Shown: positions 1 through 64,000 of the stretch, one piece after another
How the letters are laid out: each line of letters begins with the position of its first letter
Numbering within the stretch: position 1 is the stretch's first letter
NCBI RefSeq assembly: GCF_938074695.1
Contig: NZ_CALJEM010000020.1
Span: 62,001 to 126,000, forward strand
Length of the DNA: 64,000 bases
Reading direction: 5' to 3'
From: an uncultured Thermosynechococcus sp.
Lineage (GTDB): Bacteria > Cyanobacteriota > Cyanobacteriia > Thermosynechococcales > Thermosynechococcaceae
Made by a program: the position numbers and the translations under genes
Notes under the pieces: generated by a model
Seen by the model: only the letters and a program-made list of their open reading frames with translations
The model's database searches: none
Told to the model about the DNA's origin: nothing

Positions 1-315
1 GTGCGAACCGTGATCGGGCAGTTGGCCGAGACTGATCCACCGCGATCCCTCTGGCTGCACCAGTTCACGAGTCAAGAAAGTATCCAAGATGGCGAGCGCT
101 ACTTGGAAGCCCTCTTTCGCGAACAGCCCGATCTCGGTTTTCGCATTCTTACGGTGCGCGAACATCTCGCGGAAATGGTGGCAGACTACCTACCGGAAAT
201 GCTGCGGACTGGCATCCAGCAGGCCAATTTACAACACCGCTGTCAACAACTGGAGCGGATGACCCAAGTGTCTGACGCCAATGTTGAGAGCAACAACCGC
301 GAAACTCCTGAATAA
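1..315 (+). CDS. rbcX: RuBisCO assembly chaperone RbcX, C-terminal part (truncated by window start)
   Basis: Motif ETDPPRSLWLHQF; lies 40 bp upstream of rbcS; ORF open to the window edge. Confidence 0.9.
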   Translation: MRTVIGQLAETDPPRSLWLHQFTSQESIQDGERYLEALFREQPDLGFRILTVREHLAEMVADYLPEMLRTGIQQANLQHRCQQLERMTQVSDANVESNNRETPE

Positions 316-354
316 GTTGTTAACTGTGTTAATTGTGAACCAATTGAGGAAGCT

Positions 355-711
355 ATGAAGACCCTACCCAAAGAGCGTCGTTACGAAACCTTCTCCTACC
401 TGCCTCCCCTTAGTGACGCCCAAATTGCCCGCCAAATCCAGTACGCCATTGATCAGGGCTACCATCCTTGCGTGGAGTTTAACGAAAGCTCTGATGCAGA
501 AATTCGCTACTGGACAATGTGGAAGCTGCCCCTCTTTAACTGCACCAATGCCCAAGAGGTACTCAATGAGGTACAGCAGTGCCGTTCTGAGTATCCCAAC
601 TGTTTCATCCGCGTGGTGGCCTTTGACAACATTAAACAGTGTCAAGTGATGAGCTTCATTGTCTATAAGCCCAATCAGGCCAACAGCGGCTACAGTGGCT
701 ATCGCTATTAA
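355..711 (+). CDS. rbcS: Ribulose bisphosphate carboxylase small subunit
   Basis: 118 aa; [46 protein letters not shown]. Confidence 0.98.
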
Positions 712-752
712 GGCTGAGACCTTCTCAGTTCATTGCAGTTGAATTGCAGTTC

Positions 753-778
753 AGGGGGGCGTTGCCTCCCTATTTTTT
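753..778 (+). terminator. Intrinsic terminator after rbcS
   Basis: Hairpin AGGGGGGC-GTT-GCCTCCCT (one G:T pair) followed by ATTTTTT. Confidence 0.7.
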
Positions 779-846
779 GTTTGGGCATCCCGTTCTCGGA
801 TCATTTTAATCGCCTCCCCTTTACCGTCATCATGGCACTGCTGGGT

Positions 847-3588
847 TTAAGGATGGACAGTCAGGGACTGGAGTCGGCGTTCGATAATGGTCAGTTGTTG
901 CTGGGCAGCGGCCAGTTGGGCTTGGGCTGTGGCTACTACCTCGGGTTGGGCTTTGTGGACAAAGTTGGGGTTGTTGAGGCGAGCCGTTAAAGACTGGATT
1001 TCCCCCGTTAGGCGATCGCTCTCCTTCTGGAGTTTAGTTGCCAAGGCCGCCACATCCACGACCCCCGCGAGGGGAATGAGCACCTCACTCTTGCCCACCA
1101 CACCACTAAAGACCTGCGAGGGAATTTGCAGTCCGCTGCCAATCGTCAGCGACTCCAGACGAGCCAAATGTTGAATATCGGCAGCCCCGGCTTCAAAAAT
1201 CGGCTCTTCCTCGGCACTGGCTTCAATCAGAGCACTCACATAGACTCCGGGTTTAATCCCCGCCTCTGCCCGTAGATTCCGAATGGTGCGGATCGTTTCA
1301 ATTAAAAGGCTAAATTGGGCTTCCAGCTCAGGATCAATAGCGCGGCGGTTTACTTTTGGGTAGGGTTGCACCGCCAAAACTTCACTGTCTTCCACTTGAT
1401 GCAATGTGTGCCAGATTTCCTCAGTAATGTGGGGCATAAAAGGATGGAGCAACTTCAGGGTGCCATCCAGCACGGTAGCCAGCACCTGCTGAGCGGTGCG
1501 CTTGGCCTTGGGGTTTTCTCCTTGCAAACGCGGCTTGACCAGTTCAATGTACCAGTCGCAGAAATCACCCCAGATGAATTCATAGAGTCCCTTAGCGGCT
1601 TCCCCAAGGCCATAGCTTTCAATCCGCTGGCGGGTGGTTTGAACGGTCGTATGGTAGCGACTGAGAATCCAGCGATCGCTAGCTGCTAGATCCCGCCGCC
1701 GCGGTGTTCCCAACTGGGCGGGGGTTTGTCCCTCCAGATTCAGCAGGACAAAGCGGGAAGCATTCCAAAGTTTGTTAGCAAAGTTGCGGGCGGCCTCGAC
1801 TGTGGCCGACTCATCGGTCTTGCGATTGTAGGCTAGGCGAATATCCTGACCGGCACCCACCACTTCCTTGACCAAGCTGTAGCGGAGGGCATCGGTGCCG
1901 TATTTGTCAATGAGAATGAGCGGGTCAATGCCATTGTTGGCGGACTTGGACATTTTTTTGTTGTTTTCATCCCGCACCAAGCCATGGATATAGACATCGC
2001 GGAAGGGGATTTTTCCGGTGAGGTACTGCCCCAGCATGGTCATCCGTGCCACCCAGAAAAAGATGATGTCAAACCCTGTAACAAGGGTGGTGGTGGGGTA
2101 ATAGCGGCGATAGTCGGGGGTGTCCTCAGGCCAGCCTAGGGTAGAAAAAGGCCATAGGCCAGAGGAAAACCAAGTATCTAGGACATCCTCATCCTGCTGG
2201 AGTTGAATCTCCTGGCCAAATTGGGCGATCGCCTTGGCGCGCGCTTCCGTTTCATTCATCGCTACCACAAAGGGAGTGTCATCGCGCACTTCACCGTTGG
2301 TTTCACTGACCACGTACCAAGCGGGAATTTGATGCCCCCACCACAGTTGCCGCGAGATACACCAATCCCGCAGATTCACCAGCCAATCGCGATAGACCTT
2401 GGCCCAGCGATCGGGGATAAAGCGGGGGGAGTGCTTGTGATCCAGCGCCTTGAGGGCAGCATCTGCCAAGGGACGAATTTTCACAAACCACTGGGTAGAA
2501 AGCAGGGGTTCAATGGGCACTTTGCCGCGATCGCTATAGGGAACCGTATGTTTGTAATCCTCCACCCGTACTAAAAAGCCCTCTGCCTCTAGGCGAGCCA
2601 CCACCTGCTTGCGAGCCACAAAGCGGTCCAAACCGGCAAATTCCCCTGCATTCTCATTGAGGGTGCCATCCTTATTCATCAGGTTAATCATCGGTAGGTG
2701 ATGGCGTTGCCCCATGAGAAAGTCGTTGGGATCATGGGCGGGGGTGACCTTGACGCAGCCAGTGCCAAACGTCGGATCCACCAACGGATCGCCAATCACG
2801 GGAATTTCTCGATTCACTAGGGGCAGGCGTACTGTTTTACCAATGAAATGTCGGTAGCGATCGTCCTCCGGATGGACTGCCACCCCCGTATCCCCCAGCA
2901 TCGTTTCCGGACGGGTTGTCGCCACCTCCAAATATCCTGAGCCATCCGCCAGCGGATAGCGAAAATACCAGAGATGCCCCTGCACCTCCCGGTTTTCCAC
3001 CTCCAAGTCCGAGACTGCCGATTGGCTGGCGGGACACCAGTTCACCAAATACTTACCGCGATAGATTAGCCCTGCGTCGTAGAGGCGATTAAAGGCGGTC
3101 AGCACTGCCCGCGACAGTCCCTCGTCCATGGTGAAGCGCTCCCGCGACCAATCCACCGATAGACCTAAGCGGCGAATTTGGCTGACAATTGTATTTCCCG
3201 ATGCCTCTTTCCACGCCCATGCCCGCTGGAGATAGGCCTCTCGTCCAAGGGCAAAGCGGTTGGTGCCCTCCGCCTGCAACTGTTGATCCAAAATAGTGCT
3301 GACAGCAATACTGGCGTGGTCTGTCCCTGGCAGCCAGAGGACATTGCGGCCAATCATGCGGTGGTAACGAACCAAGACATCAATTAGGGCATGCTCAAAG
3401 GCGTGCCCCATGTGCAGACTGCCGGTGACATTGGGGGGTGGAATGACAATGCAGTAGGGTTTACCAGGACGGTTGGGATCAGCGTGAAAAACACCGCTGT
3501 GCTCCCAAAGCTGTTGCCACTTGGCTTCGGTTTGCTTGGGATTATATTGACTGGGAAGGGTAATTGCGTTGGTCATGGGTTGCTGCAC
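847..3588 (-). CDS. valS: Valyl-tRNA synthetase
   Basis: 913 aa; [14 protein letters not shown] and [12 protein letters not shown] class I motifs, C-terminal coiled coil. Confidence 0.97.
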
Positions 3589-3601
3589 TACTCCAAGCCA
3601 T

Positions 3602-4351
<750 letters not shown>

Positions 4352-4458
4352 CTAAGGGCAAAAATGCTGCACGGATGCATAACCCATCACAAATTTTAAC
4401 AGTGGATGTTACCCCTCTTGGTGCTAGGGCGCGTCATCCCAATAGATCAGCTAGGTCA

Positions 4459-4766
4459 ACACGTAAACTTTCCACCGACTGAAGTCGGGGCTTTCAGCAG
4501 CCCTAGGCAACCTGGCAAGCCAAGAAAACTGAACTCCTTGTCTGCCTTCGGCTCGTTTTCAGTGTGGCGTCCGCTGCTCTCGATGTATTGGCGCACGATG
4601 GAAATCGGCGCACCGTCACAACTTGAAGCAACCTAGGACGGCGACCACAGCTTCCGTCGGCATGAAAAGCGCAGTAGGCCATGAGCCGCCTCATTCCCGC
4701 ATATCGAACCGCGTGGGCGGTGGGAAGCAGGAACTTCTCCGGCTTTCAGGCCGGGAAGGATGTCAA
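4459..4766 (+). mobile_element. Degraded IS200/IS605-type (tnpB-derived) element remnant
   Basis: Left hairpin CCGAC-TGAA-GTCGG (4474-4488); right hairpin CCGGC-TTTCAG-GCCGG followed by GGAAGGATGTCAA, the typical IS605-family right end; interior holds only broken tnpB-like 3' coding fragments. Confidence 0.55.
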
Positions 4767-4857
4767 TAGGGCTAATAGTCCTCGGAGGTGCGTTCGCCCA
4801 TGCCTTGCCGTTAAACTAAAACTACGCTATGGCAGCAGTGCCCTTGTGGATTCTTTA

Positions 4858-5499
4858 ATGGCAGCGATTTTTGAACTTCATCCTGTTAACCCCCAACCCC
4901 GCGCGATCGCCCAAATTGTTGAGGCTCTCAAAGAAGGGGCAGTCATGCTCTACCCCACCGATACAGTCTATGCCATTGGCTGCGATATGAACCACAAAGC
5001 AGCGGTGCAACGGGTACGCCACCTCAAGCAACTCTCCAACGATAAACCTGTCACCTTTTTGTGCTCTTCTCTCTCCAACATTGCCCAGTATGCCTATGTC
5101 AGCGATTCCGCTTACCGCCTCATGCGTCGCCTGGTTCCGGGACCCTACACCTTTTTGCTGCCGGCTACTAAACTGGTGCCCCGCCTTGTCCAAAATCCCA
5201 AACGCAAAACTACGGGGATTCGTGTACCTAACCACGTCGTAAGCCAAGCGCTGTTGACCGCCTTGGGTAATCCCATTATTTCCACCTCGGCACGGTTGCC
5301 CGAGGACGAAACCTATTATGTGAATACCGCAGATCTCTTCGATGTCTTTGACAAACAGGTGGATTTGATTATTGATACGGGGGAGCCGCCGGGACAGCAA
5401 ACGTCGAGTATCCTTGATCTCACCGTCGAACCACCGCTACTGGTACGCAAGGGACAAGGGTGGGAAGCGCTACCGGCAGAAATGGTGAGTGTTGAGTAA
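4858..5499 (+). CDS. Sua5/YciO/YrdC-family protein (threonylcarbamoyl-AMP synthase-like)
   Basis: MAAIFELHPVNP... KEGAVMLYPTDTVYAIGCD; STSAR; start moved from the ORF-track start (4681), which lies in the IS remnant. Confidence 0.88.
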   Translation: MAAIFELHPVNPQPRAIAQIVEALKEGAVMLYPTDTVYAIGCDMNHKAAVQRVRHLKQLSNDKPVTFLCSSLSNIAQYAYVSDSAYRLMRRLVPGPYTFLLPATKLVPRLVQNPKRKTTGIRVPNHVVSQALLTALGNPIISTSARLPEDETYYVNTADLFDVFDKQVDLIIDTGEPPGQQTSSILDLTVEPPLLVRKGQGWEALPAEMVSVE

Positions 5500-5552
5500 A
5501 CTCCTCTAGCTCCTCAGCAGGTAGAAACCGTGACACAGGGTCTTATTCAAGA

Positions 5553-6335
5553 ATGAGTTCATCCCAATTGATCGGAAAAGTATATTTGGTGGGCGCAGGG
5601 CCGGGAGATGTGGGACTACTGACGGTGCGTGCCAAGACACTGCTGGAATGGGCAGATGTGGTGCTCTACGATGCGCTGATTAGCCCCGAAATTCTTGGCT
5701 TGATTAACCCACAAGCAGAAAAAATTCATGTGGGCAAGCGGCGGGGGAATCACACTCTTTCCCAGGCTGAGATTTGTCGCCTGTTGATTGATTTGGCAAA
5801 GCGCCATGCGGTCATTGTGCGCCTTAAGGGGGGCGATCCCTTTGTCTTTGGCCGGGGCGGTGAAGAGTATCTGGCATTGGTGCAGGCAGGCATTACTGTG
5901 GAAGTGGTGCCGGGGATCACCAGTGGCGTGGCTGCCCCAGCCTATGCGCAGATTCCCCTGACCCATCGGGATTTGAGTTCTTCGGTGGTCTTTGTCACAG
6001 GCCATGAGTCTGCGGGCCGCTATCAACCGCGGGTCAATTGGTCGGCGCTGGCTACGGCGGTAGATACGATTGTGATCTACATGGGACTTCACCACTTAGG
6101 GGAGATTGTGCCGCAACTGATAGCGGGTGGGCGATCGCCCCAGACCCCCTTAGCCTTGATTGAATCGGGAACCACACCGCAGCAACGGGTGGTGGTGACA
6201 ACATTGGAACGAGCGATCGCCACCTGCGAGGCAGCAAAAATTCAAACCCCTGCTCTAATTGTCATTGGCGAAGTCATTCACCTGCGCGCCCAGTTAATGG
6301 AAAGTCTGCAGCAAATCGGAAGCCACCGGTTCTGA
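5553..6335 (+). CDS. cobA: Uroporphyrinogen-III C-methyltransferase
   Basis: VGAGPGDVGLLTVRA, RLKGGDPFVFGRGGEE, VVPGITSG. Confidence 0.93.
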   Translation: MSSSQLIGKVYLVGAGPGDVGLLTVRAKTLLEWADVVLYDALISPEILGLINPQAEKIHVGKRRGNHTLSQAEICRLLIDLAKRHAVIVRLKGGDPFVFGRGGEEYLALVQAGITVEVVPGITSGVAAPAYAQIPLTHRDLSSSVVFVTGHESAGRYQPRVNWSALATAVDTIVIYMGLHHLGEIVPQLIAGGRSPQTPLALIESGTTPQQRVVVTTLERAIATCEAAKIQTPALIVIGEVIHLRAQLMESLQQIGSHRF

Positions 6336-8174
6336 AGGCATAGATAACATTGCTCGCTCTAGGTAGGGCAGTAGCTTACGCCGCGTCTGATCCAAATAGT
6401 AGGCAAGGCGAATATCTTCTCTGGTGAGCAGTCCCAAAACCTGTTGCGGGTTGTTGCGATCCACCACTGGCAACTGCCGCAAATCCCGCGCCCCCATGCG
6501 ATCTAGGGCATCCTTTAGCGGTTCATCCCGATAGGCAAGCAGTAGGTTACGCGTACACACAGCGCCCACCGTTTGCGTCTGATAAGCGGTGGTTTCCTGA
6601 TCGGCCTCCCAACGGGCAAGCACGCGGTTAACATCCCCCAGCGTGAGAAGGCCAACCAGTTGCTGTTGATTGTCAATCACAAATGAACAGTAGGCTTTTC
6701 TTTCAATGAGTTGCAGCCCTGCAACCACCAGAGGAATCGTTTCATTTAACAACAGCACATTGGACTGCATGGCTTCGGCAACCGAAAGATTAGCTAAACT
6801 CTCCTCTGGCTCCGCTTCCTGAGACTGAACCCTGACTGCCAATGGCGGCAGTTCCTGCCGTTTTTGAAAACTATTCATTAACCAGACACTTAGACCCACT
6901 GCGGCCATCAGGGGTAGGATAATCCGATAGTCCCGCGTCATTTCAAAGAGCAGCAAAATCGCCGTCAAGGGAGCATTGACACTGGCGGCAAGAACCGCTG
7001 CCATTCCCACCGTTGCGTAGGCGGCAGGAGTAGCAATACTATCAGCAAACATCGGTAGCAGGAGGGGCAACACCTTACCATAAGCAGCACCCAAGGAGGC
7101 TCCCAAAAAGAGAGCCGGTGCAAAGATACCGCCAATCAAACCACTGCCTAAGCTCACCGCCGTCAACACCATCTTGGCCAAGAGCAACACCAATAGGAGC
7201 CCCAAGGGAAAGTGGACATCCCGCAGAATGGCTTCTACTGTCTCATAGCCAATTCCTAGTACTTGGGGTAAGTGCAGGGCAACCAAGCCAACACACAGCC
7301 CCCCCACAAGGGGACGCAGCGGTAGGGGAATGCGGCCTAAACACTGCAGTGGGGCAATTTTGCCCTGAAAGATCAGGGGTAACCACCGAAGCAACTGAGT
7401 ATAGGCGACGGCAACACCGTAGGCGAGAAGCCCCAAACCTAGGTACAAAGGCAGCTCTAGGGAACTGCGCACCTCATAGGTCGGCAAATCAAAGGCAGGT
7501 TGGGAACCTAGGCCAATCTGGGTAATGAGGGCAGAAATAACAGCTGCTAACAGCACTACACTTACAGCCGTTGTTTCAAACGTGGTTCCTAAAACCACCT
7601 CTAGAGCAAAGAAGACGCCAGCGATCGGGGCATTGAAGCCGGCTGCCAAACCTGCCGCTGCTCCTGCACCGAGGAGTAACTTTTGCCGCCCTCGCGAAAC
7701 CTTCAGCGCTTGACCCAAGAGAATGCCGAGATTGGCGCCCACTTCCACACTGGGGCCTTCTGGACCGAGGGAGGCACCTGTGCCGAGGGAAATCGCCGCC
7801 GCAAGGGTTTTGGCAATAGGGCGAATGAAGGGAATTTCCTTGCCAGCTTCTACAGTCCCCATCAGTGACATCAGGTTGGGACTAAAGTCCTGAACCAACC
7901 AGCGGATTGTCCCCACCAGCAAGCCCCCAAGCATAGGAATACAGGCCAGGGTCCAAGTGCCCAATTGACCGATGAGTCCCATCAACTTTTCAAGGGCAAT
8001 GTGATGAATCGCTTCAATCAGGTAACGAAATAGCAACACACTGAGTCCCGCGCTGCCGCCAATCAGTACTGCCAAGAGGAGTACGACGGTTTCGGGGGGC
8101 GGTTGCAATTGATTGAAAAGACGAGGAAGGCGAGATTCAGCAGCAGAAGGGGGGAAAGAAAAGAGGGGGGACAC
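6294..8174 (-). CDS. ClC-family chloride channel/antiporter with C-terminal CBS pair
   Basis: GTGASLGPEGPSVEVG, GSGLIGGIFAPALFLGA; CBS-like C-terminus. Confidence 0.93.
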   Translation of the reverse strand: MSPLFSFPPSAAESRLPRLFNQLQPPPETVVLLLAVLIGGSAGLSVLLFRYLIEAIHHIALEKLMGLIGQLGTWTLACIPMLGGLLVGTIRWLVQDFSPNLMSLMGTVEAGKEIPFIRPIAKTLAAAISLGTGASLGPEGPSVEVGANLGILLGQALKVSRGRQKLLLGAGAAAGLAAGFNAPIAGVFFALEVVLGTTFETTAVSVVLLAAVISALITQIGLGSQPAFDLPTYEVRSSLELPLYLGLGLLAYGVAVAYTQLLRWLPLIFQGKIAPLQCLGRIPLPLRPLVGGLCVGLVALHLPQVLGIGYETVEAILRDVHFPLGLLLVLLLAKMVLTAVSLGSGLIGGIFAPALFLGASLGAAYGKVLPLLLPMFADSIATPAAYATVGMAAVLAASVNAPLTAILLLFEMTRDYRIILPLMAAVGLSVWLMNSFQKRQELPPLAVRVQSQEAEPEESLANLSVAEAMQSNVLLLNETIPLVVAGLQLIERKAYCSFVIDNQQQLVGLLTLGDVNRVLARWEADQETTAYQTQTVGAVCTRNLLLAYRDEPLKDALDRMGARDLRQLPVVDRNNPQQVLGLLTREDIRLAYYLDQTRRKLLPYLERAMLSMPSEPVASDLLQTFH

Positions 8175-8242
8175 GGGTGGAAAAAACTTGCCTGAAACGG
8201 GATATCTCTAACCTCAATTATGCGCAATTTCTACAGGAAACG

Positions 8243-8962
8243 CTAAAAGGGCAAGATTTGAGGGGTGACACGGTAAAAGTAGGGGTGCAGCCACCACAGC
8301 AACGCAACAAAAATGGCCACTCCCCCATAGGCGGGGCGCAAAAATTCCTGCCACACCAACTGTTGTTTGCCTTCCCAAATGGCCTTGAAGGGGAGGATTG
8401 AGGTGCGAGCTTTCAGGGCGGTAAAAGCCTCGCCATGCCGTGCGTACCAACGGCGATCGCCATGCCAAACGCCAAAGCAGTGGTGGGCAATTAGACCTAG
8501 GGAAGTCAACAGGGTAAAGGAGGTCCCCAACCACAGAGTATGGGCCACACACCAGAGGACTTGTCCCCACAACTGCGGGTGGCGGGTAATGCGAATAATC
8601 CCCGTTTCATAGAGGTGAATCTCTGGCTTTTGCACGGCGGCAATTTCTAGCAAGTTAAAGGTGGCTGGATAGAGGAAGAGAAACGAGACTGCCGATAAGC
8701 TCCACACCAGTGCCCCCATACCCGGCACCCCCTGGAGTTGCCACAGCTGGACGCCGTCGTAGCGATGTGCCAAAAAGTAGAGAATCAAAAGGGTGGCTAA
8801 GGGCAAGCTCACAAGGGCAAAAAAAATGCGATAAAGGCGGGCACCCACTCGCTTTTCTGCCCAGGAGCGGAGGCTAGCCAATCCACTGTGGGCGATCGCA
8901 AACAAGAGCAACAGACCCACCATGATCCACTGGGAACTGGTTTGCCAACTGTGGTCATCCAC
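8243..8962 (-). CDS. NnrU-family membrane protein (homologous family to plant zeta-carotene isomerase Z-ISO)
   Basis: 239 aa multi-TM; GIIRITRHPQLWGQVLW, conserved His residues. Confidence 0.75.
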   Translation of the reverse strand: MDDHSWQTSSQWIMVGLLLLFAIAHSGLASLRSWAEKRVGARLYRIFFALVSLPLATLLILYFLAHRYDGVQLWQLQGVPGMGALVWSLSAVSFLFLYPATFNLLEIAAVQKPEIHLYETGIIRITRHPQLWGQVLWCVAHTLWLGTSFTLLTSLGLIAHHCFGVWHGDRRWYARHGEAFTALKARTSILPFKAIWEGKQQLVWQEFLRPAYGGVAIFVALLWWLHPYFYRVTPQILPF

Positions 8963-9176
8963 GCCAACTTACTCCACACAATTGAGACCCTTATCCTATG
9001 ATCCCAAAGGTGCAGACCGACTGTAAAGCAAGGGGAATAAAGCCCTTTGGCAAAGTATAGCTGCCTCCCCCAGGGGCTCGGTGTCCGACCCCAATCTTGA
9101 GTGGGTTAGCCTAAAATCGGCTGGAGGCCGCACAATTCCCTCTGTAGGCTATAGTCAAGGCATTGCAAGCTTGCTG

Positions 9177-10232
9177 ATGCAATCTATGTTCAATTGGTTC
9201 GATCGCCTTGAAAACCGCCGCCTGTGGCGCCTACTTTTACTTTTTGCCCTCGGCTGGATTGGGGTGCAACTGTTGTCCTACTTTGCCTACGTTTTGCTAG
9301 TTTTTCTTTTTGCCGCTATTTTGGCGTTTTTGCTCAACTATCCCGTGGGCTGGCTCAAGAGGTATCTCCCCCATGGGGTTGCAGTGACGGTTGTCTTTCT
9401 TGGCACACTTGCTATTTTGATCGGGCTAGGAATTACCCTCGGCTTGGCAATCATTGGCCAGTTACAAGAGCTAATCACCAATTTGCCTGAGCAAATTGAT
9501 CTGTGGATTGAGTCCCTTGAGAACATGCAGCAGTTTCTCCGCCGCTGGAATCTGGACATTAATTTCCAGCAACTGGAGTCAGAATTGCGCAACTTTACGC
9601 TTGCGGGCATTCAGTTTGGCTTTGGCAAACTCCAGTCAGTGTTTGGTCTCTTTCTGGGCGGCATCATTATTGCTGTGATTACTTTCTTCATGCTGCTGGA
9701 GGGGGAACCCCTGTGGCAGTATCTATTGAGCTTTTTGTCCGAGCCGTGGCGCGAGCGCTTGCCCTTAGCCTTAAGGCGAAATTTTCTGGGCTTTTTTTGG
9801 GGGCGTTTTCTACTTTCGCTATTTTTTGGCGCCTCTGTTTTTGTGGTGCTCTTGATTCTCCAGGTGCCCTACACCTTAGCATTGGCAGCCATTGCTGGCA
9901 GCTTTGATCTCATTCCCGGCATTGGCGCCACCCTTGGAATTGGACTTGTCTGTTTGGTTTTGCTTCCCAAAGGAGTTTTGCTGAGTTTACAGGTGCTGAT
10001 TAGCTGTATTGTCCTGCAGCAGGTGGAAGAAAATCTCCTAATGCCGCGAATTATGGGAGATTCTGTGAACTTAAATCCAATTGTTCTATTCTTTGCCCTT
10101 TTGGTGGGCGGAACCGTGGGCGGTTTGGCGGGGATTTTTTTGGCCATTCCGCTGACGGGTACAATGGTCAGCCTTTTGGATCTGAAGGCTCTGCAGGCAG
10201 GCCGTGAGACTGACCTTCCCTCCTCCCCCTAG
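9177..10232 (+). CDS. AI-2E family (PerM-like) transporter
   Basis: Multi-TM; LIPGIGATLGI, QQVEENLLMPRIMG; start chosen at an internal ATG. Confidence 0.85.
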   Translation: MQSMFNWFDRLENRRLWRLLLLFALGWIGVQLLSYFAYVLLVFLFAAILAFLLNYPVGWLKRYLPHGVAVTVVFLGTLAILIGLGITLGLAIIGQLQELITNLPEQIDLWIESLENMQQFLRRWNLDINFQQLESELRNFTLAGIQFGFGKLQSVFGLFLGGIIIAVITFFMLLEGEPLWQYLLSFLSEPWRERLPLALRRNFLGFFWGRFLLSLFFGASVFVVLLILQVPYTLALAAIAGSFDLIPGIGATLGIGLVCLVLLPKGVLLSLQVLISCIVLQQVEENLLMPRIMGDSVNLNPIVLFFALLVGGTVGGLAGIFLAIPLTGTMVSLLDLKALQAGRETDLPSSP

Positions 10233-10351
10233 GGTTGCGATCGCCCCTATTCTCTTGATACACTAGACAAGCTGATCCAGTTGCCCTCGGCACATCAGTT
10301 GATCTTTCGTTTGGTTAGACACCATCATCATTGTAGGTTGGGTATAGTTGC

Positions 10352-10960
10352 ATGGCTCGATATCGTGGCCCTCGTTTGAGAATTGTCCGTCGTCTGGGTG
10401 AGCTACCCGGTCTCACCCGCAAAACTCCCAAGCGGAGCTATCCCCCCGGTCAACATGGCCAAGCTCGCAAAAAACGCTCGGAATACGCCCTGCGCCTTGA
10501 TGAAAAGCAAAAACTGCGCTTCAACTACGGGATCTCGGAGCGGCAACTGGTGCGCTATGTGCGCAAAGCCCGTCGCGTGAGTGGTTCCACGGGGCAAACC
10601 CTCCTACAATTATTGGAAATGCGGCTGGATAACACCGTTTTCCGCCTGGGTATGGCACCCACGATTCCAGCAGCCCGCCAACTGGTGAACCATGGCCATA
10701 TCCTCGTCAATGGCCGCTGTGTTTCCATTCCCAGCTATCAGTGCCGTCCGGGGGATGTGATTACAGTTCGCGATAACGAGCGATCGCGCCGCTTGGTGGA
10801 AACCAATCTTCAAAATCCCGGCCTTGCCAATATTCCCAGTCATCTGGAGCTAGATAAAAGTACCCTCACCGGCAGAGTCACGGGCATTGTGGAGCGGCAG
10901 TGGGTCGCCCTTGAAGTCAACGAACTCCTTGTGGTTGAGTACTACTCCCGTAAAGTTTAG
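10352..10960 (+). CDS. rpsD: 30S ribosomal protein S4
   Basis: [25 protein letters not shown]4 domain. Confidence 0.98.
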
Positions 10961-12073
<1,113 letters not shown>

Positions 12074-12082
12074 GAGGATGAA

Positions 12083-12352
12083 ATGACAAAATTTGTGGCT
12101 TGGGGACGTTATTGCGAGGATGTCCTTGAGCGACGTGCCCCCTATCGCCAAGCGCATCTTGACGGTCTTGCAGCTCAAAAAGCCCAAGGGATTCTCATCA
12201 CCATCGGACCCACCAAAGATCTGCGCTACTTTTTTGCCATTTACGAGGCAGATAACGAAGAAAAGGTGCGCCAGCTCATTGAAAACGACCCCTACTGGCA
12301 GCACCAAGTCTGGATAGAATACAACATCCACGAGTGGATTCAAGCCCTCTGA
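12083..12352 (+). CDS. YciI family protein
   Basis: 89 aa; short ferredoxin-like YciI/YCII pattern. Confidence 0.75.
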   Translation: MTKFVAWGRYCEDVLERRAPYRQAHLDGLAAQKAQGILITIGPTKDLRYFFAIYEADNEEKVRQLIENDPYWQHQVWIEYNIHEWIQAL

Positions 12353-12377
12353 GGGGAAAAGCGCAGACAAAACGCAC

Positions 12378-13586
12378 CTAGGGAGCGAGGGCATTACCCC
12401 GCATTAGACTGCCGATTGTTTTGGCCGTAATCTTCAACTGCACCAGTGGGTTAGCAGGAACAACTGTTTTGTAGAGGTAGCTATCAAAAGTAAGCTTTTG
12501 GACATCAATGTCGCTACACATCTCCACAAAGGCCTCACGGGTAGCATCGGAGCGATAGAAGACTCGTTGCAGCAGGTCTAAAACCAGATAAGTCATGCCG
12601 TAGGCTTTATCCCAGCGTTTTAGATATTGCTTTAAGTCAGCTTCTGTAGGGATTCGCCGCCCACCGTTGCTGGTTTCCACAATAGTTTCAGCGCACATGC
12701 GCGCTGACTTAGCGGCAAAGTAGATGCCTTCCCCAGAGGACTTGGTGACCGTACCCGCTGCATCTCCCACGAGAGCCACGCGACCGACCACCCGCCGTGG
12801 CCGAGGATGCTCAGGAATGGGGTGGGCTTCCACCTTAATAATTTGTCCCCCTGCCAGTTTGGCAGCAGCGCGGGCGCGAATTCCCGCTTGCAGTTCTCGA
12901 ATGCGGTCCTTGTTAACTTTCATGGTGCCGGTGCCCACGGCCACATGGTCATATTTCGGGAAGACCCATGCATAGAAGTCAGGAGATACGTCATTCCCCA
13001 CGTACATTTCCGCCAGCTCTTGGTAGTAGGCCATTTTGTCCTCAGGTAGGCGGATGCGCTCCTGATAGGCAATGGCATAGTTGTAATCCCCAGCATCAAT
13101 TTCCTTGGCAATGCGGGAATTTGCCCCATCGGCTCCAATCACGACATCCACCTCAAGGCTATGGGCAGTACCATCCTCTTGGACATAGTGGAGGGTGTAG
13201 GGCTGATCGCCGGTGGCGGGTTGTTCCAGCTTAAAGACGGTGCCATTGATCAAGTGGGCACCCAAATCCGCTGCTCGATTGCGCATATAGCTATCGAGGA
13301 CTTCGCGGCGGCACATCCCGATATACTCGTGCTCCTTAAGGGTATGGCCAATGTTCACCTCGATATTGGAGGGAGAAATCATTTTCATTTTGCGCACGCG
13401 GCGGTCAATAATTTCCGGTGGCAAGTCAAATTCACTGACCATGCACAGGGGGATCGCACCGCCACAGGGCTTGGCATTGTCTAATTTACGTTCAAAGAGA
13501 TAAGTCTGGATTCCGGCTTTAGCTAAGGTTTCAGCGGCCGAGGAACCCGCTGGACCACCACCAACTACTGCGACCCGAAGTGACAA
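12378..13586 (-). CDS. chlP: Geranylgeranyl diphosphate/chlorophyll reductase
   Basis: VAVVGGGPAGSSAAETLAKAGI; RVALVGDAAGTVTKSSGEGIYFAAKSARM. Confidence 0.95.
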   Translation of the reverse strand: MSLRVAVVGGGPAGSSAAETLAKAGIQTYLFERKLDNAKPCGGAIPLCMVSEFDLPPEIIDRRVRKMKMISPSNIEVNIGHTLKEHEYIGMCRREVLDSYMRNRAADLGAHLINGTVFKLEQPATGDQPYTLHYVQEDGTAHSLEVDVVIGADGANSRIAKEIDAGDYNYAIAYQERIRLPEDKMAYYQELAEMYVGNDVSPDFYAWVFPKYDHVAVGTGTMKVNKDRIRELQAGIRARAAAKLAGGQIIKVEAHPIPEHPRPRRVVGRVALVGDAAGTVTKSSGEGIYFAAKSARMCAETIVETSNGGRRIPTEADLKQYLKRWDKAYGMTYLVLDLLQRVFYRSDATREAFVEMCSDIDVQKLTFDSYLYKTVVPANPLVQLKITAKTIGSLMRGNALAP

Positions 13587-13866
13587 CGGATAACTCCCAA
13601 TTTTGGCTAACAGACAACAGTTTGGATACTATCATGGCAATTTTTTGTCTTCAAGGATTTAATCCTGAAAAGCCGCATCTGTAACAGTTTTCAACATTTG
13701 GCCATCTCTAATCCGCTAGGATAGATCTTCTATTGATTCAGAATTGATTGAGTTTGTGGACTGTAGCGGCAGTAACCCGATTTGTCTCTCGCGGTCGAGA
13801 ATGGTATCATTTGCGAGGTTATAAAATTTACCTCATTTCCCGGAAAAGTTAAGGTAGGGCATTCAC

Positions 13867-15462
13867 ATGGCATCGTCTCCTGTTGCGCCCGTTGTTTTAA
13901 TCATTTTGGATGGTTGGGGCTATCGCGAAGAAACCTATGGCAATGCGATCGCCAGCGCCAATACTCCTGTCATGGACAGTTTGTGGCAGGTCTATCCCCA
14001 CACGTTGATTTACACCTCTGGAAAGGCAGTGGGACTCCCCAAGGGACAAATGGGTAACTCGGAGGTGGGACACTTAAATATTGGTGCCGGACGCATTGTT
14101 CCCCAGGAGTTGGTGCGCATTTCCGATGCTATTGAGGATGGCAGCTTCTTTACCAATCCTGTGCTGGTGCATCTGTGCCAAACCGTGAAGGAACGCAATG
14201 GCAAGCTTCACTTTATCGGCCTGTGTTCCGCCGGCGGCGTACATTCCCACATTGAGCACCTCTACGGGTTGGTGGAACTGGCAAGGCGCCAGGAGTTACC
14301 CGCCTGTATCCATGCCATTACCGATGGTCGTGATACACCCCCCCGCGATGCAGCGGGCGTTCTTGAGGAATTGGAGCAACGCCTGAAGACAGTAGGGTGT
14401 GGACAAATTGTTACAGTGAGTGGTCGTTACTATGCCATGGATCGCGATCGCCGTTGGGATCGCACCGAGGCGGCCTACCGCGTCATGACGAGCAATGAGA
14501 ATATTCAACCCCTGCGGGCGGCGGAGGTGGCCAGTAAGTCCTATGCGCAGGATATTGGCGATGAATTTATTGTGCCCACCCGCATTGCGGAGGGTGCAGT
14601 TGAACCGGGAGACGGTGTGGTGTTCTTTAATTTCCGTCCCGATCGCGCCCGCCAACTCACCCAAGCCTTTATTGACCCTGACTTTAGCGGCTTTGAACGC
14701 AGGCTGATTACACCACTGGAATATGTGACCTTGACACAGTACGATACTAACTTTAACTGTGGGGTGGCCTTCCCCCCGCAAAACCTCAATCATATCTTAG
14801 GGGAGGTGATTGCCGAGCATGGCCTGAAGCAACTGCGGGCAGCGGAAACGGAAAAATATGCCCACGTCACCTACTTTTTTAATGGCGGCCTCGAGGAACC
14901 CTTCCCCGGAGAGGATCGCATTCTCATCCCCAGTCCGATGGTGGCCACCTACGATCAAGCGCCGGCCATGTCTGCCCTCGCTGTCACAGAAGCGGTTAGG
15001 GAAGCCATTGAAAAGCAGGAATATGCCCTCATTGTGGTCAACTTTGCCAATCCCGATATGGTGGGACACACAGGGCAATTGGAGGCCACCGTCCAAGCCA
15101 TTGAAACGGTGGATCGCTGCGTGGGAGTGCTCGTAGAAGCAGCAACAAAAGTGGGGGGCACACTGCTGATCACCGCCGATCATGGCAACGCTGAGTACAT
15201 GATTGACGAGGACGGCAACCCTTGGACGGCTCACACCACCAACCCTGTTCCCTTCATCTTGGTGGAAGGGGAGAAACGTAAAATCCCCGGCCATGGTGCG
15301 GATGTCACCCTGCGGCAGGACGGCTGCCTTGCGGATATTGCGCCGACCATTCTGGAAATTTTGGAGCTGCCTCAACCCCCTGAGATGACGGGACGATCGC
15401 TAATTGCCGATGCCCCCTACGAAATCCGTCTAAATCGTACACCGGTTTCTCTTAAGGTCTAA
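13867..15462 (+). CDS. gpmI: 2,3-bisphosphoglycerate-independent phosphoglycerate mutase
   Basis: VVLIILDGWGYREE, GNSEVGHLNIGAGR, TADHGNAEYM. Confidence 0.97.
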   Translation: MASSPVAPVVLIILDGWGYREETYGNAIASANTPVMDSLWQVYPHTLIYTSGKAVGLPKGQMGNSEVGHLNIGAGRIVPQELVRISDAIEDGSFFTNPVLVHLCQTVKERNGKLHFIGLCSAGGVHSHIEHLYGLVELARRQELPACIHAITDGRDTPPRDAAGVLEELEQRLKTVGCGQIVTVSGRYYAMDRDRRWDRTEAAYRVMTSNENIQPLRAAEVASKSYAQDIGDEFIVPTRIAEGAVEPGDGVVFFNFRPDRARQLTQAFIDPDFSGFERRLITPLEYVTLTQYDTNFNCGVAFPPQNLNHILGEVIAEHGLKQLRAAETEKYAHVTYFFNGGLEEPFPGEDRILIPSPMVATYDQAPAMSALAVTEAVREAIEKQEYALIVVNFANPDMVGHTGQLEATVQAIETVDRCVGVLVEAATKVGGTLLITADHGNAEYMIDEDGNPWTAHTTNPVPFILVEGEKRKIPGHGADVTLRQDGCLADIAPTILEILELPQPPEMTGRSLIADAPYEIRLNRTPVSLKV

Positions 15463-15538
15463 AGCCGTTCTCAGCCCAAGGGTGACGGCACAAAACTTTA
15501 GGATTTCTTAAAATGGGAGCAGTGCTTATCCTGGTTCT

Positions 15539-17350
15539 ATGGCCACCTTTCGCTCCATTTTGGGTTACTATCGCGCCTACCGGGGGATGGCGATCGCCAG
15601 TATTACCGCCGCTAGTCTCTGTGAGCTAGTGGATTTGCTCGTACCCTATGCGATTGGCCAAATCCTTAACTTACTTTCGCAACAGCCCCTTGACCCGCCA
15701 GTGGTGGCGATCGCCGGCACGCTCCAAGCTTGGACCGGCTGGCAGAATTCCTTTGCAGTCAATCTCACCGTTCTTGGCAGTATTGTTTTTCTGGCAACTG
15801 TTGTTCGCGCTCCGATTCAACCGTGGTTAGGTGTTTGGTTTCACTGGTGGATTGCCCTTGCTGCCCGCCGCGATCACACCCGCAAAGCTGTGGAGAAAAT
15901 TCTTACCCTGCCCCTAGAGTTTTTTGAAGAAAACAACCCCGGCCGCATTGCCAACCGCGTCAATAAGGGAATTTCCAACCACACGTGGAGCTACCCGGAA
16001 ATTGCCGGTCAACTCATTCCCAAAACGGTGCGCGTCCTTGGCATTGGTGTCATTCTGTGGTGGCTGGACTGGCCAATAGCCTTGGGGTTAATGACTTCCT
16101 TTACCCTAATTTTTGTCTTAACCCTGCGCACGCTGCGGCGCCTCATTCAAAAAGAAGAGATTCTTGACAGCCATATTGAGAGCACCGAGAGCCGTACCTC
16201 GGAGATCATTACCAACATCAAAACCGTCAAGGCCTTTGCCACCGAAGCCCGCGAGTTGGCTCGTCAAACCCGGCGTCTTGATCGCGAGTTCAAGATGGTG
16301 ATTGATCGGATTCATCGCGGCTACATGTATTTAATTACTTGGCAAGCAGGTTTGGTGCAATTCTGTCTATTCACATTGTTGGGCTTCTCACTGGCTGCCA
16401 CAATTGGCGGACGGGTGTCCATTGGTCACTTTATTACGATTTACACCCTCGCCAGCATGGCCTACGCCGAAATTACGCCCCTCTCGCAGGTGTCTGAGGT
16501 CTTTGCACGGCGCTATGCCTCCATTTTGCGCTTCCATGAATTTATGGAACTACCGCCGGGGCGCGATGCCATTGACTTAGAGCAAGAAGAGATTCCCACC
16601 CTGAAGTTTTCGGGCAAGGTGGATTTTCAGCATGTTTGGTTTAGCTACACGCCGGGGCGCCCCATTCTGCGGGATATTCATTTGCTCATTGAACCCTGCC
16701 AAACGGTGGCCTTAGTGGGGCGTTCGGGTTCGGGAAAATCCACGCTAATCAAGCTTCTCTTTCGCTATTTCCAGCCGGATCAAGGACAAATCCTCATTGA
16801 TGGCCAAGATATTCAAACCCTTGATGTGCGTGCCTATCGTCGTCGTCTAGCCATTGTTCACCAGGAGGTGGATGTCTTTAATGGAACGCTGTGGGATAAC
16901 TTGACCTACGCCAATCCCAACGTGAGTGCGGATGCCGTCTATGAGGCCTGCGCGATTGCCCGGGTGGATGAATTTGTGCATCAGTTGCCCTTGGGCTATC
17001 GCACGATCGTGGGGGAACGGGGGTTGCGGCTTTCCGGCGGACAGCGACAGCGGCTAGGGATTGCCCGTGCCCTCTTGGCGGATCCCGATGTACTGATCTT
17101 TGATGAGGCCACCTCCAGTTTAGATTATGAATCGGAGCGGGAAATTCAACTTGCCCTGCGCTCAATTACCGGCACCCGCACAATGATTGTGATTGCCCAC
17201 CGCCTGAGTACGGTTCGGGATGCCAATCAAATTGTGGTGTTGGATCAAGGCAGGATTTGTGAGCAGGGAGACCATGAGACCCTGCTTGCCCAAGGGGGGT
17301 TGTATGCCCATCTCTATTCCATTCAGCGCGATCGCGCCCCCCATTCCTAG
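15539..17350 (+). CDS. ABC exporter, fused permease-ATPase
   Basis: Walker A GRSGSGKST, signature [24 protein letters not shown]. Confidence 0.93.
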   Translation: MATFRSILGYYRAYRGMAIASITAASLCELVDLLVPYAIGQILNLLSQQPLDPPVVAIAGTLQAWTGWQNSFAVNLTVLGSIVFLATVVRAPIQPWLGVWFHWWIALAARRDHTRKAVEKILTLPLEFFEENNPGRIANRVNKGISNHTWSYPEIAGQLIPKTVRVLGIGVILWWLDWPIALGLMTSFTLIFVLTLRTLRRLIQKEEILDSHIESTESRTSEIITNIKTVKAFATEARELARQTRRLDREFKMVIDRIHRGYMYLITWQAGLVQFCLFTLLGFSLAATIGGRVSIGHFITIYTLASMAYAEITPLSQVSEVFARRYASILRFHEFMELPPGRDAIDLEQEEIPTLKFSGKVDFQHVWFSYTPGRPILRDIHLLIEPCQTVALVGRSGSGKSTLIKLLFRYFQPDQGQILIDGQDIQTLDVRAYRRRLAIVHQEVDVFNGTLWDNLTYANPNVSADAVYEACAIARVDEFVHQLPLGYRTIVGERGLRLSGGQRQRLGIARALLADPDVLIFDEATSSLDYESEREIQLALRSITGTRTMIVIAHRLSTVRDANQIVVLDQGRICEQGDHETLLAQGGLYAHLYSIQRDRAPHS

Positions 17351-19827
17351 CTAAGATCCACACCAAGGAAACGATCCAAAAGCCGATAGCGCCAAAACGT
17401 GCGTAACAAGATTACCCAGACGAACACAATTAAGATAATCAATGCCCACAGCCACGCCGAGAGGGGTTCCAACTCCGCCACTGCCCGTAGGGTCGGCGAG
17501 CAGCTGATTATCAAGAAGGTGGCCAGTAGGGCTACCACCACCGCAGGATAACGCCAGTTGCCCACAAGGGGGGCACCGCCAACCCATGTCGGATGGGGAG
17601 GTTTGAGAAAGAGGACTAAACAGAGGGAGGCCAACATCAGGGTCGTTACTAAGGCAGTGCGGGCGATCGCCACACTTTGACCCAATTCCGAGAGCATCTC
17701 ACGGTCATTCAAGAGCGCCGGATCGAGCCGTCCTTGCAGGAATTCCATCAGGGGGGTGAGTTCCCGAGCTAAAATCCCGAAGTATATGAAAATGGCCAAC
17801 AGGGCTAGGCTAAGCGTAGCCGGCACTACAAAGTGCAGCAATGAACGAATCAGCGACCGATGGGGGCGGGGTCTCGGCACTGCCCAAAAAGCTACAGCAA
17901 GGGTGGGTAGCCCCACGCCCCACAGAGTTAGCAGGCTATTGTGTTTAATCAGCAGCGGAAAGGCCCGCCCCGCCATAACGGTCACCAGACAGAGCAAACT
18001 ATAGCTAAAGACCCGCACCAAAAAGAGTTTGGTGACATCCTGAATACCGTTGTAGATGCGCTGCCCCTCGCGAAAGGCTGCCGGTAAGGCCGCAAAGGAA
18101 TCCGCAAGTAATACGATGTCAGCAACATTACGGGTAATGGCACTGCCACTTTCCATCGCAATTCCCACGTTGGCCTGCTTCAGGGACAGGACATCGTTCA
18201 CGCCATCGCCAATCATGGCCACTTGATGTCCGAGGGCGCGGAGTCGAGTGACGAGTTTTGCCTTTTGCTCTGGAGTAATGCGACCAAAGACCGTGGCTTT
18301 CTCGGCCATCTGATCAAAGCTGGCATCATCCATGGCAGCGAGTTCTGCTCCGGAGATGGCGATCGCCTCTGCATCGAGGCCGACTTGTTTACCGAGGGCC
18401 ACTACGGTTTCTGCATGGTCACCGGAGATAATTTTGATTTGAATTCCCGCCTGTTGAAAGCGTTCCAAAACATCGCGGCATTGGGGTCGTAGGCGATCGC
18501 CCACCCAAATCACTGCTAAAGGCTCGAGGTCTGGGGGCAATAGGGGAATCTGCTGAGGCTCATCCCACGTGGGATCACTGCTACTGCGGGCAAAGAGAAG
18601 CACCCGAAATCCCTGCTGCCGTCCCCGCTGGAGCAACTCAGCCACCGCAGGGGAGAGGTTTTCACTTTTGAAAAGGATATCCGGCGCCCCTAAAATGAAC
18701 ACTTCTGAGTCATTCCACGCTGCGGCACTCCACTTGTAGGCAGAAGAAAAAGGAATTTCGAGGCGAAGGGGTTGGGGACTGCCACCAAAACTTTCTGTGA
18801 GGGCAACAATTGTGCGGTTCGGAGCACTGACACTGGCAGTAAACATGGCTAAGGCGGCTTTCGTCTTTTCTTCTGCATCAGTGAGGGGGTACCAGCTATG
18901 GAGTTCAAGGGCATTAGCCGTCAGCGTGCCCGTTTTGTCAAGACAGAGAATATCCACACCACTGAGGGACTCAATGGCATTCACCTGCTGCACGAGGACA
19001 TTGGCGCGGGAGATGCGCAGCGCCCCCAAGGCATAGGTGAGTGTAATGGTCAGATACAATCCCACCGGCACCAGACCCGCCACCACTGCCGCCGTTTGCA
19101 CACTCATTTGTAGAGTGGTCAGTCGCACCAATAGGGAGAGCAGCACCAATAGCCACAGGAAAACCGCAAGGGCAAGAATGACGCGGATAATCAGGTTAAT
19201 TTCCCGTTGCAGGGGGGTCAGTTTATGGTGGTAGGTCTTGGCGGCCGCAGTCAGTTGATGAGCGGTACTTTCTTCCCCCACCTGCTCGGCCACATAGGCG
19301 GCGGCACCGCGCACACAAAAGCTCCCCGAATACAGGCGATCGCCCGCTCGCTTGGAAATGAGATCCGACTCCCCTGTCAGTAACGACTCATCCACTTGAA
19401 TCTGCCCATCGCCAATTACCGTGCCATCCGCAACGATTTGATCCCCCGGCTCTAAGAGGAGAATATCCCCCTCCACCACTTCTGCTGGATCAATAATCGC
19501 TTCTTGGCGATCGCGCAGTACCTTGACACGGGGACGGGTGAGGAGGCTAATTTCATCCAACTGCCGCTTGGCACGAATTTCTTGGAGGATACTAATGATG
19601 GCATTGAGAAACACAACCACAATAATGGCGGCCACATCCCCCGGACGGCCCAAAAAAAGCAAAATGACACTGATAAAGGCAAAAACCCCGTTGATAAAGG
19701 TCAAGAGGTTTTCCCGCAAGATATCGCCATAGGTGCGATTGCTTTCACTCGCTTGACGGTTAATGCGACCTCTGGCTTGTCGCTCTGCCACTTCCGCCGC
19801 CGTAAGACCCGTCAATGGTGCTGCCAT
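17347..19827 (-). CDS. HAD-IC P-type cation ATPase (CtpE-like)
   Basis: CLDKTGTLTANALELHSW, MIGDGVNDVLSLKQANVGIAM, LTGESD. Confidence 0.9.
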   Translation of the reverse strand: MAAPLTGLTAAEVAERQARGRINRQASESNRTYGDILRENLLTFINGVFAFISVILLFLGRPGDVAAIIVVVFLNAIISILQEIRAKRQLDEISLLTRPRVKVLRDRQEAIIDPAEVVEGDILLLEPGDQIVADGTVIGDGQIQVDESLLTGESDLISKRAGDRLYSGSFCVRGAAAYVAEQVGEESTAHQLTAAAKTYHHKLTPLQREINLIIRVILALAVFLWLLVLLSLLVRLTTLQMSVQTAAVVAGLVPVGLYLTITLTYALGALRISRANVLVQQVNAIESLSGVDILCLDKTGTLTANALELHSWYPLTDAEEKTKAALAMFTASVSAPNRTIVALTESFGGSPQPLRLEIPFSSAYKWSAAAWNDSEVFILGAPDILFKSENLSPAVAELLQRGRQQGFRVLLFARSSSDPTWDEPQQIPLLPPDLEPLAVIWVGDRLRPQCRDVLERFQQAGIQIKIISGDHAETVVALGKQVGLDAEAIAISGAELAAMDDASFDQMAEKATVFGRITPEQKAKLVTRLRALGHQVAMIGDGVNDVLSLKQANVGIAMESGSAITRNVADIVLLADSFAALPAAFREGQRIYNGIQDVTKLFLVRVFSYSLLCLVTVMAGRAFPLLIKHNSLLTLWGVGLPTLAVAFWAVPRPRPHRSLIRSLLHFVVPATLSLALLAIFIYFGILARELTPLMEFLQGRLDPALLNDREMLSELGQSVAIARTALVTTLMLASLCLVLFLKPPHPTWVGGAPLVGNWRYPAVVVALLATFLIISCSPTLRAVAELEPLSAWLWALIILIVFVWVILLRTFWRYRLLDRFLGVDLS

Positions 19828-19830
19828 ACT

Positions 19831-20262
19831 TCAGGTTTCCGCTGGTTTAACCACAAACACTGAGCAGGGAGCATCAGCAACAACGGCGCCACTCACCGAG
19901 CCTTGCACAACTCGCTCAACTCCCGTGAGACCGCGACTCCCCAGCACAATTAGGTCTGCTCCGTAGATATTGGCCAAGCGTAAAATTTCCTCGACGGGGT
20001 CACCGGTAACAATTTCAATTTCTGAGTCACAGGGGAGGTAGCTTTGAAACTGTTGTAAGTGCTGCTCAATACTACGGTAGGTGCCCATTTGCGGATGCAA
20101 CGAGGGGCGATCGGCACTGACCCCAAACCCCAACTCCACCGGTGAAATCACATGGCTAAGAATCACCTGGGCATCGGGCTCCAGATTTAACTGTGTTACC
20201 GCGGCCATCACCCGTGCCGATAACTCGCTGGTATCCAGTGCCACTAAAATTGTTTTGAACAT
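19831..20262 (-). CDS. Universal stress protein family
   Basis: MFKTILVALDTSELSARV...ADLIVLGSRGLTGVERVVQGSVSGAVVADAPCSVFVV; internal start used. Confidence 0.92.
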   Translation of the reverse strand: MFKTILVALDTSELSARVMAAVTQLNLEPDAQVILSHVISPVELGFGVSADRPSLHPQMGTYRSIEQHLQQFQSYLPCDSEIEIVTGDPVEEILRLANIYGADLIVLGSRGLTGVERVVQGSVSGAVVADAPCSVFVVKPAET

Positions 20263-20640
20263 GCCTGGGACTCTGTAGTTGCAATCTCTTAGTCTGCCAC
20301 AAGAGCGCAAGTAGCGGTCAAACAATTCTTCTGGCCAGTTATAGCCATTCCCACAGAAGTGTTGCCTGGAACAAAAGCCGGCATTCTCAGCCAAAAGGAG
20401 GTCTAGTTGCCGATCAGCGCTCTAATACTCTAATTGACACCGCTGACTGAATTCTACTGGCAAATATCCTAAATTCTCTAAGAGTTTCCTCGCAAAGTAT
20501 CCTAATATATCTACTATTGGCGCTATCTTCAAATTGATTGAATTAGTATGAGAAGGGGCGGGCAGCCCTTCCGCCGTGAACAATCTCTGGGGCAGAAAAT
20601 CCGTTAGGATCAACGTGTTGAAACTTGCAAGGAACGCCCT

Positions 20641-21189
20641 ATGGGAGCAGCAACGGCAGCCAGTGGTCAACGGCTACGCAACTTTGTGATTGCTGTTGTC
20701 GCCATTCTCATTACTCTTGCCCTATTTACCGGTCTGCGCGGTAGCAGTTCATTCCTAACGCTTGAAGAGCAAGCCCGCCACGCCACCCCTTGGGAGGAGG
20801 CTCAGGTCAATGGCAAGCCTACACTTTTGGAGTTTTATGCCAACTGGTGTAGCACCTGTCGTTCAATGGCCAAGGATTTGGGGGAATTAAAAGCCCAATA
20901 TCGCGATCGCCTGAACTTTGTCATGCTGAATGTGGACAACACCAAGTGGCTCCCTGAAATTGAGCAATTTAATGTGGACGGCATTCCCCACTTTGTTTTT
21001 CTGAATCGGCAATTGGAACCCCAAGCAGTGGCGATCGGCCTTCAACCCAAGGAAGTAATGGCCAAAAACTTGGAAGCCCTCAGCAATGGCCTCCCTTTGC
21101 CCTATGGTCAACTGACGGGGGAAATGTCCCAACTCCCCAGCCCCCTCGCCCGCCAGCGCAGTGACGATCCCCGCAGTCATGGGAGCTAG
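20641..21189 (+). CDS. Membrane-anchored thioredoxin-like protein (TxlA/HCF164-like)
   Basis: N-terminal TM then LEFYANWCSTCRSMA active site. Confidence 0.85.
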   Translation: MGAATAASGQRLRNFVIAVVAILITLALFTGLRGSSSFLTLEEQARHATPWEEAQVNGKPTLLEFYANWCSTCRSMAKDLGELKAQYRDRLNFVMLNVDNTKWLPEIEQFNVDGIPHFVFLNRQLEPQAVAIGLQPKEVMAKNLEALSNGLPLPYGQLTGEMSQLPSPLARQRSDDPRSHGS

Positions 21190-21192
21190 ACC

Positions 21193-21519
21193 GTGGAACC
21201 CCAAGACGAGGTGCGCCAGGTCTATGAAGAGACGCAAGCACGGATGGCAGAGCTATACCGTGAGTATGAACAGATCAAAGCTACTCAAGCGCGGTTGAAG
21301 GAACGCAATCAAGCAGCCTTAGACCAAGAGCGCGATCGCCTGCAGCAGGAACTGCGGCAACTGGAGGCAGAGTTCGGTCTAACCTTGCTGTTTCATCTGG
21401 GGGAGGCGGCACGAAAATCCTGGCGGGAGATTTTAGATCAAGAAAACTTTTGGCAATTTGTGCGCTTTGGCGGCTTGGGGTTTATCCTTGGTCTTGTTGT
21501 CAGGAGCCTGATGAGTTAA
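21193..21519 (+). CDS. Hypothetical coiled-coil protein with C-terminal TM segment
   Basis: Glu/Arg/Gln-rich helix, then FGGLGFILGLVVRSLMS; 3 nt after the thioredoxin-like gene. Confidence 0.65.
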   Translation: MEPQDEVRQVYEETQARMAELYREYEQIKATQARLKERNQAALDQERDRLQQELRQLEAEFGLTLLFHLGEAARKSWREILDQENFWQFVRFGGLGFILGLVVRSLMS

Positions 21520-21988
21520 TCTTTAGGGCAGTGCGCCAGAGTCCGGGACGGGAATCGGGAATGGGCATTGCGCCAACGGTCTTCGCGTAGAAAGCCTCTG
21601 AGGAGACCCAACCAATAATGGCGTAGGCGTAACCTGCAACACGCATTTGATCTAAGGTTAACTGCAACAGTAGCCGACCAATCCCCCGCCCTCGGTAGGG
21701 TTCTGCCACGGCCATGGGGCCAAAGAGGCCTAGGGCGGCTGCGTCATAGCAGGCAAACCCCAATAATTCGCCTCCTTCTACGGCAATGAGTCCTCTGGAC
21801 GGCCGCTGGCTAAAGGCAACGCCCACTTCACTGCGCCAACCCGCACTAAAGCGATCGCCCACCCATTGGAGAATGGCCTCGACTTCCGATCCCAAAGGCT
21901 GGCGATAGTGAATTCCCTGCTGTTGATGCGCCATCACGGCGGGCCAGTCCACCGCCAGATCGTAGAGCTTGACCAGCATGTCGGTCAT
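21500..21988 (-). CDS. GNAT family N-acetyltransferase
   Basis: MAVAEPYRGRGIGRLLLQLTLDQMRVAGYAYAIIG. Confidence 0.88.
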   Translation of the reverse strand: MTDMLVKLYDLAVDWPAVMAHQQQGIHYRQPLGSEVEAILQWVGDRFSAGWRSEVGVAFSQRPSRGLIAVEGGELLGFACYDAAALGLFGPMAVAEPYRGRGIGRLLLQLTLDQMRVAGYAYAIIGWVSSEAFYAKTVGAMPIPDSRPGLWRTALKINSSGS

Positions 21989-22007
21989 CGGCTGCTCCCT
22001 GTTTTGC

Positions 22008-23039
22008 CTAGCGGCTCAGACTGACAAGGGGACCTTGGAGCGCCTGCATTAGCTCGTCAAACTGATCGGGAGTCAGGGACTGGGCGCCATCGGAGAGCGC
22101 CTTCGCGGGATTGGGGTGCACTTCAATCATCAGGGCATCGGCGCCGGCAGCGACAGCGGCTTTGGCCATTGCGGGCACAAATTCGGCCCAGCCGGTGCCA
22201 TGACTGGGGTCAACCATAATGGGCAGATGGGTGAGCTTGCGCAGTACAGGAATCGCCCCTAAATCCAAGGTATTGCGGGTATATTCGCGGTCAAAGGTAC
22301 GGATGCCCCGCTCACAGAGAATGACATTGGGATTCCCTGCTGCCAGAATGTACTCTGCAGCCATCAGCCATTCTTCAATGGTGGCAGACATTCCCCGTTT
22401 TAGAAGCACAGGTTTGGGTTGGGCACCTACGCGCTTCAGAAGAGAGAAGTTTTGCATATTGCGGGCGCCAATTTGCAGCACATCGGCCACTTCGGCAATT
22501 TTTTCCAAATCTGCTGCATCCATCACTTCGGTAATGATGCCCAAGCCGGTTTTTGCTTTTGCTGCCGCCAACAGATCAAGGGCACTTTCCCCATGACCTT
22601 GGAAAGCGTAGGGGGAAGTACGCGGTTTATAGGCGCCACCGCGCAGGAATTTGGCTCCCGCTGCTTTAACCCGTTGCGCGGTTTCAATGATCATGGATTC
22701 GTTTTCAACGGAGCAAGGTCCTGCCACAACCACCACTGGCTGCCCCTCGCCGAAAACGACATCTCCGTTGGGAGTAGGCACGACCACTTCACTGGGTTCC
22801 CCATGGCGATACTCGCGGCTCGCCCGTTTGAAGGGTTGCTCAACCCGCAGCACATGCTCAATCCAAGGACTAATTTCCTGAATCCGCAGAGGGTCTAATT
22901 CCGCTGTTTCGCCAACTAGGCCAATGACAACTTTGTGCTTGCCCACAATTTTTTCGGGGGTCAGTCCCCAAGTGCGCATCTCGGTGCTGACCCGTTCAAT
23001 CTCTTCAGTGGGGGTACCACTTTTTAGAACAATAATCAT
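22008..23039 (-). CDS. 3-deoxy-7-phosphoheptulonate synthase
   Basis: [40 protein letters not shown]. Confidence 0.95.
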
Positions 23040-23108
23040 CGGCTTGCTGATCCCAACATTTCGGCTTAGGGTTTGATTGTATTGTGCCAAATTGGTTCGG
23101 TTCTGCCT

Positions 23109-23975
23109 ATGCTGCGTCGTTCCCCAGCTCTGCGATTTCTCATTTCATTGGCGATCGCTACTGTGGTGGTGGTGTCCCTGTGGGGGGTGATGATCGGTTC
23201 TATTCCCCATGGCGATCGCCCCCTTGATCTCAGCCAAGCAGTGCCCATTGATGATCCGCAGTTTGATGCGCCAATGGCATCACCGTCGCCCCCTTCGCTC
23301 CCAGAGACTCCTTCATTGCTGCTCCAACCCAGTGACGGCGCTGATTACGATCGCCTCTTTGCCAAAGTGCGGCAAGTCCATCAACAGTGCTCGCTTGCTC
23401 CCCCCTGGTATAGTGTGCCCGCCCATCCCACTAATTTTGGCGATCGCTTCCGTACAGATATTCGCGGTCGGGTGGTGAGCAACGCACCCCTAATTGTGCT
23501 CCATGAAACCGCTGCCTCTGCCCAAGCGGCGCTGGAATTCTTTCAAACGCCCCATCCCCGCGATGAGGATCAGGCCAGCTACCATGAGTTGATTACCCTC
23601 AGGGGCTGGCTGCTGCACTTAGTACCTTGGTCGAAGCGTGCCTATGGGGCAGGTAACTCTGTTTTTGGTCTGGAAGCAGTACAGACTAACCCCCGCCTAG
23701 CCCCTTCGGTGAATAATTTTGCCCTGCATTTCTCTTTGGAAACACCGCCCCAAGGTCGCCACCATGGTTCCCAACACGGGGGCTATACCGATGCTCAATA
23801 CCGGAGCTTGGCTTGGCTGGTGGCACAAACAGCCATTGATCCGCAACGCATCACTACCCATGCTGCTGTCGATCGCTCAGGGGAGCGCATTGACCCGCGT
23901 AGCTTTGATTGGGCTAGGTTTAATCGCTATTTGCAGCTCTATCGCGATCGCCCCTGTGAGGATCTCCCCCGCTAG
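23109..23975 (+). CDS. Exported N-acetylmuramoyl-L-alanine amidase
   Basis: N-terminal TM/signal; IVLHETA...HELI...[10 protein letters not shown]...[14 protein letters not shown] amidase_2-like pattern. Confidence 0.82.
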
Positions 23976-24358
23976 CAGTAGCGATCTAAAAACGTCTCTA
24001 GGGACTCCAAGAAAACTTGAAAATAGGCTTGGGCGCGTTTAGTTTCACCGGCAGGGCAAAGACCTTCACAGGTCAACAGTGTCCGCAGTGTCCCAAGACC
24101 GGCCTCCAAATCGCCATTCATCCGGCCAAAAAACTGGAGAGCATCCTCAATTACACTGAGAGGCAACGTCATCCCAAAGGGGCGTTTCTTGAAAAAGCGA
24201 CCGAGGCGATCGGCAATCTCTTGTCGGGTCCAGACCTCTGGATGCGCCCTGCTAAAAATCGCTGGCTGACTAGCTTGACTGGCAATGAGTTTGAAGGGGA
24301 TAGTCAACCAAATATACACGCTATTGATTGCGTATTTAATTTTGAAGCTAGGGGACAT
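23972..24358 (-). CDS. Hypothetical protein
   Basis: 128 aa; convergent with amidase gene, sharing CTAG stop overlap; true start may be internal. Confidence 0.5.
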   Translation of the reverse strand: MSPSFKIKYAINSVYIWLTIPFKLIASQASQPAIFSRAHPEVWTRQEIADRLGRFFKKRPFGMTLPLSVIEDALQFFGRMNGDLEAGLGTLRTLLTCEGLCPAGETKRAQAYFQVFLESLETFLDRYC

Positions 24359-24588
24359 AGCGGAGTACTTTGGGAGAAAACTGTTAGATAAGTTGAAATA
24401 TTGGCAACTAGAACTCAGTCGGCGATGCTCAATCGTGCATTGGAACGTTGATGGGTAGCCAAAGCTACTTGGGGCTTAGGATGTCAATTTTTTTGCAGGA
24501 TTTCACACTTTCGCCTCTCGAAATATTGAGAGGGACTGTAGGCGATCCTGCAGCTCTTCAGGGCTTTCTGGGCATTACCAACAAAACT

Positions 24589-25965
24589 TCAAAGCACCTT
24601 CATGATCAAGGATGATGGCACTTTTCCTTGGGGTGTGCGGGGAATTTGAGGTACAGGAATCCACTGTTTGGGGCATTTGTAAGCACTGCACTGCCGTTTG
24701 AGCCACGTGCTTAGCTCTTCAGGGGAGAGGTCTCCCACATAGAGGGCAATCACCCGTTCACCCCAAAGGGGGTCGGGTGCCCCGTAAATGTAGATGTCTT
24801 GGACAAGGCCACTGTTCAGAAGTAAGGCCTCCAACTCTTCGGGGTAGATATTCTCGCCACCACTGATGATTTTGCGGCTTGTGCGTCCTAAAACGTAGAG
24901 GCGATCACCCCGCCATTGAGCGCGATCGTCGGTTGGGAAGATGGTTGACTGAAACAAGTGAGGGTAATAGCCAAGGGCAAGGGAGGCCGCCTGAATCTGA
25001 ATCTCACCCGCAGTGGTTAAATCAATCTGGGCATGGGGTAAGACTTGCCCGCAGGAGCGATCGCCCATCAAAAATTCTCCCTGCCGCTGGACACAGATCA
25101 TACCTGCGGTTTCTGTCATTCCATAACTGAGACATAGGGGCAATTGCTGCGCTGCTGCTTCCTCCAATAATTGAGACCAAGTGGGGCCACCGCCAATAAA
25201 AATCCCCCTTAATTCCCCTAACCACGGGAGCGGTTCTGTGAGCACCTGTTGCAGTTGCCGAGGCACCAAAGACAGCCACAGATTACGATTGGCAGGCGGT
25301 GCTGTTTGCCGTAAATCCCGTAAATGGCTCGCGAGATAGAGTTCTCCCCCTGTCCAGAGGGATCGCACCACGGGCATCAGGCCACTGACATGGTACAAGG
25401 GCAAAATACTTAGACAGTGAATTGCTCCTTGCTGTAAATGGCTTTGCAGCCCCCTCACTGCCGCCTGAAGGGTTGCCACCGTGTGAATCGCCCAACGCAA
25501 TCGCCCTTGAGTTCCTCCGGTGGGAATCAGAATCCAGCCTTGGGGGAATGGTTCTCTAGAGCCTTGAGGGTCTAGGGGAGGCACGGTTCCCCCCGCCATA
25601 AAATTCTGGGGTAGGATTGCTGCCACCTGCTGCCACTCTTGGGACTGCCATTGGGGATTGGCCAGTAAGAGGGGCGTGCCTGTGGAAAGCGCCGCCAGAA
25701 AACCGCCGAGAAAAGACAGGGGATCGGGTTCTGCCAGGACGAGGAGAGGGGGCTGCCGCTGTTGGAGTTGCTCCCGATAGCCGGCTAATTGCTCGAGGAG
25801 GATGGCAGTAGCAGGGTGCCATTGTCCGTTGTGGGGACACCACAGCCAGTGGGGGGCGATGCTTGTAAGGTTTTGTAACAAATTTGTCCTACGCCTTCCT
25901 AACCCAATAGGTAAAATCAAAGGATATAAGCAGTGCGTTTGGGAGACAGCAGCCTGATTATTCAA
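24589..25965 (-). CDS. menE: o-succinylbenzoate-CoA ligase-like AMP-binding enzyme
   Basis: LIPTGGTQGRLRWAIHT, LSYGMTETAGMI, GRTSRKIISGGENIYPEELE; start uncertain. Confidence 0.82.
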   Translation of the reverse strand: MNNQAAVSQTHCLYPLILPIGLGRRRTNLLQNLTSIAPHWLWCPHNGQWHPATAILLEQLAGYREQLQQRQPPLLVLAEPDPLSFLGGFLAALSTGTPLLLANPQWQSQEWQQVAAILPQNFMAGGTVPPLDPQGSREPFPQGWILIPTGGTQGRLRWAIHTVATLQAAVRGLQSHLQQGAIHCLSILPLYHVSGLMPVVRSLWTGGELYLASHLRDLRQTAPPANRNLWLSLVPRQLQQVLTEPLPWLGELRGIFIGGGPTWSQLLEEAAAQQLPLCLSYGMTETAGMICVQRQGEFLMGDRSCGQVLPHAQIDLTTAGEIQIQAASLALGYYPHLFQSTIFPTDDRAQWRGDRLYVLGRTSRKIISGGENIYPEELEALLLNSGLVQDIYIYGAPDPLWGERVIALYVGDLSPEELSTWLKRQCSAYKCPKQWIPVPQIPRTPQGKVPSSLIMKVL

Positions 25966-26352
25966 CAGATGCAGCGGGTAGCCGCCATTACTGACCCTAG
26001 CCTTAAATTAGCATGCACTGCAGCCTATGCTGCCGACGATCGCAAGGGAGTGGATATCTGTCTTTTGGATGTGAGTGGCGTGTCCTACTTAACCGATTAC
26101 TTTGTCATCATTACGGGACTCTCAAAAACTCAGGTGCGCGCCATTTACCAAGGGATTGAGGAGGCGGCGCTCGAACATTGTCAACGCCAACCCCAACATA
26201 TCGAAGGCCAAGCGGAATGTTCATGGGTGCTGATGGACTACGGCGATGTGATTGTCCATGTGCAGTTGCCCAAGGAACGCCAATACTACAACCTTGAGGC
26301 CTTTTGGGGGCACGCCCAACGCATCCCCTTTGAGTCACTGATCACGACCTAG
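25933..26352 (+). CDS. rsfS: Ribosome silencing factor
   Basis: DICLLDVSGVSYLTDYFVIITGLSKTQVRAI, WVLMDYGDVIVHV. Confidence 0.93.
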   Translation: MRLGDSSLIIQQMQRVAAITDPSLKLACTAAYAADDRKGVDICLLDVSGVSYLTDYFVIITGLSKTQVRAIYQGIEEAALEHCQRQPQHIEGQAECSWVLMDYGDVIVHVQLPKERQYYNLEAFWGHAQRIPFESLITT

Positions 26353-26594
26353 GCCACTCCCCTTGCTGTGGAATCGGCGCGCCTTTCCCTTGGGGGCTGC
26401 CAAGACCCGTGTTGCCTCTAGGCGATCGCCAAGGGAGGAGTTTTTTGTAGCTTCTAGAGGATCAACTTTTCTTAATGAAACTCCTCAATGAAAATGCCCT
26501 GTCCCGGAGAGGAGGGGCAGTGCTTTCCGAAGGCGGCAGCAACATGGATCACGATTAAAGCCACAATGAAATATAGTCCCTTGTTTCAGCCAAC

Positions 26595-29420
26595 ATGACT
26601 TCTTCTTATCCTCCCTCCAACATTGAGCCGCAAGCAGTGTGGCATGCGCTGAGCGCCGATGAAGTCATTCATCGCCTGGGGAGCGATCGCCAGCAGGGGC
26701 TAACCCTGAGAGAAGTCCAGCGGCGACAAGCAGAATATGGCCGCAATGAACTGCTTGAGAGTGGCCAACGCCCCCGCTGGCAGATTTTCATTGATCAGTT
26801 TCGCAATGTGATGCTGATCATGCTGCTGGTGGTAGCGGCTATCTCTGGCACGCTGGAGATTCTCGAATCCCTTGAAGAAAACACCCTGCCCTTTCCCAAG
26901 GATGCAACCGCAATTCTAGTGGTGGTAATTCTCAATGCCATTTTGGGCTACGTCCAAGAATCGCGTGCCGAAGCAGCACTCGCAGCCCTGAAAAATATGG
27001 CCGCTCCCAAGGTGCGCGTCCTCCGCGAGGGAAAAGTCATGGAAATTGACTCCCCTGACCTGGTTGTCGGGGATATTTTCTTTTTGGAGACTGGGGTCAA
27101 AGTGGCTGCCGATGGTCGCCTCCTTGAGGCGGTGAATTTGCAAATTCGCGAAGCCGCCCTCACGGGGGAAGCAGAAGCCACCAGTAAAAATGCCGAGAAA
27201 GTTTTGCCCATTGATACAGAGGTGGGCGATCGCCTCAATCTGGTGTTTGCAGGTACCGAGGTCAGCCAAGGTCGAGGGATAGCGGTCGTTACCGCGATCG
27301 GCATGGACACTGAGCTAGGGAAAATTGCCGCTGCTCTCCAAGGGGTGGAACAAGAACCCACGCCGCTGCAAAAACGCATGACCGAACTGGGCAATCGCTT
27401 GGTTTGGCTTGCCTTGGTGCTGGTGGGAATTGTGGTGGTTGGCGGTAGTCTCTACGATGTTTCCCTCCTCAGGGAACTGATTGAAGTGTCCCTCAGTATG
27501 GCCGTGGCAGTGGTACCCGAAGGCTTGCCCGCCGTAATTACCGTCACCCTTGCATTGGGAACGCAGCGGATGGTCAAACGCCATGCCCTGATTCGTCGTC
27601 TACCGGCAGTGGAGACGCTAGGCAGTGTGACGACTATCTGTTCAGATAAAACGGGTACCCTCACCCAAAACAAAATGGTAGTGCAGGCGATCGCCACCAC
27701 CAGTTATCGGGCAAAGGTGAGCGGCAATGGCTATGACCCCAAGGGGGAATTTTACGACGCGAATACCAACGATGCCTCAGCACTCTACGAGCGGCAACTG
27801 CTCCTCTTGGCTGGCGCTCTGTGCAATGATGCGCTGCTCAAACAACACGCAGCCGAGTGGGTAATTCTCGGCGATCCTACAGAAGGCTCGCTCCTGCCCT
27901 TGGCCATCAAGGGGGGAATTGATCTCAAGGCATTGCAGGAAAAGGCTGAGCGAGTGGCGGAATTTCCCTTTGATGCCGATCGCAAACGGATGAGTACGTT
28001 CTATCGCAGTGAATCCATTCCTGAGATTCCCCCCACGGAACCCTACTGGATGATTACCAAAGGCTCACCTGAGCTGACCCTAGAACGCTGTCAATGGCGA
28101 CAGGTGGGGCGGGACATTCAACCCCTGACCTTGGCGGAGCGCCAAGAAATTTTAGCTGAAAACGATCGCTTTGCTGCTCAAGGCCTGCGGGTTTTAGGGA
28201 TTGCCTATCGTTACTGGTCGGCATTGCCACCAGCGGAGAGTGTGGATAGGAGCGAGCAGGACTTGATTTGGCTGGGGCTAGTGGGCATTCTTGACCCCCC
28301 TCGGCCAGAGGTATTGGAGGCTGTCGCCACCTGTCGCACAGCAGGGATTCGTCCGATCATGATTACGGGAGATCATCAACTGACGGCGCAGGCGATCGCC
28401 AGTCAACTGGGCATCTGTGAGTGGGGCGATCGCGCCCTCACCGGTCGAGAGATCGAAAAACTCAGTGCTGAGGAATTGGATGCCGTCACCCCCACTGTGA
28501 GTGTTTATGCGCGAGTCTCGCCGGAACATAAGCTGCGCATTGTGCAATCCCTTCAACGGAACGGTGAGATTGTGGCTATGACCGGGGATGGGGTCAACGA
28601 TGCTCCTGCCCTCAAGCAAGCAGATATCGGTGTCGCAATGGGAATGACAGGCACCGATGTTACCAAGGAAGCCAGCGATATGGTGCTCTTGGATGACAAC
28701 TTTGCCACCATTGTGGCCGCTACCGAAGAGGGACGAGTGATCTACTGCAATATTCGGCGCTTTATCAAATACATTCTTGGCTCCAATATTGGCGAAGTGA
28801 TTACAATTGCCTGCTCACCCCTGGTAGGTCTAGGAGGTGTCCCCCTCACACCCTTACAAATTCTCTGGATGAACTTAGTCACCGATGGCTTGCCTGCCCT
28901 TGCCCTAGCCGTTGAACCGGGAGATCCCGATGTCATGAAGCGGCCACCCATTAAACCCAACGAAAGTATTTTTGGCCGTGGCTTGGGTTCCTATATGATT
29001 CGGATTGGTTTGATCTTGGCCCTGGTTGGCATTGCCTTGATGGCGTGGGCCTACAGCTACACCTCCAACCATTTAGAAGGGGGACTCGATCCCAGGCGTT
29101 GGACAACCATGGTGTTCACTACCCTCTGTTTGGCCCAAATGGGTCATGCCCTTGCCGCTCGTTCCAGTACACGGCTGACGATCGAAATGAACCCCACCTC
29201 TAACCTCTTTGTTTGGGGATCGGTCATTTTGACAACAATCCTACAACTATTGCTCATTTATGCTCCACCCCTGCGGCAGTTCTTTGGCACCTATTTGCTC
29301 TCCGAGATTGAGCTGGCCGTGTGTATTGGCTTTAGTACCCTTGTCTTTGTGTGGATAGAGTTAGAGAAGCTGGTATTGCGGCTGCTCCCCAGGGGTCACA
29401 CATTACAATTAGGGGAGTAG
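26595..29420 (+). CDS. P2-type cation (probably Ca2+) ATPase
   Basis: [55 protein letters not shown]. Confidence 0.93.
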
Positions 29421-29452
29421 TTTGCAGCGGCAAAGCTAACTGTTCTCCTTCG

Positions 29453-30139
29453 ATGCGTATCCTTTTAGTTGAAGATGATCCTGAGCAGTTGGAACCCCTA
29501 AAAACCATTCTCTGCCATCAAGGACACCTAGTGGATGGGGTACAGGAGGGTGAAACAGCCCGGTGGCTGCTACAGGAAAAAACCTATGACCTGGTCATTT
29601 TGGACTGGATGCTGCCGGGGATAAGTGGCCTAGAACTTTGTCGAAACTATCGGCAAGCGGGAAAAGGGACACCAATTCTACTGCTGACCGCCAAGGATAC
29701 CACCGGCGACAAGGTCATGGGATTAGACGCCGGTGCCGATGACTACCTAATTAAGCCAGTGGAGGTCATGGAACTTCTAGCTCGGGTGCGAGCCTTGAGT
29801 CGGCGATCGCCCCAGTGGTTGGGGGATCAATTAAGGCTAAACGATTTGGTTTTGGATCTCTGCTCAATGACTCTCCAACGGGGGACAAAAGTCATCTCTC
29901 TGTCCACTCGTGAATATCAGTTTTTGGAGTTTTTTCTGCGCCATCCCGGCCAAGTGATTCGCCGTGAGCAATTGGAACTTCATCTTTGGGAGTGGGACAA
30001 TCAGCCTGAAAGTAATGCTGTGAGTACCCAAATTCGCCGCCTGCGCCTGCGTTTGGGGGAATTAGGCTGCGCCGAGTGGCTCGAAACCGTGTACGGCACG
30101 GGCTATCGCTTACGGGCACCCTCTTCGTTACAGGGATAA
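29453..30139 (+). CDS. OmpR-family response regulator
   Basis: MRILLVEDDPEQLE...DLVILDWMLPG...DDYLIKP; winged helix RRLRLRLGE...ETVYGTGYRL. Confidence 0.92.
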   Translation: MRILLVEDDPEQLEPLKTILCHQGHLVDGVQEGETARWLLQEKTYDLVILDWMLPGISGLELCRNYRQAGKGTPILLLTAKDTTGDKVMGLDAGADDYLIKPVEVMELLARVRALSRRSPQWLGDQLRLNDLVLDLCSMTLQRGTKVISLSTREYQFLEFFLRHPGQVIRREQLELHLWEWDNQPESNAVSTQIRRLRLRLGELGCAEWLETVYGTGYRLRAPSSLQG

Positions 30140-30145
30140 CCACTA

Positions 30146-31519
30146 ATGGACAGCAGGCGGAGATTCACATTTCAAGGATGGCCTCAACTTTCCCCCCAAC
30201 AGCGGGGCTTTCTCATTATTGTGCTGCCAGTGGTCTGCCTTGTGGGCACCGTTGGTATATTTGTCTGGCTCAGCGTGAGCATGAGCGATTACGAAAAGGC
30301 GGTGCGCCATAGTCAGCGAGTACAGTTAGAGGCACGGGAGCTACTGAATTCCCTCATTGATGCAGAAACGGGAATACGCGGCTATCATCTCACGCAGCGG
30401 GCGAGTTTTCTAGAGCCTTATCACACAGCCCTTGCCCAGTTGCCTTCAACTCTTGAGGAACTAGAAACTATTCTCAGTTACTACCCGCAACAGCTAGCTA
30501 ATTTTCAGCACTTGAAAGCCCTAGTCCACAGGAGCACAGAGCTTCTAACGGCGCAAATGAACCCTCCCTCCAGGAATCGCCAGCCCCTGATTCAGGAGAT
30601 TGAGCAGTCAAAGCGGGTAATGGATCAGACCCGGGCAGCCATCAATGCCTTTATCACAGCAGAAGAACGGCTCTTGGTGAATCGCCAGCAACAGTTGGAA
30701 AGCCTGCGGCAAATCCATGCGATCGCGCTCATTTTAGCGATTATTGTTGGCTTTATTGGCAGTGGTCTAGCAGTTCGCCTCTTTGCCGAACTATTTCGGG
30801 AACTGGAGCGGCAACGTCAGGAGTTGGAAGCCGCCTGTAATCGCCTGTTACAATTTACCGCCAATGCTTCCCATGAATTGCGGGCGCCAATCGCCGCTAT
30901 TTTAAGCCATGCACAGGTGGGGATTTTACTGGGTCAACAGCAACCTGAACAGGCGCTCCTTCGTTTGGAGAAGGTGGCCAGCTTAGCAAAGTCCATGGGG
31001 CAGTTGGTGAATGATTTGCTGTTTTTAGCCCGCCACGAGGGGGTATCACCCCCCGATTTTACCACTCCCCTTGATGTAGGAGCCTTCATCCAAGCCATTG
31101 CCCAGGAATGGCGAGAAACCCATGCCCAAACCCATAGGTTTCATCTGCAACTGCCCTCTGTTCCGCTGTTCATCAAAGGCGATCGCGACATGCTTAGGCA
31201 AGTGGTGCTCAATCTGCTCAGTAATGCTGAGCGCTACACCCCTGCCGGTGGAACCATTACACTGCAAGTCAGCCAACGGGGGGAGGAGGCAGTGATTGTA
31301 GTGGCGGATACAGGTATCGGGATTAGTGCAACGGCGCTGCCGCATATTTTTGACTACTTCTATCGGGATGAGCGGGTGCAGCGACGGGGCATTCGTGGTG
31401 CCGGTCTGGGGCTGGCCATTGTTCGACAAATTATCCAACTCCACCGCGGCAGCGTTTTGGTTGAAAGTCAAGAGGATCAAGGCTCAATCTTTACCGTTAA
31501 GCTGCCGCTGGCGACCTAG
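30146..31519 (+). CDS. Sensor histidine kinase with CHASE3-like sensor region
   Basis: LLNSLIDAETGIRGYHLTQRASFLEPY (CHASE3-like); NASHELRAPIAAI H-box; GIRGAGLGLAIVRQII. Confidence 0.9.
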   Translation: MDSRRRFTFQGWPQLSPQQRGFLIIVLPVVCLVGTVGIFVWLSVSMSDYEKAVRHSQRVQLEARELLNSLIDAETGIRGYHLTQRASFLEPYHTALAQLPSTLEELETILSYYPQQLANFQHLKALVHRSTELLTAQMNPPSRNRQPLIQEIEQSKRVMDQTRAAINAFITAEERLLVNRQQQLESLRQIHAIALILAIIVGFIGSGLAVRLFAELFRELERQRQELEAACNRLLQFTANASHELRAPIAAILSHAQVGILLGQQQPEQALLRLEKVASLAKSMGQLVNDLLFLARHEGVSPPDFTTPLDVGAFIQAIAQEWRETHAQTHRFHLQLPSVPLFIKGDRDMLRQVVLNLLSNAERYTPAGGTITLQVSQRGEEAVIVVADTGIGISATALPHIFDYFYRDERVQRRGIRGAGLGLAIVRQIIQLHRGSVLVESQEDQGSIFTVKLPLAT

Positions 31520-31650
31520 GGGATGTGTCATTCCTCTGTCATTTTTGGTGGGTATGCTTGGGACAGAAGCGGTATAGAGACAACGGTTCTTTAACAGATT
31601 TCAATTCTCAAGCCGCATCACTTTTCCCACTGATTTAGGAGAATACCCCT

Positions 31651-32262
31651 ATGCCTCGCCAACACCAATCTCTTTTGGCAGCAACCCTTGTTGCACTGGT
31701 GTTACCCTTAACAACGGCGCCAGCAGTTACTGCCCGTCCCCGTGTTCAAGGTTCAGTCGCTGTGGAGCTAGATGCTGAAAAAGCGGTTCGCGATCTGTCT
31801 AAAGCTCAGTATGAGGGCATGCGGGCAAAGGCCACGCCCAATGCGGATGGCAATCTCTTGAGTTTGGGCGATCGCCTTCTGGCTGCGGCTCAATCGCTGG
31901 AGAAGGGCGGCAACTACTTCAAGGCTAAAGAAACTGCCAAGGCGGCTGCCCGCGTTTATGAAGCAGCCCGCAATCTGGGAGAAGCCCGCAGTGGTCAGGC
32001 GCTGCTCTCGCGCAGTTACTACGATGCCCCTTTCCAAGTTGAGCGGGAACGCAGTCGCACGCAGGCAGAAATCGCCTACTTTGGCAAGGAAAACGCGACA
32101 GTTCGCCAACTCTTTGACCGTGCCCAGCAACTGGCCCAGCCCGCTCGCTTAGCCGAGCCTGTCAGTTCTACTCCCAATGTGGCTACCCTGGCAACCAATC
32201 GCGCGGCCGTCCAACTCTTTAAGGCTAGTCGCCACCTGATGCGGGCTGAGCTGGGGTTTTAG
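31651..32262 (+). CDS. Exported helical hypothetical protein
   Basis: Signal peptide-like N-terminus [23 protein letters not shown]; Ala-rich helical body. Confidence 0.7.
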
Positions 32263-33413
32263 AAGCCCATCACCTTGGCAACCGTTTGCTCCGTGGCTGG
32301 AATGTGGCGGTGAAAGCGATCGCTCTCCTGTTTGAGGGCGGTCTCTGGATCCTTGAGACCATTCCCGGTGAGCACACAGACCACTGTAGCCCCCTTGGGC
32401 ACCTGATCGGCCAATTTTAGGAGGCCAGCCACCGAGGCGGCGCTGGCGGGTTCACAGAAAATGCCTTCCTCAGAGGCAAGCAGATAATAGGCCTGGAGAA
32501 TCTCCTCATCCGTCACGGCATTAAAAGCCCCTTGGCTGGCTTCTTTGACGGCGATCGCCCGTTGCCAATTGGCCGGATGACCAATGCGAATAGCAGTAGC
32601 AATTGTTTCTGGCTGCGGAACCACTTCCCCCTTGACAAGAGGTGCCGATCCCGCCGCTTGAAACCCCATCATGCGCGGCAGGCGATCGCAGCGGTTTTGT
32701 TCACGGTACTGACAAAAGCCCATCCAGTAGGCGGTGATATTCCCCGCATTGCCCATGGGGATGCAGAGCCAGTCGGGAGCATTGCCCAGGCTATCCACCA
32801 CCTCAAAAGCAGCAGTTTTTTGTCCCTCTAGGCGGTAGGGATTAATGGAGTTCACCAGGGTCACTGGATAGGTTGCCGCCATCTGGCGCACAATCTCCAA
32901 AGCCTGATCAAAATTACCTTCAATGGCAATGACTTCCGCTCCATAGAGGAGGGCTTGAGCTAATTTACCTTGGGCAACATAGCCTTCGGGCACCAAAACA
33001 TAGGCGCGCAATCCCGCTCGGCGAGCATAGGCAGCGGCGGCGGCTGAGGTATTGCCGGTACTGGCGCAGATCACAGCTTCCGCCCCTGCTTCCTTGGCCT
33101 TGGAAATGGCCATCGTCATACCGCGATCTTTGAAGCTCCCCGTGGGGTTGAGGCCATCGTACTTAACATAGACGGAGACATTGCGGCCAATCCGGGCGGC
33201 AATTTGGGGCACCGGAATCAAGGGGGTATTCCCCTCATAGAGCGTCACCACCGGCGTGCGATCGCTCACCGGCAAGAAGTCGCCGTAGGCGTGAATCAGG
33301 CCATGCCATGCAGGACGGATGGGGGGAGCAGAGAGTGTTACAGGCACAGGTACGCAGTCAAGAGATAAGAATAAAAATAAATTAATTTGAGGCTGAGGAT
33401 AGAGCGCAGCCAT
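32259..33413 (-). CDS. thrC: Threonine synthase
   Basis: [45 protein letters not shown]; start may be internal. Confidence 0.95.
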
Positions 33414-33480
33414 GCAGTAGGATAATTTTAGCGATCAGGGGTGGCACTTGCCAATTGCTGCCCTGGGGGAGAACCACACG

Positions 33481-34095
33481 ATGCGCCTAATTTTGATCCG
33501 CCACGGTGAAGCGGTTGGGAATGCCTTAGGGGTCATGCTGGGACGGCAAGATGTGCCCCTCACCGAGCGGGGGCGGCAGCAAGCCCTTGCCCTGCGGGAA
33601 AAACTCCCACCACCGAATGCCATTTACACCAGTCCCCTGCAACGCTGCCGCGACACGGCCACGCTGATGAATCCCTGTCCTGACTTGAAGATTCAAGAGC
33701 TAGCGGAGTTGATTGAAATTGATCAGGGAATCTTCACAGGACTCACTTGGGCAGAGGCCCAAGCCCAACATCCCGACCTCTGTGCAGAACTGGAGGAAAG
33801 CGATTACCTGATTCCAGTTCCCGAGGCGGAATCCATGGCCATGGCTTGGCAGCGGGCAAAACAAGCTTGGAAACAACTGCGGCGCCACAGCGACGAGGAC
33901 TGCGTTTGGTGTGTTAGCCATGGCGGCTTTCTACAGTGTCTCATCAGCGTTGTGCTGGGGAGCGATCGCCTGTGGGGAATAGAAATCCCGCCCGCCGCTT
34001 GGTTTGACTTTTCCATCCGGGTAGATCTGGATGGTCGCTTTGAGGCCGAAAATATCCACTGGTGGCGCATTAATACCTTCAATGGCTGCCCTTAA
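33481..34095 (+). CDS. Histidine phosphatase (phosphoglycerate mutase-like) family protein
   Basis: MRLILIRHGEAVGN; VSHGGFLQCL. Confidence 0.9.
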   Translation: MRLILIRHGEAVGNALGVMLGRQDVPLTERGRQQALALREKLPPPNAIYTSPLQRCRDTATLMNPCPDLKIQELAELIEIDQGIFTGLTWAEAQAQHPDLCAELEESDYLIPVPEAESMAMAWQRAKQAWKQLRRHSDEDCVWCVSHGGFLQCLISVVLGSDRLWGIEIPPAAWFDFSIRVDLDGRFEAENIHWWRINTFNGCP

Positions 34096-34170
34096 AGAAC
34101 ACCACCCCCCGCCGGCAAAGGTTCTGGCGAGTAGAATCATTTCCTTTTCAATTAGGCGCCTGCGGAATCG

Positions 34171-34476
34171 TTAACCCCCAAGTGATGTTATCAAAGTGTG
34201 GTAATTGGGCCTAGAAAATTTGCCAGAGGGAGAGGAGCTGAACTTGTGATGCCGCCGTTTACGCAGAATCTGAGAAATCGGCGGTGGGTCTGTCCCCGGC
34301 CTGCCAAGGACTAGCTGGATGCCCCGATGCCTGTCCGTGTTTTCCTCGTCAACAAACGCAAGCAGCATGCCATGGACTGTGGATGGGGGGATAGCAATAG
34401 GCTTCCTTATAGTTGCGTGCAAAACTGCGGGGCTTGATATTGACCGGTTCGCCGCCAAATAGATTTTAGGAAGGTA
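34171..34476 (-). pseudogene. Degraded cas5-like CRISPR-associated gene fragment (5' part)
   Basis: Reverse-strand PPSTVHGMLLAFVDEENTDRHRGIQLVLG...ILRKRRHHKF...FSRPNYHTLIT resembles Cas5 PPSTVYGMLLSLVGEEDR..H.GV...; the preceding SFARNYKEAYCYP lies in another frame, broken at a C6 run; truncated by a stop. Confidence 0.5.
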
Positions 34477-34491
34477 AGGAATGGGGGTGGG

Positions 34492-34989
34492 TTACCGCGT
34501 TTTTAGGCTGTGGAGTACCTGCTCAATATCCACGATAAAGATAGGGGGTAAGTCTTGATCCCCTGGACTCCTGACCATCAGGGAACTGACGTTGTGAATG
34601 CTCCCCCAGTGGAGATAGTGACTGGGAATGGGATGAATGGCATCCTGTGGAATTCGCTCAATGACCGGGGGGGCTGTGAGGGGCAGGCCAAGCCATTCTT
34701 GCTCCAATCGGGGCTGGAGAATCAGCAAAAATTGGAGCTTCTGCGTTTCTGAGGTGGCGAGAGGATCATCAAAGAGACAGCGGCCAATATCAATCACTAA
34801 AATTTCGCGATTCTCATAGGTCACCAAGCCAACCCCCCGCTGCTGTGGATCACCATGAATAGGAGGTAAGGGAATCACCCGATAGGCCTGTGCCATGGGT
34901 ACAGCAAACTGCTCTTGACGTACGGTAAATGTCAGGAACTGCTCTAAGACAATGGGTTGGTTTTGACGGCGGCGGCGGCTTTTAAGCAT
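34492..34989 (-). CDS. CheW-like scaffold protein
   Basis: FLTFTVRQEQFAVPMAQAYRVIPLP...ILVIDIGRCLF; start overlaps the pixL stop region by 8 nt. Confidence 0.75.
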   Translation of the reverse strand: MLKSRRRRQNQPIVLEQFLTFTVRQEQFAVPMAQAYRVIPLPPIHGDPQQRGVGLVTYENREILVIDIGRCLFDDPLATSETQKLQFLLILQPRLEQEWLGLPLTAPPVIERIPQDAIHPIPSHYLHWGSIHNVSSLMVRSPGDQDLPPIFIVDIEQVLHSLKTR

Positions 34990-37735
34990 GGCGGATCAAC
35001 TGAGCAAGGGTGGCCAAAAGGTCACTTTCGCGGAAGGGTTTGCTAAAGTAGGCGGCTGCCCCTAAACGTTCTGCAAGCTGACGATGTTTTTGGCCTGTGC
35101 GCGAGGTCAGCATCATTACGGGGGTGTTTTGGCACTGGGGAATGCGGCGAATTTGAGTCAGGACACCAAACCCATCGAGGCGAGGCATTTCAATGTCGCA
35201 GATAAGGGCGTTGACGTGTAGCCCCCCTTGCAGTTTATCAATGGCCTCTTGACCATCTTTGGCCTGCTCAACCCGATAGCCGGCTTTTTCGAGGGTATTG
35301 GCAAGGAAACGGCGCACGTTAACTGAATCGTCAACCACAAGGACGGTGTCTTGGCTGGGGGTAACAGGGGGAGCTGCAGGAGCGCGGGAAGGTTCCTGTG
35401 CTAACCAATCAAAGAGGGCAAAGGGGTCTAATAGAGGGACAATGCGACCATTCCCCAAAATTGTGCAGCCACTAAAGCCCTTGGGGAGGGCTAATTCTCC
35501 TTCGACCTGGCGAATGGTGACTTCCTGCTCGCTCCAATAGCGATCAACTCGCAGGGCGAGGGCACTGTCCCCTTGACTGACAATCATCAACGTTGGTTGG
35601 TTAATCGCCGGTGCTCCCTCCATTTCCATAGGACAATAGGGACGCTGAAAGTGAAAAATTTGGGTCAGGTCAACTAAAGGAACGAGATAGCTTTCCCAGT
35701 CAATTAGAGTGGAGCCAAGGGTTTCAATGGGGGGGTAGCGATCGGCCAACACCATTTCTTCAATGTCTTCGGTGGGCACGGCCAAGAGCATACCAGCCGC
35801 TTCCACTAGGAGTGCTCGTATCATTGAGAGGGTATAAGGGATGGCAATCGTAAATTCTGTCCCTTGACCGGGGGTACTGTGGATTTGAATGTTGCCGCGA
35901 ATTTGCCGTAGATTGGTGCGCACAATATCCATTCCCACGCCACGCCCAGAGAGACTAGTCACCTGTGAAGCGGTTGAGAAGCCCGGCTCAAAAATCAGTT
36001 GCCAGAGGTCGCGATCGCTGGCTGTTTCTAACCAGTCCCGTGCTAAGCCCAATCGCCGTGCCGTTTGGCGAATTTTCTCTGGATTGAGACCTCGACCATC
36101 ATCCGCCACAGTGATGACGGTTTGATTGCCGCGATAGGCCGCCTTCAGGGTAATGGTTCCCACTGCGGGTTTACCAAGGGCTTGACGTTCTTCGGTTGGT
36201 TCAATCCCATGATCAAAAGCATTGCGGACAAGGTGCAACAGGGGATCCGCCAGCACACTCAACACAGTACGGTCAATGAGAATATGACTGCCCTCGATGA
36301 CTAAGTTGACCTTTTTGCCATGCTCGCGGCTTAACTCCCTAATCAGTCGAGGATAGCGGTTGGCCAAATCCGCAAAGGGGCGCATCCGCACTTGGGTAAA
36401 GCAAGCTTGCAGTTGCTTGGCAGTGCGGTTTAGATCGCGGCTGCTGCGTTCGGTATCCCCTAGGCTCAATTCCAAATCGCTGGTGATTTCCTGCACTTGG
36501 ACAATGGTTTCCATCACTTCCTGGGAAAGCAGATGCACGTCGGTGTAGCGATCGAATTCAAGAACATCGAACCCATGCTGACTTTGGGGATTGAAGTGAT
36601 GGGGGGCACTGACACGGTCATACTCTGTGCGTAGGCGAAAGTTGGCTCGCTCAAGGGCGCGCACTTTTTCCTTGAGAGCTGCCAGCAGGTTGTGGAGCCG
36701 TTCCCGTTGCAAATCCAAACCATTACACTCAATGAGTAACTCCCCCATCAGATCACTGAGTTGATCCAACTGATGCCCCGGCACCCGCACGGTCATTTCC
36801 TTGGGTTCTGGGGTTTGGGGCTGGGGAGCCAAGGGGGTTGGCTCAGCCTCTGGGGCGGAGGTCAATAAATCCTGAAAGGAGAAAGATTCAATGTCAGCAC
36901 CGGCAAAGTCCTCGACCCCTAGTTCTTGATTCAGGTCTGCCGGCGGTAAATCAATAATGGTTTGCTCCTCGTCACCGGTTTCAGGGGTTTCCAAGCGCGT
37001 GGGCAGAGCCTCCAGTTGACCGGTGATCACGAGGGCTTGGCAGCGGCGCCATTGCTGGATAATGTGGGCAGCGGCTTGGCTCACATCACAGTTGGGTTGT
37101 TGCAGATAGGCACTGACGGAGGCACAGAATTCAGCAAATTGAGGCAGCTCGAGCATTTGCCCCAGGCCTTCCAGTTCTTGGGCAGCGATCGCCAGCTCCT
37201 CCTTGAGGCAAGGCTGTCCGGGGGTTTGCAGCACCGTCTCCAGTCGTTGCAAGCAGGCCTCCACCTCTGTTTCAAAGAGCATGACCCGCATCTGCTGGCC
37301 ATCATCGCCGCTGAGCAGCGCCAAATCATCCTCCGCCGTGGGATCCCCTAGCCGTCCCTGCAACTCATTCAAAAGCGGCTCCACTTGGGTGCGCCACCAA
37401 CCCTCATTGGGTTCAACCCCTTGGCGATTGAGGGTAATCATTACTTGCAGTTGATCCACTGCCCGAAGCAGCAGATGTTGCACCTCCCCATCTTCGCAGG
37501 GGCGCGCTTTCAAAACCTTGAAGAAATCCTCAAGGCGATGCGCCAGTTCACTGAGGGACATAAAGCCCATCATGGCTGCGCCCCCTTTGATAGAGTGAGC
37601 CGCCCGCAGCACGCTATCCATCACTGCCGGCTGGTGAGACAATTGCAGTATTCCTGCTTCGATGGTTTGCAGGTAGTCCTGAGCTTCCTCGAGAAACTGG
37701 AGGCGGATGGCTTCCTCGGCACTGGGTTCGGGCAT
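34982..37735 (-). CDS. pixL: Hybrid CheA-type histidine kinase (Hpt-HATPase-CheW-REC), PixL-like
   Basis: Hpt RAAHSIKGGAAMMGF; HLVRNAFDHGIEPTEER; SGRGVGMDIVRTNL; C-terminal REC VLVVDDSVNVRRFL. Confidence 0.92.
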   Translation of the reverse strand: MPEPSAEEAIRLQFLEEAQDYLQTIEAGILQLSHQPAVMDSVLRAAHSIKGGAAMMGFMSLSELAHRLEDFFKVLKARPCEDGEVQHLLLRAVDQLQVMITLNRQGVEPNEGWWRTQVEPLLNELQGRLGDPTAEDDLALLSGDDGQQMRVMLFETEVEACLQRLETVLQTPGQPCLKEELAIAAQELEGLGQMLELPQFAEFCASVSAYLQQPNCDVSQAAAHIIQQWRRCQALVITGQLEALPTRLETPETGDEEQTIIDLPPADLNQELGVEDFAGADIESFSFQDLLTSAPEAEPTPLAPQPQTPEPKEMTVRVPGHQLDQLSDLMGELLIECNGLDLQRERLHNLLAALKEKVRALERANFRLRTEYDRVSAPHHFNPQSQHGFDVLEFDRYTDVHLLSQEVMETIVQVQEITSDLELSLGDTERSSRDLNRTAKQLQACFTQVRMRPFADLANRYPRLIRELSREHGKKVNLVIEGSHILIDRTVLSVLADPLLHLVRNAFDHGIEPTEERQALGKPAVGTITLKAAYRGNQTVITVADDGRGLNPEKIRQTARRLGLARDWLETASDRDLWQLIFEPGFSTASQVTSLSGRGVGMDIVRTNLRQIRGNIQIHSTPGQGTEFTIAIPYTLSMIRALLVEAAGMLLAVPTEDIEEMVLADRYPPIETLGSTLIDWESYLVPLVDLTQIFHFQRPYCPMEMEGAPAINQPTLMIVSQGDSALALRVDRYWSEQEVTIRQVEGELALPKGFSGCTILGNGRIVPLLDPFALFDWLAQEPSRAPAAPPVTPSQDTVLVVDDSVNVRRFLANTLEKAGYRVEQAKDGQEAIDKLQGGLHVNALICDIEMPRLDGFGVLTQIRRIPQCQNTPVMMLTSRTGQKHRQLAERLGAAAYFSKPFRESDLLATLAQLIRHA

Positions 37736-37737
37736 GG

Positions 37738-40551
37738 TTATCCCTCAGGAGTCACCTTAAAGATGTTGACCGAGTTTTGTAGTTCCTGAGCCATGTCCAC
37801 TGTGGCTTGCAGAGACTCAGAAATCTGCTTGGACGTAGCAGACATGCCCTCGGAGACCTTGGCAAAGTCTTTCATGAGTGTATTGACGGTGTTGGAGGTG
37901 CGGGCTTGGGAGACAGTGGCTTGGGAAATGGACTGCACCAGTTCGTCAATGTGCTGCGACACTTGCACAATTTCTTCGAGGTTCTGCTTGGTTACCTCCA
38001 CAAGGCGCGTGCCTTCAACCACCTGAGCTGTACCGATTTCCATGGCACTCACTACCTCGTGGGTCTCCTGCTGAATGGTTTCCACGATTTGCTCAATTTC
38101 ACGAGTCGCGGCTGCCGATCGCGCCGCTAGTTCACCCACCTCTTCGGCAACCACAGCAAAGCCTCGCCCCTCTTCACCGGCACGAGCCGCCTCAATACTG
38201 GCATTAATGGCCAAGAGGTTCGTTTGCAGGGCAATTTGGTTAATTAGGGAAATCACTTTTGAAATCTGCTGCGAGGATTCGCCCAATCGCTTCACTTTTT
38301 TAGCGGTTTCAGCCACAGTTTCCCGCAGATGGAGAATACTATCTACAGTGGCATCCATTGTTTCACCGCTGGCGAGGGCACGTTCGGCGGCTTTACGCGC
38401 CACTTCTGCGGCTTCGTTGGCACTATTGGCCACGGATTCAATAGAAACCGACATCGCCTCAACGGCCTCCAGCATCCGATTCACTTTCTTGGCTTGCCGC
38501 AGGGATTCTTCCGCCAGCCCCGTCATGGCTGTCTCATCTGCTAAGAGGGCAGTGTTGACTCTTTCCGTTGTTGCTTTTACCTGGATAACCACCTCCCGCA
38601 GACTTTCAATGAGGGAGTTGAAAATGTCGGCAACGGTACCAATTTCATCGGCGGTGATGTCGGCGCGCACCGTCAAATCCCCTTTCGAGGCAGCTTCCAC
38701 TTCCGTGAGCAGGTTAATCAACTGCATTTGGATGCGTTCAGTGCGTTGCTGTTGCTCTTGGGCCAGGCGTTCCGCTTCTTTTTGAGCCGCAGTCGTTTGC
38801 TCAAAGAGCTTATTGCGCTCCAGCACCAGTCCTCCTTGGTTGGCCAACTGGAGAAAGGCATCAATTTCTGACTGTTGCCACTGGCGCGGCTCACTGCACT
38901 GATGGGCAATTAAAAGCGCGACCAGTTTTTTCTCTACTAGCACGGGAACGACGAGATTGGCTCGCACCTTTAGGGGGGCGAGTTGTTTGAGGTGGCACTC
39001 CGTTAGACCGGCATTCAAAATATCTGGGGTGGCTTGGACGCGCCCTTTGGTGTAGGCGTCAACCCAATTTTGCCGGAAGCAGGGGTCATCAATGACTTTC
39101 TCTAGAGCCTTTGGCCAACCCTCGGCGACCGATTCAGCCACCACGCGGCCCACAAAGTTTTCATTAAACTCGTAGAAAATGACGCGATCGCACCCCAAAA
39201 GATGGCGACCCTCGTTAACGAGATTATCAAGAATCTGCCGGCGATCGCTCTGCTGGGTTAGGCGGAAGAGACTATCGCGCAATTGATGGGCGCGCTGGGC
39301 AGAGAGGTGAGCTTCTGTCAGGGATTGTTCTAACTGCTCAGCCATCTGGTTAATCGTGCGGCTGAGAGTAGCTAACTCATCATCCCCTGCCACCGGCAGG
39401 CGGGTTTGTAGATCTCCTTCACCGATTCTCGTCACTGCCTTAGTAGCTCCCAAGAGGGGTTGAATTGCGCGATCGCTAAGATAGATTGCGATTGCTCCGG
39501 CAACAACAGCTGCGACAATAACCCCTGATAACAGTGCCCAAGTCAGGTTTTGCAGCGGCTTGAGGGCGTAGGCTTGATCTGTACCAAGAATGATTAAGGC
39601 AAACGGCTGTGAAACACTTTTGTAGCTGAGAATCTGGGACTCACCATCGAAGCGGCGTCGCTCTATCAATGCACTAGCTGGCTTATTTTCCCTTTGCTGA
39701 GCTAACTTGGGAAAAATCTCTTCTAGAGGCTTTCCATTTAATTCTGGAATTGATGCTGTAAAAATCGTTCCCTCAGGTGTCACGAGGTAAAAACTCTGTT
39801 GTCGGTTGCGAGCGTAGACTTTCAGAAATTGCTGAACACTACCTTTCGGTACCCTCAACCGCAGCACCGCTATAATTTGTTTGCTCTGGGGATTAATCAG
39901 TGGCACCGCCAAAAACATGCCTAAGGGGCGATCTGGTAGCGAGAGGGTTGGTTCAATCGTTAAAACTACCCCCCGCGTTTGGATCGCGAGCTTAAAGTAC
40001 TCTTGATTTTGAAGAATATTGTTCGGAAGGCGATTTCCTGCTGAGGATTGAGCGATAATCGTTCCTTGGCCATTATTGGCAATAATTGCTGCACTGTCAT
40101 AGGCGACATAGGCATCAAGAAACTGATCCAAGACCGCTTGCAATTGGGCGCGATCGCGCCGCTGGATCTCACTGCTGTAGCGATTATTCAAGACAGATGC
40201 CAAAACTCGCGCATCCCCTCGCCGATCGCGCAGATAGTTATCAAACTGAAGCGCTGCACTACTGACTTCCTGCTGCTGAAGTTGCAAGACTTGCTCCATC
40301 AATTGCCGACGCGCCACTTGATTCGCCGCCAAGCCCACGGCAATCATAGGCAGGGTTGCAAGGGCAACTGCACTGGTAATCAGTTTCGGACGTAGCCCCC
40401 ACAATTTGCGGCGTGGAGGAGGTGGCGACAAGGGTTGTTCAGGGGATTTGCCATTGGTTGTTGCTTTTTTCTCCTCTACGGGAGGCAGTTGGTAGTTCAA
40501 TACCGAAGGGGGCAAAGGCGGCAGATCAATTGGCGGTTTAGCAGTAGTCAT
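37738..40551 (-). CDS. pixJ: Methyl-accepting chemotaxis photoreceptor, PixJ-like (Cache-like, HAMP, DXCF GAF, HAMP, MA signalling domain)
   Basis: GAF with DPCF (Cys codon 39079-39081) and ECHL (Cys codon 38995-38997), 28 residues apart; MCP hairpin [31 protein letters not shown]. Confidence 0.92.
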
Positions 40552-40584
40552 TGTTTACCTATCCCAGTGGTATGAAGAATCAGT

Positions 40585-41088
40585 CTAGCGAACACAATTG
40601 GCCCAGCAATGCTCGGCGATCGCCTCTCCATCGAGGATATAGAAGATTCCTTCCTCCAGACGACAACAGCCCTTTACATAGGGAACCAGCGCTGCACTCA
40701 TTGTACCCACAGGCGATTGAATCAAACTCTCAGAAAGACGAGCAACACCGCCCACTTGGGAGAGCGCCAGTGCCAAGTGTCCCTTTGAGGTTTGCAGTAC
40801 AACAATCGTGAGGAGTGAACTTTCCTGCAGCGGATCGAGATTCAGCAAAAGGGCTAAGTCAAACACCCAAACAACCCGGTTGCGAAAGTTCAGTAGTCCC
40901 ATGACCACCGCAGGCATATTGGGAATCACCGTCAGCTGTTGCGGCGAAATCACTAACACCTGCCGAATCTCCCCCATTGGCAGCAGAGCCGTCAATTCTC
41001 GGTGAAGGATCAAGCGCAGGTAGGGGACATTTTGCCGCTGATCTTGTCTGCGCTCACTCTCTTGCCAAAGTCCTGCTTCTGCCATCAT
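40585..41088 (-). CDS. pixI: CheW-like protein, PixI-like
   Basis: LRLILHRELTALLPMGEIRQVLVISPQQLTVIPNMPAVVMGLLNFRNRVVWVFDLALLL. Confidence 0.87.
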   Translation of the reverse strand: MMAEAGLWQESERRQDQRQNVPYLRLILHRELTALLPMGEIRQVLVISPQQLTVIPNMPAVVMGLLNFRNRVVWVFDLALLLNLDPLQESSLLTIVVLQTSKGHLALALSQVGGVARLSESLIQSPVGTMSAALVPYVKGCCRLEEGIFYILDGEAIAEHCWANCVR

Positions 41089-41450
41089 GAGATCACCACC
41101 GACTTCACGGCTCGTAGCAAATCTTCACGATTAAAGGGCTTGGTGACATAGGCATCTGCTCCTTGTTTCATTGCCCACAGGCGGTCTAATTCTTGGTTTT
41201 TAGAGCTACAGACCACGACCGGTAGTTTTTCCGTTTCCGGATTTTTCTTGAGCGCACGGCACAGTTCAAAGCCACTCATCTCCGGCATTACCACATCGGT
41301 AACCACCACATCGGGTTTGTGTTGGCTGACCTTTTCCAGCGCTTCCTTTGCCCCCAGTGCCTCAATGACCGTGTAGCCGGCTTCCTTGAGGAATGAACTG
41401 ATGAGAGTCATTTCCGAGGGCACATCTTCCACAACTAAAACCTTCGTCAT
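41085..41450 (-). CDS. pixH: CheY-like single-domain response regulator, PixH-like
   Basis: TKVLVVEDVPSEMTLIS...PDVVVTDVVMPEMSG...DAYVTKPFNREDL. Confidence 0.9.
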   Translation of the reverse strand: MTKVLVVEDVPSEMTLISSFLKEAGYTVIEALGAKEALEKVSQHKPDVVVTDVVMPEMSGFELCRALKKNPETEKLPVVVCSSKNQELDRLWAMKQGADAYVTKPFNREDLLRAVKSVVIS

Positions 41451-41511
41451 CTCTTCTCCTCGACTTCCGCCCTATTCAGGTTGGTGCGCGCAAATGCCAA
41501 TATACTGCGTC

Positions 41512-42759
41512 CTAGCTCAAATAGCGAAAGACCATTTTGAGCAGCGCCTCTTGGGTAAACGGTTTCGTCATGTAGTCCGTCGCCCCCACAAGGCGTGCTC
41601 TATCGCGATCAATGAGTCCTGTGTTACCCGTCACCATAATGATGGGTACTGACTTAAAGCGTTCATGGTTGCGAATAACTTTACAAAACTTATAACCGTC
41701 AATATTGGGCATCCCCACATCCAGCAGGATGAGATCTGGGTTGAGACGCATCACCTCCATGAGGGCTTTCACAGAATCATTGAGGGCAATCACTTCAAAG
41801 GCATCATCCGCCAAAAACCGCTTAATTTCATTGAGCATGGCCGGACTGTCATCAATACAGACAATCCGATAGGTGCGGTTGGGCACTTTGGAAGTGAAGA
41901 AGCCACTGCCTAAATCACCACTTTCCTCTGCCACTGCGGGCGCAGTTTCCTGCCACAAACTGGTATCAAAACTGGGCAGCAAATCAAAGGGGTGTTGCGG
42001 CTCCCGAACGACTACGGCTCCCTTCTCAATTAACGGCAAAAGGCTACGCACCAAGGTAATTTCATTTTGGTTGAGAAGCACTGCCAAATGGCGAAAGCTA
42101 AAACCCCGTAGCATAGACCCCAGGCGTTGCTGCTGTTCTGGGGTTAAATTGAGTTGAGCACTCCTAAAGAAGTACGGGCGCTGGAAAGGAGAAACAATTT
42201 TGTGGCCAAGGCTCAGCCATTGCTGAATTTGCGACTTACACTGCTGAATGAGTCGGCTGGGGTCAAAGCGATTGACAATCGGCACCTCCACATAAGGCAC
42301 TAACTGGTGATGACCACTTTTGAGATATAAAAACGACTCTAGGACTTCAACGATCAGCCCCTCCACCAACTGGCTAAACTGCTCTGGGGTAATGATGTGC
42401 TGAGTAAGCAACCAGCACAGACTCTCATACTCATAGATGGGGGTTGGGGTATTGGCCTGTTCCCATCGCTGTTGTACTTGGACACGCAACTCGCGATTGA
42501 GGCTAGGAACCGTATAGCTCAGTTGCCGAAGATGGCGCTCAAAGCGATCGCCCGGCTCAATCGTGTGGGTAGCATAAATCAACTTCCCCTGAGCAAAGTA
42601 GAGGAACCACTGTTGCTGTTGAACACTAACCTTGAAACACCCTGTCCCTCTCGAAGTGCTAAGTTGCTGAAGCAATGACTCAGGGTGAAGTGTTTCTACC
42701 AATTGCGGTGTTCCCCCGGCACTGAAACCGCGATCTGATGTCATCATATCAACCTCCAA
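41512..42759 (-). CDS. pixG: PatA/PixG-type response regulator (PATAN-like N-terminus plus REC)
   Basis: N-terminal GTGCFKVSVQQQQWFLYFAQGKLIYA; C-terminal REC RIVCIDDSPAML...DLILLDVGMPNIDGY...TDYMTKPF. Confidence 0.88.
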   Translation of the reverse strand: MEVDMMTSDRGFSAGGTPQLVETLHPESLLQQLSTSRGTGCFKVSVQQQQWFLYFAQGKLIYATHTIEPGDRFERHLRQLSYTVPSLNRELRVQVQQRWEQANTPTPIYEYESLCWLLTQHIITPEQFSQLVEGLIVEVLESFLYLKSGHHQLVPYVEVPIVNRFDPSRLIQQCKSQIQQWLSLGHKIVSPFQRPYFFRSAQLNLTPEQQQRLGSMLRGFSFRHLAVLLNQNEITLVRSLLPLIEKGAVVVREPQHPFDLLPSFDTSLWQETAPAVAEESGDLGSGFFTSKVPNRTYRIVCIDDSPAMLNEIKRFLADDAFEVIALNDSVKALMEVMRLNPDLILLDVGMPNIDGYKFCKVIRNHERFKSVPIIMVTGNTGLIDRDRARLVGATDYMTKPFTQEALLKMVFRYLS

Positions 42760-42949
42760 GCCGCTACCCCCCCCGAAGCCTCGTGAAACTCCAGCAGCAG
42801 CTAGTAATTTTGACAGTCACTAGTTGAGTTCTTGATCGACCCTTAAGTGAGATGTGCTTAAGAATACCATGTACTCATTAATATCAGCGAAAAGATGAAA
42901 GAAAACTTCAGAGAAGTTAATGACTTTTACAAAGAATAGTAAAGTCCAT

Positions 42950-42977
42950 AAAAAATCCCCCTCCACTGGGGAGAGGG
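42950..42977 (-). terminator. Intrinsic terminator downstream of the porin gene
   Basis: Minus strand CCCTCTCC-CCAGT-GGAGGGGG followed by ATTTTTTAT. Confidence 0.75.
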
Positions 42978-43005
42978 ACTCAAGATCGGGGTGAACTTAC
43001 TAACG

Positions 43006-44769
43006 CTAGAACGTAAACGTCGTACGAATCACGCCTTGGAGAATCGGCTGACCGGAGATTACACCACCCCCATTAGTATTATTGGGGTTGATGATTGCCG
43101 TAAAGATCGGCGTGATGCTGATGTTGTCACTGATGGGAAATTTGTAGAAGGCCTCTACGTTGACTTGATTAGCATTATTGATGAAGCCCAAATTGGGAGC
43201 ACTGTTAATGAACGGTGCTCCCGCAGCAACAGCTAGAACAGACCCCGGTACAAGCAGATCTTTGTAGCCAATACCGGCCATGAAATTGTAGGCCGTCATA
43301 CCAGCATCAGGTACACCAAGAACAGAGTAGGGAAGAGGTGACACACCCGGAAAGTAACCACCTGGAATACTGGCAACACCTGCTCGGCCAAAAATACCTA
43401 AGCGATCCAGATTCAGCTCAAAGTTAATCCCCGCTGCTCGAGCTTCAATGCCATAGGTTTTAGAATAGGTACCCTGCAGCCGAACAGCATAACTGTTTTT
43501 GCCACCACCAAACTTATTGGCATACTCTAGCTCTAGCGAGGTTTGGAAAGGATCACCGCCAAATCCACCCCCCGGACTTGGTGGAGCAATCCCTGCAGCT
43601 GCCCGATCTGCTTCGCCTGCAAGATAAAGGGCACGGACAGTAAAGGGGCCTTCCTTGGGGTTCCATTCAATGGCAGCGCCCGCCCCGCCCAAGTCTTTCA
43701 GGGCGTAGGGAACAATGAAGGGGTTATTGAGGAAAAAGTATGTACCAAAGTCACTGGCCTCATCGTTTGCCCAGCTATTCTTGTCAATAATATCACTGGG
43801 GTAAAACAGAGACCCTGCGGTGACTGTAATATCTCGAGTAGGCTTGAAGCTGTAGGCCAAACGCTCCAGCTCAACTGTCGGTCCATAACCAGACCAAGCG
43901 TAATTACTAGGACTAAAGTAGGGAAGTGGCAAATCAGGGGGATTATGTAGAGTCGAGTCTGTCTGCAATCCTATCTCATAGGTGCTAATGGCATCACGAC
44001 CCCCATTGCCTGTAGAGAGGCTTGTTTGCAATAGGTCAGTGCCAGTGAAGCTGGTGTTTAGATTCAGAATCGCAGCAGCAATGACAGTGGGGTTTGTGTT
44101 AGCAGGAGCAATTCCAACAACAGGACTCACAGAAGGATTCGGACTGCTAGGACGGCCGCCATATTGCACGGACATCACCACTGTGCCTGTTAATTTTGTG
44201 GTTGTGGAGAACTGCTGGGCTTCCAGCTTGGCGGTGCGAGCTTCAAGCTTATCCACGCGACCGCGTAGGGTGGTGAGTTCAGCCTTAAACTCATCCATGA
44301 GCTTTTGCAAGGTTGCCAAGTCTTCCTTCGTGGCAAAGCGGTCACTAATGACATCCAAGCAGGCATTGAGGGCTGCTGCCATTTCATAACGGGTGGCGGC
44401 ACGGTTGCCCCGAAAGGTGCCATCGGGATAACCCGCAATGCAGCCGTATTTCTCAACCAGGGAGGCCAAGGCTTGGTAGGCCCAGTCAGTGGGGCGAACA
44501 TCAGAAAGCTGGGAGACAGAGGTCACTTGCCCCATGGATTCTTGGTTGGCCAAAAGCTGATTAACAGAGGTAATGATACTAGAAGCATCTGCAATGGTAT
44601 TGGCAGCAGGCGGTGCTTCAGAAACTTGGAGATGTTGTGGTTCAGCAGCAATCAGGTTTTCAAAGTTGGTAGGTTCATTGGCGGTAGCAATATTAGCCCC
44701 TACGACTACACCCAGTAGGCTCAAGCCACCCGCTAGCAGGTAAGTCTTTTTCATCACGTTACTCCTCAC
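43006..44769 (-). CDS. Cyanobacterial SLH-domain outer-membrane porin (SomA / iron-uptake porin family)
   Basis: Signal peptide; SLH VRPTDWAYQALASLVEKYGCIAGYPDGTFRGNRAATRYEMAAALN; coiled coil; beta-barrel-like C-terminus ending in TFTF. Confidence 0.92.
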   Translation of the reverse strand: MRSNVMKKTYLLAGGLSLLGVVVGANIATANEPTNFENLIAAEPQHLQVSEAPPAANTIADASSIITSVNQLLANQESMGQVTSVSQLSDVRPTDWAYQALASLVEKYGCIAGYPDGTFRGNRAATRYEMAAALNACLDVISDRFATKEDLATLQKLMDEFKAELTTLRGRVDKLEARTAKLEAQQFSTTTKLTGTVVMSVQYGGRPSSPNPSVSPVVGIAPANTNPTVIAAAILNLNTSFTGTDLLQTSLSTGNGGRDAISTYEIGLQTDSTLHNPPDLPLPYFSPSNYAWSGYGPTVELERLAYSFKPTRDITVTAGSLFYPSDIIDKNSWANDEASDFGTYFFLNNPFIVPYALKDLGGAGAAIEWNPKEGPFTVRALYLAGEADRAAAGIAPPSPGGGFGGDPFQTSLELEYANKFGGGKNSYAVRLQGTYSKTYGIEARAAGINFELNLDRLGIFGRAGVASIPGGYFPGVSPLPYSVLGVPDAGMTAYNFMAGIGYKDLLVPGSVLAVAAGAPFINSAPNLGFINNANQVNVEAFYKFPISDNISITPIFTAIINPNNTNGGGVISGQPILQGVIRTTFTF

Positions 44770-45049
44770 TTACGAGAGCCTAGGCTAAGTAGGGCGATCA
44801 ACTCGTTCTACTCTTCACCTAGTATTCAGCTTAACAATACAGCTCAGTGTGTAGGAGTATAGCCATGTACCCCTTGGTTCGTCAAACATTTTGTTTCGAT
44901 TTGTTGACGCTTAAAATGGCTAGACTGCCTCACTGACAGAGTAGGAACTGTGCCCAAGGAGCCTTTCTGAGAGAGGGCGTGGAAAGCAAGGAGGCATCGT
45001 CTAGTCGCTAGAATGGAGAGTACGGCCGCAATCCATAACTTTAGATGCA

Positions 45050-45796
45050 ATGACCTCTCTGCTTGAAGAAAAACTGCGGGCAGCGTTTCCCCCAGAACAG
45101 GCACATTTGCTGGCGGAAGTCATCCATGAAGCCTACAACGACTTGGTGAAAGCCAGAGACTTCAGCGAGCTGAAGTCCATCGTTGGTGAACTGGCTCAAG
45201 CCCAAAAGCGCACCGAAGAACGGGTTGACCGACTAGCCCTTGCTGTCGAAGAACTCGCTCAAGCCCAGAAACGCACCGAAGAACGAGTTGACCGACTAGC
45301 CCTTGCTGTCGAAGAACTCGCTCAAGCCCAGAAACGCACCGAAGAACGAGTTGACCAACTGGCTGCGGCGCAGGAGCGGACCGAACGCGCTGTGAGGCAA
45401 CTGGCTCGCCAAGTGGGCGGACTCAGTGAAGCCCTTGGTGGCTCCCTCGAAGACCTCGCTTTGGAAGTGGTGCCCGAGATCCTTGAGTATCGCTGGGGCA
45501 TGGAAATCGAATTCTGTGAGCGGGATACACTGCCCCTCCGCAACGGAGAGTATGAGTTTGACTTAGTGATTCGTGGTCAAGTCGAGAGACGACCAGTACT
45601 GGTACTCGGCGAAGTCAAAAGCAACATCACCGAATCAGAGGTGGAGCGATTTTTGAATCTGGTGGCTCAAGTAACAGCGACTGAGGAAATTCGCCCTCTG
45701 TTTTTTGGCTATCGCGTTGAACGAGCTGCCAAGGAGTTGATTCGTGAGCGGGGAGCCGTGATGGTCACCACAAGGGGCAAATACTTTCCTGAGTGA
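45050..45796 (+). CDS. Coiled-coil protein with C-terminal PD-(D/E)XK-like domain (DUF3782-like), copy 1
   Basis: Heptad repeats [30 protein letters not shown]...[10 protein letters not shown] (D...ExK). Confidence 0.8.
   Translation: MTSLLEEKLRAAFPPEQAHLLAEVIHEAYNDLVKARDFSELKSIVGELAQAQKRTEERVDRLALAVEELAQAQKRTEERVDRLALAVEELAQAQKRTEERVDQLAAAQERTERAVRQLARQVGGLSEALGGSLEDLALEVVPEILEYRWGMEIEFCERDTLPLRNGEYEFDLVIRGQVERRPVLVLGEVKSNITESEVERFLNLVAQVTATEEIRPLFFGYRVERAAKELIRERGAVMVTTRGKYFPE
45188..45376 (+). repeat. 63-bp (21-aa) tandem repeat within copy 1
   Basis: CACCGAAGAACG recurs with exact 63-bp spacing (45211, 45274, 45337). Confidence 0.9.
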
Positions 45797-45928
45797 ATAG
45801 GGTATCCATGAGGCTTCTGAGGTTGGAGGAGCTTTCCTGAGAAAATCTGTGAAAACCAAGGAGGCATTGTTTAGTCGTTAGAATGTAGAGTACAGCCGCA
45901 ATTCACCACTCTAAACGTTCTAAACGTA

Positions 45929-46696
45929 ATGACCTCTGTCCTCGAAGAAAAACTGCGGGCGGCGTTTCCTCCCGAACAAGCGCACCTATTGGCGGAAGTG
46001 ATCCGCGAGGCCTATGATGATTTGGTCAAGGCCAAGGACTTCAACGAGCTAAAGTCAATTGTGGCGGATTTGGCTCAAGCTCAGAAGCGCACCGAAGAAC
46101 GAGTAGATCAACTGACGGTGACCGTTGCAGAACTAGCTGAGGCTCAGAAGCGCACCGAAGAACGAGTCGCAGAACTTGCCCAAGCCCAAAAACGCACTGA
46201 AGAACGAGTCGAAGAACTGGCGGCAGCACAAAAGCGCACCGAAGAACGAGTAGATCAACTGGCCGCGGCGCAAGAGCGCACAGAACGAGCGGTGAGACAA
46301 CTCGCACGCCAAGTGGGCGGCCTCAGTGAAGCCTTGGGTGGGTCGCTGGAAGACCTTGCGCTGGAAGTGGTACCCGAAATTCTAGAGTATCGCTGGGGCA
46401 TGGAAATTGAATTTTGTGACCGAGACACCCTACCTCTGCGCAATGGAGAGTATGAATTTGATTTAGTCATCCGTGGCCAAATTCATGGAGAGCCACTTCT
46501 GGTGCTGGGGGAAGTCAAAAGCAATATCACCGAATCAGAGGTGGAGCGGTTTTTGAATCTGGTGGCTCAAGTGACAGCAACTGAGGAAATTCACCCCTTG
46601 TTTTTTGGCTATCGCGTTGAGCGTGCAGCCAAGGAGTTGATTCGTGAGCGGGGAGCCGTGATGGTGACTACAAGGGGTAAGTACTTCCCTGAGTGA
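45929..46696 (+). CDS. Tandem paralogue of the coiled-coil/PD-(D/E)XK-like protein, copy 2
   Basis: Near-identical N- and C-terminal regions to copy 1; different heptad-repeat number. Confidence 0.8.
46067..46289 (+). repeat. 14/21-aa heptad tandem repeats (AQKRTEERV units) within copy 2
   Basis: AQKRTEERV occurs four times plus a degenerate AQERTERAV. Confidence 0.88.
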
Positions 46697-46735
46697 GCCG
46701 TCAACTGAGCGGTAGGAACGAGAAACTAGCAGTGC

Positions 46736-47626
46736 CTATCCCGCTTTTTGGGTTGGGGCAACGTCTGCGGCATGGTAGGAACTGCGTACAAGAGGACCTG
46801 AACGCACATGGGAAAATCCAAGTTCCTGTGCAATATTGCCCAAGGTGTTAAATTCTTCGGGAGTCCAATACTTCACCACCGGCAAGTGATTCAAGGAGGG
46901 GGGCAAATATTGTCCCAAAGTCAGGCGATCGCACCCTACCGCTCGTAAATCTTTTAAGGTTTCAATCACTTCTGCCTCGGTTTCCCCTAAGCCCAGCATG
47001 AGTCCCGATTTAGTGGGAATATCGGGGTTAAGTTCTTTAACGGTTGCCAAAACCCGCAGTGAACTCTCATAGGTGGCACCCCGTCGCACAGGGCCTTGAA
47101 GGCGGCGCACAGTTTCAAGGTTGTGGTTGTAGCAGGCCGGTTGTGCGGCCACAATTTGGGCAATGCAGTCCCGTTGGGACAGCCGACCCCGATCCATGCG
47201 AAAGTCAGGGGTAAGAACCTCAATTTCGGTGCCAGGGCAGCGGTGGCGAATCGCCTCCATGGTAGCGACAAATTGACCTGCGCCCTGATCGGGTAAGTCA
47301 TCCCGTGCCACAGAGGTTAACACCACATAGCGCAATCCCAAGGCAGCCACAGCAGCAGCAATTTTTGCAGGTTCTTCCGGATCAACCGCAGCCGGCGCAC
47401 GCCCCTTCTCCACTTGACAGAAGGCACAGGCACGGGTGCAGGTAGCACCCAAAAGTAAAAAGGTGGCGGTTTTTTGGGCATAGCATTCACCGCGATTCGG
47501 ACAGCGCCCCTCTTCACAGATGGTGTGAATGCCATAGTGGCGCACGAGGCGTTGAACCGTAGAGAGTTCACTGGCTTTGCCAAGGGGTTTGCGCAGCCAC
47601 AGTGGCAAGGGGTGGGAGATAGTCAT
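46736..47626 (-). CDS. lipA: Lipoyl synthase (radical SAM)
   Basis: [13 protein letters not shown] and [13 protein letters not shown] cysteine motifs. Confidence 0.95.
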
Positions 47627-47768
47627 AGAGTTGGGTTAATCCTGAAAATAGGGGAGAAACAAACTAGATACAAAACTTGATTAACTATCGAGTCTATTTA
47701 TTAAGTCACTGTAAAGGATCGCGGGGGGTGCAGCTAGGGGGCGATCGCTTCTATGGCAGGATCAGTAG

Positions 47769-48767
<999 letters not shown>

Positions 48768-48846
48768 AAGTTAATACCTTCTTCCATTCCTCTGGCTGAC
48801 CTTGCCGCTATGGTGGAAGTGATCCTTGCCATTGCAGGACGGATGT

Positions 48847-50289
48847 ATGTCACAGCAAGATTTTGGCGTTATTGGCCTTGCCGTCATGGGGGAAAACCTT
48901 GCCCTCAACGTGGAGCGAAATGGATTCTCAGTGGCGGTTTACAATCGCACCCCCAGCCGCACCGAGGCTTTCATGGCTGAACGCGCCGCAGGCCGCCGCT
49001 TTAAGGCCACCTATAGTCTGGAGGAATTCGTTGCCTCCCTGTCGCGTCCCCGCCGCATTTTGGCGATGGTCAAAGCCGGCAAACCCGTAGATGATCTCAT
49101 CCAGCAACTGAAGCCACTCCTTGAACCCGGCGACATCCTCATTGATGGCGGCAACTCTCTCTATACGGATACCGAACGCCGCGTTGCGGAAATGGAGGCG
49201 GCAGGACTGTGTTTCTTTGGGATGGGGGTCAGCGGTGGTGAAGCAGGTGCCCTCAATGGTCCCAGTCTTATGCCCGGCGGTAGTCGTGAGGCCTACCAAG
49301 CCCTTGAACCCATCCTGACCAAAATTGCCGCCCAAGGGGATGATGGGCCTTGTGTTACCTACATTGGACCGGGGGGGTCAGGTCACTTTGTCAAGATGGT
49401 GCACAACGGCATTGAGTATGGCGATATGCAGCTCATTGCCGAAGCCTATGACCTACTGAAAAACCTCCTTGGCCTCAATCATCAGCAACTCCATGAGGTC
49501 TTCAAAAGTTGGAATGAAACCCCCGAACTCAACTCATTTTTGATTGAAATTACCAGCCAGATTTTCACTTATATTGATTCGGAAACCCATCTGCCCCTTG
49601 TGGAGGTGATTGTGGATGCCGCTGGTCAAAAGGGAACCGGTCGCTGGACGGTGGAAAGTGCCCTAGAAATGGGGGTGGCTATTCCAACCATTGCCGCTGC
49701 TGTAAATGCCCGCATTATGTCGTCAATCAAAGCCGAACGGATGGCGGCTGCCCAAGTCCTTTCCGGCCCTGCGGTGCACTTTGGCGGCAATACCGAAGAA
49801 TTCATCGGCAAAATTCGTGATGCCCTCTACTGCTCAAAAATCTGCTCCTATGCCCAAGGGATGGCTCTGATTGCCAAAGGCTCGCAGGAACTGTTTGACA
49901 ACCAACTCAACCTGAGCGAGATTGCCCGCATCTGGAAGGGGGGCTGTATTATTCGGGCTGGCTTCTTGGATAAGATCAAGCGGGCCTACAGCGAAAATCC
50001 CCAACTGGCCAATCTACTGCTGGCGCCCGAGTTTCGCCAAACAATCCTCGATAAGCAGGCGGCGTGGCGGGAGGTCTTGGTGGAGGCGACCCGTGCGGGG
50101 ATTGCCGTGCCGGCCTTTGGCGCATCGCTGGAGTACTTCGATAGCTATCGGCGCGATCGCCTGCCGCAAAATCTCACCCAAGCGCAGCGGGACTTCTTTG
50201 GGGCGCACACCTACGAGCGAATTGATAAACCCGGAACCTTCCATACCGAGTGGGTACCGATTCAGGAGGCAGGGAAAGCCTCCGTTTGA
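48847..50289 (+). CDS. gnd: 6-phosphogluconate dehydrogenase
   Basis: FGVIGLAVMGENLALNVERNGF; GPGGSGHFVKMVHNGIEYGDMQ. Confidence 0.97.
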   Translation: MSQQDFGVIGLAVMGENLALNVERNGFSVAVYNRTPSRTEAFMAERAAGRRFKATYSLEEFVASLSRPRRILAMVKAGKPVDDLIQQLKPLLEPGDILIDGGNSLYTDTERRVAEMEAAGLCFFGMGVSGGEAGALNGPSLMPGGSREAYQALEPILTKIAAQGDDGPCVTYIGPGGSGHFVKMVHNGIEYGDMQLIAEAYDLLKNLLGLNHQQLHEVFKSWNETPELNSFLIEITSQIFTYIDSETHLPLVEVIVDAAGQKGTGRWTVESALEMGVAIPTIAAAVNARIMSSIKAERMAAAQVLSGPAVHFGGNTEEFIGKIRDALYCSKICSYAQGMALIAKGSQELFDNQLNLSEIARIWKGGCIIRAGFLDKIKRAYSENPQLANLLLAPEFRQTILDKQAAWREVLVEATRAGIAVPAFGASLEYFDSYRRDRLPQNLTQAQRDFFGAHTYERIDKPGTFHTEWVPIQEAGKASV

Positions 50290-50412
50290 GATGCAGGAAA
50301 TACGGTCGGGTGGGCAACTCTCCCAGGGAGCAATTCTTTAGCTTATCTTAAGAATTAGGCAAGTCAACCGCCTGCCTGCAATCATCCTGCACTTTGGGGA
50401 GGCCAAGAAGCC

Positions 50413-52176
50413 TTGCATCCATTTCTACGACTTCTGAAGCACAGCCAACGCTACCAACGCCAAGTGGGGCATGCCTCCCTTTACTCCGTTCTGAATAAAA
50501 TTTTTGATCTTGCTCCCCCGGTTTTGATTGGCATTGCCGTGGACTTAGTGGTGAAGCGGCAGGATTCCCTCTTTGCCCGCTGGGGGCTAAGAACCTTTGA
50601 GCAGCAACTGTTGGCCTTGGCGGGTCTTTCGTTTGTGATCTGGAGCTTGGAGTCGCTCTTTGAGTATGCCTATGCCCGCAGTTGGCGCAACTTAGCCCAG
50701 CAGATTCAACACGATTTGCGCCTTGAGGCCTATGCCCATGTCCAGGAAATGGACTTGGCCTTTTTTGAGGAGCGCAGCAGTGGGGTGTTGCTCTCGATTC
50801 TCAACGATGACATTAACCAACTGGAGCGATTTTTAGACGGCGGTGCCAATGAAGTTCTACAAGTAACAACCACAGTTCTTGTTATTGGCGGGATTTTCTT
50901 TTATTTAGCGCCAAGTGTGGCTCTCTGGGGCATGCTGCCCATGCCTGTGATTCTTTGGGGATCAGTGCTCTTTCAGCGGCGGCTTGCCCCTCGCTATGCC
51001 GATGTGCGGGAAAAGGCGGGACGCCTCAATGAACGCCTAGCCAACAATATCACGGGGATTCAAACCATCAAGAGCTTTACTGCTGAAGCCTATGAATTGG
51101 AGCGCCTGCGCCGAGAGAGTGAAGCCTATCAACAGAGCAATCGCCGCGCCATTCGGCTGAGTGCGGCCTATATTCCCCTGATTCGCTTTGTGATTCTCTT
51201 TGGGTTTACGGGAACGCTGGTGTTGGGAGGCTTTGCCGCTTTTCAAGGGCGCTTGGATGTGGGTGCCTACAGCACAATGGTCTATCTGATTCAACGGCTG
51301 CTCTGGCCCCTAACCCGTTTGGGAGAAACCCTAGATCAGTACCAGCGCGCTATGGCTTCAACCCAGCGGGTGCTGAATTTGCTGGAAACACCGATTGCCA
51401 TTCCCACGGGCGATCGCCCCCTTAATCCGCGCCATGTTAAAGGAGAGGTGCGCTTTGAAGCCATCAGCTTTGCCTATGCCGGCCGCGCCTCCGTGCTAAA
51501 AAATGTCAGTTTACACGTCCCTGCGGGTCAGACGATCGCCATTGTCGGCGCCACGGGATCCGGTAAAAGTACCCTCGTGAAATTGCTACTGCGCTTTTAC
51601 GAGATGCAGCAGGGGCGCATCCTCATTGATGGGGTGGATATTCGGGAGTATCGGCTGCGGGACTTGCGTGCTGCCATTGGCTGGGTGAGTCAAGAGGTCT
51701 TTCTCTTTCACGGCACCGTCTTTGAAAACATTGCCTATGGCAGTCCGGGGGCAACCCTTGCTGACGTCGTCCACGCGGCAAAGCTGGCTGAAGCCCACGA
51801 ATTTATCCGGGAACTCCCCCAAGGCTATGACACAGTGGTGGGCGAGCGGGGACAAAAACTCTCTGGCGGTCAGCGGCAACGGCTGGCGATCGCCCGTGCC
51901 CTTCTCAAAGACCCGCCAATTCTTGTTTTGGATGAGGCCACATCGGCAGTGGACAACGAAACCGAAGCCGCCATCCAGCGATCCCTAGCCCACATCACGG
52001 CACATCGTACCACCATTGCCATTGCCCACCGCCTCTCCACAATCCGCCATGCCGACTGCATCTATGTCCTTGAGCACGGTGAAATTGTGGAACAGGGTAC
52101 CCACGAGGCACTCCTTGCTCAGCAGGGAGTTTATTACGGCCTGTGGCAAGTGCAAACGGGGATTCTTGAGACCTAA
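50413..52176 (+). CDS. ABC exporter, fused permease-ATPase
   Basis: [51 protein letters not shown]; non-ATG start likely. Confidence 0.92.
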
Positions 52177-54479
52177 GAATTAGAATTCAGGTTATAGCGT
52201 GCCCGCTCTGCCGCTGTCTTCTCTCGATCCAGTTTCAAGATCAGCACCGCCAAGGGGGGCAAACAGAGATCTAGGGAGTAACGGCGATTGTGGTAGGGCC
52301 ATTCATCGGCCCATTTGCCGCCCAAGTTACCCATATTGCTGCCGCCGTACTCACGGGCATCGCTGTTAAACAGTTCGCGGTAAAACCCATGCTCAGGTAC
52401 GCCAATGCGGTAGTGGCTATGGGGCTGCGGTGTAAAGTTACAGACGACAACGACAAAATCTTGATAGTCCCTGTCCCAACGGATAAAGGAAACAACGCTA
52501 TGGCGGTTATCGCTACAGTCAATCCACTCAAAACCCTCCTGTTTGAAATCTTGGGTATAGAGGGCAGGTTGTGAACGGTAGAGGCGATTGAGATCCTTGA
52601 AGAAACGTTGAATTTGCTGATGAGGTTCGTATTGCAGCAGGTGCCACTCTAGATCACTCCAGACATTCCACTCGCTCCACTGGGCAAACTCCATCCCCAT
52701 AAACATCGTTTTCTTGCCGGGGTGGGTGAACATGTAGGCAAACAAACAGCGCAGGTTCGCAAATTTTTGCCAGCGATCGCCGGGCATTTTGCCAATCATG
52801 CTCCCCTTGCCGTGCACTACCTCATCGTGGGACAGTGCCAACATGAAGTTCTCGCTGTGGTGGTACCACATACTAAAGGTGACGTTATTTTGGTGGAACT
52901 GGCGGAACCACGGATCCATGCTGAAGTAATCGAGAATATCGTGCATCCAGCCCATATTCCACTTCAGGTTGAAGCCCAAGCCCCCCATGTAGGTGGGCCA
53001 AGAGACCATCGGCCATGCCGTTGACTCCTCGGCGATCGAGAGAATCCCCGGAAAATAGCTAAAAATCACATGGTTGACTTGGCGCAGAAAGTTGGCCGCC
53101 TCTAAATTCTCCCGCCCACCGTATTCGTTGGGGATCCACTCCCCCTCCTTGCGGTTGTAGTCAAGGTAGAGCATCGAGGCCACGGCATCCACGCGAATAC
53201 CGTCAATGTGGTACTTGTCAAACCAAAAGAGGGCATTGGCCACCAGAAAATTGCGCACTTCGTGGCGACCATAGTTAAAGACAAGGGTGCCCCATTCCTT
53301 GTGTTCCCCCTTGCGCGGATCCGCATGCTCGTAGAGATGGGTGCCATCAAAGAAGGCGAGGCCGTGGCCATCCTTGGGAAAGTGCCCCGGTACCCAATCG
53401 ACAATGACGCCAATGCCGTTTTGGTGGCACTGATCCACGAAATACATAAAGTCTTGGGGACTGCCATAGCGAGAGGTGGGGGCATAGTAACCGGTCACTT
53501 GATAGCCCCAAGAGCCGTCGAAGGGATGCTCGGCAATGGGCAACAGTTCAATGTGGGTGTAGCCCAATTCCTTGACGTAGGGAATGAGTTTAGCCGCCAA
53601 TTCGCGATAGGTGAGAAAGCGTGCCCAGGGCTTGAGTTCTGCCACCTGCACGGGTTCTTGGGGTTGACCGTCGGCACCAATGGGCGGGTCCTCCATTGAG
53701 GCGTGAAGCCAGGATCCCAAGTGCACCTCAAAGACGGAAATTGGTTGGGTGAGGGGGTCGGTGTGGCGCCGCCTTTCCAGCCAGTCATCATCGTTCCATT
53801 CGTAGCTATTTAAGTCAGTAACAATGGAAGCGGTCTTGGGGCGTGGTTCTTGGTAAAAGCCGTAGGGATCCGATTTTTCGTAAATATGCCCCTCCTGATT
53901 TTTAATTTCATACTTATAGTGCTCGCCCACCCCCAAGCCAGGGATAAACAGCTCCCAGATGCCGTTGCCCCGCCGTGCCATTTGGTGTTTGCGCCCATCC
54001 CACTGGTTAAAGTTGCCGATGACAGAAACATTGCGGGCATTGGGCGCCCAGACGGCAAAATAAACCCCCGCGACCCCCTCCACCGTCAGCAAGTGTGCCC
54101 CCAGTTTTTCATAGATGCGGTGGTGATTGCCCTCGGCAAAGAGATGAATATCAAAATCCGTTAGCTTTGAGGAGCGGAAGGCATAGGGGTCATAGATGAC
54201 GCGCTCGTGGCCATTTTCGTAGATTTTCAGTTGGTAATTATGCAGTTCCGCCACGGGAATGCGGCACTCGAAAAAGTGCGGGTGGTGAACCGGCGTCATC
54301 GGATATTCTTGCCGCAGCTCTGGACAGAGGACACTCACCCGTTCGGCGTTGGGTAAATAGGCGCGTATCGCCCATACGGATTGGCCATTCTCACTGATCT
54401 GGTGACAGCCCAAAATTTCAAAGGGGTCGTGGTGCCGGTTGGAAACAATACGGTCAACCTGTTCGGGCGAAACGGTCAT
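52173..54479 (-). CDS. glgB: 1,4-alpha-glucan branching enzyme
   Basis: [62 protein letters not shown]. Confidence 0.97.
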
Positions 54480-54562
54480 ATTTTTATACTTTCGTAAAAT
54501 ATAGAGACAATACTATAGAAAGGTTAACAGTCAGAATGCTCCCCTTGACAAGGGCATAGAGG

Positions 54563-55660
54563 CTATTTCTCTGGTTTCTCTTGATCGGCTGAGGGGGTTA
54601 AGAGTCCTTTGAGTAGCTCTCGCAATAGGCTCGGCCCTTGGTAGATCCAACCGGTGTAAAGTTGCACCAGGGTCGCACCGGCCGCTAGTTTCTCAATCAC
54701 ATCCTCTGGGGTAAAAATACCCCCTACGCCGATAATCGGCAGTGTACCTTGGGTCTGTTTGTGGATAAAGCGAATCACGGCAGTGGCGCGATCGCGCAAA
54801 GGTCTGCCACTCAGCCCTCCTGCCTCATCCGCTGGCGATCGCCCCGTCTGAGGAATAATCTGGGTTTTCAGCCCCTCCCGTGCCACGGTGGTATTGGTAG
54901 CCACAATCCCGGCGAGTTCATAGGTTTGAATCAGCTCAAGAATTGCCGCAATTTGCTCCCAACTTAGGTCGGGGGCAATTTTCAGGAGCAGGGGCTTGCG
55001 GGGGCAATTGGCGGTTTGTAGCGTGTCCAAAATGGGTTCCAGTTGTTCCTTTGCTTGCAGATCCCGTAACCGCGGCGTGTTGGGAGAACTGACATTAATC
55101 ACGAAATAATCTCCCAGGGGATGGAGCCGGCGAAAACTTGCTAGGTAATCCTCTTTTGCGGATTCCAAAGGGGTAATTTTTGACTTGCCCAAATTGATAC
55201 CGATGGGAATCGTCGGCTGGGGCGATCGCGCCAACCGAGCAGCCATGGCCTCTGCGCCCGCATTATTAAACCCCATGCGATTGATCGCAGCGAGATCAGC
55301 CGGTAAGCGAAAGAGACGCGGACGCGAATTGCCGGGTTGAGGGTGCCAAGTGACGGTGCCTAACTCGGCAAAGCCAAAGCCAAAGGCTGACCACACACTG
55401 CTGGCCACCCCATTTTTATCAAACCCCGCTGCCAAGCCAATGGGATTGGGAAAGCGCAGTCCCCACACTTGTCGCTCTAAACGCGGGTCTGAGAGAGCAT
55501 AACGTTGCTTGAGTTGCTGCCGTAGCCAAGTGCTTAAGGCATGCTCTTGATTCAGCCACCCACAAAAGGAAATAAACTGCTGGTGCAGAAATTCTGGATC
55601 GGCCTGCAATCCCCAGAAGAGAAGGGGCCGCAGTAGGTGGCGATAGAGATCAATGGCCAT
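54563..55660 (-). CDS. pyrD: Quinone-dependent dihydroorotate dehydrogenase
   Basis: NPIGLAAGFDKNGV, NVSSPNTPRLRDLQ, GVGGIFTPEDVIEKLAAGATLVQLYTG. Confidence 0.95.
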   Translation of the reverse strand: MAIDLYRHLLRPLLFWGLQADPEFLHQQFISFCGWLNQEHALSTWLRQQLKQRYALSDPRLERQVWGLRFPNPIGLAAGFDKNGVASSVWSAFGFGFAELGTVTWHPQPGNSRPRLFRLPADLAAINRMGFNNAGAEAMAARLARSPQPTIPIGINLGKSKITPLESAKEDYLASFRRLHPLGDYFVINVSSPNTPRLRDLQAKEQLEPILDTLQTANCPRKPLLLKIAPDLSWEQIAAILELIQTYELAGIVATNTTVAREGLKTQIIPQTGRSPADEAGGLSGRPLRDRATAVIRFIHKQTQGTLPIIGVGGIFTPEDVIEKLAAGATLVQLYTGWIYQGPSLLRELLKGLLTPSADQEKPEK

Positions 55661-55692
55661 TCAGATGGGAGTGGATTGGCGGCACTACCACC

Positions 55693-56235
55693 CTAGTCCA
55701 AATAGCCCATGAGGGTAGGGGAATCATCAATGATGTTGGAGGCGATGGGACGCTCTCCGGCTGAGTAGTAGGTTTCAGCAATGTGTAGGCCACTGGTGGT
55801 AATGGGACGAATGCCCATCAAATTGACCGTTTCTACAATTTCAAAGTTATCGGCAGCCACCGGACGCACCCCCATGATGTTGAGGGTTTCTACCACCCGG
55901 AAATTAGTTGCCGCAATCGGGCGAATACCGGCGGCGTTAATGCGGTCATAGATTTGCAGGCCACTGCTGAGGACGGGACGCTCGCCGGCATCTTTGATCA
56001 TGTGCACCACTTGCACGTGACTGGCCTCAATAGGACGTAAACCGGCGCTATTAAAGGTTTGCCACACCACAATATCACTGGCTGTGGGTGTGCCTGCGGG
56101 GGCAAGAGCTGTTTTTTCAGCAAGGGAGACCATTTGACCGCTATTTTCCTTATCAGGTGGGTTGTGGCGACGGCTGGGACGAGTGGCTTTGGCGGTAGGT
56201 TCTTCGGGGGGTGGCGTTTGGGGAGTTTCAGTCAT
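55693..56235 (-). CDS. Repeat protein of unknown function (19-aa AGxRPI repeats)
   Basis: Five consecutive 19-aa units such as INAAGIRPIAATNFRVVET / LNIMGVRPVAADNFEIVET / VNLMGIRPITTSGLHIAET. Confidence 0.8.
   Translation of the reverse strand: MTETPQTPPPEEPTAKATRPSRRHNPPDKENSGQMVSLAEKTALAPAGTPTASDIVVWQTFNSAGLRPIEASHVQVVHMIKDAGERPVLSSGLQIYDRINAAGIRPIAATNFRVVETLNIMGVRPVAADNFEIVETVNLMGIRPITTSGLHIAETYYSAGERPIASNIIDDSPTLMGYLD
55711..56055 (-). repeat. Coding tandem repeat, 57-bp/19-aa period
   Basis: Five full protein-level repeats plus a partial sixth. Confidence 0.85.
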
Positions 56236-56388
56236 GGCGATCGCTCCTACTGCAATAATTCAATCCTACAGGCGAATTTCTATGCCAGTGTCTTATATCT
56301 ATAGTCTTTAATCATAGCAGTCAAAGAGGGGGGTTGGGGGTTGAGAAATGCCTTTGGCACCAGATCAGCATTCAGCAAATCTTGCTTT

Positions 56389-57075
56389 TCAAGCATGCAG
56401 CAGGGGAATCATGTCGGTAGGTGCTCCTTGGCCAATGACTTTGCCGCGATCAAGGACAATGGCACCATCCGCTTGCGCCAGCTCATCGAGGCGATGGGTA
56501 ACCCAAAGGGCTGTCATCCCCTGGGTATTGACCAGTTGGCGCACGTAGCCCAAGAGTTCCCGTTGACTATCGGGGTCAAGGAGGGCGGTGGGTTCATCGA
56601 GCAAGAGCACTCGACAATGGCGCGCGATCGCCCCGGCAATGGCCACCCGCTGTTTTTGGCCGCCACTGAGGGCATAGATGGGACGGCGTTCTAGTCCCTG
56701 TAAATTCACCGCTTGCAAAGCGGCACTGACGCGTTCGCGCACCTGCCAATAGTTGAGCGCCTCGCCATTCAGACTAAAGGCAATATCTGCACCGACACTG
56801 GGCATCACCAGTTGGTGATCGGGATTCTGGAACACAAAGCCAAGGGGCTGCTCGACATAGACTTCGCCCCGTTGGGGCGGCAGGAGACCCCCCAAAATCT
56901 TCACCAGGGTTGATTTGCCACTGCCATTGCGGCCTAGGAGCATCCACAGTTGGCCCCGCGGGATTTCTAGGGACACCCGATCCAGCACTAAAACCTCTGG
57001 CGACCAGCCAAAGGAGACTTCCTTGAGATGAATGGCCGCGGGGATTGCCGCCATGGCTTTTTGGACAATGCTCAT
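56389..57075 (-). CDS. ABC transporter ATP-binding protein (ECF/CbiO-like)
   Basis: [52 protein letters not shown]. Confidence 0.88.
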   Translation of the reverse strand: MSIVQKAMAAIPAAIHLKEVSFGWSPEVLVLDRVSLEIPRGQLWMLLGRNGSGKSTLVKILGGLLPPQRGEVYVEQPLGFVFQNPDHQLVMPSVGADIAFSLNGEALNYWQVRERVSAALQAVNLQGLERRPIYALSGGQKQRVAIAGAIARHCRVLLLDEPTALLDPDSQRELLGYVRQLVNTQGMTALWVTHRLDELAQADGAIVLDRGKVIGQGAPTDMIPLLHA

Positions 57076-57138
57076 GTTTTTCGGTAGGGTGGGGATGACC
57101 CCCAATTGGGTTATCCTGCGCCAAGGAAGGGAGTGGCT

Positions 57139-59289
57139 ATGCAAGAGGGATTATACATTGTCCTCATCAGTATTCATGGTTTGATTCGGGGCGATCGCCT
57201 AGAATTGGGGCGCGATGCCGATACAGGAGGACAGACCCGCTATGTCGTCGAACTGGCAAAAAGCCTTGCAGCCCATCCCCGGGTGGCCCAAGTGGATTTA
57301 GTGACTCGCCTGATTGCCGATGCCAAGGTCAGTCCAGACTATGCTCGACCCATTGAATGGCTGGGCGATCGCGCTCGCATTGTGCGACTGGCCTGCGGAC
57401 CGCGCCGCTATTTACGCAAGGAGGTGCTCTGGCCCTACTTGGATGTATTTGCCGACGAACTGCTGCGCCATCTACGCCAGTTTGGCCGCATGCCCGATGT
57501 GATCCACAGTCACTATGCCGATGCGGGTTATGTGGGCTGCCGCGTGGCCGGCTGGTTGGGGGTTCCCCTTGTGCACACCGGGCATTCCCTCGGCCGGGTC
57601 AAACGCCGGCGGTTGCTCGCCCAGGGCTATAAACCGGAGAGTCTAGAGGAGCAGTTTCACTTTACGACTCGCATTGAAGCCGAAGAGCAAACCCTTGCCA
57701 GCGCTGCACTGATTATTGCCAGTACCCATCAGGAGGTGGAAGAGCAGTATCGTCTCTACGATCAATACGACCCAAAGCGGATGGCGGTGATTCCGCCGGG
57801 GGTGGACACTAGTCGTTTCTATCCGGCTCCTGTTGCCAAGGATTTGCCATTTCTCAAGGAATTGCGCCGCTTTTTAGTCGAGCCGGAAAAACCCTTTATC
57901 TTCTGCCTTTCCCGACCGGTACCGCGCAAGAATGTGGCCGCCCTACTCAATGTCTATGGCAGCGATCGCTTTTTACAGGAGCAAGCGAATCTCGTCTTAG
58001 TTCTTGGCAATCGCACCGATATCAGCAAGATGGAGGCCAGCCCTCGCCAAGTCTTCACCGAACTCTTTTTGCTGGTGGATCGCTACGACCTCTACGGCAA
58101 AGTGGCCTATCCCAAGACCCACACCAGCGATGAAGTCCCCGATCTCTACCGTCTGGCGGCACAGCAACGGGGAGTGTTTATCAATCCTGCCCTCACCGAA
58201 CCCTTTGGCCTCACGCTCATTGAAGCCGCTGCCTGTGGATTGCCAATTTTGGCCACAGCGGATGGCGGGCCGCAGGAGATTATTCGTCACTGTTGCAATG
58301 GTTTACTCTTTGATGCCCTCGATCCGGAGGCGATTCGCACTGCACTGCATCAAGCATTCCAAAGTGAGAGCCAGTGGCAGGCTTGGGCAGAAAATGGCCT
58401 CAAGGGGGTACAAGCCCACTACTCTTGGCACAGCCATGTGGAGAGGTATCTTCAGGCTCTAGATCAACTGTCGGAAAAATCGGTGTTGCCAGCCTTAAGT
58501 TTGCAGCGGCAGCCCAGCCAGTGTCAAGGCAATCAATTCCCGAGCCTATTGACGCGGAACCGCCTGCTCACCCTGGAACGCCTTTTGATTAGTGATATTG
58601 ACAATACGCTGATTGGCGATCGCGAAGCCCTTGAGCAACTCTTGACGCTGCTGCAACGCCGTCCTGAAATCGGTTTTGGCGTGGCCACGGGGCGTCACCT
58701 AGAGCTGGCCTTAGCAGTCCTTCAAGAATGGGGCGTACCGATTCCTGATGTGTTGATTACCGCCGTCGGCAGTGAAATTCACTACGGCCCCCATCTCGTC
58801 CCTGATACCAGTTGGCAGCAGCACATTAGCTATCGCTGGGAACCGCAACGGGTCAAAGACACCTTGGCAGCGGTGCCGGGGTTAACGCTACAACCTCCAG
58901 AAAATCAGCGCCCCCATAAAATTAGTTACAACGTAGATACGACGGTTCTCCCCAGCATTACCCCTGTCCTGCGTCTTTTACGGCAGCAAAAGCTCCATTG
59001 CCGGCCGATTTTCTCCCACAATCAGTTTTTGGATATTTTGCCCCTGCGTGCCTCTAAGGGGGATGCCCTGCGCTATCTTGCCCTCAAGTGGGGCTATCCG
59101 CTACAAAAACTTTTAGTGGCGGGGGATTCCGGCAATGACGAGCAAATGCTAACGGGCAATACCCTTGCTGTGGTTGTGGGCAATCACAGTCCTGAATTGG
59201 AAAAGTTGCGCGATCGCCCCCACATTTACTTTGCCAAAGGCCACTATGCCCAAGGGATTCTCGAAGCAATTGAGCACTATGGCTTTTAA
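57139..59289 (+). CDS. Sucrose-phosphate synthase with C-terminal HAD (SPP-like) domain
   Basis: LISIHGLIRGDRLELGRDADTGGQTRYVVELA; GT1 EPFGLTLIEAAACGLP; HAD LLISDIDNTLIGD. Confidence 0.93.
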   Translation: MQEGLYIVLISIHGLIRGDRLELGRDADTGGQTRYVVELAKSLAAHPRVAQVDLVTRLIADAKVSPDYARPIEWLGDRARIVRLACGPRRYLRKEVLWPYLDVFADELLRHLRQFGRMPDVIHSHYADAGYVGCRVAGWLGVPLVHTGHSLGRVKRRRLLAQGYKPESLEEQFHFTTRIEAEEQTLASAALIIASTHQEVEEQYRLYDQYDPKRMAVIPPGVDTSRFYPAPVAKDLPFLKELRRFLVEPEKPFIFCLSRPVPRKNVAALLNVYGSDRFLQEQANLVLVLGNRTDISKMEASPRQVFTELFLLVDRYDLYGKVAYPKTHTSDEVPDLYRLAAQQRGVFINPALTEPFGLTLIEAAACGLPILATADGGPQEIIRHCCNGLLFDALDPEAIRTALHQAFQSESQWQAWAENGLKGVQAHYSWHSHVERYLQALDQLSEKSVLPALSLQRQPSQCQGNQFPSLLTRNRLLTLERLLISDIDNTLIGDREALEQLLTLLQRRPEIGFGVATGRHLELALAVLQEWGVPIPDVLITAVGSEIHYGPHLVPDTSWQQHISYRWEPQRVKDTLAAVPGLTLQPPENQRPHKISYNVDTTVLPSITPVLRLLRQQKLHCRPIFSHNQFLDILPLRASKGDALRYLALKWGYPLQKLLVAGDSGNDEQMLTGNTLAVVVGNHSPELEKLRDRPHIYFAKGHYAQGILEAIEHYGF

Positions 59290-59299
59290 CGAAAAGCCT

Positions 59300-59654
59300 A
59301 GCTGGAAATGCCCTTGGCGCGGTAAGCCGCAAGAATCTGATCCAGCGCCTCTACGGTTCGTTGCCGACTGGGATTGAGTTGGGGGTGGTCTTCCATGGCG
59401 GAATTGAATTCCGTGCCATCGTGCATCAGCAGCACTTAGCGATGCCCCCCTGAATGACACGGTTGGCAATCATTGCGGCCGTTGTTGCAATATTCCAATT
59501 CTGGGTATCCAGAATTCATCCCTAAAGCCTTGACAGAGGCTAAGACCTGAGGGAAGCCCTCAGTAGAGACCTCGCCATCTTCGGTAAGTCGCCGTGGGGG
59601 CGAGTGCAGTAAATAAGGATCCTGATACGCTAAATCGCACCGAGTTATCCACAA
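59300..59654 (-). pseudogene. Polysaccharide deacetylase-like pseudogene (3' remnant, frameshifted)
   Basis: Reverse strand MIANRVIQGGIA (stop/frameshift) VLLMHDGTEFNSAMEDHPQLNPSRQRTVEALDQILAAYRAKGISS*, resembling the C-terminal deacetylase motif ...LLHDG...T...L..I... Confidence 0.6.
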
Positions 59655-61694
59655 TTAAAGCTGAGCTAAAACCTGCGTGACAACTTCGGGGCTGACGGAA
59701 ATGCTATCAATGCCCAAGTCAATTAACCACGGCAGCCAATGGGGATAGTGGGCGGGGGCTTCTCCACAGAGACTACAGCCCAAGTGATGAGCTTTGGCCT
59801 CCCGAATAAGTTGGGCGATCGCCCTCCGCACGGCTGGATGATCCTCATTTAACTCCGGCAGTGCCGTTTCCCGCTCAATTCCCAACAGCAGTTGCGTGAG
59901 ATCATTCGTGCCAATTGTAATTCCCGCAATCCCAAGCTGAGCAAGGTCAGCCAATAAAAATAAAATGGCCGGCACCTCCGCCATCACCCACAGTTGCACG
60001 CCGGCGCTCGCTGTCAAGCCATGCTCTGCAAGTGCTTTTTGGCAATAGACCACTTCGCTGACACTGCGCACGAAGGGCAGCACAATCCGCAGGGGGCAGG
60101 TTTCTAAACGGTGGGCGATCGCCAGCGCCGAGAGTTCCAAGTGGAACAGTTCTGGACAATGGGGATAACGACTGACGCCCCGCAGCCCCCAATCCGTTTC
60201 GGGTTCAAAGCGATGTCCCCCCAGCAGTTGCCGATAATCCGCTGGCCGCAAATCCAACGTGCGGTAAAAGAGGGGACGGGGGGCGATCGCCCGCATAAAT
60301 TCCCACAGGTGCTGTACCCAGCGATCGCGCAACTGCTCCGCTTCCCCCTGCTCCAACCAATGACAGGGATGGCGCTGATCTAAAAAAGCAAACAGCATCA
60401 GCTCGGAGCGCAACAGACCAATGCCATCACAGGGGAGCGATGGCAACAACCGCAGGGCATTCACTTGACTGACATTCACCATGATTTGTAAGGGCAGCCG
60501 TTTCACCGCCGGCGGTGACGCGGTTTGGGGAGAGGGAGTAGCCACCACCGGCAACGGCTCTGACGGCAGTTGATAGATAGCGCCCCGCTGGCCATCGAGA
60601 AACAGCGTCATGCCGGAACTGATCCGCTGCGTGGCATTAGCGACACCGACAACGGCAGGCCGTCCCAATTCCCGTGCCAAAATTGCCCCATGACTCGTTA
60701 GCCCACCTTGCTCACAAATCACGCCTACAGCAGCGCTCACGAGGGGCAGCCAGTGGGGCGGAATGGTTTTAGTCACTAAAATCCGTCCGGCAACGGCGGC
60801 GGGGGCACAAGGCTCGGTGACCACCAAGGCGGGGGCGATCGCTTGTCCCGGCGCAGCAGCTATACCCTCAGCAATTAGCGTCCGTTCCAGCGGCTTCAGG
60901 GGGAGGGTTCTCCCTTGCGGCTCCGGCAGGCACTGTCCCCACCACACTTGGGTCTGACTGCGATGCCAAACCCACAGATGAGAGGATGCCCCCCGACAGG
61001 CCTGCTGCAACTGTTGCTCTTGCACCGGCGTCAGATCAATCCCCCTCGGTGGTAAGGGAATTCCTTGATGGGGCAGAGCCACACCGCCGGCGATCGCCCG
61101 AAACGTTGGATCAGTGCCTATCCACCAGCCGGAGGCCACAATGGAACTCAAGGGGTAAAGCAGAATCGCCACCTTGATTTGACAAAAATCCCACCCCTGC
61201 TGCCAGTAGAGATACAGATTCTTGGCTCGCACAAGGGCGGCAAAAGTCTTTTCAATGGCTTGATGACACAGGGGCAAACTGGGGTATCTTAAAACCGTTC
61301 CACTGCCACTGCTCCAAGGCAAGTCCTGCGTTTCTTGCCAAAGATAGCTAGTGAGAACAAGATGAGACTCCCCCCCCTGTTGTTGCCAAAAGTGATGACA
61401 CGCAGCAAAAACCGTTTCTAACTCCCCCAAATCCAAGGGTGGCAATTGATGGGTCATCTGCAGCGCCAGTGCCTTGAGATCTGATGCATTGGGGGGCATC
61501 TCTTGCCAGCGATCGCAGGCGGCTTGCCACAGGGGGATCACCCCAGAGCACAATTGATCCCAAACCTGGGGGCAAATCAACCACACCGGATGGGGAGGTG
61601 GCAGGATTTTTTGCGTCGCTTGCAGGGCAACTAATGTCGGGGAAAGGTCTTCTGGGGGATACTGTTGGAGGGGTTCCAGAAGGAGTAATGTCAC
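59655..61694 (-). CDS. PEP-utilising enzyme / PEP synthase-like protein
   Basis: EQGGLTSHGAILARELGRPAVVGVANAT phospho-His domain; DGIGLLRSELMLFAF; IGTNDLTQLLLGIERE; CGEAP. Confidence 0.85.
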   Translation of the reverse strand: MTLLLLEPLQQYPPEDLSPTLVALQATQKILPPPHPVWLICPQVWDQLCSGVIPLWQAACDRWQEMPPNASDLKALALQMTHQLPPLDLGELETVFAACHHFWQQQGGESHLVLTSYLWQETQDLPWSSGSGTVLRYPSLPLCHQAIEKTFAALVRAKNLYLYWQQGWDFCQIKVAILLYPLSSIVASGWWIGTDPTFRAIAGGVALPHQGIPLPPRGIDLTPVQEQQLQQACRGASSHLWVWHRSQTQVWWGQCLPEPQGRTLPLKPLERTLIAEGIAAAPGQAIAPALVVTEPCAPAAVAGRILVTKTIPPHWLPLVSAAVGVICEQGGLTSHGAILARELGRPAVVGVANATQRISSGMTLFLDGQRGAIYQLPSEPLPVVATPSPQTASPPAVKRLPLQIMVNVSQVNALRLLPSLPCDGIGLLRSELMLFAFLDQRHPCHWLEQGEAEQLRDRWVQHLWEFMRAIAPRPLFYRTLDLRPADYRQLLGGHRFEPETDWGLRGVSRYPHCPELFHLELSALAIAHRLETCPLRIVLPFVRSVSEVVYCQKALAEHGLTASAGVQLWVMAEVPAILFLLADLAQLGIAGITIGTNDLTQLLLGIERETALPELNEDHPAVRRAIAQLIREAKAHHLGCSLCGEAPAHYPHWLPWLIDLGIDSISVSPEVVTQVLAQL

Positions 61695-61738
61695 AAATGC
61701 TCTTCCTTAATCGGGGGTCACCGAGCAGACAATCACAC

Positions 61739-63970
61739 CTAGGAAGAACTCACTTCCGTTTGCTGACGGCGGCGAATGTTGAGGACATCAGTGATTTTTC
61801 TAATCTGCGCCAAGATATGCTCCAACTGCTTTGCATTCACAATATCAATACACAAATCAATAATCGCCGTGCGCCCCGGATCCGTGTGGACATTGGCTCG
61901 CCGCACGTTGATTTGATTATCGGTTAAACGGGTCAAAATATCCTTGAGAATACCGACTCGATCAATCACCTCAATTTGCACATCCACGGGGTAAGTTTGG
62001 GGACGGCGTTGATTGAGGTTGGTATTCCAACTTACTGGAATCAGGCGATCGCTGGATACAGCCTCTAGGTTGCTACAGCCTTGACGGTGAATGGAAATGC
62101 CGCGACTTCCTAGGGTCACCACCCCAATAATCGGTTCATCGGGCACAGGACAGCAGCAGCCGGCAATGTGATAGACCAGCCCCTCTACCCCCAGAATGGG
62201 AGAATCACTGGGTTTTGTGGTGGCGGGGACACGGTTAACGGAGGCAGATTCCGCAGGCAATTCGGGGGGAGTTGTCTCTGAACGCGCTAGGGTAATTGCC
62301 CGCAGCCGATTCACCACCAGATTCAGCGTAATCTCACCATAGCCAAGCGCCGCCAGCAAATCATCCACACTTTGATAATTGCTGCGCTCTGCTACCTGCT
62401 GCATTTGGGGTGATTTGAGAAGCGCCTCCAAACCGGCTTTACCCAATTCCTTCTCTAGGAGTTCCCGCCCCCGCTGCAGGTTTTCATTGCGGCGCGATCG
62501 CTTGTACCACTGGCGAATGCGGTTCCGAGCCGTTGTGGTTTTAACAAAATTCAACCAATCTAAACTGGGGTGGGCAGTTTTCTGGGTAATAATCTCCACA
62601 ATGTCGCCATTGCGCAAGGGCGTGTCCAAAGGTACCATCCGGCCATTAATTCGTGCGCCGGCACAGTGATTCCCCACATCCGTATGAATCCGGTAGGCAA
62701 AGTCGAGGGGAGTGGCCCCGTGGGGCAAGGCAAGCACATCCCCCTGGGGCGTAAAGACATAGACCTCCTTATCAAAGAGATCCTCCCGAATGCTGTCGAG
62801 GTATTCCTGGGCATCCTTGAGATCATTTTGCCAATCCAACAGTTGCCGTAGCCAAGTGAATTTTTGATCCTGGGCACTCCAGTGCTGCGGCAGGGAATTC
62901 CCCGTTTCTTTGTACTTCCAGTGGGCAGCAATCCCATACTCCGCGACATGGTGCATTTCCAGCGTGCGAATTTGCACCTCTAGGGGGCGTCCTCCTAGGC
63001 CAATCACCACGGTATGCAGGGACTGATACTGGTTGGGTTTAGGCAGACTAATGTAGTCCTTAAAGCGCCCTGGCACCGAAAGAAAACAGTCATGGACAAC
63101 CGCTAGGGCACGATAGCACTCATCCTTGGTGGCCACGAGGATGCGAATACCCGCCACATCATAGATTTCGTGGAATTCTTTTTGCTGCCGCATCATTTTT
63201 TGGTAGATGCTGTAGAGGTGTTTGGGGCGGCCACTAATTTCTAGGTAGCCAAAGCCCATCCCCGATAATCGTTCGTAAAGAATTTGAATCGCCTGCTGGA
63301 GTTGTGCTTCGCGATTGGCACGCTTTTCAGCCACCAGTTCCTGAATGCGACGGTAGGCCTCTGGCTCCAAATACTTAAAGGCCAAATCCTCCAGTTCCCA
63401 CTTAATTCGCCAAATCCCCAAGCGGTTGGCCAAAGGGGCAAAGACATCGCGGGTTTCCTGGGCAATGGCACGGCGGCGGTCCTCAGGCAGATACTCAAGC
63501 GTGCGCATATTGTGCAGGCGATCGGCCAGCTTAACCACAATGACGCGAATATCTTGCGCCATTGCCAAAAACATCCGTCGGAAACTTTCCGCTTGCCGCT
63601 CCGTCTTACTGGAAAAGTTAAACTTCGAGAGCTTGGTGACCCCCTCCACCAGTCGCCGCACCTCAGCCCCAAAATTTGCTTCCAACTCCTCCGCCGTCAC
63701 AGCCGTGTCCTCAATCACGTCGTGGAGAAGCCCCGCCGCCAAAAGTGCTGGCCCACCCCCCAAATCCCGTAAAATGCTGGCGACAGCTACAGGGTGGGCA
63801 ATATAGGGTTCGCCGGAGGCGCGCTGTTGTCCTTTGTGTAAGTCATAGGCAAATTGAAACGCCCGACAGACTAAACCATCTCCATTGTCGGAATCTGGAT
63901 TTTGCAGGCACGTCGCTAACCAATCGGGTAATTCAATATCAGTTGGCAAGCTAGGTGCAAAAGCGTTCAT
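61739..63970 (-). CDS. Bifunctional (p)ppGpp synthetase/hydrolase
   Basis: HD AAGLLHDVIEDT; synthetase region DVAGIRILVATKDECYRALAVVHD; TGS VYVFTPQGDVLALPHGATPLDFAYRIHTDVG; ACT domain. Confidence 0.95.
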   Translation of the reverse strand: MNAFAPSLPTDIELPDWLATCLQNPDSDNGDGLVCRAFQFAYDLHKGQQRASGEPYIAHPVAVASILRDLGGGPALLAAGLLHDVIEDTAVTAEELEANFGAEVRRLVEGVTKLSKFNFSSKTERQAESFRRMFLAMAQDIRVIVVKLADRLHNMRTLEYLPEDRRRAIAQETRDVFAPLANRLGIWRIKWELEDLAFKYLEPEAYRRIQELVAEKRANREAQLQQAIQILYERLSGMGFGYLEISGRPKHLYSIYQKMMRQQKEFHEIYDVAGIRILVATKDECYRALAVVHDCFLSVPGRFKDYISLPKPNQYQSLHTVVIGLGGRPLEVQIRTLEMHHVAEYGIAAHWKYKETGNSLPQHWSAQDQKFTWLRQLLDWQNDLKDAQEYLDSIREDLFDKEVYVFTPQGDVLALPHGATPLDFAYRIHTDVGNHCAGARINGRMVPLDTPLRNGDIVEIITQKTAHPSLDWLNFVKTTTARNRIRQWYKRSRRNENLQRGRELLEKELGKAGLEALLKSPQMQQVAERSNYQSVDDLLAALGYGEITLNLVVNRLRAITLARSETTPPELPAESASVNRVPATTKPSDSPILGVEGLVYHIAGCCCPVPDEPIIGVVTLGSRGISIHRQGCSNLEAVSSDRLIPVSWNTNLNQRRPQTYPVDVQIEVIDRVGILKDILTRLTDNQINVRRANVHTDPGRTAIIDLCIDIVNAKQLEHILAQIRKITDVLNIRRRQQTEVSSS

Positions 63971-64000
63971 GGCGGCAGGCAATCGGCAGGGCAGCACAGT

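Follow-up and report, generated by a model that had tools for sequence, protein, structure and literature searches.

The minus-strand gene at positions 37738 to 40551 of the window, i.e., the whole 64,000-nucleotide stretch of Thermosynechococcus DNA that was analyzed, very probably encodes the phototaxis receptor PixJ within a complete pixGHIJL-cheW operon, and we hold this identity, the domain anatomy, and the light-switch mechanism described below with high confidence. The open reading frame, whose strand the initial annotation had not given, begins with ATG and specifies 937 residues in the order TM1–periplasmic dCache–TM2–HAMP–DXCF GAF (C491/C519)–HAMP–MCP. All coordinates given for the receptor and its operon refer to the minus strand. 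Hydropathy analysis placed TM1 at residues 57 to 75 (40327 to 40383) and TM2 at residues ~340 to 358 (39478 to 39534); the two enclose about 265 residues, which include the periplasmic double Cache region (residues 79 to 335; 39547 to 40317), recognized by Pfam, AlphaFold, and Foldseek. Beyond TM2, Pfam assigned HAMP1 to residues 361 to 409 (39325 to 39471), a GAF domain to residues 436 to 575, within a cyanobacteriochrome GAF region that, together with the PDB match, spans residues 430 to 590 (38782 to 39264), and the signaling domain MCPsignal to residues 717 to 899 (37855 to 38403; 145.6 bits). In the interval between the GAF and the signaling domain, a second Pfam HAMP stretch marks HAMP2, with approximate boundaries at residues ~611 to 662 (38566 to 38721); as its 19-residue signature lies at residue 624, the GAF constitutes a cassette flanked by two HAMP domains. 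NCBIfam equivalog models all scored far below their cutoffs. Ahead of TM1, residues 9 to 24 carry a short proline-rich motif, LPxSVLN, which is kept in PixJ of Thermosynechococcus and of two related genera (L125, L126, and L128 to L131), even in the Cache-less L126; it was found in 7 of the 81 MCPs collected and is absent from all others.

The protein is 72% identical to full-length TePixJ (L021), aligned over residues 1 to 937, and the GAF of L021 is in turn 100% identical to PDB entry 3vv4 (TePixJ) over 160 residues. By sequence, the window gene is thus a direct ortholog of TePixJ, which goes beyond mere likeness. A close relative, from a Thermosynechococcus metagenome-assembled genome, shows 90% identity across the whole protein and the same operon; PixJ proteins of ten genomes of the genus are 57 to 91% identical, and in a tree of the MCP domain the window protein stands beside L128, the TePixJ operon locus, in a five-row set with a support of 100. 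Published TePixJ has 940 residues and the cysteine C494 (PMC6955287), whereas the cysteine pair of L021 falls at 491/519 when counted from its first ATG; an annotated start three codons upstream of that ATG accounts for the published numbering.

The initial annotation had described a PixJ-type receptor with a dual-cysteine DXCF GAF, and the best phmmer match of this GAF in the PDB is indeed the solved TePixJ GAF, 3vv4 (E value of 3.5e-65). Its residue numbers proved exact: DPCF (C491) and ECHL (C519) are separated by precisely 28 residues, so the canonical Cys followed by His and the second Cys within DXCF that characterize DXCF cyanobacteriochromes are both present. In the alignment with TePixJ, C491 (39079 to 39081), the second cysteine, corresponds to C494, and C519 (38995 to 38997), the canonical bilin cysteine, to C522; D489, C491, F492, C519, H520, and Q523 are invariant. 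A chance match of the two-cysteine spacing is ruled out by 65% identity to the solved TePixJ GAF. The TePixJ GAF remains photoactive in crystalline form (PMC6955287), and by orthology the GAF encoded in the window would bind bilin covalently and switch between blue- and green-absorbing states.

The genomic setting agrees with this assignment. Open reading frames and Pfam matches define the complete operon pixG-pixH-pixI-pixJ-pixL-cheW, with all genes on one strand and in an order that recurs among relatives across Cyanobacteria. It comprises pixG (41512 to 42759), which encodes a DUF4388/PATAN-type domain and a CheY receiver and whose position matches that in related operons, pixH (CheY-type receiver; 41085 to 41450), pixI (CheW; 40585 to 41088), pixJ, pixL (34982 to 37735), and a second CheW-like gene at the operon end (34492 to 34989), which is kept in relatives. 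The pixL gene starts 2 bases past the pixJ stop and encodes a hybrid CheA with Hpt, dimerization, ATPase, CheW, and receiver domains. With MCP output, a cyanobacteriochrome GAF, and a location between pixI and pixL, the window gene belongs to the PixJ class. The genome also contains a ferredoxin-bilin reductase (PcyA-family) gene and secretion/pilus-type ATPases. In the 2.13-Mb assembly (~91% complete), the window PixJ is the only full MCP and the only dCache_1 protein found. The only other MCP-family match found in this genome, L002 (G000:C22:23091-23507), is a soluble 389-residue protein with a weak MCP signaling match of 37.8 bits. No PilJ-type MCP was found in the ~91% complete assembly; congeners have additional MCP genes, and a PilJ-type gene may sit in an assembly gap. 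Elsewhere in the window, at 45050 to 46696 on the plus strand, a tandem pair of paralogous genes encodes proteins of 248 and 255 residues with in-frame repeats of 21 or 14 residues (63-bp or 42-bp units) that match by up to 95%, as in one 21-residue unit; the repeats precede a conserved C-terminal domain, and their type and number vary between the two copies.

The region between the two transmembrane segments had been read as Cache-like, and it is in fact a predicted double Cache domain. Pfam dCache_1 matches residues 83 to 314 with 49.3 bits against a gathering score of 45. AlphaFold2 was used to model residues 50 to 365 with 13 orthologs, which yielded a pLDDT of 83.8 and a pTM of 0.75, and the best fold matches of the model in the PDB are the dCache domains of chemoreceptors. 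Specifically, Foldseek ranked TlpA (3.6e-14), Mlp24, PctA (TM score normalized to the target of at most 0.79), Tlp3, and TlpC at the top, with E values between 1e-14 and 1e-10 for PctA, TlpA, Mlp24, and Tlp3. Both these matches and the predicted secondary structure point to a long N-terminal helix that bears two stacked PAS-like modules. When the PDB was searched by sequence alone with the Cache of 13 close orthologs, only marginal matches were obtained (E value of 0.003); a profile of 43 cyanobacterial members of this Cache family retrieved PctA as the best sequence match with an E value of 7.7e-13. Pfam detects dCache_1 in 13 of 13 orthologs, TePixJ included, and the domain is kept in all 11 congeners examined, the window included. 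Between the window protein and TePixJ, identity amounts to 79% in the membrane-distal half of the Cache, 65% in the GAF, and 39% in the membrane-proximal half, which argues for stronger constraint on the distal module.

As to what this domain might bind, the amino-acid motif of PctA, some residues of which are named in PMC10104139, was projected by alignment onto the 43-member cyanobacterial Cache family. PctA residues R126/W128/Y129/Y144/D146/D173 read Q/Y/F/T/S/R in the window PixJ; the motif is not kept, and assignment to the universal amino-acid sensors (dCache_1AA) was rejected. The amine sensors (dCache_1AM) have the terminal Asp in common with the amino-acid motif (PMC10104139), and this class was rejected as well, the position equivalent to D173 being an Arg (R233) in the window protein and in 35 of the 43 members. 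A second Arg (R231), two residues earlier, is present in 37 of the 43 (R231-L-R233; 39853 to 39861). For the purine sensors (dCache_1PU), motif variants include YKWFN (PMC11245519); in the sequence alignment, the W position, equivalent to PctA W128, is Tyr in 39 of the 43 family members. Alternate residues of a strand share one orientation, so R231 and R233 may both point into the predicted pocket, and the pair suggests an anionic ligand. Chemotaxis of a cyanobacterium to CO2 and bicarbonate was reportedly described by Malin and Walsby in 1985 (as cited in PMC7690835), and bicarbonate is a ligand candidate for that reason. The weakest step of the explanation, for which we consider the chances evenly balanced, is a role of the Cache as a functional sensor of a ligand, probably a small anion.

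The combination of domains was then placed in the context of the phylum. Of 386 cyanobacterial genomes sampled, 125 had matches to a profile of the Cache-HAMP-GAF region (E value of ≤1e-20); among the matches listed, 39, in 35 genomes, cover the Cache and extend through the GAF within one protein. For a panel of variants, 81 MCPs were collected from 60 fetched loci and the window by similarity to the query, so the following counts are not population frequencies: 26 combine the Cache with a dual-Cys GAF, 13 have the Cache and a GAF devoid of the bilin cysteine pattern, 12 have the Cache and no GAF, and 20 have a dual-Cys GAF and no TePixJ-like Cache. Some receptors without a TePixJ-like Cache possess loops of 284 to 347 residues with other or undetected sensor domains. 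Among Cache receptors, Pfam recognized dCache_1 in 20 of 25 whose GAF has both cysteines and in 19 of 25 without a bilin-competent GAF, and it did so in none of 5 short-loop receptors; by hydropathy, the periplasmic loop measures 244 to 282 residues in Cache receptors and 24 to 38 in short-loop receptors. At many pix-type loci a second MCP follows directly behind the Cache-GAF MCP (L078, L079, L080, L083, L085, L086, L101, and L103), with a periplasmic region of 286 to 347 residues that the TePixJ Cache profile misses; among 12 scanned receptors with long non-TePixJ periplasmic regions, two have sCache_3_3 and one has Cache_3-Cache_2. In the pixJ slot of intact pix operons, the receptors L084, L087, L088, L091, L097, and L098 retain Cache and MCP, yet neither bilin cysteine remains in their GAF (DPYF/NGYI and similar), and they are apparently light-blind "photoreceptors."

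The MCP-domain tree (334 columns, quick method, with many weakly supported forks) implies at least 9 changes for the light label and 16 for the Cache label. Within a set of 13 rows made up of Cache receptors akin to that of the window (support of 86), members have a dual-Cys GAF (L073), a Cys-less GAF (L084, L087, L088, and L091), or no GAF (L112 and L118 to L120), the Cache being present throughout. In the window's own eight-row clade (support of 100), the Cache has been lost from L107 and L126, whose dual-Cys GAFs number six and two, respectively. Two separable inputs on one stalk are suggested as the simplest reading of these variants, and as the Cache outlives the light sensor among them, it can be argued to have a role of its own. 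Conversely, these Cache-less relatives in the same slot and Synechocystis-type PixJ1, which supports phototaxis with two transmembrane segments, two GAFs, and an MCP (PMC5812497), indicate that light signaling does not require the Cache.

Integrating these observations, the cytoplasmic DXCF GAF would sense light, by orthology to TePixJ, with bilin bound at C519 and C491 attaching reversibly as the chromophore converts between blue- and green-absorbing states. The periplasmic double Cache is carried by the same HAMP-GAF-HAMP-MCP stalk, and the two inputs would meet at the MCP hairpin, which would control the CheA PixL through the CheW PixI; PixL would then act on PixG/PixH and thereby bias type IV pilus motility. 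Control of PixL and output via PixG/PixH to type IV pili have their basis in work on TePixJ and Synechocystis (PMC5812497; PMC7690835), from which we infer the same steps for the window species. Modulation by the Cache of the kinase that the GAF controls is presumed by extension. Integration of light and a ligand in one receptor is a plausible and reasonable reading, strengthened by the comparative data. A separate Cache input is favored by the higher identity of the distal Cache half than of the GAF (79% versus 65%), by the slot relatives with a Cache and a Cys-less GAF (13) or no GAF (12), and by the status of the window PixJ as the sole dCache_1 protein found in its genome. In its full form, the proposal is tentative: TePixJ-type PixJ may be a true two-input receptor whose Arg-lined double Cache senses a small anion, bicarbonate being an obvious candidate for a phototroph, and combines it at the HAMP-GAF-HAMP stalk with the blue/green light signal to set pilus-driven movement, one input having been repeatedly kept and the other dropped in the same operon slot across Cyanobacteria.

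The most serious alternative, possible though doubtful, is that PixJ descended from a chemoreceptor and retains its Cache as a relic or purely structural spacer, and that only light matters in Thermosynechococcus. Its loss in Synechocystis-like and Synechococcus-like PixJ (loops of 24 to 38 residues), accompanied by GAF amplification, marks the Cache as dispensable, conservation of its membrane-proximal half is poor (39% identity to TePixJ), and the known amino-acid motif is absent. However, in the comparison with TePixJ the distal, ligand-binding half is conserved above the GAF, its aromatic and Arg positions persist among 43 diverse receptors, some of them light-blind, and one would expect a relic to drift or vanish within the genus, yet the domain persists in every congener examined. 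In a second, improbable alternative, the Cache is a functional input that responds to ions, the energy/pH state, or a periplasmic binding protein and not to a small organic ligand; some periplasmic receptor domains are engaged via partner proteins, and the Cache has no known small-molecule motif, but no binding-protein gene is found within the window's pix operon, and the conserved pocket-type residues belong to the membrane-distal module, which is the small-ligand site of most known dCache domains. A non-photoactive GAF, as in the 13 related Cache receptors that lack the bilin cysteine pattern, is very improbable for a protein that has both cysteines, shares all six invariant residues with the photoactive TePixJ GAF (PMC6955287), and comes from a genome with a PcyA-family gene.

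Should the Cache be active, as the two-input reading proposes, phototaxis in these cyanobacteria would be a decision based jointly on light and chemistry, and half of the input would escape experiments confined to the GAF. TePixJ is among the structurally best-known cyanobacteriochromes, and the structural work found concerns the isolated GAF. The natural series in one operon slot (Cache and light, Cache only, light only) makes the two-input question directly testable. Our literature search found no paper linking PixJ with the term "Cache domain"; the one paper found that mentions cyanobacteriochromes together with Cache is a review of c-di-GMP. The likeliest earlier description of the architecture is the 2003 article by Wuichet and Zhulin (Trends Microbiol 11:200-203), which reportedly deals with the sensory domains of cyanobacterial chemoreceptors.

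Compared with known systems, the window PixJ shares with TePixJ (PDB 3vv4, 4fof, 2m7u, and 6p58, all of the GAF) the operon, the dCache, HAMP, GAF, and MCP domains, and both cysteines, and it differs only by ordinary species-level divergence and by a start codon three residues later than in the published 940-residue protein. The novelty implied for the pairing of a Cache with a DXCF GAF therefore did not hold, and a new fusion was rejected: TePixJ itself has the same dCache_1, and the pairing occurs widely among Cyanobacteria. There is little novelty in the window PixJ, since it is directly orthologous to a crystallized, widely studied receptor and shows a domain arrangement common in this phylum. 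The Cache had looked unexpected because the TePixJ study draws only TM, HAMP, GAF, and MCP and its text does not contain the word Cache (PMC6955287). With the dCache_1 chemoreceptors PctA, TlpA, Mlp24, and Tlp3, the window PixJ has the predicted periplasmic fold in common. The Cache-HAMP-MCP receptors of cyanobacterial pix operons (L112 to L122 and L124) occupy the same operon slot with the same MCP and a related Cache, but lack the GAF cassette of the window PixJ and are light-blind as judged from their sequences. Synechocystis PixJ1/TaxD1, finally, has the role in the pix/tax1 operon, the MCP output, and the DXCF GAF(s) in common with the window PixJ; as the initial annotation had noted, it is described without a named periplasmic domain (PMC5812497), and L106, which matches its layout, has a loop of 28 residues where the window PixJ has a dCache.
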